Below are positions 1 to 46,815 of a DNA stretch of 46,815 nucleotides, piece by piece. The stretch comes from Runella rosea (GTDB taxonomy: Bacteria > Bacteroidota > Bacteroidia > Cytophagales > Spirosomataceae). The position numbers and the translations under genes are program-made. Positions within the stretch are counted from its first letter, which is position 1. Each line of letters opens with the position of its first letter. Location of the stretch: positions 1 to 46,815 of the forward strand of contig NZ_CP030855.1 in NCBI RefSeq assembly GCF_003325355.1, in the 5' to 3' direction. The notes under the pieces were generated by a model. It did no database searches, had not been told where the DNA came from, and saw nothing but the letters and a program-made list of their open reading frames with translations.

Positions 1-1280
1 ACAATCGCATTGGCAAAATTGGCCCCTCCTAGCTGCGAGCATGACAAATCTACCCCCGCCCCACCTGTGGGTGGCACATTGAAGGTGGTGTTTTGGAAGT
101 TAACATTTTGTAGAACAGCCCTTGTGAACTTTACCCCTTGCAGTACCGATGATTGAAAGTTGGCACCAGGCATTGTTGCCCCCGAAAAATCGGTGGTGGC
201 TAAAGTAACATTATTGAATTGAGCATTCTGCAGGTAACTGTTATTGAAGGATACCCCGTTCAGGCTGGCATTCATGAATGTGGTATTGTCCATGCCTGCT
301 CCTGTAAAATTGGCTACGTTATAGATTCCTCCCGATTGTCCATTAGTATAATTGAAATTTACCCCCCGCAGACTGGCCCCTGCAAAATACGCCCCTGTAA
401 GTGTGGTATACTGCATATCGGCATTGCTAAAATCGGCCCCATTGTTGAACTGCCCTCCTGATAAATTTGTACCTCTTTGTCCGTCACTAGACTGATAAAA
501 AACGGCCCCACGCATCGAAAGCCCTTGGCCAACTACGTTGGTAAGGTTGGCTAGGTTTATTAAAACACTATCCATATTGGCATAGGATAGTGTGGCGTTC
601 GTCAAGTCTACCCCCGTCATTGTACAATGGCGTAAATCGAAACTGGTAAAATTGATTCCTTTCAGAATACCATCTGTAATGTTTTTACCCTTCAAATTAA
701 AATTTTTGGAAGTCATTCCCGATAAAATAGTATAACTCAAATCGGTCATTGCCCAGTAAGTAGAGGGCCAATTATTAATCGGAAAATTGACAAAATCAAC
801 GGTCGTGTAGTTGAAACGAGTACGAATATTATCCGGCGACGACTGAATGGTCATGACAGGACCAAATTTTGCCCCAATCAAGTGAGCACAGGATAAGTCG
901 GTAGCTTTAAAAATGGCAAATTGCAGATTAGCATCGGTCAAATCAGCGGATTGAAAACACGTATGATCTAACGTAGCACCCGAAAAGTCGGCATTCGTAA
1001 TGATAGCCCCTTTGAAATTAGCTCCCTGCAAATTCATGTTTTGAAACTGTGACCCTGTAAGCGTAGCCCCTTGGAAATTGGCATTGACCAAGGCATTTGT
1101 CCCCATTGCCATAAAGTTATGGTTTATCAGGGTTTGATTGGCATAATTAGGCCCCGAGGGAGTTGTGGCTACGGCACAGCTATTGCAGTCAGAAGGAGTC
1201 GATTGGCTATAGGTTTTCTGCGGCAGGAATAAGGAGAATAAGAACCCAAGGCATGGGTACCATACAATTTTAACATTCAT
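1..1280 (-). CDS. Exported pentapeptide-repeat protein (3' end beyond window)
   Basis: An open frame of at least 426 codons starts at the ATG at 1278-1280 and runs left to the window edge without a stop, so the C-terminus is missing. The product starts with a signal peptide (MNVKIVWYPCLGFLFSLFLP, cleavage probably near TYS-QS) and a short Cys-containing segment. It then consists of pentapeptide repeats of the A(D/N)LXX type, for example ANFQGATLTG, ADFSGATLD and ANLQFAIF. Such repeats fold as a right-handed quadrilateral beta-helix. The binding partner cannot be read from sequence. Most characterised pentapeptide proteins are cytoplasmic, so an exported one is less usual. A TAnnTTTG-like box lies about 40 bp upstream. 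The repeat assignment is certain; the role is unknown. Confidence 0.85.
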   Translation of the reverse strand, partial: MNVKIVWYPCLGFLFSLFLPQKTYSQSTPSDCNSCAVATTPSGPNYANQTLINHNFMAMGTNALVNANFQGATLTGSQFQNMNLQGANFKGAIITNADFSGATLDHTCFQSADLTDANLQFAIFKATDLSCAHLIGAKFGPVMTIQSSPDNIRTRFNYTTVDFVNFPINNWPSTYWAMTDLSYTILSGMTSKNFNLKGKNITDGILKGINFTSFDLRHCTMTGVDLTNATLSYANMDSVLINLANLTNVVGQGLSMRGAVFYQSSDGQRGTNLSGGQFNNGADFSNADMQYTTLTGAYFAGASLRGVNFNYTNGQSGGIYNVANFTGAGMDNTTFMNASLNGVSFNNSYLQNAQFNNVTLATTDFSGATMPGANFQSSVLQGVKFTRAVLQNVNFQNTTFNVPPTGGAGVDLSCSQLGGANFANAI

Positions 1281-1320
1281 TTATTTGTGCGAGTTTTCAA
1301 TAACGTTGAAGTAATTTTTC

Positions 1321-1328
1321 CAAAATTA
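1321..1328 (-). promoter_or_regulatory. Possible -7 box for the pentapeptide gene
   Basis: On the minus strand the bases read TAATTTTG, a match to the Bacteroidota -7 consensus TAnnTTTG, 41 bp upstream of the ATG at 1280. No well-spaced -33 TTTG was found, so this is a candidate only. Confidence 0.35.
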
Positions 1329-1527
1329 GGTTAATATTCTGTGTGCTTGTTAGCTCAAATTGAACATTCTTTAACTCAAAATGGACAAATCTCCTTTGTG
1401 GCAGGCTAAATTGTAAGATTTGGTAGTTCTAAATATGTAATGATAAAAAAGAGCCATAGCATGTTGTAATTTAGGGTTGCCTTTAATACTGCAGATGGGA
1501 CTTTTGCGCTTTAAAGAAGGATGCTCA

Positions 1528-1568
1528 GTTTGAATACAGCGGCAGTAGATTATGGGCTGTATTCAAAC
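1528..1568. repeat. Hairpin with perfect 13-bp stem
   Basis: The arms at 1528-1540 (GTTTGAATACAGC) and 1556-1568 are exact inverted copies around a 15-nt loop. The hairpin lies between the glycosidase gene end and the pentapeptide gene start. No T tract follows on either strand, so it is not a classical intrinsic terminator. Confidence 0.6.
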
Positions 1569-1682
1569 TTGTCGGGTGCTTACAATACAGCCGATAACGA
1601 GCTTTAACTATACAGTTTCGGCCACTTAGCATAAGTATTAAAAAAAATCAAAAGATGGCATACATTTGCTGACCTCATATGA

Positions 1683-1716
1683 TTTTTTCATGCCATTGAT
1701 CAATGGCATGAAAAAA
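1683..1716. repeat. 34-bp perfect palindrome
   Basis: The 17-bp arms are exactly complementary with no loop, centred on TTGATCAA between 1699 and 1700. The outer six bases of each arm are T on the left and A on the right. The palindrome abuts the inner end of the ISL3-type relic at 1717-1907. A 3' T tract outside the stem is missing, so a terminator role is doubtful. Confidence 0.75.
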
Positions 1717-1907
1717 CTGCAAAAGCAGGTATTAGCAGCAGTGCCTATCACATGTTAATCAATCCTGTTCTGGTAAAGTTCGTAATCAAGTAATTCTAAG
1801 TCGAGCTCGGAAGATAAAAGGGAAAGAGAGTACATTCTTCAAAATTACAACCCAAACCCCGACTTTTACCAAATGTAAAGTGGAACCACTTTCATAGGAA
1901 TTTACAT
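1717..1907 (-). mobile_element. Relic of the left end of an ISL3-type element
   Basis: Read on the minus strand, this segment aligns with the first ~190 bp of the intact ISL3 element at 18267 onward. It begins at the same terminal bases (ATGTAAATTCCTATGAAAG) and continues through the terminal repeat into the transposase start. Its translation includes LELLDYELY, identical to the intact copy, followed by a stop where the intact copy has Leu. The terminal repeat differs at several positions, so this came from a related but distinct element. Similarity ends at the 34-bp palindrome and the rest of the element is gone. Confidence 0.8.
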
Positions 1908-1949
1908 CAAAATAACGCGGAAGCCGATGTTTGCTCATTTTCATTCAGA

Positions 1950-4900
1950 TCAACGAATGACGCTGAACTTTGCCGTGGAACGTCGATTGTCGTATTCGGC
2001 AGAAATAACGAAGGTTCCTTCATTGAACTGGTTGATTGGGATATTAACGGTATTTTTCCCTGCTTTTACTTGTTTTGAAAATGAGCTTAAAACAGTACCG
2101 TTCAGATCCATAATTCGTAATTCAACTTGCTGTTCAGCGGTAGTGTAGAGTATAACGTTGAGTAAATATTTTGCTGGATTTGGATAAACGCCGAATGCAG
2201 TAATTGGCTCTATTTCTAAGCTTTCTGCACTCAAACGAGCGCCTGAATTAGCAAGAAAATGAAAATAACCACTGCAATGAATCAATGAATTAGCAAGAAA
2301 ACCCGCATTGTTACAGCCATTTGCCGCATTCCAAAACCCTACTGAAAAAGTACTTGCGGCTTCTGTTTGGTAAGTCGTACCATTTACTTGGATATAGTCC
2401 GCTTCAAAATCATAGGCGGTCATATCGTTGAGATAACGGATTCGGATGCGGTTGGGATTGACGCTGCCCGTGGCATTGAAGGTATAATCTGCAAAATTGG
2501 TCGAAAGGTTGGTGAAGTCATTACTGCTTTGAGCTACTGTACCGCCCGTAGCCGCCGAACCATTCATGATTTCGATCCTAAAACTCGCCCCGGCACTGTT
2601 TACGCTTCTGGCACGCACGATAATTGGTGTACTGGTGGGCGTGGCTAAGTAGTGAAAATAGCCGTCGCAATGAATAAGCGAGTTACCCAAAAAGCCCGCA
2701 TTGTTACAGCCGTTTGCTGAGTTCCAAAACCCTACTGAATAGGTGCTTGCAGCTTCGGTTTGATAGGTTGTACCGTTTACCTGGATATAGTCTGCTTCAA
2801 AATCATAAGGTGCCATATCGTTCAGGTAACGTACTCGTATCTGATTGGGGTTGACGGTGCCAGTGGCGGTAAAAGTATAGTTGACAAAACCTTTCGAAAG
2901 GTTGGAAAAGGTATTGCTGTTTTGGAGAATCGTGCCGCCAGTAGCTGCTGACCCATTCATAATTTCAACCCTGAAACTCGCCCCGGCGTTATTTACACTT
3001 CTGGCACGGACCACAATACTTGTTGAAATAATGGGAGTATTAACGGTAACATTCGTTGTAGTGCTTCGCGTACAACCGTTTGAGATAACAGTATACGTAA
3101 TGGTAGAAGTACCCGCCGCCACGCCTGTCACTGTGCCAGAGGTGTTTACCGTTGCCACGGAGGTATTGTTGCTGCTCCAACTGCCACCTATCGCACCGTT
3201 GGAGACTAAAGTTGTGGTTGCGCCTGTGTTGATTGTTGTCGTTCCCGAAATTGTGCCTGCGTTGGGCAACGCATTGACGGTTACGGTAGTTGAAGTGCTT
3301 GAATTACAGCTATTTGAACTAACCACATACGTAATGGTAGCCGTTCCTGCTGCCACGCACGAAACCACGCCTGAGGTATTGACTGTGGCAACGGCAGTAT
3401 TGCTGCTTGACCAAGTTCCGCCTGCCAATCCGTTGGAAATCAGAGATGTTGTTGCGCCTGCGCAAATTGTTGTCGTTCCCGAAATCGTACCAGCGTTAGG
3501 CAACGCATTGACGGTTACTGTTGTCGTTGAACTTGAATTGCAGCCGTTTGAACTAACCGCATAGATTATAGTTGCCGTTCCTGCCGCCACGCCCGAAACC
3601 ACGCCTGAGGTATTGACGGTGGCAACGGCAGTGTTGCTGCTTGACCAAGTTCCGCCTGCCAATCCGTTGGTAGTCAGAGATGTTGTTGCGCCTGCGCAAA
3701 TTGTTGTCGTTCCCGAAATCGTACCAGCGTTGGGCAAGGGTGCAGTGCTGACATTCAGTATATCACTGCTTGCGCTCCAATTACCAACGGCATCTCTTGC
3801 GCGGACCGTCATTGCCGAATTTGTACCGCACGAAAGCCCCGTTATACTGTAAGAAGCTGTTGCAGTAGTACCAAGGCTAATGCCATTTCTAAATACTTCA
3901 TAGCCGGTTACTCCCACGTTGTCGGTTGAAGCCGACCATGAAAGTGTGAAGCTGCTACCTGTAATGGCCGATAAACTTAGGTTGTTGGGAATAGTTGGTG
4001 CTTGGGTGTCGGTGATTAGATCTAGTCGTACATAATCCACTTTGGCCCAATTTTCAAGTGCTTTTACCCTTATATAATGAACGCCCGCCGTTAGGGGCGT
4101 ACCAGACAATTTAACTGTTGCGTAGTAAGAGTCCACATCAATCGTCGAAGTTACACTGCCCGGTACATAAGTGAAAGTTCGCAATAAATCATTTAAACGA
4201 TATTCGTATTTGTTGTTATTAATAAAATGCATAGGAGAACCTGTCCAGCCGCTTCTTACCCTCACCTGTATGTCATAATTCCCCGATACAAACACATTAA
4301 CTGCAATTTTCAGCTCGTCGCCTGTATCACAAAGTCCCACGGCCAGACCGTTGCTGGTCGTGGTGGCGGCGTAATTGGAGGGGCCTACGGTACAATTACT
4401 GCCTACGTCAGATACTGTCGTGTAGTTAGTTTCGGCTTCTACGACAAAACTCGTGGGGCAATTGCCGGTTGTAACACTCAGTGCGTTACCAGCGGCACTG
4501 GTATTGCCGGCAGCATCTTTTGCTTTTACGGTAAAAGTTGCATTTGTGGCACAAAAAAGCCCCGCTACGTTGAAAGTAGTCGTCGCCGTAGCCGTAGTGC
4601 CTATGCTTGTTCCGTCTCTGAAAATCTCATAGTTTGTTACGGCAATGTTGTCGGTAGAGGCTGTCCAAGAAAGGGTTAGGCTGTTTGCAGCAATATTTGA
4701 AGCGACCAAAGCCGTCGGTACAGTTGGGGCTTGGGTATCCGGTGTGGTCGGGTCAGGTATCCAATTCCAGCCTTTTGCCACGGCATCGGCATACATAACG
4801 GGCCAATTTCGGTCGAGCTCGGCTTGACCATTGATATTCCACATACTCCAACCAAGCCCAAGACGCTCACAGGTTTGGTTGACGTAAATATCATTGTCAA

Positions 4901-5876
4901 ACTGGGGAGAACGAAAAGAATCAGTAATGCCCAGCGTAGCGTTGGAAACCGACGCGGGAAAATTATTTTCGGAAGGCCAGCCCGGATAGCGGGAATGTAG
5001 GTTGCGTAGGTTGGCCGCGTTGATGGATGCCGCGGCCGCGCCATCATTGTGGTAAAGGTGATACGCTACCGAAGTCTTGGTCCAATCTACATTACCGGGC
5101 AGTTGCGCAAAACTGGCCGCCAGATTGCCTACGCCCGTACCGTACCCATAATCGCTGATACCGTTGGGAGTGAGTACCATAATGTGCGTATTAGGTGCGC
5201 CGGCACGTATGATGTTAAATGTACGTTTGAGGGCCTGAAGGCGTGGACTGCTCACGGCCCCTGCCGTTCCCATGTCCATGTCACCGTTGATGCCAATGCC
5301 TGGCATGGGTTCGTTGGAGGCTTCGTAAATTACGTGGGTACGGTTGGCAAAATATGGGGCAACGTACGTCCACAGAGCGTTGGCGTAGGTTTCGTTATAC
5401 TCAGGGATTTTGTTATGAGAATTGATGATTACGTACATGCCCTGTGCTGAGGCATAATTGACCGAACGTTCCATACGGGCTAATTGCCGGGCGCGATAGA
5501 CGGGGTCGTTCCAGTCGGTGGGAGTAAATTGCGCCGAAGGCTGATAAGCCTCCACTTCCCACGTATCAAACAGAATCATCCGAACAGCATTTAATCCTTT
5601 TTGGGTCATGGAAGCATAGTAAGAAGCGGGCTCCTCCTGATTGCCTTTTTCCCAAATCCAAGCAGTACCCGCCCGCAGGGGTGTACCTGCATCGGTACGT
5701 AATACTTTCAAATTGGGACCGCCGTAGTAATCCGGAATACTCGCCACTGTGATTCTGGCACGGTCGGTGGGCAGCGGTACCGATTGCGACAATCCTAGAT
5801 GACTCAAAAAAATCCCCAAAAGAATCAGGTTGTGCAGGAACAATTTTGTCAACGTTGAGTACAACACTTTTTTCAT
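1950..5876 (-). CDS. Secreted modular GH5-like glycosidase with CBMs and T9SS sorting domain
   Basis: This 1308-aa protein has a signal peptide (about 1-31), then a TIM-barrel catalytic region (about 45-372) resembling glycoside hydrolase family 5. The motif YEASNEP (184-190) supplies the likely acid/base Glu189. A Glu near 303 (GWPSENN) is a candidate nucleophile. Next come an FN3 domain (about 378-470), a CBM6/35-like domain (about 476-622), a second FN3 (623-712) and three Big_2-like Ig repeats (713-947). Two near-identical CBM60-like modules follow (953-1078 and 1084-1209, each with VRARSVN and ADYIQVNGTTYQTEAAST). A T9SS type A sorting domain ends it (about 1228-1308, starting VYPNPA). 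CBM60 modules bind xylan-type or related polysaccharides, so export to the surface for hemicellulose or cellulose attack is inferred. The exact substrate is open. Confidence 0.88.
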   Translation of the reverse strand: MKKVLYSTLTKLFLHNLILLGIFLSHLGLSQSVPLPTDRARITVASIPDYYGGPNLKVLRTDAGTPLRAGTAWIWEKGNQEEPASYYASMTQKGLNAVRMILFDTWEVEAYQPSAQFTPTDWNDPVYRARQLARMERSVNYASAQGMYVIINSHNKIPEYNETYANALWTYVAPYFANRTHVIYEASNEPMPGIGINGDMDMGTAGAVSSPRLQALKRTFNIIRAGAPNTHIMVLTPNGISDYGYGTGVGNLAASFAQLPGNVDWTKTSVAYHLYHNDGAAAASINAANLRNLHSRYPGWPSENNFPASVSNATLGITDSFRSPQFDNDIYVNQTCERLGLGWSMWNINGQAELDRNWPVMYADAVAKGWNWIPDPTTPDTQAPTVPTALVASNIAANSLTLSWTASTDNIAVTNYEIFRDGTSIGTTATATTTFNVAGLFCATNATFTVKAKDAAGNTSAAGNALSVTTGNCPTSFVVEAETNYTTVSDVGSNCTVGPSNYAATTTSNGLAVGLCDTGDELKIAVNVFVSGNYDIQVRVRSGWTGSPMHFINNNKYEYRLNDLLRTFTYVPGSVTSTIDVDSYYATVKLSGTPLTAGVHYIRVKALENWAKVDYVRLDLITDTQAPTIPNNLSLSAITGSSFTLSWSASTDNVGVTGYEVFRNGISLGTTATASYSITGLSCGTNSAMTVRARDAVGNWSASSDILNVSTAPLPNAGTISGTTTICAGATTSLTTNGLAGGTWSSSNTAVATVNTSGVVSGVAAGTATIIYAVSSNGCNSSSTTTVTVNALPNAGTISGTTTICAGATTSLISNGLAGGTWSSSNTAVATVNTSGVVSCVAAGTATITYVVSSNSCNSSTSTTVTVNALPNAGTISGTTTINTGATTTLVSNGAIGGSWSSNNTSVATVNTSGTVTGVAAGTSTITYTVISNGCTRSTTTNVTVNTPIISTSIVVRARSVNNAGASFRVEIMNGSAATGGTILQNSNTFSNLSKGFVNYTFTATGTVNPNQIRVRYLNDMAPYDFEADYIQVNGTTYQTEAASTYSVGFWNSANGCNNAGFLGNSLIHCDGYFHYLATPTSTPIIVRARSVNSAGASFRIEIMNGSAATGGTVAQSSNDFTNLSTNFADYTFNATGSVNPNRIRIRYLNDMTAYDFEADYIQVNGTTYQTEAASTFSVGFWNAANGCNNAGFLANSLIHCSGYFHFLANSGARLSAESLEIEPITAFGVYPNPAKYLLNVILYTTAEQQVELRIMDLNGTVLSSFSKQVKAGKNTVNIPINQFNEGTFVISAEYDNRRSTAKFSVIR

Positions 5877-5901
5877 AAAGTATGAATGTTTAGGTTTTAT
5901 A

Positions 5902-5909
5902 CAAACATA
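5902..5909 (-). promoter_or_regulatory. -7 box (TATGTTTG) of the glycosidase gene
   Basis: On the minus strand the bases are TATGTTTG, an exact TAnnTTTG match, 25 bp upstream of the ATG at 5876. The expected -33 region holds only a weak TTTAC. Confidence 0.5.
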
Positions 5910-5979
5910 CCAACAATGCCCCTTGTAAATCCATGAACAGGCATATATTTCATCGCCAAAACGTTTTATTTAACCTTAG

Positions 5980-6576
5980 TTAAATTTCTTTTAATGAGCG
6001 GTTTCTCTGAAGTTGCTTTCGTCGTATTCTGCTCAGGGAAGGTGGTTGTATTCCCAAATAAGAAGCAATCATTCCAAGCGGTACTTGTTGTAAAATGTTA
6101 GGATTTTCAATTGAAAACGCCTCATACCGTTCGGTCGGTCTCATGGTCATCAACTCGGCTCGTTTTTGAAGTCTTTTGGTTAAAACCACACTGCCTATGG
6201 TCCGGGTAAGTTGCCCCCACCAAGGAAGTATTTCCACCAACTTCCAGTAAGTAGGATGGTCAATTACAACCAAATGGCAGGTGCTTAAAGCCCTGATACT
6301 GACTTTGCTTGGGGTTCTAAAGTCAAAACTTTCGGGGTTGGCCGCTACTTCATTTTTACTCAGAAAGTACTGGATCTTTTCCTGCCCGTTGTCTATGTAA
6401 TTATTGGCCAATACCCCCTCAATGACCAGCCCCATTTGATTGGTCACTTCTCCTGCCTTCAGAAAATACTCGCCTTTTTTCAGCGTCAAAATTTCTTTTT
6501 CGTAAGGCGCGATCTGGGCATATTGCTCGTCAGTGACCAGATGAAAAGTTTCTAAATAGTGACGAACGTAGCTCAT
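5980..6576 (-). CDS. Crp/Fnr-family transcriptional regulator
   Basis: The chosen start is the ATG at 6574-6576 (MSYVRHYLETFHLVTDEQY), which fits the usual length of about 198 aa. The frame stays open for 40 more upstream codons that do not resemble the family. The N-terminal half is a cyclic-nucleotide-binding-like beta-roll (LKKGEYFLKAGEVTNQMGLV and following), without an obvious canonical cAMP-binding Arg/Ser cluster. The C-terminal part is a winged helix with the recognition region PLGMIASYLGIQPPSLSRIR. Small Crp-like regulators of this type are common in Cytophagales and usually have unknown effectors. It is encoded on the same strand just upstream of the glycosidase gene, about 100 bp apart. 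Control of that gene is possible but not shown. Confidence 0.85.
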   Translation of the reverse strand: MSYVRHYLETFHLVTDEQYAQIAPYEKEILTLKKGEYFLKAGEVTNQMGLVIEGVLANNYIDNGQEKIQYFLSKNEVAANPESFDFRTPSKVSIRALSTCHLVVIDHPTYWKLVEILPWWGQLTRTIGSVVLTKRLQKRAELMTMRPTERYEAFSIENPNILQQVPLGMIASYLGIQPPSLSRIRRKQLQRNRSLKEI

Positions 6577-6813
6577 GGGTGGAAGAGAGGTAATATTAAA
6601 AGCGGGGTGCAAATTACGGCCTTTTTGATTGCATATGTTACTGAAATGAATTGACAGGTGGAGTAGGGGCTTCATTGTCAGGGTAATATTGTACATTTCC
6701 GTGGCGAACTTTTTTATACGAATACCACCTGATTCGCTGATAACCCATCTGTTTATGAACCAGTATATCCCTGAAATAACTTGACAAAGTTAAGGGATTT
6801 TTTATGTACTAAT

Positions 6814-8271
6814 TTATTCTACGTTCGGTTGTACTTTTCTCATTTCACGCTTTTTCGATGGGCTCCACTTTCGGCCTAATTCGCCTTTCATTCGGTGAGC
6901 TTGCTCAGGGGTAAAATAGTCACAACTGGCATGTGGACGCAATGTATTATAGTTTAAGATCGCTCGCCTGATAGCTTCCTGAGCTTGCAGTGAATCAGCA
7001 AAACATTTATTTTGAAGCATGTCTTCGGCACCGGCCGCCCGGCTTAATGGTTCGGGTCATTCGTTCTGCTAACGCATTTTCGTAGGGATCACCATGTTCG
7101 GTCATGCTAATGGAAATAGAGTGATTATTCAACAGACCTATATACTCTCGACAGCAATACAGAACACAACGATCGGACTGGGCTGCCGGCGCAGTGATGA
7201 ATCAGACCAACACATAAACGTCCTTTATTGTCTTTAATAGCCATTTTTAAGGCAGAGACAGGACCAATCGCTCCTAAAGAATCCTCCAGAGCCCATCCAA
7301 CAATCTTTCTCGAATATGCATCCGTGATTAGACCGCGCGGCGTCCGCACAAATAAACAAATCCACTCCCAATGAGGATGTATCGGGGCGCCCCGTGGCGT
7401 TATATCGCTAACCCACAACAAGTTATGCATTAGCACCTTCTTGCCAACGGTTAGATTGGGATATTTAAAATAGCGGTGATGTGACGGCACGGGCCACCCC
7501 GCAAGTAGTTTTCACCGATCGTGTTTTTCTTTTAATTAACAATTCATTGTCTCTCAATAAATTAGCCAATTTATCTCTTCCAATCTTTATACCATGGCAC
7601 AACCGAAACTCTATTAATTGGTAATGTAAAACATCTACTCCTATACTGGGTAAATCCAGTCGTAATCTTCGAATTTCCGAAAGTAACATCAGGTTGTGAA
7701 ATTCTTCTTTTTCTGTTTGTTTTTGGGTATCATACCAAGCCTGGCGGCTTTTCCCAATCGGATCGCCACCGCGACAGCCCGCAGAGTATTTGCATACCCA
7801 CTAAGGGGTGATGCCGATTCAGTTCCGTTAGCGTTTGGGACCGCTCGGGCGGCCCCGCAGACTTTTTTCTAATAGCAATCTTAAACTGCGCGGGCAGCCC
7901 CGTCTTTTTCAGCGACATCAATCATCGTTTCAAAGGCTTCCCGTTTCAGCTTTTCCTGCTCAAGAAGTGCTTCGGTTTGAGCTAATTGAAGTTTAAGGCG
8001 AATAATTTCATCAGCCTCCTTTTTCATCTTTCTAATGTATTTAGATTTAGGATAATAGCGTCTAAGTCGATAGCGCTGGTAATCTCGATTCCAGGCTCGA
8101 AGTGAATTTAGAGAAATATTAAACGGTCCGCCGCGCGGCTCAGTCAAAATTTGGGTTTGACTTCCTAACTCAAGGCGGTACAACTCAATAACATGCCATC
8201 GAAAGGCTCCTGTTTTGTACTTTTTCTTTAAATTAATGAAGCTGCCGCTTCGGCGGACCGATCACTTTCAT
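6814..8271 (-). pseudogene. IS3-family transposase (OrfA/OrfB), multiply interrupted
   Basis: The reading starts at the ATG at 8271 (MKVI, then SFINLKKKYKTGAFRW after the first insertion is removed). OrfA-type helix-turn-helix and coiled-coil parts follow (SLRAWNRDYQRY; LKLQLAQTEALLEQEKLKRE). The OrfB integrase core includes WVSDIT, LITDAYSRKIVGWALEDS, GLIHHSDR, MTEHGDPYENALAERM and NYNTLRPHASCDYFTPEQA. Frame is lost repeatedly at 15-16 bp GC-rich insertions. Omitting these leaves an almost continuous frame. A few substitutions remain, such as DRC-VLYC where the family normally has DRGVQYC. The catalytic Asp and Glu motifs are recognisable, but no intact product can be made from the present sequence by normal translation. 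Confidence 0.88.
7027..8259. repeat. Ten GC-rich 15-16 bp micro-insertions inside the IS3 element
   Basis: Extra segments relative to the transposase frame lie at 7027-7042, 7177-7192, about 7332-7348, 7382-7397, 7487-7502, 7765-7780, 7844-7858, 7889-7904, 8124-8138 and 8244-8259. Most are exactly 16 bp; 7844-7858 and 8124-8138 are 15. They are nearly all G and C in an AT-rich element. Many share a small dyad: GGGCTGCCC, GGGCCGCCC, GGGTGGCCC, or CGGGGCGCCCCG at 7383-7394. A second group shares CCGCNNCGGCGG or CCGCGCGG. Boundaries may be off by 1-2 bases where flanking bases repeat. Insertion was inferred from restored protein continuity, for example KVI-SFIN, EK-QFKIAIRKK, HH-SDR and TIK-EDMLQ. 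Confidence 0.8.
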
Positions 8272-8433
8272 AACTTTTCACAATTAGTGTCAAGCTATTT
8301 CAGGGATATACAATTTTCATCCCATTTTTATCCCGGTTTACATCATTTTTTCATTCAGCTTATAACACCTTAGTATTCTTGCCATAGGAAACTATTACCT
8401 AGCTATTCGCTAACCTTTTTATCAACTGGGAAC

Positions 8434-10857
8434 ATGATTGGAAGCTACATCAAAACATCGAGACGCAACTTATTACGCAACAAGCTATTCTCGACCATCA
8501 ACATTGTTGGCCTTGCTATAAGTATGTCGGTAGGGTTACTGCTTATCGCGTTCGTGCTCGACCTGCATTCGTACGACAGGTTCCACCAGAACGGTGAGAG
8601 AATCTATCGTATCACCAACGTACTGACCGAAAATCGCGAACAAAGTGGCAAGTTTGCCACCACATCAATAAAGACCGCAAAACTTATACAAGAGAAAGTA
8701 ACTGGCGTTGAAGACGTGGCCATTTTGCACAACAACTTTTCGCAAGACGCGAAGGTTGGCGACAATACCCTCCCTATCAAAGGCTTCTGGGCGAATCCGT
8801 CAATATTTAAGGTCTTTACGTTTCCGATGTTGGAAGGCAATCCCAGCACGGCCCTAAAAGAGCCTTACTCGATTGTTCTCACGGAGACCGCAGCGAGAAA
8901 GCTATTCGGCCATCAATCGGCGCTTGGTAAGTCAATCAACTTCAATGCACTCGATTACAAGGTGAGTGGGATAATGAAAGACGTGCCCTTTTTTTCGCAC
9001 ATCAACTTCGAAGCGTTGGTATCGCTCTCGACCGCCGAGCAGCTCAATAAGACCAACAACAACTTCGAACAATGGACGAGCATGGCATCGAACTATGTGT
9101 ACCTCCTGCTGCCCGAAAATGTCGACCTAGCGTCTATCCAGCCCCAACTTGACGCCATTGAGCAAGAAGAAAATCTCGCCGAAGAAAATACTGAAATCCA
9201 ACTTGAGCTTCTTCCTTTATACGATATTGTGGTCGGAGAGAACCTCCGTCACTCCGAGGGTGGGCCAGGTTCCGTGGGTCCTCACATGCCTCTGGTCATG
9301 CTGTGGATACTTGGCGGGCTTGCACTCATTGTGATATTGTCGGCGTGTTTCAACTATACCAATCTTTCGATAGCACGTGCCATGCGCCGCTTTAAGGAAG
9401 TAGGACTTCGCAAAGCTATCGGCGCTGGAAAGAGTCAGGTATGGCAACAATTTTTAGTGGAAGCAATCATGATTTCCCTAGCCGCTCTTTTTCTTTCATA
9501 CTTCATCTTTCTCGTCATGCGCCCCCTGCTGATAAATCTGGCTCCAGAGATGCAACGCACGGTGAAGCTCGAGCTTACTCCGCTTATGCTCGCCGCCTTT
9601 ATCGTATTCTCGGTTACCGTAGGTGTGCTAGCGGGCCTTATGCCTGCGCTATTCTTTTCGAAAGTCAGCGCGATTAGTGCACTCAGGAATGTATCGACGG
9701 TAAAAGTGTTCAAACACATTACACTCCGACGCGCTCTGGTGGTGATTCAATACTCACTCACTTTAATCTTTATAACAACAACCGCCATCGGCTATGTACA
9801 GTATAAAAACATACTTGCCTTCGATCTGGGATACCGCACCCAAAACATCCTGAACATCAATATGCAGGGTAATAAACCCGATGCGCTTCTCAAAGAACTA
9901 AGCGAAATGCCAGAACTAACGGCACTGTCGCGGTCGTTAATCATTACCAGCGTTGGAAATGCCTGGGGTGGATTTATGAAATACAAAGATTCGCTAGACT
10001 CAGTTTTGGTCATGACCAACCACGTCGACGAAAACTATTTGGCTCTGCATGAATACAAGCTCGTGGCTGGCGGAAATTTTATGGCACGACCCACTACAAC
10101 CACAGCCGCCACAGAAGTAATCGTGAACCAACAAGTCTTAAAACGATTTAACATTGGCAGCAACGACCCCCAGAAAGCAATCGGGGAAGAAATCACATTC
10201 AGTAGTTTCCATGGAACACGAAAGATGACCATTGTTGGCGTAATGAAAGACTTTCACTATGGAAAGGTCGACAACCTCGTGGGGCCAGTAGCTTTCATGT
10301 TCTGGACACCCGAAGACAGAGCAATCATTAATGCCAAGATACAAAGTAGGGACATCCCGACGACCATGGCTAAAATCGAGTCTGCATGGAAGAAAATCGA
10401 CCGTGTTCATCCATTTCAGGCTGAATTTTATGACCAAGCAATAGAAAAGGCATACAGCGAATTCTCAACAATAATCAAAATCATTGGCTTTCTTTCATTC
10501 TTGGCCATTTCGATCGCTTCGATGGGGCTGTTCGGAATGGTGGCGTTTACTACCGAAACCAGAATGAAGGAAATTAGCATCCGCAAAGTGATGGGCGCAA
10601 GCTCTGGCACCCTTATTTACTTATTGAGCCGCAGTTTTCTAGTACAGCTGTCGATATCGGCACTCATCGCGCTGCCCGTAACTTACCTTTTCTTCGAAAA
10701 CGTTGTACTCGCCAATTTTCCGTATCACACACCCGTGCAAATCGCCGAGCTATTGGTGGGTTTGCTGGTGGTATTGCTGATTGCATTCATCATGATTGGT
10801 TCGCAGACGATGAAGGCGGCAAGGAGTAATCCCGTAGATATCCTTAAGAGCGAATAA
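8434..10857 (+). CDS. ABC transporter permease, FtsX/MacB type
   Basis: This 807-aa inner-membrane protein has the duplicated architecture common in Bacteroidota. The first transmembrane helix (about 20-43) is followed by a MacB-like periplasmic domain (about 45-250) and an FtsX domain with three helices (about 285-410). A second helix (about 430-455), a second periplasmic domain and a final FtsX domain (about 690-800) complete it. The motifs AMRRFKEVGLRKAIGA and TRMKEISIRKVMGAS are the characteristic coupling-helix signatures of each half. No ATPase gene is adjacent, so its partner must be encoded elsewhere. Family members move lipoproteins, peptides or drugs, or act as mechanotransmission complexes. 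The substrate is unknown. The preceding IS3 element ends about 120 bp upstream and may have altered its promoter. Confidence 0.9.
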   Translation: MIGSYIKTSRRNLLRNKLFSTINIVGLAISMSVGLLLIAFVLDLHSYDRFHQNGERIYRITNVLTENREQSGKFATTSIKTAKLIQEKVTGVEDVAILHNNFSQDAKVGDNTLPIKGFWANPSIFKVFTFPMLEGNPSTALKEPYSIVLTETAARKLFGHQSALGKSINFNALDYKVSGIMKDVPFFSHINFEALVSLSTAEQLNKTNNNFEQWTSMASNYVYLLLPENVDLASIQPQLDAIEQEENLAEENTEIQLELLPLYDIVVGENLRHSEGGPGSVGPHMPLVMLWILGGLALIVILSACFNYTNLSIARAMRRFKEVGLRKAIGAGKSQVWQQFLVEAIMISLAALFLSYFIFLVMRPLLINLAPEMQRTVKLELTPLMLAAFIVFSVTVGVLAGLMPALFFSKVSAISALRNVSTVKVFKHITLRRALVVIQYSLTLIFITTTAIGYVQYKNILAFDLGYRTQNILNINMQGNKPDALLKELSEMPELTALSRSLIITSVGNAWGGFMKYKDSLDSVLVMTNHVDENYLALHEYKLVAGGNFMARPTTTTAATEVIVNQQVLKRFNIGSNDPQKAIGEEITFSSFHGTRKMTIVGVMKDFHYGKVDNLVGPVAFMFWTPEDRAIINAKIQSRDIPTTMAKIESAWKKIDRVHPFQAEFYDQAIEKAYSEFSTIIKIIGFLSFLAISIASMGLFGMVAFTTETRMKEISIRKVMGASSGTLIYLLSRSFLVQLSISALIALPVTYLFFENVVLANFPYHTPVQIAELLVGLLVVLLIAFIMIGSQTMKAARSNPVDILKSE

Positions 10858-10958
10858 GAATTACTGGAAGTCCTAAGAAGGTAATGATAGATTGTAAAGA
10901 GTGGCAATAAATCGAATGGAATTTATATATCGAACGATGTTTTTAGAAAAAGTTTGTT

Positions 10959-10985
10959 TTGTCCTGTACAAACAAACGCGGGTTT
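10959..10985 (+). repeat. Left 27-bp inverted repeat of the recombinase unit
   Basis: This site is an exact inverted copy of 12136-12162. Similarity continues outward for about eight more bases with three mismatches. The site with its left flank (10952-10977) is itself an imperfect dyad, with 8-bp arms GTTTGTTT and AAACAAAC around a 10-bp centre. That layout resembles serine-recombinase crossover sites. Confidence 0.85.
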
Positions 10986-11095
10986 ATTCAAACTTTTTCT
11001 GCTTTACCCAGCAACTCCTGAAAATTGTCAATAATCAGCCGTTTTCGTCAATAAAACTTGTATATCAATCAAAGTATAATTAACTTTAAGAATCA

Positions 11096-11113
11096 TTGTA
11101 TAAACCTATACAA
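11096..11113 (+). promoter_or_regulatory. Dyad TTGTATA-4-TATACAA directly before the recombinase start
   Basis: A perfect 7-bp inverted repeat with a 4-bp spacer ends on the base before the ATG at 11114. A further TTGTATA lies at 11058-11064. Placement over the translation start suggests an operator or recombinase-binding subsite, possibly for autoregulation (inference). Confidence 0.5.
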
Positions 11114-11716
11114 ATGCTGATCGGTTACGCCAGAGTGTCGACTAAAGACCAAAATTTAGAATTGCAGTGGGATGCCCTCACCAAAGCGGGCTGCGAAATG
11201 ATCTTTCAGGAAAAAGCTTCGGGCATCAAAGCCGACCGTCCTGAATTGGAGAAGATGATGTCTCAACTTCGCAAAGGGGATGTAGTTTGCATTTACAAAC
11301 TGGATCGTTTGGGACGTTCCCTTAAAAACCTGTTGGAACTAGTAGCGGAATTTGAAAAACGGGGAGTAGGCCTGCGAAGTTTAACCGACTCCATTGATAC
11401 CACCACGCCGCAGGGGCGATTGGTGCTGAATATTTTTGCTTCCCTAGCGGAGTTTGAACGCGATTTGATTCGGGAGCGAACCAAGGCGGGATTGGAAGCT
11501 GCCCGCGCCCGGGGGCGAAAGGGTGGAAGGCGCAGCGGTCTTTCGGCCGAAGCGCAGAAAAAAGCGATGTTGGCTGAGATGTATTACAAAGAGGAAAAAT
11601 TGGGCGTGGATGAAATTGCCAAAACGGTGGGCATTTCCAAAATGACATTGTATAAATATTTGCGACTGCGTGGAGTAAAGATCAGTGCGTATCAGAAAGG
11701 AGAAGTAAGCAAATAA
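11114..11716 (+). CDS. Serine recombinase (resolvase/invertase family)
   Basis: The start is the ATG at 11114 (MLIGYARVSTKDQNLELQ); the six upstream in-frame codons begin with TTG and overlap a dyad. The 200-aa product has the resolvase catalytic domain (about 1-140) with nucleophile Ser9 in YARVST. The family motifs LDRLGRSLKNL and GRLVLNIFASLAEFERDLIRERT are present. The C-terminal helix-turn-helix is VDEIAKTVGISKMTLYKYL. This small-serine-recombinase layout covers both Tn3-type resolvases and Gin/Hin-type invertases. The gene lies between perfect 27-bp inverted repeats, and inverted rather than direct sites favour inversion. A relict transposon unit is also possible, since no transposase is present between the repeats. 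Confidence 0.9.
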   Translation: MLIGYARVSTKDQNLELQWDALTKAGCEMIFQEKASGIKADRPELEKMMSQLRKGDVVCIYKLDRLGRSLKNLLELVAEFEKRGVGLRSLTDSIDTTTPQGRLVLNIFASLAEFERDLIRERTKAGLEAARARGRKGGRRSGLSAEAQKKAMLAEMYYKEEKLGVDEIAKTVGISKMTLYKYLRLRGVKISAYQKGEVSK

Positions 11717-11768
11717 GTTGACAGTCCCAATAAATCTACAATCTTATTCTATTGCCGCTTAGTTTCAG

Positions 11769-11785
11769 TGCCACATAATGTGGCA
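11769..11785. repeat. Small hairpin after the recombinase gene
   Basis: The 8-bp arms TGCCACAT and ATGTGGCA are separated by one base, 52 bp past the recombinase stop. There is no following T run, so a termination role is uncertain. Confidence 0.4.
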
Positions 11786-12037
11786 TTGGAAGGATACAAA
11801 AAATCCCTGTTCGGCGATTTTCTTTCGAATGTTCGGGAACAAGGATTCTGAGACTTTTCTTCTTTATTATTTTCTTTCATTTTCATGTTTGAAAATCCTA
11901 TTGAAGAAGAAGTGAAATAAAAGTAGAGGATATTTGTGATTATTCCTAATTAAAATATAATTAAAACGGGTTAAAATATTCTTAAAACGTGGTATTCTGC
12001 CTTGTTATTAATTTTGAATCTGCATTTAAAATGGATA

Positions 12038-12063
12038 AGGTCTATACATTGATTGATAGACCT
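12038..12063. repeat. Hairpin inside the recombinase unit
   Basis: The 8-bp arms AGGTCTAT (12038-12045) and ATAGACCT (12056-12063) are perfectly complementary around a 10-nt loop. The hairpin lies 12 bp before the larger hairpin at 12075-12123. Confidence 0.4.
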
Positions 12064-12074
12064 GTTGAATAGCC

Positions 12075-12123
12075 ATTCCATACTGATTTTCCCCTCTTTT
12101 TTAAGGTAAAATCAGTATGGAAT
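12075..12123. terminator. Large hairpin with 16-bp perfect stem
   Basis: The arms 12075-12090 and 12108-12123 (ATTCCATACTGATTTT and its complement) enclose a 17-nt T/C-rich loop. The hairpin lies just inside the right 27-bp repeat. It probably ends transcription from the recombinase side, although no T tract follows the stem. Confidence 0.45.
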
Positions 12124-12135
12124 CAGACAGGTATC

Positions 12136-12162
12136 AAACCCGCGTTTGTTTGTACAGGACAA
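12136..12162 (-). repeat. Right 27-bp inverted repeat of the recombinase unit
   Basis: All 27 bases are complementary to 10959-10985 in inverted orientation. The pair bounds a segment of about 1.2 kb holding only the recombinase gene and hairpins. The repeat carries TTTG elements, and TATTTTG follows about 20 bp to the right, so a weak rightward promoter could straddle it (inference). Confidence 0.85.
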
Positions 12163-12182
12163 GACAAGGTTATTTTGGTTCA

Positions 12183-12281
12183 ATGGCCATCTTAGTTGCT
12201 GTTTTTACTTCTCTTCTTTCAATTATTATTTTTCTTGTTGTATATTCTATAAATTTTATTTCAGAAATTCACATGGTATAA
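12183..12281 (+). CDS. Possible 32-aa hydrophobic peptide
   Basis: A short frame, ATG at 12183 to TAA at 12279-12281, encodes one membrane-spanning stretch (AILVAVFTSLLSIIIFLVV). It starts 21 bp outside the right inverted repeat and ends 80 bp before the first beta-helix gene. The length and lack of recognisable homologs make it speculative. Confidence 0.2.
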   Translation: MAILVAVFTSLLSIIIFLVVYSINFISEIHMV

Positions 12282-12361
12282 ATACTATTCGACAGCGCTA
12301 ATGTCTTATTAGTATTACCACAAAGATTGCTAAATTGGCTTACATTCAGTTATCCTACCTA

Positions 12362-14277
12362 ATGAAATACCTCTTCCTAACTGCGACTTTCCTACTGACA
12401 ACATTTTCATGTTTTGCTGAAATTTACTACGTAAAAACGACAGGCAATGATACGTCTAACGATGGGAGGTCTTGGGCGGCGGCCTTTTCAACCCTTCAAA
12501 AGTCTCTGGAGGTTTGTCAATATGGAGATCAAATATGGGTAGCCGAAGGTACTTACAAACCTACAGCATATCCGGCAGGCGCAATCCCATATACACCTCC
12601 TCTAACAAATCGCGATAAATCCTTTCATTTGGTTAATGGAGTCAAAATCTATGGAGGGTTTATTGGTATAGAAGGAGCTGTGAGTGAACGAACGGCAGGA
12701 CATGAAACTATTCTGAGCGGGGATATTGGTACAGAAAATAACGACACTGATAATTGTTATCACGTAGTGATTTCAGTGAAAGATGACTCTACAACTGTAT
12801 TGGATGGATTTACGATTACAAAAGGAAAGGCAGACGGTGGCAGTTTAAGTTTGCCGGGAACAGCCATAACCCTGGAAGGGAAACCTATCGGCAATGCATA
12901 TGGTGGAGGAATGTTCAATGTGAACACGTTATTAAAGATAAACAATTGCAAATTTATCTTGAATTCATCAAATGTTTTTGGGGGTGGAGTAATGAATACA
13001 GATCAATCCTTCACAACTTTAACAAATTTAACCTTTACATCAAATTCTTCAACAGATGGGGGAGGTATGCATAATGTCGACTCATCTCCAATACTGATGA
13101 ATATAATTTTTTCAAATAACACTGCAAAGTTTTTTGGTGGAGGATTGACAAACAGGGGGAATTCATTTACAAATTTAGCGAATGTAATATTTTCAAATAA
13201 TAAGGCAGAAGCCGGTGGCGGTATGATTAACCAAGGTGCTTCTCCCGTTTTAACGTATTGCACTTTCTTAGGAAACACAGCCGGTTTTCAAGGCGGCGGT
13301 ATGGCTAATTGGGGAAACTCTACGCCAAAGTTAACTAATGTAACATTTTCAGGAAATTCGACTATTGGAGATGGTGGCGGGATGCAGAACTCAAGTTCAT
13401 CTCCGATTTTGATAAATATTATTTTTGTAAGTAATTCTGCTCCATCCGGACGAGGGGGGGGATATCTAATAACGATAATTCCTCGCCAACACTGACAAAT
13501 GTACTCTTATGGAAGAATTATGCCGGATATGGTGGAGGTGCAATGTTTAATGTCACTGCTTCATCTCCCTCTTTGACACATGTAACTTTTGCCGGAAACA
13601 GTGTTGTTAGCGCCTATAGCGGTCTTAGTGGCGGGGCAGTCTGTAACTATTTTGGCTCTGCACCAACAATTAAAAATGGTATATTTTGGGACAATAAGAG
13701 TAAAAACCCATTTAGCGGAATCATTTCGGAAGATGATATTTTTAACAGAGACAGCTCTATCCTTTCTACTACTTATACATTAATGCAATTGAGCAATACG
13801 GCTGCCAACTATCCGCCGGCTTCATTTCCTGCGATAGATTCCGGTCATAACCTATTTGCCCAAAATCCTCTTTTTGTCGATGCAACTTCAGGAAATTTGC
13901 GGCTGCAGGATTGTTCCCCTGCGATAAATGCCGGCGACCTTATAGGAACAACCAGTAATGATTTAGATGGAAGGCTTCGACCTTATCCCTATGGAGTGGC
14001 CATTGCTGATATGGGAGCCTATGAGAATCAAAGCATTGCAGGGGGAGGCCCCGCAACTTTGAACGTTACCGAGCCAATTATAAACGGAACGGTTTTGAAG
14101 GTGGCGGGGGAAATTACTGCTACGAATCAGGTAGCGGGAGCAACAGCCCTTTATCAGGCAACTAAATCAGTAACATTATTGCCTGATTTTTCAGCGATAG
14201 GTAATGGGTTTACGGCATTTATCGGAGGATGTGAAACTTTAATTACTTCTGAGGCACCGGCATCGATTAAGAAATAA
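12362..14277 (+). pseudogene. Beta-helix surface protein 1, frameshifted at a G8 tract
   Basis: The start is the ATG at 12362 (MKYLFLTATFLLTTFSC signal peptide); the frame upstream begins with TTG. The protein begins EIYYVKTTGNDTSNDGRSW and continues with choice-of-anchor-Q-like right-handed beta-helix rungs rich in GGGM, N-F and NNTA motifs. At 13454-13461 there is a run of eight G, and the frame then stops at 13493-13495. With nine G the frame continues as GGGISNNDNSSPTLTNV and runs to the stop at 14277, giving about 638 aa. The C-terminal part carries the ANLN/ITEP...VTLLPDFSA...FIGGC module (3-coathanger-stack-like) shared with its neighbours. It is either a pseudogene or an off-phase variable gene. 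Confidence 0.8.
13454..13461 (+). repeat. G8 homopolymer in coding sequence
   Basis: Eight consecutive G lie at the exact point where the first beta-helix gene loses frame; one more G restores it. The neighbouring paralogs have the equivalent GGG codons in interrupted form (for example ggagggggcata at 15311) and stay in frame. Confidence 0.8.
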
Positions 14278-14300
14278 TCCTTAAATCAAAGGGACATAGT

Positions 14301-16043
14301 ATGAAATACCTATTCTTAGCCCTGATTCTATTAAGTTGTTATGGTACCTGTTTAGCTGAAATCTATTACGTTAAGCAAACCGGTAACGACACAGCCAACG
14401 ATGGAAAATCATGGAGTGCCGCATTTTTCACCCTTCAAAAGGCTCTTGAAGTTTGTCAGTATGGGGATCAAATTTGGGTAGCCGAAGGAACTTATAAACC
14501 GACTGCTTATCCTTCGGGAATTACCAATCAATCATCTCCCCTTACAGATAGAGACAAGGTCTTTGAAATGGTAAATGGGGTAAAACTTTACGGGGGGTTC
14601 TCAGGAGATGAGACATCAGTTATGCAGCGGATAACAGGTCATCAAACTATTTTAAGTGGTGATATAGGAGTTGAGAATAATGATAGTGACAATTGCTATC
14701 ATGTGTTACTTTCCATTAATGATGATTCTACTACTTCAATTGATGGGTTTACCATCACAAAAGGAAGAGCGCAACCTAAGCCTTCGGCTGGAGTACACTA
14801 TATTTATGCACAGGGAGAATTTGTCTCGCGATCGGTCGGTGCTGGAATGTTCTTTATCAAGGCATTTATTAAACTAAATGATACTTTGTTTTCAGACAAT
14901 TATGCCGATGGTCATGGCGGGGGAATGGCTAATAGTAGCTCTTCTCCCATGTTAATCAATGTAACTTTTTCAGAGAATTGGGGAGGGATGGGAGGAGGCA
15001 TGGCCAATTTACATAATTCTACTCCGAGATTAATCCATACAATTTTTATAGCTAATAGAGGAATACCTGATGGTGGTGGGATGTTTAACGATAATTCTTC
15101 ACCGATTTTATTTAATGTCGTTTTTGACTCAAATCAATCAATAGTAGGTGGAGGAATAAACAATTGGGGGCAATCGCATTGTCAATTAACAAATGTTATT
15201 TTCAGGAAAAATGTTGTTTCCTACACTGGGCAGGGCGGAGGAATGTATAACGGGGCAAATTGTAATCCTACTTTAAAAAATGTGCTCTTTTGGGCAAATT
15301 CGGCTCCGCTTGGAGGGGGCATAACTAATGAATCGATATCTGAACTGAGCCTGATTAATGTAACCTTTGCCGAGAATGTAACAGGGTACCCACTTCGCTT
15401 TGCTAAATCTGGAGCAGCTATTTTCAATTCAGGTGGAATTATGAAAATAAAGAACGGAATATTTTGGGGGAATAAGTATGTATATAATAGTGTAACAAAA
15501 GAAGACGATATTTTCCTTAGGAATAATTCGAAAATATTTGCTGCCTCAACATTAATGCAGTTGCCCAATACATCAGCAAATTATCCGTCAGTATCGTTTC
15601 CTGCTCTGGATTCAACTCACAATATCTTTGCCCAGAACCCTCTTTTTATAGATGCAGCAAATGGAAATCTACGTTTACAGGATTGTTCTCCCGCGATAAA
15701 TGCGGGCGATACAACAGAAGCACCTACTCAAGATTTAGATGGTAATCCAAGACCTTATCCTGCTGGAGCAGACAATGTAGATATGGGTGCCTATGAGAAT
15801 CAAACGATCTCTTGGCCTGCCCATTTGAACATAACCGAGCCAATGACAAATGGAACGGTTGTGAAGATGGCGGGAAAAATCACCGCCACGAATCAAATAG
15901 AAGGAGCAAGAGTTATTTATCAGGCAACTAAATCAATAACATTATTGCCTGATTTTTCAGCGATAGGTAATGGGTTTACAGCCTTTATTGGAGGGTGTGA
16001 AACCTTAATTACTTCTGAAACACCGGCAGGGATTACTAAATAA
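14301..16043 (+). CDS. Beta-helix surface protein 2
   Basis: This 580-aa secreted protein has the signal peptide MKYLFLALILLSCYGTCLA, then EIYYVKQTGNDTANDGKSW. A conserved AAFFTLQKALEVCQYGDQIWVAEGTYKPTA-type segment follows (about 35-65). Parallel beta-helix rungs occupy about 80-500, with repeated GGGM, NVTFSEN and SSSP motifs. The end region has QDCSPAINAGD and DMGAYENQ, typical of choice-of-anchor-Q-like proteins. A C-terminal module of about 60 aa contains ITATNQIEGARVIYQATKS and FIGGC. No T9SS type A domain is seen. Twenty-three bases separate it from the preceding gene, and a near-identical linker precedes the next one, so the array looks co-transcribed. It is probably surface-exposed; the ligand is unknown. 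Confidence 0.85.
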   Translation: MKYLFLALILLSCYGTCLAEIYYVKQTGNDTANDGKSWSAAFFTLQKALEVCQYGDQIWVAEGTYKPTAYPSGITNQSSPLTDRDKVFEMVNGVKLYGGFSGDETSVMQRITGHQTILSGDIGVENNDSDNCYHVLLSINDDSTTSIDGFTITKGRAQPKPSAGVHYIYAQGEFVSRSVGAGMFFIKAFIKLNDTLFSDNYADGHGGGMANSSSSPMLINVTFSENWGGMGGGMANLHNSTPRLIHTIFIANRGIPDGGGMFNDNSSPILFNVVFDSNQSIVGGGINNWGQSHCQLTNVIFRKNVVSYTGQGGGMYNGANCNPTLKNVLFWANSAPLGGGITNESISELSLINVTFAENVTGYPLRFAKSGAAIFNSGGIMKIKNGIFWGNKYVYNSVTKEDDIFLRNNSKIFAASTLMQLPNTSANYPSVSFPALDSTHNIFAQNPLFIDAANGNLRLQDCSPAINAGDTTEAPTQDLDGNPRPYPAGADNVDMGAYENQTISWPAHLNITEPMTNGTVVKMAGKITATNQIEGARVIYQATKSITLLPDFSAIGNGFTAFIGGCETLITSETPAGITK

Positions 16044-16066
16044 TCCTTCAATCAAAGGAACATAGT

Positions 16067-17800
16067 ATGAAATACCTTTTCTTAGCCATAATTATATTAA
16101 GTTGTTATGGTAACTGTTATGCCGAAATCTATTATGTCAAGACAAACGGTAATGATACCATCAACGATGGGAAGTCATGGAACGCTGCGTTTGCCACTCT
16201 GCAAAAGGCACTACAAGTCAGCCAATATGGAGATCAAATTTGGGTTACCCAGGGAACTTATAAACCGACGGCTTATCCTTCAGGAATTACCAATCAATCA
16301 TCTCCCCTCACAGATAGGGACAAGGCCTTTGAAATGGTCAATGGTGTCAAACTTTACGGAGGGTTCTCAGGAGATGAGACATCGGTCATGCAGCGTATTG
16401 CAGATCATCGAACTATCTTAAGTGGTGATATAGGAGTTGAGAATAATGATATCGATAATTGCTATCATGTCTTGATTTCCATCAATGATGATTCTACGAC
16501 GTTAATAGATGGTTTTACTATTACTCAAGGAAGAGCAAAACCTAATCCTCCTAGCGGTCCGAATTATATTATTATAGAGGGAATGCCTGTCTATCGTACG
16601 GCAGGAGGAGCAATGTTTTTTAGAAATACCTTTGCTAAATTAAATAATATATTGTTTACAGGCAATATGGCCGATATTGAGGGAGGAGGAATGTGTAGTT
16701 ACGGTTCTTCTCCGTTATTAACAAATGTAGTTTTTTCAGAGAATAGGGGAGGAATGGGCGGAGGCATGGCAAATAAAAGTCGATCTAACCCATCATTATT
16801 AAATGTAAATTTTTCAGCCAATATAGCAACTCCTGATGGAGGTGGTATGTACAATGAGTATTCTTCTCCAATTTTGGAAAATGTCCTTTTTATATCTAAT
16901 TCGGCGCCGCTAGGCGGAGGAATGAAAAATTATCAATCCTATTGCCAATTGACAAATGTGGTTTTTCATAAGAATATCGGTTCTTTTATGGGTGGTGGCA
17001 TGCATAATGCCTTTTATTCAGCGCCGACTTTAAAGAATGCCGTTTTTTGGAAAAATTCATCCCCTGCCGGTGGTGGGCTGGCTGACGATTCGAAGTCTGC
17101 TTCGAATTCAATTAATGTAACGTTTGCGGAAAATACCAGCCGTTTCTCATCGGTTGTTCTTCACGGAGGAGGTGCGGTCTTTGTAGATGATTCTAAAACT
17201 AAAATTAAGAACAGTATTTTTTGGGGTAATAAGTATCTATACAACAATACTCTTCTGGATAATGATATTATTACGCGAAAAAATTCTGAGGTATCGGTAA
17301 GCAACTCATTACTCCAATTACCTAATACCGCAACTAATTATCCTTCCGCGTCCTTTCTTGCACTGGATTCGGCACATAATATCTTTGCTCAGAACCCCCT
17401 TTTTGTTGATGTGGTAAATGGCAATCTGCGTTTGGAGGATTGTTCTCCTGCTGTCAATGCAGGAGATACTGTAGGAGTACCGGCTACTGATTTGGATGGT
17501 AATATCAGACCCTATCCTGCCGGCTCAACTGATGTGGATATGGGAGCCTACGAGAATCAAACAATTGCCTGGCCTGCTCATTTGAACATAACCGAGCCAA
17601 TAACAAATGGAGCAATTGTGAAGGTGGCGGGAGAAATCACCGCCACGAACCAGATATCGGGAGCGATAGCTGTATATCAGGGAACTAAATCAGTGACATT
17701 ATTGCCTGATTTTTCAGCAACCAGTAATACGTTTACAGCCGTTATTGGAGGGTGCGGAACAGGTATTTCCGCTAGTGCTGATGGGGCTAGTAAGAGATAA
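16067..17800 (+). CDS. Beta-helix surface protein 3
   Basis: This 577-aa paralog of the preceding gene has the same order: signal peptide (MKYLFLAIIILSCYGNCYA), EIYYVKTNGNDTINDGKSW, beta-helix rungs, LEDCSPAVNAGD, DMGAYENQ and the C-terminal module ending VIGGCGTGIS plus a short basic tail. Long stretches of the first ~400 bp are almost identical in DNA to the second gene, while the middle rungs diverge. That pattern is typical of tandem duplication with local gene conversion and variable rung regions (inference). It is likely exported and surface associated. Nothing points to an enzymatic function. Confidence 0.85.
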   Translation: MKYLFLAIIILSCYGNCYAEIYYVKTNGNDTINDGKSWNAAFATLQKALQVSQYGDQIWVTQGTYKPTAYPSGITNQSSPLTDRDKAFEMVNGVKLYGGFSGDETSVMQRIADHRTILSGDIGVENNDIDNCYHVLISINDDSTTLIDGFTITQGRAKPNPPSGPNYIIIEGMPVYRTAGGAMFFRNTFAKLNNILFTGNMADIEGGGMCSYGSSPLLTNVVFSENRGGMGGGMANKSRSNPSLLNVNFSANIATPDGGGMYNEYSSPILENVLFISNSAPLGGGMKNYQSYCQLTNVVFHKNIGSFMGGGMHNAFYSAPTLKNAVFWKNSSPAGGGLADDSKSASNSINVTFAENTSRFSSVVLHGGGAVFVDDSKTKIKNSIFWGNKYLYNNTLLDNDIITRKNSEVSVSNSLLQLPNTATNYPSASFLALDSAHNIFAQNPLFVDVVNGNLRLEDCSPAVNAGDTVGVPATDLDGNIRPYPAGSTDVDMGAYENQTIAWPAHLNITEPITNGAIVKVAGEITATNQISGAIAVYQGTKSVTLLPDFSATSNTFTAVIGGCGTGISASADGASKR

Positions 17801-17837
17801 TCTAATTTTGTTCACTGCCTTCTACAGCAAACCGCTT

Positions 17838-18128
17838 ATGAAACACATAACCTTTATTTTATTAATGTTTCTAAATACTCTTACCTGTTTTGCCAATACT
17901 TACTATGTAAAAACGACAGGCAATGATACCTCCAACGATGGGAGGTCTTGGGGGGCGGCCTTTGCTACTCTTCAAAAGGCTCTTGAAGTCAGCCAATACG
18001 GTGAACAGATTTGGATAGCTGAGGGAACTTATAAACCTACAGCTTATCCGGCAGGCGCAATCCCATATACACCTCCACTTACAAATCGCGATAAATCCTT
18101 TTATTTGGTTAATGGAGTCAAACTGTAG
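17838..18128 (+). pseudogene. Beta-helix surface protein 4, truncated
   Basis: The frame begins at the ATG at 17838 (MKHITFILLMFLNTLTCFA signal peptide). It matches the N-terminus of the first paralog closely (KTTGNDTSNDGRSWGAAFATL; PAGAIPYTPPLTNRDKS). It stops at TAG (18126-18128), where the paralogs have Tyr (KLYGGF). The frame after the stop still reads GGFTG, then similarity ends. The remainder of the gene is lost; an ISL3 element begins about 140 bp further on. Whether the IS caused the loss is not certain, because unrelated sequence lies between. Confidence 0.85.
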
Positions 18129-18267
18129 GGGGGATTTACAGGATGTATCGTCCTAAAAAATCCGGTTGGGTCGGAAAGCAATCCTGTTTCAGCAGCTACT
18201 GCCCAATGTAATGATACCGTAAGGAAACGTAATGTTACCATAAGGATACCGCAAGGATACGTAAGTA

Positions 18268-20000
18268 TGTAAATTCCTATGAAAGTGGTTCATCGTCACA
18301 TTTGGTGAAAGTTGGGGTATAGGTTGTAATTTTGAAGAATGGACTCTTTCTTGCTTTTGCCTTCCAACCTCGACTTAGAACTACTTGATTACGAGCTTTA
18401 CCCCGACCGGATTGATTTGCAGGTCATAAGCACAGCCTCTACTACCTGCTGTTCTGTTTGCAGGCATCTTAGCCACAAAATCCATAGTTGCTACCGGCGA
18501 ATCATCCATGATTTGCCCTCTGGTGGCCGAAGAGTTCGATTACAGCTGCAGGTCAGGAAATACTTTTGTAAAAATGCCGACTGCCCACGCAAGATATTTA
18601 CGGAAAGATTTGCCACTGGTTTAGCCAGTTATGCTCGTCGATTTGAGCGTTTGAATCAAGTACTTACCGGTATAGGGCTGGAATCAGGAGGGAATCCTTC
18701 TACCCGTCAAGCTCACTATTTCTCCGTTAAGGTAAGTGCTTCCACTGTTCTGAGACTTATAAAAAAATGTAATATACCTCCCATCATTTCACCTAAAATC
18801 ATTGGAGTTGATGATTATGCCTTTAAAAAGGGGCGCAAATATGGGACCGTTATCGTCGATTTGGAAACACACCGAGTGATTGATTTATTACCTGACCGAG
18901 AAGCTAAGACCTTATCCGACTGGCTGTTAGAGTACCAAAGCATCGAAATTGTCAGCAGGGATCGTTCAAATACGTACGCCGCTGCCATTACAGAAGCCTG
19001 TCCACAGGCAGAACAGATTGCCGACCGATGGCATATTCTGAAAAACCTCTCGGAAACTGTTGAGCGATTTTTAGATACTCAACGGGGAGAAATTAATGAA
19101 ACAGCGCTTAACTTAAGCCAACAACAGCACCAAAAGTCTGTTAATGAGGATATTACTGGTGAAAAGTCGGAAGCTATTCCTACAGAATCTGTTTTACAAA
19201 AACCTGTTTTTGTCGGAAAGTATCAGGACAATTTTCTAAAAGTCAAAGAATTACAATCGAAAAACTATAGTATTAGAAAGATAGCAACTACTCTAAAAAT
19301 GTCTCGCAGGACGGTGGCAAAATATTGGAATCGGATAGAGTTTGTCCCTAAAGCTTCTCGTAAACGAAGTAATATTCTTGATTTTGAGGCGTATCTGCAA
19401 CAGCGTTGGCAGGAAGGGCAGCAGTCGGCCAAAGCATTATATGAAGAAATTAGCGATAAAGGATTCACTTATTCTCAAGCTACAGTCTATAACATGGTAA
19501 GAAAGTATCCCAAATCGGTCTTGGAACCACTGCCGGCGTCGGTAAAAGCAACCTACTATTCTTCCAAACAATTAAGTATTTGGTTAGGGATGTATCAGAA
19601 TGATTGGGAAGATTATATGCCTATTGAATTTTTAAGAAAACTATTGGAAGAAAACCCACTCATCAAGGCCGTCAGAGAAATTGCTTTAGAATTTAGGCAA
19701 CTCATGAAGACAAAGCAAGGGGACCAACTTCAGACTTGGTGCAAAAAAGCGCTTGATTCAGAAGTGGAAGCACTGAAAGGGTTTGTCAGGGGGATTAAAC
19801 AGGATTTTAAAGCCATTTTCCAAGCCTTCACCTCTAAATGGAACAATGGGCAGGTCGAAGGGCAAGTTAATCGACTTAAAAACATCAAGCGTCAAATGTA
19901 TGGAAGGGCGAGTTTTGAGCTGCTCCGCAAAAGAGTCATCCTGATGGGAAACCCCAACTTTCACCAAATGTGACGATGAACCATTTTCACGCCATTTTAC
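18268..20000 (+). mobile_element. Intact ISL3-family insertion sequence
   Basis: Perfect 32-bp inverted repeats lie at 18286-18317 and 19952-19983 (core CACATTTGGTGAAAGTTGGGG). Imperfect similarity extends outward to about 18268 and 20000. AAGTA flanks both ends (18263-18267 and 20001-20005); an 8-bp duplication, usual for ISL3, is not exact. The element carries a single intact transposase gene and appears complete. A relic of a related element lies at 1717-1907. Confidence 0.88.
18339..19973 (+). CDS. ISL3-family transposase
   Basis: This 544-aa DDE transposase has an N-terminal zinc-binding region with CCSVCRHL (37-44) and CKNADCPRK (77-85). A small DNA-binding region follows, then the catalytic core with Asp158 or Asp159 (IIGVDDYAFKKG), Asp208 (IVSRDRSNTYA) and Glu507 (NGQVEGQVNRLKNIKRQMYG). 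A helix-turn-helix-like insert lies near 320-345 (YSIRKIATTLKMSRRTVAKYW). The last residues (NPNFHQM) and the stop codon are encoded within the right inverted repeat. The gene is full length without frameshifts, so the element could be active. Confidence 0.93.
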   Translation: MDSFLLLPSNLDLELLDYELYPDRIDLQVISTASTTCCSVCRHLSHKIHSCYRRIIHDLPSGGRRVRLQLQVRKYFCKNADCPRKIFTERFATGLASYARRFERLNQVLTGIGLESGGNPSTRQAHYFSVKVSASTVLRLIKKCNIPPIISPKIIGVDDYAFKKGRKYGTVIVDLETHRVIDLLPDREAKTLSDWLLEYQSIEIVSRDRSNTYAAAITEACPQAEQIADRWHILKNLSETVERFLDTQRGEINETALNLSQQQHQKSVNEDITGEKSEAIPTESVLQKPVFVGKYQDNFLKVKELQSKNYSIRKIATTLKMSRRTVAKYWNRIEFVPKASRKRSNILDFEAYLQQRWQEGQQSAKALYEEISDKGFTYSQATVYNMVRKYPKSVLEPLPASVKATYYSSKQLSIWLGMYQNDWEDYMPIEFLRKLLEENPLIKAVREIALEFRQLMKTKQGDQLQTWCKKALDSEVEALKGFVRGIKQDFKAIFQAFTSKWNNGQVEGQVNRLKNIKRQMYGRASFELLRKRVILMGNPNFHQM

Positions 20001-20070
20001 AAGTAAGGTAACGTAATGCCCACTCCCGAAAAACAGAACGCAGGGATTCGAAAAAAAGGTAGGTTGATGT

Positions 20071-20206
20071 AGGTTACCTGCCATCCGAAATCTTAGGTAA
20101 CCTATACGTATCCTAAGGTAACCTGTAGGTATCATAAGATTTTCCGGTACACTGAAAAATCAGGTTACCTCACCGATCCGGTTCTTCAGGTAACCTCAGG
20201 TAACCT
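20071..20206. repeat. Cluster of six AGGTWACCT palindromes
   Basis: Exact copies of the 9-bp palindrome AGGTTACCT or AGGTAACCT start at 20071, 20095, 20116, 20162, 20188 and 20198. Degenerate forms (AAGGTAACG, AAGGATACC, ATGTTACCAT) flank both sides of the ISL3 element, at 18200-18265 and 20004-20012. The element therefore seems to have inserted into this patch. No gene is recognised in 20001-20294. Confidence 0.75.
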
Positions 20207-20230
20207 AAAAAGAATCATCGCAACGGAGTA

Positions 20231-20272
20231 TTTGTGGCCGTTTAAAAATGACCGTTCGTAAAAGGCCACAAA
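20231..20272. repeat. Hairpin TTTGTGGCC / GGCCACAAA
   Basis: Perfect 9-bp arms at 20231-20239 and 20264-20272 enclose a 24-nt loop. The hairpin lies just past the end of the small minus-strand frame at 20295 and could serve as its terminator. Confidence 0.35.
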
Positions 20273-20294
20273 AAGATTAAACACTAAAAAACTC

Positions 20295-20480
20295 TCAATA
20301 ACTCATATCAAAACCCCAAGGCGATACATTGATTCGTGAGACGATGAGTTGCGACAATTCTAAGGGCCAATTCGGAAAATTTTCAGTATTGGGTTTTGTC
20401 TCATAGAAATCCCCGTTTGGTGAGACAGTAAATTGGGTTTGTATATTGTCAGAAGAAGTCATGATTGACACAATTCTCAT
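20295..20480 (-). CDS. Small hypothetical protein (61 aa)
   Basis: The frame starts at the ATG at 20480 (MRIVSIMTSSDNIQTQF) and ends with NVSPWGFDMSY before the stop at 20295. No family is recognised. It begins about 20 bp after the R' end (GTTAGGC) of the attC-like element at 20501-20632, the position where the next gene would stand in an integron cassette array. The reading is otherwise supported only by its length and position. Confidence 0.35.
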   Translation of the reverse strand: MRIVSIMTSSDNIQTQFTVSPNGDFYETKPNTENFPNWPLELSQLIVSRINVSPWGFDMSY

Positions 20481-20500
20481 TGGGAATAACTTAAAATGTT

Positions 20501-20632
20501 GCCTAACGGTTCTCGGCTTAGCGATGTGGCGGAAATTTAGCACAAAAGATCATAAAAGTTCCAAATGTTTGTTTTAGCACAAATGTTCATTAGAATTCCG
20601 TTAGCCGCCATATTGCTAAGCCGATGTTAGCG
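20501..20632 (-). other. attC-like recombination site (possible)
   Basis: On the minus strand the segment starts CGCTAAC and ends GTTAGGC, a good match to the attC R' box GTTRRRY. Between them, the 19-bp inner boxes CGGCTTAGCAATATGGCGG and the complement of CGGCTTAGCGATGTGGCGG (plus-strand positions 20604-20622 and 20513-20531) are complementary except at three positions. The total of 132 bp is within the attC range. The stop of the 131-aa gene overlaps the R'' box, as in gene cassettes. The R'' box is imperfect and no integrase gene is in the window. Confidence 0.45.
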
Positions 20633-21022
20633 GTTCGTTGTTTTGGTGGCCATTTTAAGTTCATATATTGATAGTAATATGATCACCAAAACCTCGCCCG
20701 CAAAGTAAAGTTGTCCGTATAGTGTTAAGTTTTCAAAATGTAGAAATACATGATAGATGGTAAATGCACAATAAAAAATATTGAGTATTGCAATAATTTT
20801 TAAATAAGTGCTCCACCTCAAAGGTTTGATGAAGTGAATTATGGCAGAATAGATAAAAAACACTGATGCTATGCCTATAAATATGGAGAGAATTTTCTTT
20901 GGCATGCCAAAGTATTCTTCAAATACAAATAGAATGGACAACAGGATTATTGATACAAAAGCTCCAAAGGCATCCAGTTGGAATATTTTTGAATCGTTAT
21001 ATTTACTGAGTATTTTTTTCAT
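20627..21022 (-). CDS. Small integral membrane protein, hypothetical
   Basis: This 131-aa protein has about four predicted membrane helices (AFVSIILLSILFVF; IFIGIASVFFIYSAIIHF; YLKIIAILNIFYCAFTIYHVF; YFAGEVLVIILLSIYEL) and a basic tail. No family is recognised. It starts 12 bp after the DUF4386-like gene ends and is probably co-transcribed with it. Its stop codon lies within the R'' box of a possible attC site, suggesting acquisition as a cassette (inference). Confidence 0.7.
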   Translation of the reverse strand: MKKILSKYNDSKIFQLDAFGAFVSIILLSILFVFEEYFGMPKKILSIFIGIASVFFIYSAIIHFIKPLRWSTYLKIIAILNIFYCAFTIYHVFLHFENLTLYGQLYFAGEVLVIILLSIYELKMATKTTNR

Positions 21023-21034
21023 TTTTAAACTATT

Positions 21035-21718
21035 TCAAAATCTAAATCCTTTCACTATGAGCCAAACTGCAAACGTCATTTCAAACAATGCAATTGGTAG
21101 AGCTAATAAAACACCCCAACTAGAAATCTGTTCGATGACTCCGAACATTTCTAAAAGAGCTGCAAACATCATTAACAAAGCTGCGAAAATCCCCCAAATA
21201 TTGAGATATTTTGGCAGCATCTTATCCTTTAAAAAGGCGTAATTATAAATGAATGTATTAATCGCCAGCATAAAATTAGGGCCAATTATAAAGCACCATT
21301 TATGTATAGCCTTAAATGAGTACCCAACTACTTGTAATGTATCTATACTTTGAAATATACCATTTGAATAGGCCACACTGATAGACAATACAGCCAAGAC
21401 CGCAATAAGACCTATAGAAACAAAAACACATTCAAATGCCCTGAAACTAATATAAACTACACCCATATTGCTCTTGTTTCTATTCAGATAGGGAAACATA
21501 AAAATAGCAGAACCTAACATACTTACTACCAAGATCAATTCACAGATTGCTCCAAATACTATTTGACCTTTGTGTAAATGAGCTGTCTTAATATAATTAG
21601 TTTCATTTAAAATAGGGTCATACATTTTGAGACCTATTATTGAAAATACAGCCGCTGATATAAAACAAATACCAATCCATAAAGTGTCTATTTTTCTTTG
21701 CCTGATGATTCCGTTCAT
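21035..21718 (-). CDS. DUF4386-like membrane protein
   Basis: This 227-aa protein has about six membrane helices. It resembles the DUF4386 family, small polytopic proteins of unknown role found in Bacteroidota and Firmicutes; it begins RQRKIDTLWIGICFISAAVFSIIG. Conserved features include YISFRAFECVFVSIGLIAVL in the middle, FKAIHKWCFIIGPNFMLAINTFIYNYAFLKDKMLPKYL, and a final pair of helices. It lies between a TonB-dependent receptor gene and a second small membrane protein on the same strand. No substrate or reaction can be proposed. Confidence 0.75.
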   Translation of the reverse strand: MNGIIRQRKIDTLWIGICFISAAVFSIIGLKMYDPILNETNYIKTAHLHKGQIVFGAICELILVVSMLGSAIFMFPYLNRNKSNMGVVYISFRAFECVFVSIGLIAVLAVLSISVAYSNGIFQSIDTLQVVGYSFKAIHKWCFIIGPNFMLAINTFIYNYAFLKDKMLPKYLNIWGIFAALLMMFAALLEMFGVIEQISSWGVLLALPIALFEMTFAVWLIVKGFRF

Positions 21719-21762
21719 AACATTTATAATAGATGATGATTTTCTGTTACCATGTTATTTAC

Positions 21763-21797
21763 AATTCACCTCTGTTATGACTTATGAGAGGCGAATT
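21763..21797. repeat. Hairpin between receptor and DUF4386-like gene
   Basis: The 11-bp arms at 21763-21773 (AATTCACCTCT) and 21787-21797 (AGAGGCGAATT) differ at one pair. The hairpin lies right after the receptor gene stop, so partial termination or mRNA-end protection is plausible. Confidence 0.4.
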
Positions 21798-21801
21798 ACA
21801 A

Positions 21802-24141
21802 TTAAAAAAATATCTTGTAGCTTAAATTAGGTAGGAGAATCGTTTCGATATCTTTATCTATTCCTCCTGTTCTAAAATTGTATTGGTAACCAAAGAAATC
21901 TGGCTGTTGTGTTAGATTTACGATTTTCAAGGCTATTTCTCTTGAACTTCTTAATTTATTTTTTCTGTATACAAGCGTTAAATGTACATTCGTAATTGGG
22001 TCTGATTGAACTGAGTAAGCACGTGTTTCGTCATATACAATCGTTTTTCTTGCTTTTGTTGCTTGTTCATTAATTGGTGAAAATCTGTCTCCGTCTTGAA
22101 ATGTAATTCGACCATTGATGTTAAATGTGTTCTGCTTATTTTTACCAACTTTCCACTCTTTGCCGGCTAATAGATTGATTACGTAGTTTCTATTAAACCT
22201 TGAATCCCTCCACACTCCATCGCCTCCTTTGTATTTTGATTCAAAAATGGAGGTGGTAGCCATATAATAAAACCCATTCGACATATACTTCTCCAAGGTT
22301 ATATCTAATCCATAGTTTCTTCCTTCACCTTTATTCACCATTTTTTCGGCAAAAAACCAATCTGATTGAAAATTGACAGCAGAGAACGAAGTACCCTCCA
22401 TTACAGGCACGTTGTATAACTGTTGAAAATAAGGCTCTACTTTTAGGTGTATTATATCTGTAATATTCCAATCGTAGCTCAAAACAAGGTGATGAGCCTT
22501 GGTAAAACCCATATTTTTGTTTACCGCTTTCTCTCCCGTAGATAATGAGTTGTTATAGTACATATACAAACTCTCCATTCTGCTATGTAAACCATAAGCC
22601 AAACCCAAAGTATGCTTCTCGCCTATATTTTGTGTAAGTGCCATTCGTGGTTCTATGGAGTAGTTATTATTTAGCGAAAAATGCTGGGCAGTAACACCTA
22701 CATTCAGTCTTAACCCTGAAGTAAGAAATATAGATGAGTTAGTGAATGCAGAAGACAATACACTTCTTCCTCTTGCTTTTACAATTTCCGCAGGATTTCC
22801 CCCTACATTAGCAGCACGGTTTAGCTTTAGGTCATAATTCAAGAATCTTACCCTTACCCCTGTTCTGTTTGTATGCCTGGAACCAAATTTTTTATTTACA
22901 AATGAAGATAGTGCATACTCCCAATTCGTATTAGAGATATTGCTAAAAGGCACTAATTGCTCCGACCGGTCGAGTGCCTTAATTTGCCAATCGGTCTCGT
23001 TGGCTGTTGCCGATAGTACGGTTTGCAGATAGGCATTGTTTATCAGAAAAATCTTATGATTGATTCCAAAGGCACCCGTCCTCATTCTTATCCTATCCTC
23101 CTGACTATCATCATAATACTTCCTGTCTGTACTATCTTTTTTAGGGTTATTTTGTGCTCCATCTATAAGCCCTAATCCCCAAACTGAAAATACACCTGCT
23201 TTTTTAGTAGGAAAATTGAGTTTGAACGACAAGTCCTGATACTTAATAGTAGAAGCACCATCCGGTAATACAGGGGCTAATAAGCCTAAAGTAGAGTATC
23301 TGTAGTTGTAAACATAAGATGATTTTCCGCCCTTTTTGAAAGGTCCCTCTTGAGATGATTCTAATCCTATTAGACCTAGTTGAATGGTTCTTTCTGTTTT
23401 TTCTGTATTTCCCTTTCTCAGATTCATATCAAACACCCCAGAAAGAGCATTGGTGTATTCTGCTGGAAATGCTCCGGTTAAAAAGTCTGAGTTTGCCAAC
23501 ATCTGAGTACTAAGTGCGGTTAAAATACCACCTCCAAAAGAGCGTAAATCATTAAAGTGATTTGGGCTTGGTATCTCTACGCCTTCCATTCGCCACTGTA
23601 AATATCGGGGTGCATTACCTCTTACAACTATACCATTATTGCTATTGTTGGAAGCAACACCCGCAAAAGCTGATGCTAACCGTGCAGGGTCATCAAATCC
23701 TCCTGCATACCTTGATGCCTCTTCTACACTTAGCATCCTTGCACTCACTGTTGCAAATGGGTTCAATGATTTTTGCTTATTTAAAGTGGGTCTTATAACC
23801 ACTTCGTCCAGCTGTGTCAGACTTTCTTCAAGGTCAATGTCTAATTGTGTTTGTTTACCAGACACTACAAGCACCTCTCGTATTACCCTTTTATGATAGC
23901 CTACAAAGGACACTTCAATATCATATCTGCCGGTAGGAACAATAGGTAATATAAACGCACCTAAACTATCTGTAACAGCACCGATAAACGGTTGACTATT
24001 TAATACAGAAACATTAGCAAACTGTATAGGTAGTGAAGTGATTTTGTCCGTAACAACTCCAGTTACCACTTGACTCGATTGTGCAAGCACAATATTAATA
24101 CTCATTATTAAGAGCAAGGAGCAGAAAATTTTTCGTATCAT
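21802..24141 (-). CDS. TonB-dependent outer-membrane receptor
   Basis: This 779-aa protein has a signal peptide (about 1-20, ending NIVLAQ). A carboxypeptidase-regulatory-like domain follows (about 25-110; VVTGVVTDKITSLPIQFANV). The plug domain (about 120-235) contains GIVVRGNAPRYLQWRMEGVEIPSP-type motifs, and a beta-barrel runs to the C-terminal Phe (LPNLSYKIFF). The terminal aromatic residue is typical for BAM-inserted barrels. No SusD partner is adjacent, so this is not a standard glycan-utilisation pair. A PAS-LuxR regulator gene precedes it on the same strand, about 80 bp upstream, and could control it. The imported or secreted substrate is not known. Confidence 0.88.
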   Translation of the reverse strand: MIRKIFCSLLLIMSINIVLAQSSQVVTGVVTDKITSLPIQFANVSVLNSQPFIGAVTDSLGAFILPIVPTGRYDIEVSFVGYHKRVIREVLVVSGKQTQLDIDLEESLTQLDEVVIRPTLNKQKSLNPFATVSARMLSVEEASRYAGGFDDPARLASAFAGVASNNSNNGIVVRGNAPRYLQWRMEGVEIPSPNHFNDLRSFGGGILTALSTQMLANSDFLTGAFPAEYTNALSGVFDMNLRKGNTEKTERTIQLGLIGLESSQEGPFKKGGKSSYVYNYRYSTLGLLAPVLPDGASTIKYQDLSFKLNFPTKKAGVFSVWGLGLIDGAQNNPKKDSTDRKYYDDSQEDRIRMRTGAFGINHKIFLINNAYLQTVLSATANETDWQIKALDRSEQLVPFSNISNTNWEYALSSFVNKKFGSRHTNRTGVRVRFLNYDLKLNRAANVGGNPAEIVKARGRSVLSSAFTNSSIFLTSGLRLNVGVTAQHFSLNNNYSIEPRMALTQNIGEKHTLGLAYGLHSRMESLYMYYNNSLSTGEKAVNKNMGFTKAHHLVLSYDWNITDIIHLKVEPYFQQLYNVPVMEGTSFSAVNFQSDWFFAEKMVNKGEGRNYGLDITLEKYMSNGFYYMATTSIFESKYKGGDGVWRDSRFNRNYVINLLAGKEWKVGKNKQNTFNINGRITFQDGDRFSPINEQATKARKTIVYDETRAYSVQSDPITNVHLTLVYRKNKLRSSREIALKIVNLTQQPDFFGYQYNFRTGGIDKDIETILLPNLSYKIFF

Positions 24142-24198
24142 TTAAAAATAATTAATAATTTTAATGACGCAAAATTCTCTACTCCTCGAAAAAAACGC

Positions 24199-24218
24199 AA
24201 TACTGATTAATCAGTATT
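24199..24218 (-). terminator. 20-bp palindrome followed by T7
   Basis: The perfect palindrome AATACTGATTAATCAGTATT lies 4 bp past the stop of the PAS-LuxR gene. In the minus direction it is followed by GCGTTTTTTT, which fits an intrinsic terminator. Being a perfect symmetrical site about 58 bp before the receptor start, it could also be an operator. Confidence 0.55.
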
Positions 24219-24222
24219 CTTA

Positions 24223-25014
24223 CTATATGAGCCCATATTTTGTAGCAAAGATGATGGCTTCTATTGTATTGTTAGCACCTAGTTTTTCTAAAAATCGTTG
24301 TCTATGGGTATTCACTGTATGTACACTGATAAATAATTTATCGGAAATTTCTTTGCTCAGCAAACCTTGTTTTACAAGTGTAAGAATTTCCAGTTCACGT
24401 TTGGTTAGTTCTAAACTTGGTTTATTATCTACGCTTGAGGGTATAATTTTACCCGTTCTAAAATTAAGAATTTGGCATTTAACCGAGGATTCTACATCTT
24501 GATTTGGCGATAAATCTAAAGTACTCATCATAAGCCAAATTTGCCCAGTTGTATCCAACTCTAATATTTGATATTGATCAATGACCCGAACATATTTTCC
24601 ATTAGAATTAAGCATTCTAAATTCATATACTACTTTATGATTTAGTTTCTCGTCATTTGATAATTCTTTAAATAACTTCAGAGATGATAGGCCAAACATT
24701 GCCAAGTCATACTTGTCATCGGGATGGATTTTGGCTTCAAAAAAGGCATAATTGAGAGCCTCAAATTCATCTTTGTTATAGCCTAGAAGATGAGCATAAT
24801 TTTTAGAGAAGAATGCTATTTTATTTTTATTCAAATCAAATATTTGAATTGAAGAATTGCTCAATCCTGCCAAAGTTTCAACTACAAGTTTGTGCTTTTC
24901 GAGCTTATGATAGTCAATATTTTGAGATTCAAATTGCAAGTTGGCCATATATTTCATTACTATTTCATATATGGCATTTCTTGGGTCAATATTTTCGTTT
25001 TCGATTTTTATCAT
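24223..25014 (-). CDS. PAS-domain LuxR-type transcriptional regulator
   Basis: The start is the ATG at 25014 (MIKIENENIDPRNAIYEI); an upstream in-frame start at 25053 adds 13 residues without family support. The 263-aa protein has a PAS-like sensor domain (about 50-165; SIQIFDLNKNKIAFFSKNY, IHPDDKYD). A C-terminal LuxR/GerE helix-turn-helix follows (about 200-258; ELTKRELEILTLVKQGLLSKEISDKL). There is no receiver domain, so it probably responds directly to a ligand or redox signal through PAS. A terminator-like palindrome separates it from the TonB receptor gene downstream, its likely target by proximity. Confidence 0.85.
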   Translation of the reverse strand: MIKIENENIDPRNAIYEIVMKYMANLQFESQNIDYHKLEKHKLVVETLAGLSNSSIQIFDLNKNKIAFFSKNYAHLLGYNKDEFEALNYAFFEAKIHPDDKYDLAMFGLSSLKLFKELSNDEKLNHKVVYEFRMLNSNGKYVRVIDQYQILELDTTGQIWLMMSTLDLSPNQDVESSVKCQILNFRTGKIIPSSVDNKPSLELTKRELEILTLVKQGLLSKEISDKLFISVHTVNTHRQRFLEKLGANNTIEAIIFATKYGLI

Positions 25015-25026
25015 ATTTATAATTAT

Positions 25027-25620
25027 ACAGGGCTTTCTTATAAAAATGGGCAAGTAGTGATTAGCCCTACTTTTGTGGTTGTAACACTACAAAATCATGA
25101 CTAATACTGCTTGCCCGGCTAAAATTACCACATTTTTTCAACTTCTTGAGCAAACACCTGATTTGGATATGCGTAATAATCGAGGTGTGAATTGGTTCGA
25201 GCGGAGCAAGTCTTGCCTAAAAACAGATATAAGTCGGGATTTAGCACATGGGAGAGCTGAAAAGCGCACCATCATGGTCAGCGAAAAGTTAGACTTTATT
25301 GATACCGCTCAAGAGTGGGTTGGCTTGAACAGCATTATTTATGTGGAGTCAAGTCGCTGGGTCAACCGGAAAGAACAACACAGTAAACGGTACTATATCA
25401 GCTCATTATCTGGCTGTTCGGCTGCTCAAATGGGCTATTACATTCGTCTCCACTGGAGTATTGAGAATGAGCAACACTGGCATTTGGACGTTACGTTTGA
25501 CGAAGATGGGTGTCAAGTTCGGGGTAGCTGACACAGTTTGGGTATATTCGCCACGTAAATGGTATAAGCAATTACAACACAGTTCTTTACAAGAATATAT
25601 CTGCTTTTAACAACCATTTT
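25027..25620 (+). mobile_element. Remnant of an ISAs1-family element
   Basis: The segment contains an internally deleted ISAs1-type transposase. It appears to begin near the CAGGGCTTTC at 25027. The right end could not be fixed because no matching inverted repeat was recognised. 25620-25825 beyond it holds a small hairpin (ATTGAGCC at 25758-25765 / GGCTCAAT at 25771-25778) and no gene. Confidence 0.6.
25097..25531 (+). pseudogene. ISAs1-family transposase, internally deleted and truncated
   Basis: The 144-codon frame joins the extreme N-terminus (TTFFQLLEQTPDLDMRNNRG) to a C-terminal section. That section has the family signatures SRWVNRKEQHSKRYYISSL and YYIRLHWSIENEQHWHLDVTF. Family members are about 350-400 aa, so roughly 170 residues including the first catalytic Asp region are missing at an in-frame junction near residue 30. 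After DEDGCQVRGS the frame ends early, where intact members continue with KGNA-type sequence. No function is expected. Confidence 0.8.
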
Positions 25621-25825
25621 AGAGTACAAATAATTTCTCTGTTTAAACCCGTGTAAAAGCATATAATTTTGATTCATTTAAGGGAAAAATTACCCTTCAA
25701 GGCAAATTCATTACGAAAGGCGGATTTTAGAAGTGAAATTGAACCATTTTTTAAACCATTGAGCCATTACGGCTCAATAGCCCCAGGCACAGGCAGTTAA
25801 ATCTCTGTAACTATCTAATTTTTAA

Positions 25826-26026
25826 TTAATTATAGCCTCACATGGCGAATTTGCCCTGATTGTGTTAACTACCCCAATCATTCGTACTTTAAGTAATAAA
25901 AAGTATTCAACCGGGGTTTATTATTTAACCCATGATTGTACAGAAGAGTCATCGGGCGCATACTTCTGTAAAATGGAACTGGATGGTGCCTTTGTAAAAA
26001 CAGAAAAATTGATCATTGAAAAATAA
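25826..26026 (+). pseudogene. Fragment ending in a T9SS-type sorting tail
   Basis: An open stretch without a start codon reads through TGVYYLTHDCTEESSGAYFC and ends DGAFVKTEKLIIEK before TAA at 26024-26026. The GxYxxK...KLIIEK ending is typical of T9SS C-terminal sorting domains. The body of the gene is absent, and a stop lies at 25823-25825. The adjacent ISAs1 remnant suggests that mobile DNA removed the rest. Confidence 0.5.
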
Positions 26027-26030
26027 CGCC

Positions 26031-26648
26031 ATGAAAGCTTCAAAAGTAACCTCGACATTTATGATGAGTTGGGTCTGTGTGCTTTGCCTGTTGGGGTGCA
26101 AAAAGGAGACAGAACAAGACCCCGAGCCAATCTCTCGCAATTTCGCACAAATTGTCATGGATGGAAAACCATGGAATCAGACCTTATCTAATGGCGTTAC
26201 TATTGCAACTCGAACTACCTGTGCTTCCTGTTGGCTAGAGCATCTGAACCCACTCTACAAAAATTTCTTCTCACTGTCAATTGATCATTATTATGACATA
26301 GAAGAGTATAAGAAGTATCCATTTGAGAGTATATCACTAGGTGCAATTCCGTTAAGAACAGGAGAATTTAAATTTGATGAGGTACATAAATCGCCCTGCC
26401 GTCCCGATACAGTTCCGCAGGCAGCATTTTATACCAGCGAATTTGATACCGGTAAGGATACCTATCACATACTCCCCGGTGAGCAACAATACATTCGGGT
26501 GACAAAAGTAGAGAAAACCACAGGGTATGTGGAAGGAGAATTTATGATGACTTTTATTCGTGTCGCTAAAACCAAGGACTCTACTTCTCCCGATACACTT
26601 CGCATTCACCCTTCACTTTTTTCCGGTTTTATTGGGTCAAACCAATAA
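26031..26648 (+). CDS. Hypothetical lipoprotein
   Basis: The start is the ATG at 26031 (MKASKVTSTFMMSWVCVLC), 4 bp after the preceding fragment's stop. The 205-aa product has a lipoprotein signal peptide with lipobox LLGC and then KKETEQDPEP. The mature part begins FAQIVMDGKPWNQTL, similar in style to small Bacteroidota lipoproteins with an early DGKPW motif (DUF6252-like, uncertain). It is presumably anchored in the outer membrane. Its function is not recognised. A very long hairpin terminator follows immediately. Confidence 0.75.
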   Translation: MKASKVTSTFMMSWVCVLCLLGCKKETEQDPEPISRNFAQIVMDGKPWNQTLSNGVTIATRTTCASCWLEHLNPLYKNFFSLSIDHYYDIEEYKKYPFESISLGAIPLRTGEFKFDEVHKSPCRPDTVPQAAFYTSEFDTGKDTYHILPGEQQYIRVTKVEKTTGYVEGEFMMTFIRVAKTKDSTSPDTLRIHPSLFSGFIGSNQ

Positions 26649-26715
26649 TTGCGTTGTAAGATTACTAAAAAAGGCCTCCGATTTGGAGGCCTTTTTTAGT
26701 AATCTTACAACGCAA
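26649..26715. terminator. 31-bp perfect-stem bidirectional terminator
   Basis: Arms 26649-26679 and 26685-26715 are exactly complementary around a 5-nt loop. The core is AAAAAAGGCCTCC / GGAGGCCTTTTTT, a standard rho-independent shape in both directions. It starts right at the lipoprotein gene stop and serves the plus strand. The convergent EamA gene ends at 26835. Confidence 0.85.
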
Positions 26716-26834
26716 ACTCAAAGCCTACCACCTTGGCCAACACCTTGAGGTATTCGTTTAAGCTTTGATATCAGGCGTGAGTAGCATACCCTACTCAACA
26801 TAAAATTCATTAGTACACATCACCGCATTCTTCT

Positions 26835-27248
26835 TTACTTCATTACAATAAGCGTTCCCGCAATAATGAAAATACAGCCAATGACCACTTTCAAACTAAT
26901 CGGTTCTCTTAGCAATATAAACGCCAGAATCAGCGTAAGCGCTAAACTTGATTTGTCAATGACAGCCACCTTTGAGGCTAATCCCGTTTCGAGAGCTTTG
27001 AAGTAAAACAACCATGACAAACCAGTTGCGCCTCCAGAAAGAATAATAAATAATAAACTCCTTTTTGAAATATTAATTATCTGCCTGTGCTCGCCCGTGG
27101 CGACAACAATACCCCAAGCAATCACTAGAATAACAATTGTTCGAATGGCAGTAGCAACGTTGCCACTAACACCACTAATGCCTATTTTGACCAGTATAGT
27201 CGTAAGTGCGGCGAAAAAAGCCGAGAAAAGCGCATAGTATTTCCACAT
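26835..27248 (-). CDS. EamA-family (DMT) membrane transporter
   Basis: This 137-aa protein forms a single EamA unit with about five membrane helices. It starts MWKYYALFSAFFAALTTIL and has the conserved SKVAVIDKSSLALTLILAFILLREPISLKVVIGCIFIIAGTLI end. Full-length DMT proteins have two such units (about 300 aa). Short single-unit members like this are frequent in bacteria and probably dimerise. It follows the histidine kinase gene by 8 bp on the same strand and is likely co-transcribed with it. The transported metabolite is not predictable. Confidence 0.88.
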   Translation of the reverse strand: MWKYYALFSAFFAALTTILVKIGISGVSGNVATAIRTIVILVIAWGIVVATGEHRQIINISKRSLLFIILSGGATGLSWLFYFKALETGLASKVAVIDKSSLALTLILAFILLREPISLKVVIGCIFIIAGTLIVMK

Positions 27249-27256
27249 GTTGAAAA

Positions 27257-28495
27257 TCAGTTAAAATCAATCGAAAAATAATGAACCCCCATCCGATAGT
27301 TGTGCGTAACAGTCCAGCCGTTTAATAAACAAATTTGATGGACAATGGCCAATCCCAACCCTGTGCCCTGTGGTTGATTGGCACTTTTGGTGAACCGATT
27401 AAAAAGATGTTCCGAAGGAAAATCCAACGCTGCGCCAGGATTACTGATGATGAATTGTTGCTCACTTAAAAAAATGGCTATTTCACTGAGAGAAAAGGTA
27501 TAGCGCAGCGCATTGGAAAGCAGGTTTGAAAGCAGTACATCACATAAATACCTATCTGACTTTACCTGAACGGGACTCAGGGTTTTGTTAAGAGTAATGC
27601 CTCGGACCGAAAACAGTTCCTCCATTTGCTCCAGATGTTGATTAAGCAACTCATCTACGTAAATGAATTGCCTTTCGGAATATACTTGATTATCTAATTT
27701 TGCCAGCAGCAGTAGGTTTCTGTTCATTTTACTCAGTCGCTCTACCCCCGACTTTGCCTGCACAATATAACGTGCCATTTCTTCATTGACCTCCAATTGA
27801 CTCATTCGGTCCAATTTGGATTGAATAATTCCCAACGGAGTTTGAATTTCATGAGAAGCATTTTCCGTAAATTCCCGTAGTGCCAAATATTCGCGGCGAC
27901 TGCGCTCGGTGAGGTCTTTGAGTGAGTACTGCAATTCTTTAAATTCGGTGATCGAAGAATCATGCCATTGCAGGGGTTGAGCCGAGCGAACCGAGAATTG
28001 TTTTAAATTTTCCAAGTTCATGAAAAACGGTCGCCAAATTTTTCGATTGGAGTAATAATTAATCAAGACGCCAAAGAAAGCCATCCATAACGCCACCCCT
28101 AAAAAAGAGATAAAAATGGTCTTGTAATACCTTTCCCAGCCAATGTAAGAAGTCATGACCAAAATCCGATAATTACGTTGGTTGACATTCTTGACAAGTT
28201 TTAAGTAATAGTAACCCTCGTTTTTCTGCTGCAATCGGTCGTAGATCAGCGTATCGCCCAAACGCTTCTCCGAAGGAAAATCGGCGGAAACTTCCGCGAC
28301 CGTTGTAAGTGGAAAATTGACTGTTTTTCCTTGGGCCACTTGGTCAGCAATCAGTTCAGCCTGTAATTCAAGTTGTTCTTTGATCTCAGCGGTTACTTCT
28401 TGCCTTAATAAAAGGTACAGAGCCATTCCAGCAATGGACAAAATGAGGGCCATCGCCAGCAAAAAATTTTGCGTGGTTTTAGTGAGCAGTTTCAC
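27257..28495 (-). CDS. Sensor histidine kinase
   Basis: This 412-aa inner-membrane kinase has helices at about 10-30 and 127-147, with a sensor loop of about 95 residues between them. The HisKA dimerisation domain contains FTENASHEIQTPLG with phospho-acceptor His215. The HATPase domain has the N box (LLSNLLSNALRY, Asn328) and G2 box GTGLGLAIVHQ. The usual DxGxG of the G1 box is replaced by SNPG, as in several Bacteroidota kinases. It overlaps the response regulator gene by 4 bp, the classical sign of translational coupling. The two form a two-component system; the stimulus is unknown. Confidence 0.93.
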   Translation of the reverse strand: MKLLTKTTQNFLLAMALILSIAGMALYLLLRQEVTAEIKEQLELQAELIADQVAQGKTVNFPLTTVAEVSADFPSEKRLGDTLIYDRLQQKNEGYYYLKLVKNVNQRNYRILVMTSYIGWERYYKTIFISFLGVALWMAFFGVLINYYSNRKIWRPFFMNLENLKQFSVRSAQPLQWHDSSITEFKELQYSLKDLTERSRREYLALREFTENASHEIQTPLGIIQSKLDRMSQLEVNEEMARYIVQAKSGVERLSKMNRNLLLLAKLDNQVYSERQFIYVDELLNQHLEQMEELFSVRGITLNKTLSPVQVKSDRYLCDVLLSNLLSNALRYTFSLSEIAIFLSEQQFIISNPGAALDFPSEHLFNRFTKSANQPQGTGLGLAIVHQICLLNGWTVTHNYRMGVHYFSIDFN

Positions 28496-29169
28496 ACCGA
28501 AGTAAATTTATAACCCATTCCATAGACTGTTTTGAGGTAGTCGATTCCTGTATGTGCCGCGATTTTTTTACGCAGATTCATCGTATGCACATAAACGGTA
28601 TCGAAATTATCGGCCATGTCATAATGATCTCCCCACAGGTGCTCGGCGATGGATTGTTTGCTGACCACGCGATTTTTGTTGACAATAAAATAGAGCAGCA
28701 GTTCATACTCTTTTTTGGTAAGATTGACGAGCGCTCCCTGATAGAAAACCGTTTTTGCAATGGGGTCAATGATCAGGTCGTCCACGATAATTTGCGCATT
28801 TCCCTTGAATAATTTTCGTCTTACTAGCGCATTGACCCGCGCATTCAGTTCTTCCAAGTGGAAAGGTTTGGTGATATAATCGTCGGCTCCGAGATTAAGC
28901 CCGGTTAATTTATCGTTCAATGAATCTTTGGCTGAAACGATCAGGATGCTGGCTTCGCTATGCTGATTTTTGAGCATTTGCAGCAGATTCAGGCCATTGC
29001 CTCCAGGCAATGTAATATCCAGAATAATGACATCATACTCATACAATGCTATTTTATCCTCTCCCGCTTCAAAGGACATCGCTTTTTCACAACGATACCC
29101 CTGCTCCGTCAGATAAGCGTCCATTTCATCCAGTAGCAACGGTTCATCCTCAATCAGCAATAGTTTCAT
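28492..29169 (-). CDS. OmpR-family response regulator
   Basis: This 225-aa protein has a receiver domain (about 1-115) with acidic pocket Glu7/Asp8, phospho-acceptor Asp51 (DVIILDITLPGG), Ser79 and Lys101 (DDYITKPF). The C-terminal winged helix (about 130-223) shows KKEYELLLYFIVNKNRVVSK and NFDTVYVHTMNLRKKI. It is the partner of the overlapping histidine kinase gene. The outer-membrane receptor gene ends 25 bp upstream on the same strand, so the receptor is the most likely regulated neighbour (inference). Confidence 0.94.
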   Translation of the reverse strand: MKLLLIEDEPLLLDEMDAYLTEQGYRCEKAMSFEAGEDKIALYEYDVIILDITLPGGNGLNLLQMLKNQHSEASILIVSAKDSLNDKLTGLNLGADDYITKPFHLEELNARVNALVRRKLFKGNAQIIVDDLIIDPIAKTVFYQGALVNLTKKEYELLLYFIVNKNRVVSKQSIAEHLWGDHYDMADNFDTVYVHTMNLRKKIAAHTGIDYLKTVYGMGYKFTSV

Positions 29170-29194
29170 AGATAAGCCTCGCGTTCTGGTTCCA

Positions 29195-31627
29195 TTAAAA
29201 TTTATAGTTATAGCCTACTCTAACCACTTGGGTTTCGTAATAGTCTGTACTAATATAGTTAAAACCGGCACCTTGGATGTTTTTTTTAATTTGCATTGTG
29301 TTCAGCAGGTCGGTGGCATTGAGGTAAAACTCCCGTTTACCGTTCTGCATTGACTTTTTTATACCCATATCCAACGAAAAACGCTCCCCTATTTTTCCTT
29401 GGGGAATCAAATCGGGGGCTAAGTAAACGGCGGTTATTTGCAGATCAATTTGTTTTGGTAAACGAAACAGGCCATTCCATTTTACATTGCCCGATAGAAG
29501 TTGCTCGGTAGGCGCGTTAAATGTATTCAATGAAGGATATTGGGTAATTACACTGAACGCATTTATTTGATTACGGTAACCGTTAAGGTTCAGGTTAAAC
29601 GAAAACCATTTGGACATCTCCTGCGACCACATCAATTCTAGCCCTGTATTGTAGCTTTTGCCAGCGTTTTGCATAATAGAATAGATTAATGTACTACCAG
29701 AAACGATGCTCGCAATGCGGGTAATGGTACCCTTTGCCATACGATGATAGGCAGCCATGTACAGGTAGCCTTTTGCTAGATTGGTTTTGTAACCCAGTTC
29801 CAATGTGTTAGTAAACTGTGGCGCTAAAGCGGGATTTCCCACTTTGATGATTTCGGCGTCATCGTACTTGGGAAATACCCGAATATCTACTTCATTGGGT
29901 CGATCTACGCGGCGATTCAAAAACAAAGAAATTTTATTGCTTTCATTGATTTTATAAGCCACCCGTAAGTTTGGAAACGGCTGTGTGTAGTTATAGCCGT
30001 CACTTTTATAGGTGTTGTGATTGGGGTCGACAAGGTAGCGAACATCCACGTATTCCATACGAAGTCCCGCCTCCAGTTCTACCTTTGTGTTCTCATAGAC
30101 GTAATTGCCGTACAGTGCTGGAATATTTTCTTCGTAAGTAGCCTTTCCTCCCGCGTTGACATCTAAGGGTGAATTTTGTCCCGGGAAAAACTGCATATTG
30201 GTGGGAATCTGCCGCCAGCGGTATTTCATTCCCCCTTCCAAACGACCATATCTGAGCGGACGCAAATAATCAACTGTAAAGTCGATAACATGCTCATCTG
30301 AAAGTAGTTTGAACGCATCCAAACCCGTGAAGGTGGGCATGATATTGGTAAAAAAGTATTTTTCATCTTCACGGTGAAAAGTATAGTTAAGTCCAAAGTT
30401 AAGTAAGCGCCCAGGCTGATTGAATTTGTGCTGAAAGGAAGAGGCCGCAGTAACGGTGGTTTTTAATTCATCTTCCAAAAATTGCCACAGACGTTTGCGC
30501 TCCGTCAGGGTTTGATTGAAAAAAGGCTCATCGCCATCATCCAAAATCTTTTCACTGCTGAACAGTCCCGAAATGGTAAATAGGTTATTGGGATTGATCG
30601 TCCAATCCATTCCTGCGCGTAATGTGCTGATGGTCGTTTTTCGGTTGCGTTGGGTTTGTTGGTTGATCACTTCTCCTGTATCGTAGGTACGCGTAACAAA
30701 CTCGTTTTTGTTCAGCGTTGGTGTGTACAACACATCGCCCTGAAAAAAAGTGTTGATATTCTTTTTACGGTAATTCAGCGCCAGCGACGGATTAAGTTTT
30801 GGGGTATTTTGAAATTGAGAACGAATACCAGGCAGGTTGCCTCTTTTTATCCACAACGCCCCCAAGCCCGCCATCATTCCCACTTTGCCGTTGAATCCCT
30901 CCTGCTTATTTTTTTTGAATATAATATTGATGATTCCCGCATTTCCGTTGGCGTCGTATTTGGCGGAAGGATTATTGATTATTTCAATTTTGTCAATGGC
31001 CGAGGCGGGAATGTTGTCCAGACTTGTCTGACTGCCAAAACCCGTCAGTGCGGTTTGTTTGCCATCGACCAACACCGCCACTTTATCGCTTCCGCGCAGC
31101 ATGACTTTGCCTTCCTGCACCGTAATTCCTGGCAGATTTTGCATTACCTGCAAGATAGACCCACCGCTCTGGGAAATGTTATTTTCCACCGAAAAGGTCT
31201 TCCTATCCAATTTTTCCTGAATTTCATCGGCCTGTCCCGTAACGACCACTTCATTGAGCATACGGGTATCGGTTTGCAGTTCAATAATGCCTAAATCGAT
31301 GAATTCTGACAAATTTCCGACAAAAAGCGGTTGCTGCCCAGAGACATAGCCTATGGAAGAAAATTGCAATAAATACTTGCCGGGTTTGATTTTTACCAGT
31401 GTAAAACGCCCGTCATCGCCGCTGATGGTTCCTGCGGCAAAAGAACTGTCTTGGGCATTTTTGATAATGACATTGACGAAAGGAATAACGGCCTTGGTTT
31501 GGTAATCTTTGACTATGCCCGAAACAGTAACGGCGGTGTATTGGGCAAAAAGCGACGTTTGACTCATCAGTAAAAAGCCAAGCCAAAATGTACATTTCAA
31601 TGAAATCAATTGGGGTCTCTGTGCCAT
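29195..31627 (-). CDS. Outer-membrane beta-barrel receptor (TonB-dependent type)
   Basis: This 810-aa protein has a signal peptide (about 1-29). A carboxypeptidase-regulatory-like domain follows (about 34-120; VSGIVKDYQTKAVIPFVNVI). The plug domain (about 128-238) contains LNEVVVTGQADEIQEKLDRK and NNPSAKYDANGNAGIINI. A large C-terminal barrel ends in VGYNYKF. The layout fits the outer-membrane beta-barrel (OMP_b-brl_3-like) branch of TonB-dependent proteins. It precedes the response regulator and kinase genes on the same strand, a common arrangement of a receptor with its own two-component system. The ligand is unknown. Confidence 0.9.
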   Translation of the reverse strand: MAQRPQLISLKCTFWLGFLLMSQTSLFAQYTAVTVSGIVKDYQTKAVIPFVNVIIKNAQDSSFAAGTISGDDGRFTLVKIKPGKYLLQFSSIGYVSGQQPLFVGNLSEFIDLGIIELQTDTRMLNEVVVTGQADEIQEKLDRKTFSVENNISQSGGSILQVMQNLPGITVQEGKVMLRGSDKVAVLVDGKQTALTGFGSQTSLDNIPASAIDKIEIINNPSAKYDANGNAGIINIIFKKNKQEGFNGKVGMMAGLGALWIKRGNLPGIRSQFQNTPKLNPSLALNYRKKNINTFFQGDVLYTPTLNKNEFVTRTYDTGEVINQQTQRNRKTTISTLRAGMDWTINPNNLFTISGLFSSEKILDDGDEPFFNQTLTERKRLWQFLEDELKTTVTAASSFQHKFNQPGRLLNFGLNYTFHREDEKYFFTNIMPTFTGLDAFKLLSDEHVIDFTVDYLRPLRYGRLEGGMKYRWRQIPTNMQFFPGQNSPLDVNAGGKATYEENIPALYGNYVYENTKVELEAGLRMEYVDVRYLVDPNHNTYKSDGYNYTQPFPNLRVAYKINESNKISLFLNRRVDRPNEVDIRVFPKYDDAEIIKVGNPALAPQFTNTLELGYKTNLAKGYLYMAAYHRMAKGTITRIASIVSGSTLIYSIMQNAGKSYNTGLELMWSQEMSKWFSFNLNLNGYRNQINAFSVITQYPSLNTFNAPTEQLLSGNVKWNGLFRLPKQIDLQITAVYLAPDLIPQGKIGERFSLDMGIKKSMQNGKREFYLNATDLLNTMQIKKNIQGAGFNYISTDYYETQVVRVGYNYKF

Positions 31628-31835
31628 ATTGTAAGATTTATGGCTTAAAGGTGATTCCCAATTTTAAAGAAATTTTAAATTTTATAGCGGTATTTTAAAT
31701 ACAGGCCTGATTCTTAACAATATTTCAAGGTGTTTTTAGATTAAGTTTGGTTATAATACACCTATTGAGTGCTCTGTAGCATCCGTTAAACTGCTTTGAC
31801 TAAAGTTCTACAGGTAAGTAGCTGTTAAAAATAAT

Positions 31836-32189
31836 TTATTTTATTATTTTTTTTACCATCGATCTTCTCCTTCGGGCAATTACCGCCCGCTTTCCGTCGG
31901 GCAATACCAATTGATGGTTCGGCTTTAGTGAACATTGCTGTAAGTAGTGCAGGTTCAACAAATACGATTTATGAATTCTGATAAAACCTTGTGATTCCAA
32001 TAAAGCCGCATAACTACCCAAAGATAACGATGTCACTACCTGTTCCCCATCTGATAATTGAAATACGGTATAATTGAGTTGGGCTTTGAGGTAAACAATG
32101 CGAACAAGGTCGATGAACTGTTCACCTGCTTTGGTATGAAAGCGCGGCAGTTGTACCGCGCTTTCTTGTAGAAAAAGAATTGGATTCAT
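31836..32189 (-). CDS. Stand-alone LytTR DNA-binding protein
   Basis: This 117-aa protein consists almost only of a LytTR domain (about 25-117): DLVRIVYLKAQLNYTVFQLSDGEQVVTSLSLGSYAALLESQGFIRIHKSYLLNLHYL, then LPDGKRAVIARRRRSMVKKI. There is no receiver or membrane part, so its signal input is unclear. It starts 15 bp after the giant adhesin gene ends and is likely in the same transcript. The beginning of the gene (32138-32165) forms a 10-bp GC-rich hairpin that could limit read-through or translation. Autoregulation or regulation of the surface-protein operon is plausible but not shown. Confidence 0.85.
   Translation of the reverse strand: MNPILFLQESAVQLPRFHTKAGEQFIDLVRIVYLKAQLNYTVFQLSDGEQVVTSLSLGSYAALLESQGFIRIHKSYLLNLHYLQQCSLKPNHQLVLPDGKRAVIARRRRSMVKKIIK
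32138..32165. promoter_or_regulatory. Hairpin GAAAGCGCGG / CCGCGCTTTC at the start of the LytTR gene
   Basis: Perfect 10-bp arms enclose an 8-nt loop within codons 9-18 of the LytTR gene, shortly after the giant gene stop. A near-identical hairpin lies at 44638-44665 behind the second giant gene. The shared position suggests an attenuator or 3'-end element (inference). Confidence 0.55.
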
Positions 32190-32204
32190 TCGTGATTAGT
32201 TAGG

Positions 32205-35200
32205 TTAAGGGCAGCCGCCAATGTATGCTAAAAAGCTATTACCTGCTCCCGCCGTAGCACTGAAGCCGGGATTCAGCGTCACCGATTTGGTTGCCTGATA
32301 TACCACCGTTGCCCCCGACACCTGATTGGTGGCCACGATCTTATCGGCCGCCTTTAGTACCGTGCCCGATGTAATGTTTTCCGTCACCGTCAGATTCGCT
32401 GGCCCGCTGCTTCCACTGCTCTGGCTTTCATACACCCCACGATCTACAATGCCCAACCCTACAGGATAAGGACGCAGATTGCCCTCCAGATCTACATTCG
32501 GTGCGACTGAATTATCGCCCCCGTTAATGGCTGGCGAGCAAGGGAGCAAGTGGTAATCCCCCAACGTGCCCATTGGAGCAAGCCCGTTAGCATTCGGATT
32601 GACAAACTGCGGATTCTGGTTGCTATTGCCCACTCCAGTATAGCCCCCTTCCACCGTGCTATAGGTAATATTGCTACCCAAGGTAGACTGTAACGGTGAG
32701 TTACCCCATAATATACTGTTTTTTACCGTAGTTACTGAATTGGCGTTGTAAATACCCCCCGCATTTTTTCCATCATCCTTGTTGGATGCGATAGTAGTAT
32801 TCACCAGCAATGGTTGACTGCCATTGACGTACAGACCGCCTCCTAACCCTTTGTTAATGACCATCAGTACGTTCTCAAAATAGGGTCTACTACCTCCCAA
32901 CACATAAACTGCGCCCCCGAAGGTAGCTTCATTGCCAAAAATGATACTTTGAGTGATGCGCATGTGGCTGCTATCGCGAAGCATCATACCCCCGCCTCCC
33001 ACCGCCCGGTTGTCAGTGATGATACAATTGGTGATCAGCCCTTTACTCTTATTAATCGCCAAAATCCCCCCGCCCGAGGCCAGCACTGCTGGGTCGTTGA
33101 GGTCTGTATCCTGAGTGATACCCACGAATTCAGCAAAACCTTTCTCGATGCGGAATCCGTCCAGACGGGTCAGTGAATCCGTGCTTCGGAACAAAACTAC
33201 GTGATTACTGTTGTCATTGCGCTGGGTGCCGCCGATCTCGCCGCTGAGGATGGTCAGGTGGTTTTTTGGGTTTTGCTGACTCAACAGCGTTTCGTTTCCT
33301 TCAAACCCACCGTAGACCTTCACGCCGGACGGGATGGTGAACACATCTCGGCGCAGGGTGCCGGGTTTGTAAGTGCCCTTAGCGACCCACACTTCGACGG
33401 GGACGTCGTAGGCCAGGGCGGCGGTATCGAGCCCCATCTTGAGATCGGAGAAGGCGGTGGTCCATGATTTACCGTTTCTGATGACGGCTTTGTTGGCCTG
33501 ATTGACAAAGATCTGTTTGACGACTTTGACGAAGACGTTGGCGGACGGGTCGGAGAGGCAGGTTACGGGGCTGGAACTTTGTTGGCAACGGGCATAAAAG
33601 GAGGCCGCAGACAGAATGGTGGCGGGCATGGCAACGGGGGAATTGTCGCTGCTTAAGTACCAGTTGACCGCCGCGTTTGGACCGCTGCATCCCGAGGCGC
33701 GCAGAGAAAAGGGGAGGTTGGGGATAACGATGGTGTCGTTCTGCACCGTCGGTACGGCAGGGCTGAGAATCGTGATCAACACGGCCTCAGAGAATGCTTT
33801 GCTGCACACACCGCTTTTGACGAGGGCTCGGAAATAGGTGTTTGCCGTCAGGTTGCCGATGGTGGCACTTGTCAAGGTTGTCGCTGTGGAGACAATATCA
33901 ACGGGGCTGGTGAAAGCCTCGTCGGAGGATTTTTGCCATTTGACGACGCTGCCCGTTTGGCCACTCAGGCTCAAATCAGCGGGAGCCGTGCCTGCGCAGA
34001 TGGTTTGGGCCGCGCTGACGGTTCCGCCTACGCTGACGGGATTGACGGTGATCAAAACGGCCTCAGAAAATGCTTCGGCACAGACGCCGCTTTTGACGAG
34101 GGCTCGGAAATAGGTGTTAACCGTCAGGTTGCCGATGGTGGCACTCGTCAGCGTAGTTTCTGTGGAGACAATGTCAACGGGGCTGCTGAAGGCCATGTCA
34201 GTTGACTTTTGCCATTTGATGAGGCTACCCGTTTGACCGCTCAGGCTCAAATCAGCGGGAGCGGTGCCAGAGCAGATGGTTTGGGCCGCGCTTAGGGTTC
34301 CGCCTGCGCTGACGGGATTGACGGTAATTAAAACGGCCTCAGAAAATGCTTCGGCACAGACGCCGCTTTTAACGACGGCTCTGAAATAAGTATTGGTCGT
34401 GAGGTTGCCGATTGTGACACTTGTCAAGGTTGTACTTGTCGAAACAATATCAACGGGGCTGCTGAAAGCCATGTCGGTTGATTTTTGCCATTTGACGACG
34501 TTGCCCGTTTGTCCGCTCAGGCTCAAATCGACGGGAGCCGTGCTCGAGCAGATGGTTTGGGCCGAACCTACCGTACCGCCTGCGCTGACGGGATTGACGG
34601 TGATCAAAACGGCCTCAGAAAATGCTTCGGCACATACGCCGCTTTTAACGACGGCTCTGAAATAAGTATTGGTCGTGAGGTTGCCGATTGTGACACTTGT
34701 CAAGGTTGTACTTGTCGAAACAATATCAACGGGGCTGCTGAAAGCCATGTCGGTTGATTTTTGCCATTTGACGACGTTGCCCGTTTGTCCGCTCAGGCTC
34801 AAATCGACGGGAGCCGTGCTCGAGCAGATGGTTTGGGCCGAACCTACCGTACCGCCTGCGCTGACGGGATTGACGGTGATCAAAACGGCCTCAGAAAATG
34901 CTTCGGCACATACGCCGCTTTTGACGAGGGCTCTGAAATAAGTGTTGGTGGTGAGGTGGCCGATGGTGGCACTCGTCAAGGTTGTAGCAGTGGAGACAAT
35001 GTCAACGGGGCTGGTGAAAGCCGCGTCGGAGGATTTTTGCCATTTGATGACGCTACCCGTTTGGCCACTCAGGCTCAAATCAGCGGGAGCCGTGCCTGCA
35101 CAGATGGTTTGGGCCGCACTTAGGGTTCCGCCTACGCTGACGGGATTGACGGTGATCAAAACGGCCTCAGAAAATGCTTCGGCACATACGCCGCTTTTGA

Positions 35201-38200
35201 CGAGGGCTCGGAAATAGGTGTTAGCCGTCAGGTTGCCGATTGTGGCACTTGTCAGCGTAGTTTCTGTGGAGACAATGTCAACGGGGCTGCTGAAGGCCGC
35301 GTCGGAGGATTTTTGCCATTTGACGACGCTGCCCGTTTGGCCGCTCAATGTCAAATCAGCGGGCGAAGTACCAGAGCAGATGGTTTGGGCCGCGCTGACA
35401 GTTCCGCCTACGCTGACGGGATTGACGGTAATTAAAACGGCCTCAGAAAATGCTTCGGCACATACGCCGCTTTTGACGACGGCCCGGAAATACGTATTGG
35501 CCGTCAGGTTGCCGATTGTGGCACTTGTCAAGGTTGTACTTGTCGAAACAATGTCAACGGGGCTGCTGAGGGCCGCGTCAGAGGATTTTTGCCATTTGAC
35601 TACGTTGCCGACTTGATTGCTCAGGCTCAAATCAGCGGGAGCTGTGCCAGAGCAGATGGTTTGGGTGTTGCCTACCGTTCCGCCCAAGCTGTTGGGGTTG
35701 ACCGTCACGCTCCCCATAATCTCCTCCGAAATGCAGTTGGTGGTGGTATTTGAGAGGGTTAAAGTAAACGAAATCGAACTCCCCGAAGCCCCTGTGCTTA
35801 AAGTGACGCTGATGGGGTTGGTCAAATCTCCGTCGTTGACGGTCGTAATACCCACTCCCGAAATCGAATACTTATTGGGCGATTGGGTGGGGTTGGTGTA
35901 GGGAATAGTAAACGATATCGCTCCCGCGCAAATGGCGGGAATGGTACTCAGCGTCAGCGACGGTTTGGCGGGGTCGTTGAGGGTGGCGGTAGCGGCGTTG
36001 CTGACGCAAGCCCCGTAGGTGGCCACGATGTGGGTGTAGCTGCCCGCGCCTAAGCCCGTGAGGGTGATGACTCCGCCGTCGCTGGAAGTAAAGTTGGCAG
36101 CGGCCACGTCGTTGTTGTCTTTTTTGTAGGTAACGCTGTACGTGGTACTGTTCAGGAAGCCGCTCAGGGTAATGCTGCCGTTGTTGCCCCCGCAAGTGAT
36201 GGGGTTGTTGCTGCCCACGGTGGGGGTAAGGGCGGTGGGCGGCGCGAATTGGTATTCATACGCCCCCATATCTACTCTACCGCTATTGAAAAAGCGTGGA
36301 TTCCCCGCCAAGTCCACATTACCCGCCGTAGCAGAGGTGGTAGCTGGGTCTCCCGCGTTGATGGCGGGGGAGCAGGCTTGCAGGCGGAAGTTGCCGCCCG
36401 CGGCGTTGACGAAGAGCGGGTTGGCGGCAGCGTTGTTGCCGTTATCGTTGATGATGGCATTGTCGCCATTGCTAATTGCCGCAATTCCTCCTTCCAGTAT
36501 CGTGTGGGAGATATTTAACGTGGAAGCAGACCCATTCCTGATTTGGTTCCCTCTAACCGCTGCCTGGTTGCCCCAGAAGATGCAATTGCGCAGGGTGATA
36601 GTAGGGCTACCCAAATTTGATGCTTGAAAAAGAGCACCTCCATCTCCCAGTGCTGAGTTGTTGGCAAAGGTGCAGTTGGTAATCGTCACATTTGCATTGC
36701 CGGAAGTCCACATTGCCCCACCATGAGAAAATGAACTGTTGTAGGTTGCCTGATTTTCGAAGAAAAGACAATTGGTGAATGTCGGTTGGCTACTGCCCTG
36801 ATCCCCTTCGTTCGCAACCGCTCCACCAGACCTTGCAAAGTTATTTTTAAACACGCAATTGACGACGGTAGGATTACAATTTCCACCTATTCCATTGTTG
36901 TACATGCCCCCTCCACTACTAAAACCACTTGTATTCGCATTTCCGCCCGTCACTACAAAACCATCCAGTACAGCTGTGTTATTGATTGCATTTCCGTTGC
37001 GGATGACATTGCGGCAATTGTCTGTGATATCACCCACCGTGCCAATGTCGCCGCTGAGGATGGTCTCGTTGGTCGCCCAGTTGCGGTCGGTTAGGGTAGG
37101 GTTGCCCGTATTGGGAAAGCCACCGTAGATGGCCACGCCGTTTTTCATCACAAAGGAAATGCTGCGGTTGGTGCCGCTGGTCGGTTTGTACGTACCAGCG
37201 GCGACCCAGATTTGGTCGCCCGAACCGGCGGCGGCGAGGGCTTGCTGCAAATCTTTGAAGGCACAATCCCAAGACCTGCCGTTGCCCGATACCGATACCG
37301 AAGCATTGACAAACCATACACCGGGGACTGTGTTCGGTAGGGTCGCTTGAAATTCATACGCCCCCATGTCAATCATCTGCCCACCCGAGACGGACTCGAA
37401 CTTTCGGGGATTGCCGCCGAGGTCGGCGGTGGTGGTATTGGCCGCATCGCTGCCCGCATCAATGGCGGGGGAGCAGGCTTGCAGGCGGAAGTTGCCGCCC
37501 GCTGCGTTGATGAAGAGCGGATCGGCGTTACCATTTCCATTAGGGCAGTTAGCGCATCCGGTATAACCACCTTGTATGATGCAATTGGTGAAATTGCCAG
37601 AAACATCTGTTTGCCCCCAGATGATACAATTATTGAAAGTGGGCGAACCGGCCCCGTAATAAATTTCTTTGCCGGAATTACCGGTAAAGGTGCAATTGGT
37701 AAAGGTCGGATTTGCCGCGATAGCATTGTAAGTCCCGCCGCCAAAGCTAGCCGAGTTACCGGTAAAGATGGCGTTGGTGATGTTGGGGGAGCTCTCTGAG
37801 TTGTACATCCCGCCGCCAAAGCTAGCCGAGTTACCGGTAAAGATGGCGTTGGTGATGTTGGGGGAGCTCTGTAAGTTGCTCATCCCGCCGCCTGAGCTGT
37901 TAGCCGAGTTATCGGTAAAGTTGCAGTTTACCACTGTGGGAGAACTAGATTGGTTAAACATGCCTCCGCCCAAGCCTGATGCTAAATTACCAGTGAATGT
38001 GCAGTTATAAAAAGCAGGGCTGCTGTTTCTGTTATACACGCCACCTCCAAAGGCATTGATGGTATTGGATTGCCCATTGGCAATGCCGCCGCTAATCGTA
38101 AACCCGTCTAATATGGCATTGGCGTCCAGTCCGTTATCAAAATTGTAGATGACGTGGTAGCTGTTGTCGACGCTATTGCCCGCTGTGCCGATGTCGCCGC

Positions 38201-41200
38201 TGAGGGTGGTCACGTTGGTCGCCCAGTTCCGGTCTGCAAAAGTTGGGTCGCCCGAATTCGGGAAACCGCCGTAAATGGCCACGCCGTTTTTCATCACAAA
38301 GGAAATGGTGCGGTCGGTGCTGCTGGTCGGTTTGTAGGTGCCGGCGGCGACCCAGATTTGGTCGCCCGAACCGGCGGCGGCGAGGGCTTGCTGCAAATCT
38401 TTGAAGGCACAATCCCAAGACCTGCCGCTGCCCGATACCGATACCGAAGCATTGACAAACCATACACCGGGGACTGTGTTCGGTGTGGTCGCTTGAAATT
38501 CATACGCCCCCATGTCAATCATCTGCCCACCCAGGACGGACTCAAACTTGCGAGGATTGCCGCCGAGGTCGGCGGTGGTGGTATTGGCCGCATCGCTGCC
38601 CGCGTCAATGGCGGGCGAGCAGGCTTGCAGGCGGAGGTTGCCGCCCGCTGCGTTGACGAAGAGCGGGTCGGCGTTCAGGTTGCCCGTGCCAGTGAAGCCA
38701 CCCTGTACGATGGAATAGGTGACCGTGCCACCCGAAACGCCAGTGGCATTGCCCCATACGATGCAGTTGGTAATGGCGGTTGCGTTCACCTCGTTGCTTA
38801 TCGTGCTGTTACCGCCTATGTTGCCAAAGAAGGTGCAGTTGGTGACCCTGGCCGAAGCCGTGCCACCGCCATTGGACATGGCCGCACCCGCTACGGTGCA
38901 ACTGTTGCCGATGAACAGGCAGTTGGTCACACTTGCTTGGGAGTTGTCGTTGAACATAGCCCCACCTGCGGCGGCTGTGTTGTTCCTGAAAATACAGTTA
39001 CTGACCGTGGGCGAGGCGTGGGTGTTCCACATGCCACCGCCAAGGTTAAGCGGGAACCCACCGTTGGCATTTGCCGCCTCCACGGTAAAACCATCCAGTA
39101 TTGCAGAGCTGGCCAATGGTGCACTAGCAGTGAAGGTGTTGTTGATGACCCGATAGGAATTGTCCGCTATGCCAGCCGCACCGATTTCACCGCTGAGGAT
39201 GGTCACGTTGGTGTTCCAGTTCCTTTGCGAAAGCTGCGTTTCATTACCAAAGAAGCCGCCGTAGATGGCCACGCCGTTTTTCATCACAAAGGCAGCATTG
39301 CGGTCGGTGCCGGAGGTGGGCTTGTAGGTGCCGGCGGCGACCCAGATTTGGTCGCCCGAACCGGCGGCGGCGAGGGCTTGCTGCAAATCTTTGAAGGCAC
39401 AATCCCAAGACCTGCCGCTGCCCGATACCGATACCGAAGCATTGACAAACCATACACCGGGGACTGTGTTCGGCAGGGTCGCTTGAAATTCATACGCCCC
39501 CATGTCTACCCTGCCGTTGTTGAAAAAGCGTGGATCCCCCGCCAAGTCCACATTGCCCACCGTAGCAGAGGTGGTAGCTGGGTCTCCCGCGTTGATGGCG
39601 GGCGAGCAGGCTGCTAAGGCGAGAGAGGTGGGGCTGATGAAGGGAGAGGTACTGGTTGTTAGACTATTGGTGGCCGTGTAAGTCGTTGGGTTAGAGGCAC
39701 TCTCCAGCAGGCTATACGAAATTAGAATAGGCTCATTCGTCCCATCCAGCCAAAATGTAAATAGACCATTGCCCGACACAACGCAGTTGGTTAGTTCAAC
39801 CACATGATTGTTTCCAGTCTTGTGCAGGGTGGTTGACCCCGTATTCCCCCGAAAGGAGCAATTAATTAACTGCGAACTCATACCACTCGTACTCGTATTA
39901 TTGAATAGTATAGCTGTTCCAATAAAGTTATTTTGACCTGTATTGTTATTGTTCTGAAATGCACAGTTCACATACATGCAACTCGCATCCTGGACAAATA
40001 TAGCTCCTCCTTGGGAGGATGTATTATTCCGAAAGAGACAGTTGGTGAGCTGAGCCTTAGTACTGCCTGTAGAAAGTAGTACTATTCCTCCACCAGCAAA
40101 ATTGGCAGAGTTATCACTAATCAGACAATTTTGTATTGTGGGGCTACTACCTGTATTGTTTATTCCACCACCCATAGACTGAGCTTGACTACTGGGATGG
40201 TTGGCATTTCCGCCCGAGATGGTAAACCCATCAAGGACGGCGGTAGTATTTAAACCCTTGCCATCGTTATTGATAACGTTGTAGCTGTTGTCACTGTTGT
40301 TGCCCACCGTGCCGATGTCCCCGCTGAGGGTGGTCACATTCGTCACCCAGTTTCTGTCTGCAAAAGTTGGGTTGCCCGAATTCGGGAAGCCTCCGTAGAT
40401 GGCCACGCCGTTTTTCATCACAAAGGAAATGGTGCGGTCGGTGCCGGTGGTCGGCTTGTAGGTGCCTGCGGCGACCCAGATTTGAGATACGCACGAGGGA
40501 TAGGTACTGGCTAAGGTAAGTGCAGCTTGTAAATCCGTAAAAGCATTTGCCCAAGTACTTCCGTTGTTGCTTCCAGAAGCGGAAGCATTGACGTACACGA
40601 TTCCTCCGGTAATATTAGTACAGGCACATACATTATACGTAGATTGGTACTCATACGCCCCCATATCGGCATTGCTCACGCCCGTGGCATTGAAGGGGCG
40701 AGCATTCCCTGCAAAGTCGGTTGAAGGGGCGTTGGTATTTGTACCTGCATCTATCGCCTGAGAACATTGCTGCAGGCGAAGGTCTCCCGATGCGGCGTTG
40801 ACGAAGAGCGGGTCGGCGTTCAGGTTGCCCGTGCCCGTGTAGCCGCCCTGTACAATAGAGTAGGTCACGTTACCGCCATTAATACCGCCGCTATTACCCC
40901 ATACAATACAGTTGGTGTAGCTGGCATTGGATTGATTTTCTATGGTAGTGCCGCCGGAGTTGCCATAAAATGTGCAATTGATCACCTTAACGTTGGCAGA
41001 ACCGCCACCACATGAAATGGCGGCACCTGAGATGGAGCAGGTATTGTTGATGAACAGGCAATTGGTGGCAGTGAGCGATGAGTTGTCGTTGAACATACAA
41101 GCACCCGCCCCTGCAAAGTTGTTTCTGAATGTACAGTTTCTGATAGTGGGCGAGGCATTGGCATTCCACATACCACCGCCAAGGTTAAGTGGAAAAGCTC

Positions 41201-41999
41201 CATTTGCATTGGCAGCCTCAAGGGTGAAGCCGTCCAATATGGCCGTGTTTGTAAGGGGACTACTTAAAGTGAAGGCGTTGTTGATGACCCGATAGGAATT
41301 GTCCGCTATGCCAGCCGCACCGATTTCACCGCTGAGGATGGTCACGTTGGTGTTCCAGTTGCGGTCGGTTAGGGTAGGGTCACCCGTATTCGGAAAGCCG
41401 CCGTAGATGGCCACGCCGTTTTTCATCACAAAGGCAGCATTGCGGTCGGTGCCGGAGGTGGGCTTGTAGGTACCCGCCGCTACCCAGATTTCTGTTAAGT
41501 TGCTATTGCAAGAATAATTGAGTGCCGATTGCAAATCGGTAAAAGCATCGGTCCACGTCAAGCCCGTATTTGCACCCGTGGCGGTAGCGTTCACGTAAAG
41601 GCGGGTGGGGGCCGGAGTGACCGTGAGCGGAATACAATCACTACTTACACTTACATTCGAAGCTTGAGATACTACATTGAATTTACAACTTCGCATACCT
41701 TGCGGTAATGTTATTTTCAACGGCGCGCCAGTAATCAATCCAGGAGGCACTACCTCAAACGTATTGGTCAAGGCAGGTTCTCCCTCACAGTTAGGATTGG
41801 TATAAAAAGTACGGGTTACCGTTAAGTTTTGGAGAGCATTTGACCAAATGATTGCTACATCACCAGTTTCTGAACCAGCACAACCCTGAACATTCATTAC
41901 GGTGCGTATATATAATATCTCAGGAACTGTTTGCGCCTGACTATGCAAGGGCAACAGATTGCTTAAAATCAAGAAGATTGTTAGTAGTTTGTGTTTCAT
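32205..41999 (-). CDS. Giant multi-domain beta-helix adhesin (3264 aa)
   Basis: The protein has a signal peptide (about 1-23, ending HSQAQ) and an N-terminal region of about 105 residues. Five choice-of-anchor-Q-like beta-helix modules follow (about 132-455, 467-840, 849-1170, 1178-1552 and 1560-1918). Each has YVNASA-type starts, (I)WVAAGTYKPT, FVMKNGVAIYGGF and DPLF(V/I)NAAGG...RLQACSPAI(D/N)AG...DMGAYE. Ig-like segments (about 1920-2103), seven 92-aa repeats (2104-2747), another Ig-like part, a sixth beta-helix (about 2829-3190) and a C-terminal module ending FLAYIGGCP complete it. That ending fits the 3-coathanger-stack, GCX-COOH type and may act as a sorting signal. The protein is probably surface displayed and adhesive. 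The start overlaps the upstream 61-aa gene by 4 bp. Confidence 0.92.
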   Translation of the reverse strand: MKHKLLTIFLILSNLLPLHSQAQTVPEILYIRTVMNVQGCAGSETGDVAIIWSNALQNLTVTRTFYTNPNCEGEPALTNTFEVVPPGLITGAPLKITLPQGMRSCKFNVVSQASNVSVSSDCIPLTVTPAPTRLYVNATATGANTGLTWTDAFTDLQSALNYSCNSNLTEIWVAAGTYKPTSGTDRNAAFVMKNGVAIYGGFPNTGDPTLTDRNWNTNVTILSGEIGAAGIADNSYRVINNAFTLSSPLTNTAILDGFTLEAANANGAFPLNLGGGMWNANASPTIRNCTFRNNFAGAGACMFNDNSSLTATNCLFINNTCSISGAAISCGGGSANVKVINCTFYGNSGGTTIENQSNASYTNCIVWGNSGGINGGNVTYSIVQGGYTGTGNLNADPLFVNAASGDLRLQQCSQAIDAGTNTNAPSTDFAGNARPFNATGVSNADMGAYEYQSTYNVCACTNITGGIVYVNASASGSNNGSTWANAFTDLQAALTLASTYPSCVSQIWVAAGTYKPTTGTDRTISFVMKNGVAIYGGFPNSGNPTFADRNWVTNVTTLSGDIGTVGNNSDNSYNVINNDGKGLNTTAVLDGFTISGGNANHPSSQAQSMGGGINNTGSSPTIQNCLISDNSANFAGGGIVLLSTGSTKAQLTNCLFRNNTSSQGGAIFVQDASCMYVNCAFQNNNNTGQNNFIGTAILFNNTSTSGMSSQLINCSFRGNTGSTTLHKTGNNHVVELTNCVVSGNGLFTFWLDGTNEPILISYSLLESASNPTTYTATNSLTTSTSPFISPTSLALAACSPAINAGDPATTSATVGNVDLAGDPRFFNNGRVDMGAYEFQATLPNTVPGVWFVNASVSVSGSGRSWDCAFKDLQQALAAAGSGDQIWVAAGTYKPTSGTDRNAAFVMKNGVAIYGGFFGNETQLSQRNWNTNVTILSGEIGAAGIADNSYRVINNTFTASAPLASSAILDGFTVEAANANGGFPLNLGGGMWNTHASPTVSNCIFRNNTAAAGGAMFNDNSQASVTNCLFIGNSCTVAGAAMSNGGGTASARVTNCTFFGNIGGNSTISNEVNATAITNCIVWGNATGVSGGTVTYSIVQGGFTGTGNLNADPLFVNAAGGNLRLQACSPAIDAGSDAANTTTADLGGNPRKFESVLGGQMIDMGAYEFQATTPNTVPGVWFVNASVSVSGSGRSWDCAFKDLQQALAAAGSGDQIWVAAGTYKPTSSTDRTISFVMKNGVAIYGGFPNSGDPTFADRNWATNVTTLSGDIGTAGNSVDNSYHVIYNFDNGLDANAILDGFTISGGIANGQSNTINAFGGGVYNRNSSPAFYNCTFTGNLASGLGGGMFNQSSSPTVVNCNFTDNSANSSGGGMSNLQSSPNITNAIFTGNSASFGGGMYNSESSPNITNAIFTGNSASFGGGTYNAIAANPTFTNCTFTGNSGKEIYYGAGSPTFNNCIIWGQTDVSGNFTNCIIQGGYTGCANCPNGNGNADPLFINAAGGNFRLQACSPAIDAGSDAANTTTADLGGNPRKFESVSGGQMIDMGAYEFQATLPNTVPGVWFVNASVSVSGNGRSWDCAFKDLQQALAAAGSGDQIWVAAGTYKPTSGTNRSISFVMKNGVAIYGGFPNTGNPTLTDRNWATNETILSGDIGTVGDITDNCRNVIRNGNAINNTAVLDGFVVTGGNANTSGFSSGGGMYNNGIGGNCNPTVVNCVFKNNFARSGGAVANEGDQGSSQPTFTNCLFFENQATYNSSFSHGGAMWTSGNANVTITNCTFANNSALGDGGALFQASNLGSPTITLRNCIFWGNQAAVRGNQIRNGSASTLNISHTILEGGIAAISNGDNAIINDNGNNAAANPLFVNAAGGNFRLQACSPAINAGDPATTSATAGNVDLAGNPRFFNSGRVDMGAYEYQFAPPTALTPTVGSNNPITCGGNNGSITLSGFLNSTTYSVTYKKDNNDVAAANFTSSDGGVITLTGLGAGSYTHIVATYGACVSNAATATLNDPAKPSLTLSTIPAICAGAISFTIPYTNPTQSPNKYSISGVGITTVNDGDLTNPISVTLSTGASGSSISFTLTLSNTTTNCISEEIMGSVTVNPNSLGGTVGNTQTICSGTAPADLSLSNQVGNVVKWQKSSDAALSSPVDIVSTSTTLTSATIGNLTANTYFRAVVKSGVCAEAFSEAVLITVNPVSVGGTVSAAQTICSGTSPADLTLSGQTGSVVKWQKSSDAAFSSPVDIVSTETTLTSATIGNLTANTYFRALVKSGVCAEAFSEAVLITVNPVSVGGTLSAAQTICAGTAPADLSLSGQTGSVIKWQKSSDAAFTSPVDIVSTATTLTSATIGHLTTNTYFRALVKSGVCAEAFSEAVLITVNPVSAGGTVGSAQTICSSTAPVDLSLSGQTGNVVKWQKSTDMAFSSPVDIVSTSTTLTSVTIGNLTTNTYFRAVVKSGVCAEAFSEAVLITVNPVSAGGTVGSAQTICSSTAPVDLSLSGQTGNVVKWQKSTDMAFSSPVDIVSTSTTLTSVTIGNLTTNTYFRAVVKSGVCAEAFSEAVLITVNPVSAGGTLSAAQTICSGTAPADLSLSGQTGSLIKWQKSTDMAFSSPVDIVSTETTLTSATIGNLTVNTYFRALVKSGVCAEAFSEAVLITVNPVSVGGTVSAAQTICAGTAPADLSLSGQTGSVVKWQKSSDEAFTSPVDIVSTATTLTSATIGNLTANTYFRALVKSGVCSKAFSEAVLITILSPAVPTVQNDTIVIPNLPFSLRASGCSGPNAAVNWYLSSDNSPVAMPATILSAASFYARCQQSSSPVTCLSDPSANVFVKVVKQIFVNQANKAVIRNGKSWTTAFSDLKMGLDTAALAYDVPVEVWVAKGTYKPGTLRRDVFTIPSGVKVYGGFEGNETLLSQQNPKNHLTILSGEIGGTQRNDNSNHVVLFRSTDSLTRLDGFRIEKGFAEFVGITQDTDLNDPAVLASGGGILAINKSKGLITNCIITDNRAVGGGGMMLRDSSHMRITQSIIFGNEATFGGAVYVLGGSRPYFENVLMVINKGLGGGLYVNGSQPLLVNTTIASNKDDGKNAGGIYNANSVTTVKNSILWGNSPLQSTLGSNITYSTVEGGYTGVGNSNQNPQFVNPNANGLAPMGTLGDYHLLPCSPAINGGDNSVAPNVDLEGNLRPYPVGLGIVDRGVYESQSSGSSGPANLTVTENITSGTVLKAADKIVATNQVSGATVVYQATKSVTLNPGFSATAGAGNSFLAYIGGCP
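32242..33173 (-). repeat. 932-bp block shared with 44773-45704
   Basis: The C-terminal beta-helix and most of the final module of the giant gene match the second giant gene at a constant offset of 12531 bp. No difference was seen over the stretches compared, while both flanks diverge quickly. It encodes about residues 2943-3253. Confidence 0.85.
33759..35690 (-). repeat. Seven tandem 276-bp repeats in the giant gene
   Basis: Each unit encodes 92 residues with QTIC(S/A)GTAPADLSLS, TGSVVKWQKSSD, TTLTSATIGNLTANTYFRA and CAEAFSEAVLITVNPV. The fourth and fifth units, around 34381-34930, appear identical over essentially their full length. That indicates recent unit duplication or conversion. Confidence 0.88.
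37140..39504 (-). repeat. Near-identical DNA segments between beta-helix modules
   Basis: About 220-230 bp covering each module boundary recur at 37140-37370, 38286-38516 and 39283-39504. They encode GVWFVNASVSVSG, SWDCAFKDLQQALAAAGSGDQ and WVAAGTYKPTS. A further partial copy is near 40380-40480. Such segments can drive module loss or gain by recombination (inference). Confidence 0.75.
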
Positions 42000-42181
42000 A
42001 AGGTTTTGTTTTTTGAGGCCTGAACGGCGGCGGCGGCGGCGGCGGCGGGGGTGGGGGTGAGTTGTTCAATTTTCTCATCAAAATACCACCAAATGGCAAG
42101 ACAAGCCAACAAGGCCACGGCCAACAGCAGTAGCCACCATCCCTTATAAAGTGCGTATTTGATTTTGATAAAAAGGTTCAT
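41996..42181 (-). CDS. Small single-span membrane protein (61 aa)
   Basis: The product has a basic N-terminus (MNLFIKIKYALYKGWW), one membrane helix (LLLLAVALLACLAIWWYF), a short charged part (DEKIEQLTPTP), seven consecutive Ala and VQASKNKTL. The Ala run is encoded by seven GCC codons. Its stop overlaps the start of the giant adhesin gene in ATGA, so their translation is probably coupled. It may assist export or anchoring of the giant protein, but no family is recognised. A strong bidirectional terminator lies about 95 bp upstream, separating it from the TPR gene. Confidence 0.65.
   Translation of the reverse strand: MNLFIKIKYALYKGWWLLLLAVALLACLAIWWYFDEKIEQLTPTPAAAAAAAVQASKNKTL
42026..42046 (-). 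repeat. (GCC)7 trinucleotide repeat
   Basis: Seven in-frame GCC codons encode the polyalanine of the 61-aa protein. Length changes would keep frame and alter only the Ala spacer. Confidence 0.8.
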
Positions 42182-42275
42182 GTCCTAAGGTTAGAAACTA
42201 TGCACAAAAGCACCAAATTTGGAGCATCACAAAAACATCACAAATTATAATGTATTGACTTACAATGAATTGAAA

Positions 42276-42316
42276 AGTAAAAAATGCCTCTAAAAAGCTT
42301 AGAGGCATTTTTTACT
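42276..42316. terminator. Bidirectional terminator, 18-bp stem
   Basis: Arms 42276-42293 and 42299-42316 are fully complementary around a 5-nt loop. The core AAAAAATGCCTCTAA / TTAGAGGCATTTTTT gives T tracts on both strands. It ends transcription of the TPR-HTH gene on the minus strand. Confidence 0.8.
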
Positions 42317-42339
42317 AATAAAAATTCAGCCGTAGAGAA

Positions 42340-42527
42340 GTGAATTTTAAATCGAGTGAAGGTACAATTCAACCTCATCTCAGCGGCGCACCGCCCCTAA
42401 CTCTTCTCCTTGCAGGAGAAGGGGATTTCAAAGGCTTTTCCTACAAGCCCATGAGGGTAGGACAGTTAACCGCTGATAGTGAGCTTACACTTAGCAATAT
42501 AAGATTATTGAGAATCCGAGTGAAGGG
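42340..42527. repeat. Non-coding stretch with CTTCTCCT hairpin
   Basis: The stretch holds a hairpin with arms CTTCTCCT (42403-42410) and AGGAGAAG (42414-42421) in a C/T- then G/A-rich context, resembling dispersed intergenic repeats. No gene is seen. Confidence 0.4.
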
Positions 42528-44336
42528 CTAAATTTGATTGGCTAAGTCGTGCCAGGTGGCGTCTTCGGGCAGGTCTATTTTCTTTCGGAGCCGAAACCAT
42601 ACGTTGCGCACGGCATTGACCGACACCCCCAGCGAGGATGCCATTTCCCGGGTGTTGAGTTGGAGTTTGGCCAAGGCCATAAAACGGATTTCGGCGGGCG
42701 AAATGCCAGGGATTTTTTCTTTTAATCGTTGTAAATAGCCCGTGTGTACTTGCTCAAAAAGGGCCTTAAAACTGAGCCATTGTTCCTCGGTAAGGAGGGT
42801 GTTGTTTTGCAGTTGTTGAATACCCGCGGTCGTTTGGGCGTCGTCGTTTTCGGAAAGCAACAACTCAATTTGTTTGTTTTTGGCGATAATGATGTTGGTA
42901 AACTCGTCTAGTTTTAGCTGTGCTACGAGCTGTTCTTGCTTGGCTTTTTCCTGTTCGAGCAGTAGTTTCCGTTCGGCCTCCTGTTGTTGAATTTTCAACT
43001 CTTTTTCCTTTACTTTCATCAGCAATTGGTAGCGCAGAATCAACACAAAAGCGACGGCAGTCAACAACACCACCATGACAATGGCAATGACTCTATTTAC
43101 TTTTTGTTGGCGGATATTTTCATTGAGGGTTGTTTCTGCGTTTTGTCGCCGCTCGGTTTCGAGCTTTAAATCGGCCTGAATTTGCACGTTTTTGCCCCGG
43201 CGCTTTTCCAAAATGCTCGCCCAGTATTGGGTGGAGTCTTTGTGGGCTATCACCAAGGGCATATTGCCCACCCGTGTATAGTATTTGCCGAGAAATTGGT
43301 GCAATTGATACTTATCTGACTCATTGCCTTGGCTTTGGGTGGTTTGCTTGGCTACGGCAATGAGCTTGGTGGCTTCGGCTACTTTGTTTTGGGTTAAGTA
43401 CAAATCGGCCAGCGCAACGGCAAACCTGCAGGTATTGTCCCATAGCTTGTGCTTGTAGGTATCTTCAATGCCTATTTTGTAGTAATTGATGGCGGTGTCA
43501 AATTGACCGATGGCTTTGTAAACGTGGGCTTTGTTGCCCGTCAAAATGCCGTACCAGCCCTGTTTGGTTTTCTCGTCGGCAAATTCTGCCTGAAACATGT
43601 GCAGGGCTTTATCAAAATACACGAGTGCCGAATCGTAGTTTCGGCGTTTTAAATAAGCCATTCCTACTACATCCAAGGTCAGGAATTGTTCGGTTTTGTC
43701 TATGTTGTATTTTTCTACTTCTTTTCCGTATTGAATGGCACTAGCAAAGTCGTCAAATTGGTAAAAGACTCGGGTTGCACCACTAAAAAACAGCCCTTTT
43801 TTGTAAGGACTGATCATTTTTGCCACATAGAAATAGGCAATCGCTCGGTTTAAATAATACAGAGAAAGCACATCCTGCTGATAATTGAGTCTCAGGTTGG
43901 CACTGTACAAAAAAGCAAAACTCCCCTTAATAGCGTCGAAATTGATTCGATCGGCTTCGGCGATGCAGTGGTTGTACCATTGCTCAAAGGCTTGGTAAGG
44001 CACTTTACTGCTTCGTTGCAAATAGTCCATTTTCGATAATTGTGCAATCAAATAGGCCTTCTCGTCATGGTGTCGGTTGGCCGCTGACTCCACAATCGCC
44101 ACCCTAAATAAATAGCCTTCTTTGGTCTCAAGATTTGTAAAAGTACTGCTGCGGATGGAATCTATCACATCCCAACGCTTGGGGTAAGGATGTTGATAGG
44201 CCAAGTCGTAGATTTGGACGTACTTTTCGGGATGCCGTAAATCTTGGGCATGGGTGTAGTTGGTTTGGAACCATGAAAGAACAAACATTAAAAAGAGCGA
44301 AACGCTGTTTTTACTATAAATTATGCTTATTCTCAC
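42528..44336 (-). CDS. TPR-containing membrane sensor with C-terminal helix-turn-helix
   Basis: The start is uncertain. A GTG at 44336 gives the best signal peptide (VRISIIYSKNSVSLFLMF...THAQ). A TTG at 44366 is further upstream, and the first ATG is at 44288. With the GTG start the protein is 602 aa. A periplasmic region with several tetratricopeptide-like repeats (about 40-370) is followed by one membrane helix (about 414-435) and a coiled coil rich in Lys, Glu and Gln (about 436-490). The C-terminal LuxR-like helix-turn-helix has LQLNTREMASSLGVSVNAVRNVWFRLRKK. This TPR-TM-coiled coil-HTH architecture is frequent in Bacteroidota. It probably regulates nearby surface genes from the membrane (inference). 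Confidence 0.85.
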   Translation of the reverse strand: MRISIIYSKNSVSLFLMFVLSWFQTNYTHAQDLRHPEKYVQIYDLAYQHPYPKRWDVIDSIRSSTFTNLETKEGYLFRVAIVESAANRHHDEKAYLIAQLSKMDYLQRSSKVPYQAFEQWYNHCIAEADRINFDAIKGSFAFLYSANLRLNYQQDVLSLYYLNRAIAYFYVAKMISPYKKGLFFSGATRVFYQFDDFASAIQYGKEVEKYNIDKTEQFLTLDVVGMAYLKRRNYDSALVYFDKALHMFQAEFADEKTKQGWYGILTGNKAHVYKAIGQFDTAINYYKIGIEDTYKHKLWDNTCRFAVALADLYLTQNKVAEATKLIAVAKQTTQSQGNESDKYQLHQFLGKYYTRVGNMPLVIAHKDSTQYWASILEKRRGKNVQIQADLKLETERRQNAETTLNENIRQQKVNRVIAIVMVVLLTAVAFVLILRYQLLMKVKEKELKIQQQEAERKLLLEQEKAKQEQLVAQLKLDEFTNIIIAKNKQIELLLSENDDAQTTAGIQQLQNNTLLTEEQWLSFKALFEQVHTGYLQRLKEKIPGISPAEIRFMALAKLQLNTREMASSLGVSVNAVRNVWFRLRKKIDLPEDATWHDLANQI

Positions 44337-44450
44337 TGCGTTAGTCAATTGCCAAGGGTTGATCAATGAATGTCGTTGAAACCTTTCCGTTCAGGGCAAA
44401 ATTAGAACGGTTTTTTTATATTTTATCATTCATATTATTCAAAACTACCC

Positions 44451-44488
44451 AAAAGTCCTGCTACCAATTGAGAGGTAACAGGACTTTT
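44451..44488. terminator. Hairpin with 15-bp stem between TPR gene and T9SS fragment
   Basis: Arms AAAAGTCCTGCTACC (44451-44465) and GGTAACAGGACTTTT (44474-44488) pair with one mismatch. T and A runs at the outer ends fit a bidirectional terminator. Confidence 0.6.
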
Positions 44489-44513
44489 CAAAGCGAGAGG
44501 AACCGACTTGTTT

Positions 44514-44651
44514 TTACTGCACCTTCACTACTTTCAGCGTTGCCTGTTTATCAGCTGTATTGATTTTGAGGAAATACATCCCGTTGGCCATTTCGCTGAC
44601 GTTAAACTCTTCTTGGTGAGTGTTGATTTCCGGTACAAAAGCGCGGCAGCA
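44514..44651 (-). pseudogene. Orphan T9SS C-terminal sorting-domain fragment
   Basis: On the minus strand the frame reads VPEINTHQEEFNVSEMANGM, then YFLKINTADKQATLKVVKVQ and a stop at 44514-44516. This is the end of a T9SS type A sorting domain (GMYFLKI...KVVK). The frame is closed upstream by a TAA just before the hairpin at 44638-44665, so the protein body is gone. It lies directly behind the second giant gene and may be what is left of that gene's earlier C-terminus or of a neighbouring exported protein. Confidence 0.6.
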
Positions 44652-44665
44652 TTACCGCGCTTTCA
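44638..44665. repeat. Hairpin copy behind the second giant gene
   Basis: AAAGCGCGG and CCGCGCTTT arms enclose an 8-nt loop 37 bp past the stop at 44703. It matches the hairpin at the LytTR gene start (32138-32165) in stem and flanks. It could terminate the giant gene transcript. Confidence 0.6.
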
Positions 44666-44702
44666 AAAGGTTGAGAATCGAGAAAAAAAGAATTATTAAG
44701 CA

Positions 44703-46815
44703 TTACTTTTGAGCCTGACTGCCTGTAACGGCCGCTGTGTTACAACCACCGATAAAGGCCTGAAAACTGTTGCCTGCTCCCGCCGTAGCACTGAAGCCGG
44801 GATTCAGCGTCACCGATTTGGTTGCCTGATATACCACCGTTGCCCCCGACACCTGATTGGTGGCCACGATCTTATCGGCCGCCTTTAGTACCGTGCCCGA
44901 TGTAATGTTTTCCGTCACCGTCAGATTCGCTGGCCCGCTGCTTCCACTGCTCTGGCTTTCATACACCCCACGATCTACAATGCCCAACCCTACAGGATAA
45001 GGACGCAGATTGCCCTCCAGATCTACATTCGGTGCGACTGAATTATCGCCCCCGTTAATGGCTGGCGAGCAAGGGAGCAAGTGGTAATCCCCCAACGTGC
45101 CCATTGGAGCAAGCCCGTTAGCATTCGGATTGACAAACTGCGGATTCTGGTTGCTATTGCCCACTCCAGTATAGCCCCCTTCCACCGTGCTATAGGTAAT
45201 ATTGCTACCCAAGGTAGACTGTAACGGTGAGTTACCCCATAATATACTGTTTTTTACCGTAGTTACTGAATTGGCGTTGTAAATACCCCCCGCATTTTTT
45301 CCATCATCCTTGTTGGATGCGATAGTAGTATTCACCAGCAATGGTTGACTGCCATTGACGTACAGACCGCCTCCTAACCCTTTGTTAATGACCATCAGTA
45401 CGTTCTCAAAATAGGGTCTACTACCTCCCAACACATAAACTGCGCCCCCGAAGGTAGCTTCATTGCCAAAAATGATACTTTGAGTGATGCGCATGTGGCT
45501 GCTATCGCGAAGCATCATACCCCCGCCTCCCACCGCCCGGTTGTCAGTGATGATACAATTGGTGATCAGCCCTTTACTCTTATTAATCGCCAAAATCCCC
45601 CCGCCCGAGGCCAGCACTGCTGGGTCGTTGAGGTCTGTATCCTGAGTGATACCCACGAATTCAGCAAAACCTTTCTCGATGCGGAATCCGTCCAGACGGG
45701 TCAGCGAATCCGTTCCTCGGAACACTACCACGTGATTGCTATTATCATTGAGTTGCGGTCCACCGATCTCTCCGCTCAAAATCACGGGGTGAGTCTTCCA
45801 GTTACGCTCAGATAAATCCGTTTCTGTTCCCGCAAAACCGCCATAAACGTGTACATTAGAAGGAATCTCGAAAACATCACTACGCGACGTGCCAGGTTTA
45901 TAGTTACCCTGTGCTACCCACACCTGTATGTTGGAGTCTGTTAAGGCGGCGGCGGCGCTCAAGCCTGATTGCAAATTCGCATAAGCCGTTAACCAACTTG
46001 CACCGTTCTGGACAGGATTAGTATTAGCTATGTTGACAAAAATCAGTGTCGTCTTAGTGAGAATTTGCAGAGTATCAGTGGTTTCAAAAGCAGGACAGAC
46101 CCCACTTGCCGCAATCGTATAAGTGACAATATAGTTGTCAGGGATACTTCCGGCTAAATTGACTTCACCTGTGCTGGCATTGAGTAATAATCCTGGTGTT
46201 GAGCTAAAAATTCCGCCCATTATCCCCGTTAAAGTAACGGAAGCTATCCCAGAATTTGTATATGGAGATCCTGCATAATTGATTGTTGCACTTGGGACAG
46301 GAACTACGTTAATGGTTTGTGAAGCACTGGTAGTTACACATGTTGTGTCTGCTGTGGTGCGGACTTGGAAAGTGTAGGCAGCGGGCGTTAACCCACTGAA
46401 ACTATTACTGCTTTGCCAAACGGTACCATTTTTTGAATACTGTAAAGGCAAATTGCTAGTGGCATTGATCTGTGCGGTTCCCGTGGGCACTGCACAGGTA
46501 GGTTGTGTCAGTATTACCTCCGAAATCATTGGTGCGTTCGGTACAGAATTGACCGTCAAACTCAGCGGTTTTGAGGTACAACCCGTAGCCGTGTTTTGGG
46601 CCGTGACCTGATACGTGTAAGGCGACAAATTGGCAAAGGTGGCTGAGGTTTGGTAAGCCCCGCCGACGCTGTATTGGATACTTCCGCCCGTGGGAGCTGT
46701 AATCATAATCGTGCCCGTCGGAGTTGTGCAGGTGGGTTGTTGCGTCACCGTGGCCGTTGGGGTGGCAGGCGCATTCGGAACGGCATTCACCGTTAAACTC
46801 AATGCGGGTGAAGTG
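44703..46815 (-). CDS. Second giant beta-helix adhesin (5' part beyond window)
   Basis: About 704 residues are visible and the frame is open at the right edge, so the N-terminus is missing. The visible part starts with repeats of SprB-like or Ig-like type (PTCTTPTGTI, then IQYSVGGAYQTSATFANLSP and TCAVPTGTAQI...LQYSKNGTVWQSS), followed by an Ig-like segment and one beta-helix domain. The C-terminal module contains ATNQVSGATVVYQATKS and ends FIGGCNTAAVTGSQAQK. The terminal beta-helix and module share about 930 bp of near-identical DNA with the 3264-aa protein, but the tail is 17 residues longer after GGC. It is probably exported and surface bound. Confidence 0.9.
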   Translation of the reverse strand, partial: TSPALSLTVNAVPNAPATPTATVTQQPTCTTPTGTIMITAPTGGSIQYSVGGAYQTSATFANLSPYTYQVTAQNTATGCTSKPLSLTVNSVPNAPMISEVILTQPTCAVPTGTAQINATSNLPLQYSKNGTVWQSSNSFSGLTPAAYTFQVRTTADTTCVTTSASQTINVVPVPSATINYAGSPYTNSGIASVTLTGIMGGIFSSTPGLLLNASTGEVNLAGSIPDNYIVTYTIAASGVCPAFETTDTLQILTKTTLIFVNIANTNPVQNGASWLTAYANLQSGLSAAAALTDSNIQVWVAQGNYKPGTSRSDVFEIPSNVHVYGGFAGTETDLSERNWKTHPVILSGEIGGPQLNDNSNHVVVFRGTDSLTRLDGFRIEKGFAEFVGITQDTDLNDPAVLASGGGILAINKSKGLITNCIITDNRAVGGGGMMLRDSSHMRITQSIIFGNEATFGGAVYVLGGSRPYFENVLMVINKGLGGGLYVNGSQPLLVNTTIASNKDDGKNAGGIYNANSVTTVKNSILWGNSPLQSTLGSNITYSTVEGGYTGVGNSNQNPQFVNPNANGLAPMGTLGDYHLLPCSPAINGGDNSVAPNVDLEGNLRPYPVGLGIVDRGVYESQSSGSSGPANLTVTENITSGTVLKAADKIVATNQVSGATVVYQATKSVTLNPGFSATAGAGNSFQAFIGGCNTAAVTGSQAQK
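44773..45704 (-). repeat. 932-bp block shared with 32242-33173
   Basis: This is the second copy of the conserved C-terminal block, at a constant offset of 12531 bp and in the same orientation. Direct repeats of this size could recombine and delete the 12.5 kb between them. Confidence 0.85.

Follow-up and report, generated by a model that had tools for sequence, protein, structure and literature searches.

What are the GC-rich segments that interrupt the transposase genes of a single insertion sequence in Runella rosea ten times over? The window, by which we mean the whole stretch of 46,815 bp that was analyzed, is the entire contig C6 of this genome (G000), which comprises 7,162,093 bp in 7 contigs, one of 6.81 Mb and six of 35–88 kb that look like plasmids, going by size. 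As far as sequence comparison goes, the ten inserts are members of a new family of very small, putatively mobile repeats. We consider it quite likely that this is a dispersed family of 16-bp double-hairpin elements that are non-autonomous and are moved in trans by an enzyme recognizing the folded strand.

Ten inserts in one IS3 element

The element that hosts the inserts has the terminal inverted repeats and the rve/DDE core of the IS3 family, the rve domains having been scored on a relative in genome G077 and not on the window element itself. A DNA search finds no other copy in its own genome, and the flanking sequences read AACCA and AATTT, in which no short duplication is apparent. Taken in pieces, its frames match the IS3 orfB of G077 at 58%, 51%, 56%, and 68%. 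The IS3 proteins of this relative (L002) served as the insert-free reference for a codon-level alignment, in which 87 of 126 positions are identical in orfA and 184 of 301 in orfB.

This alignment bears out the claim of the first-pass annotation that ten extra GC-rich segments interrupt the transposase (Table 1). Eight of them are 16 bp long, one is 15 bp and one 14 bp, which amends the earlier figure of 15 or 16 bp for the well-defined ones. The lengths are 16, 15, 16, and 16 bp in orfA, and 16, 16 (printed as 7+9), 16, 14, 16, and 16 bp in orfB. Nine of the ten shift the frame, rather than eight as first counted. Read across the inserts, both transposase frames are free of internal stops; besides the inserts there is one 6-nt length difference within them, and the C-terminus, which has diverged, shows a gap of 35 nt. 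By eye, insert 2 reads as a member of subfamily II missing one loop base and insert 8 as one short of two single bases. Aligning the element to uninterrupted copies, the check proposed at the outset, is possible with genome G006, where at least 11 places carry a related IS of which the first 120 bases are present before the contig breaks off. These copies lack insert 1, and hence its boundary is exact to the base. An IS3 element on a Spirosoma oryzicola plasmid carries no strict family members.

Table 1. Positions in the window of the IS3-family element, its terminal repeats, and the ten inserts.
Feature	Positions	Strand	Description
IS3-family element hosting the inserts	6763..8311	-	orfA and orfB, both on the minus strand
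IS3 terminal inverted repeats, 24 bp	6763-6786 and 8288-8311		96% complementary
Insert 1	8246..8261	-	16 bp, near orfA start; strict 17-mer, target base 8245; absent in G006 copies
Insert 2	8124..8138		15 bp, frame kept; from codon alignment
Insert 3	7887..7902	-	16 bp; strict 17-mer 7886-7902
Insert 4	7842..7857	-	16 bp; strict 17-mer 7841-7857
Insert 5	7759..7774	-	16 bp; hairpin one perfect, hairpin two with one wobble and one mispair
Insert 6	7486..7501	-	16 bp; one G-T wobble on the minus strand (counts as a mispair on the plus strand)
Insert 7	7383..7398	+	16 bp; strict 17-mer 7383-7399
Insert 8	7335..7348		14 bp; ends uncertain by 1-2 bases; from codon alignment
Insert 9	7178..7193	+	16 bp; one wobble pair; within HHS/D motif of the DDE core
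Insert 10	7027..7042	-	16 bp; strict 17-mer 7026-7042

Two insertion sites recur in other genomes. By eye, insert 8 occupies the same site as an insert in an IS3 element of G078 (L005:846). For insert 9, two IS3 elements of G054 carry near-identical rare variants at the corresponding codon (L004:1617; L030:1517). The three elements with this variant span two genera and their flanks are only about 69–81% identical; the 116 bases downstream of insert 9 show 69% identity to the G054 copies versus 73% to an insert-free relative. The coincidence could arise if this position is a hot site for one variant, or if the insert has been conserved.

One could argue that ribosomes read across the inserts, which would then persist in a working transposase gene. 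Three observations agree with such translational bypassing: the frames of the window element are free of other stops, both frames of further IS3 copies are, by eye, stop-free too, and IS3 elements from two genera share a near-identical variant at one and the same codon. However, intact frames are equally explained by recent insertion, and copies also lie between genes or within MITE-like repeats, which makes bypassing improbable. Bypassed inserts occur in mitochondrial genes of Magnusiomyces (PMC5009743). As far as the accessible part of that paper goes, many short frame-breaking inserts in genes are common to both cases; unlike the Magnusiomyces inserts, Runella-type copies are also found outside genes, and for them bypassing is only a candidate reading.

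The remainder of the contig shows some features of its own. One stretch shares 86% identity with a portion of a Runella slithyformis plasmid, and at 10947-12174 inverted repeats of 39 bp (90% complementary) flank a segment 86% identical to a recombinase gene region of an R. slithyformis plasmid. An open frame of 3264 aa (32205-41999) contains tandem repeats of 276 bp and of a longer period, and has a 300-bp stretch in common, at 96%, with the frame 44703-46802. Rfam gave no match within the window at the gathering threshold, and no relative turned up in a first protein-level scan of viral sequences.

A 17-mer with two overlapping hairpins

The well-kept inserts fit a 17-mer in which bases 1–4 pair with bases 9–12 and bases 6–9 with bases 14–17. 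Sixteen of these bases are inserted and the target supplies base 17 (base 1 on the other strand). Both strands look alike because the plan maps onto itself under reverse complement. The first-pass annotation had pointed to a shared dyad core in both orientations; the dyad and both orientations are there, although two overlapping 4-4-4 hairpins in a 17-mer describe it better. All eight Watson–Crick pairs are present in five of the ten inserts (strict matches), and inserts 6 and 9 fit the 17-mer with one wobble, on one strand.

We compared 392 geometries in 1.14 Mb of G000 and in 0.39 Mb of loci from G003 and G018, with the search pattern masked because the G003 and G018 loci had been chosen around pattern hits. 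The combination of stem 4, loop 4, and offset 5 has 11 matches in G000, compared to a mean of 1.35 over all geometries, and 14 in the G003 and G018 loci, compared to a mean of 1.15. Only concentric geometries, which are equivalent to one longer hairpin, score higher (three in G000 and two in G003 and G018). Positions 7 and 16, which the pattern leaves free, are complementary in all 14 copies of G003, with four pair types. In G018, where one master sequence makes up most of the 100 copies among the matches listed, some copies break the 7–16 pair (C faces A in three copies and A faces A in one; in six more T faces G), and hence the pair is not absolute. Each hairpin on its own is weak, with energies between −3.6 and −4.5 kcal/mol and z-scores between −0.2 and −1.5. 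One G018 copy (L336) falls below 16 bp, so not every member is intact. Flanking bases and element variant showed no association in 58 CGGG..CCCG contexts, the criterion being at most 10 of 500 shuffles. Associations between variant and flank in a mixed set of 115 contexts came with mixed orientation and were dropped.

How far does the family extend? The pattern CGGGGCNGCCCGNGCNG, which covers subfamily I only, was searched in 198 genomes, our own included, with the reversed pattern as control and with loci L120-L239 (viral_contigs) left out of all counts. It is found in 69 of the 198 genomes: in 13 of 13 from the same genus, 60 of 121 from the same family, and 9 of 77 from the rest of the order. 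Copy numbers reach 116 in G018, 99 in G007, 40 in G005, and 35 in G076, and the R. rosea genome has 7. The reversed control gives 0–1 matches per genome within the family and up to 7 in several genomes elsewhere in the order. A stricter pattern with AT-rich flanks, run on 84,980 species genomes, gave 16 matches from 9 genomes (6 of them in one Runella MAG and 3 in one Emticicia MAG). Without exception, the labels of these records read Runella, Spirosoma, Larkinella, Rudanella, Emticicia, Spirosomataceae, or Cytophagia. The literature searched, mostly open-access papers, contained no description of this 17-mer repeat family or of its fold.

Filled sites, empty sites, and the places where copies sit

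The strongest case for movement comes from comparing the IS3 elements of G007 and G018, two genomes of different genera. The elements are 98.5% identical, with 1283 matches, 20 mismatches, and four gaps, and each of the gaps is an exact 16-bp member of the family, at four different sites, two per copy. On sequence grounds such a pair suggests mobility. It also leaves an assembly error or ordinary decay with a practically negligible probability: all four indels are exact members of 16 bp only, and the same family is present in dozens of genome assemblies.

A search for filled and empty sites reduced 466 contexts to 21 events after the removal of tandem or nested arrays and of further entries for an event already counted (L067, L240:1612, L334, L337, L338:645-677, and most of L339). 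The filled and empty copies differ by 16 bp with no duplicated base, and hence show no sign of a target duplication. A G is kept beside the insert in 16 of the 21 pairs. In the other 5 pairs the base is not G; some insertions may come with the change of a single base, or the empty site may have drifted since. The preferred site of subfamily I reads R^GT because R (A or G) precedes the insert in 84% of 69 contexts (position −1) and T follows the G in 80% (position +1); the G itself is imposed, since these contexts were selected with G at position 17.

Dispersed short copies with exact empty sites, as well as insertion into other repeats, are features of very small mobile repeats, and both are found here. 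In G003 two copies of one palindromic repeat, the first filled and the second empty or vice versa, lie within about 150 bp of each other. In G018 one element is nested in another, and the joined flanks form a 17-mer that is seen on contig C2 of the R. rosea genome itself. MITE-like copies in G018 carry none, one, or several elements at one place.

The main rival of an enzyme-driven process is replication template switching. Here, a DNA polymerase whose fork has stalled would use a GC-rich hairpin elsewhere in the cell as its template and then resume at the original site, now longer by 16 bp; no dedicated enzyme would be needed. One base of identity at one junction, usually a G, is what such a process could leave, and the lack of both a target duplication and an identified enzyme agrees with it. 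Yet it would not be expected to produce a constant length of 16 bp, the same ends in many genomes, or a preference for R^GT. We therefore regard template switching as rather unlikely.

Two further repeats of these genomes are worth recording. The MITE-like repeat of G018 (L240, L265, L334-L339), with ends TAAGTAGTTG and CAACTACTTA, is present in many copies and holds nested and tandem 17-mers. In G000 and G003, a dispersed palindrome around GTTGGTGTTATCACCAAC (L246, L247, L256) has served as a landing site more than once.

Within the window, all five strict matches lie inside the IS3 element (40 shuffles average 0.075 matches, with a maximum of 1), and for strict matches the earlier observation that neighboring genes are free of insertions thus holds. 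Allowing one mispair gives eight places in the IS3 element and six outside, each of the six with a mispair and without resemblance to the family. The five strict matches on the other plasmid-sized contigs also lie in IS3 or ISL3 elements, which puts 10 of 10 strict copies on such contigs into transposase elements. The hosts are IS3 elements in C2 (two, the second with Pfam scores under the curated cut-off) and C6, and ISL3 in C5, where the copy at 49197 was assigned to its host because the DNA resembles the ISL3 genes of C5 and of the window. A looser match at 16898 of C5 lies in another ISL3 copy, and its empty counterpart in the window is weak. The window has an intact ISL3-type transposase gene at 18339-19973 that is free of inserts; its relatives on C5 carry family inserts.

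In a chromosome sample of G000 (840 kb) strict matches are few, 7 compared to 2.0 expected. In other genomes copies are found between genes, for example at L320. G003 has copies in a broken tyrosine recombinase gene and in a broken DDE_3 gene (of the IS630 type), and G005 has one in a broken Y1 transposase gene. Of 34 canonical strict matches from 20 loci, 7 fall within a stop-to-stop frame at least 200 codons long. Two of these, both at L320, follow the end of one gene and precede the likely start of the next, one (L329) comes before the first ATG, and one (L331) is in a broken integrase; the remaining three are at L326, L332, and L334. Among 20 proteins scanned for Pfam families, seven had no family match: orfA of the relative and six fragments adjoining copies (four at L328, one each at L327 and L336).

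A host defense that inserts hairpins to silence transposons, as the first-pass annotation had also considered, would account for the 10 of 10 strict copies found in transposase elements on the plasmid-sized contigs of R. rosea. However, other genomes carry copies in intergenic DNA, and the ISL3 gene of the window is untouched. Since intergenic DNA and MITE-like repeats harbor copies as well, a host process is not needed, and we judge it very improbable; the bias on the plasmid-sized contigs leaves room for a weak form of the idea. Its companion proposal, a very small mobile family in dispensable DNA, is supported by what can be observed directly: a shared architecture, dispersal through the family, exact filled and empty sites, nesting, and a target bias. 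The IS3 element was probably a dispensable landing ground: it collected ten inserts, which comprise several variants and both orientations, and other decay came later.

Candidate enzymes and known systems

The length and the ends are constant, one site is preferred, and the fold persists although bases change, which leads us to infer a protein acting on the folded strand. Under this proposal a single enzyme would act in trans on non-autonomous elements by recognizing the folded strand, the mobile form would be that folded single strand, and insertion at R^GT-like sites would leave no target duplication. The enzyme may be a single-strand (HUH/Y1-like) transposase; among known enzymes, Y1 transposases fit best and are compatible with the data.

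Y1 transposases (PF01797) are present in 159 of the 198 genomes, including all 6 copy-bearing genomes first tested, and are not diagnostic. By eye, there is no clear relation across genomes between the number of Y1 matches and that of elements, counted with a pattern that covers subfamily I only. G071, G100, and G103 have 11–12 Y1 matches and zero pattern copies, and G111 has 5 pattern copies and zero Y1 matches. Hence, the presence of Y1 is neither sufficient nor clearly necessary. Reverse transcriptases (PF00078) are found in 4 of 10 copy-rich genomes and in 5 of 10 genomes without a pattern match. Because G018, with its 116 copies, has no PF00078 match at threshold, a reverse transcriptase is not required, as far as an assembly of 90% completeness can tell. 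No mobilizing enzyme emerged from these comparisons. This tells against the proposal of movement in trans, as do the weak single hairpins, the broken 7–16 pairs of G018, the 5 pairs in which the kept base is not G, and the small number of strict matches in the chromosome sample of G000.

Could a resident RAYT (TnpA-REP) protein be moving these elements as REP sequences? They are short imperfect palindromes in many copies, and all six copy-bearing genomes first tested have Y1 genes. Among 30 loci around Y1 genes (of 36 Y1 matches; flanks of about 1.5 kb, or less near a contig end), 6 contain any strict or one-wobble match, yet only 2 have a canonical-looking copy, L270 within the gene and L297 about 850 bp off. 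Most REPs carry a GTAG or CGTC tetranucleotide at one end (PMC3733652) and adjoin RAYT genes (PMC3733652, PMC3116915), going by the portions of these papers available to us. Many-copy short palindromes and possible non-autonomous movement as a single strand are features that the Runella inserts have in common with the REPs and REPINs of these sources. Unlike them, the inserts have no regular RAYT neighbor, and neither tetranucleotide is constant at the ends of the subfamily I and II element columns. The size differs as well (16 bp versus 20–40). It is therefore unlikely that the elements belong to a REP/RAYT system.

The analogies first drawn with cyanobacterial repeats and yeast GC clusters are apt in kind. 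The small dispersed repeats (SDRs) of cyanobacteria, reportedly described by Elhai and colleagues in 2008, are very small, dispersed, inferred to be mobile, and able to enter other repeats; their length is 21–27. Both SDRs and Runella inserts are very small and dispersed, whereas SDRs are longer and belong to another phylum, and we know of no overlapping double hairpin in them. Some SDRs are given as 20 bp (PMC2884548, as far as its available text goes), and SDR5 is described as inserted precisely between bases 3 and 4 of HIP1 in the accessible part of PMC4390886, a paper that also cites the work of Elhai and colleagues.

GC clusters, or double-hairpin elements, of fungal mitochondria are GC-rich, palindromic, mobile, and merging, and keep their structure while the loops vary; GC42 measures 42 bp, and a putative AG target duplication is mentioned (all from the available part of PMC4478555). 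To the extent of that source, the Runella inserts are also GC-rich, palindromic, putatively mobile, and merging with a conserved fold, and an enzyme is known for neither; unlike GC clusters, they are 16 bp long and have no target duplication. By their way of working, the Runella inserts belong with SDRs and GC clusters and are smaller than both, as far as our recall and the available parts of PMC4390886, PMC2884548, and PMC4478555 go.

The 16-bp inserts are likely to be among the smallest mobile DNA elements known. One could go further and propose that a DNA of 16 nt is the smallest transposable element known, that it moves as a folded single strand through a new R^GT enzyme, mostly into transposons, and that it is a parasite silencing other mobile elements; this is conceivable, although we consider it doubtful.

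If our preferred reading, a family of 16-bp double-hairpin elements moved in trans, is correct, it would set a new lower size for mobile DNA. The exact empty sites would provide a clean natural record of insertions, and the movement of very small repeats (SDRs, GC clusters, REPs) would become testable in a group with culturable species. Transposase genes riddled by elements too small for standard annotation may also lead to unexplained frameshifts in pseudogene calls.
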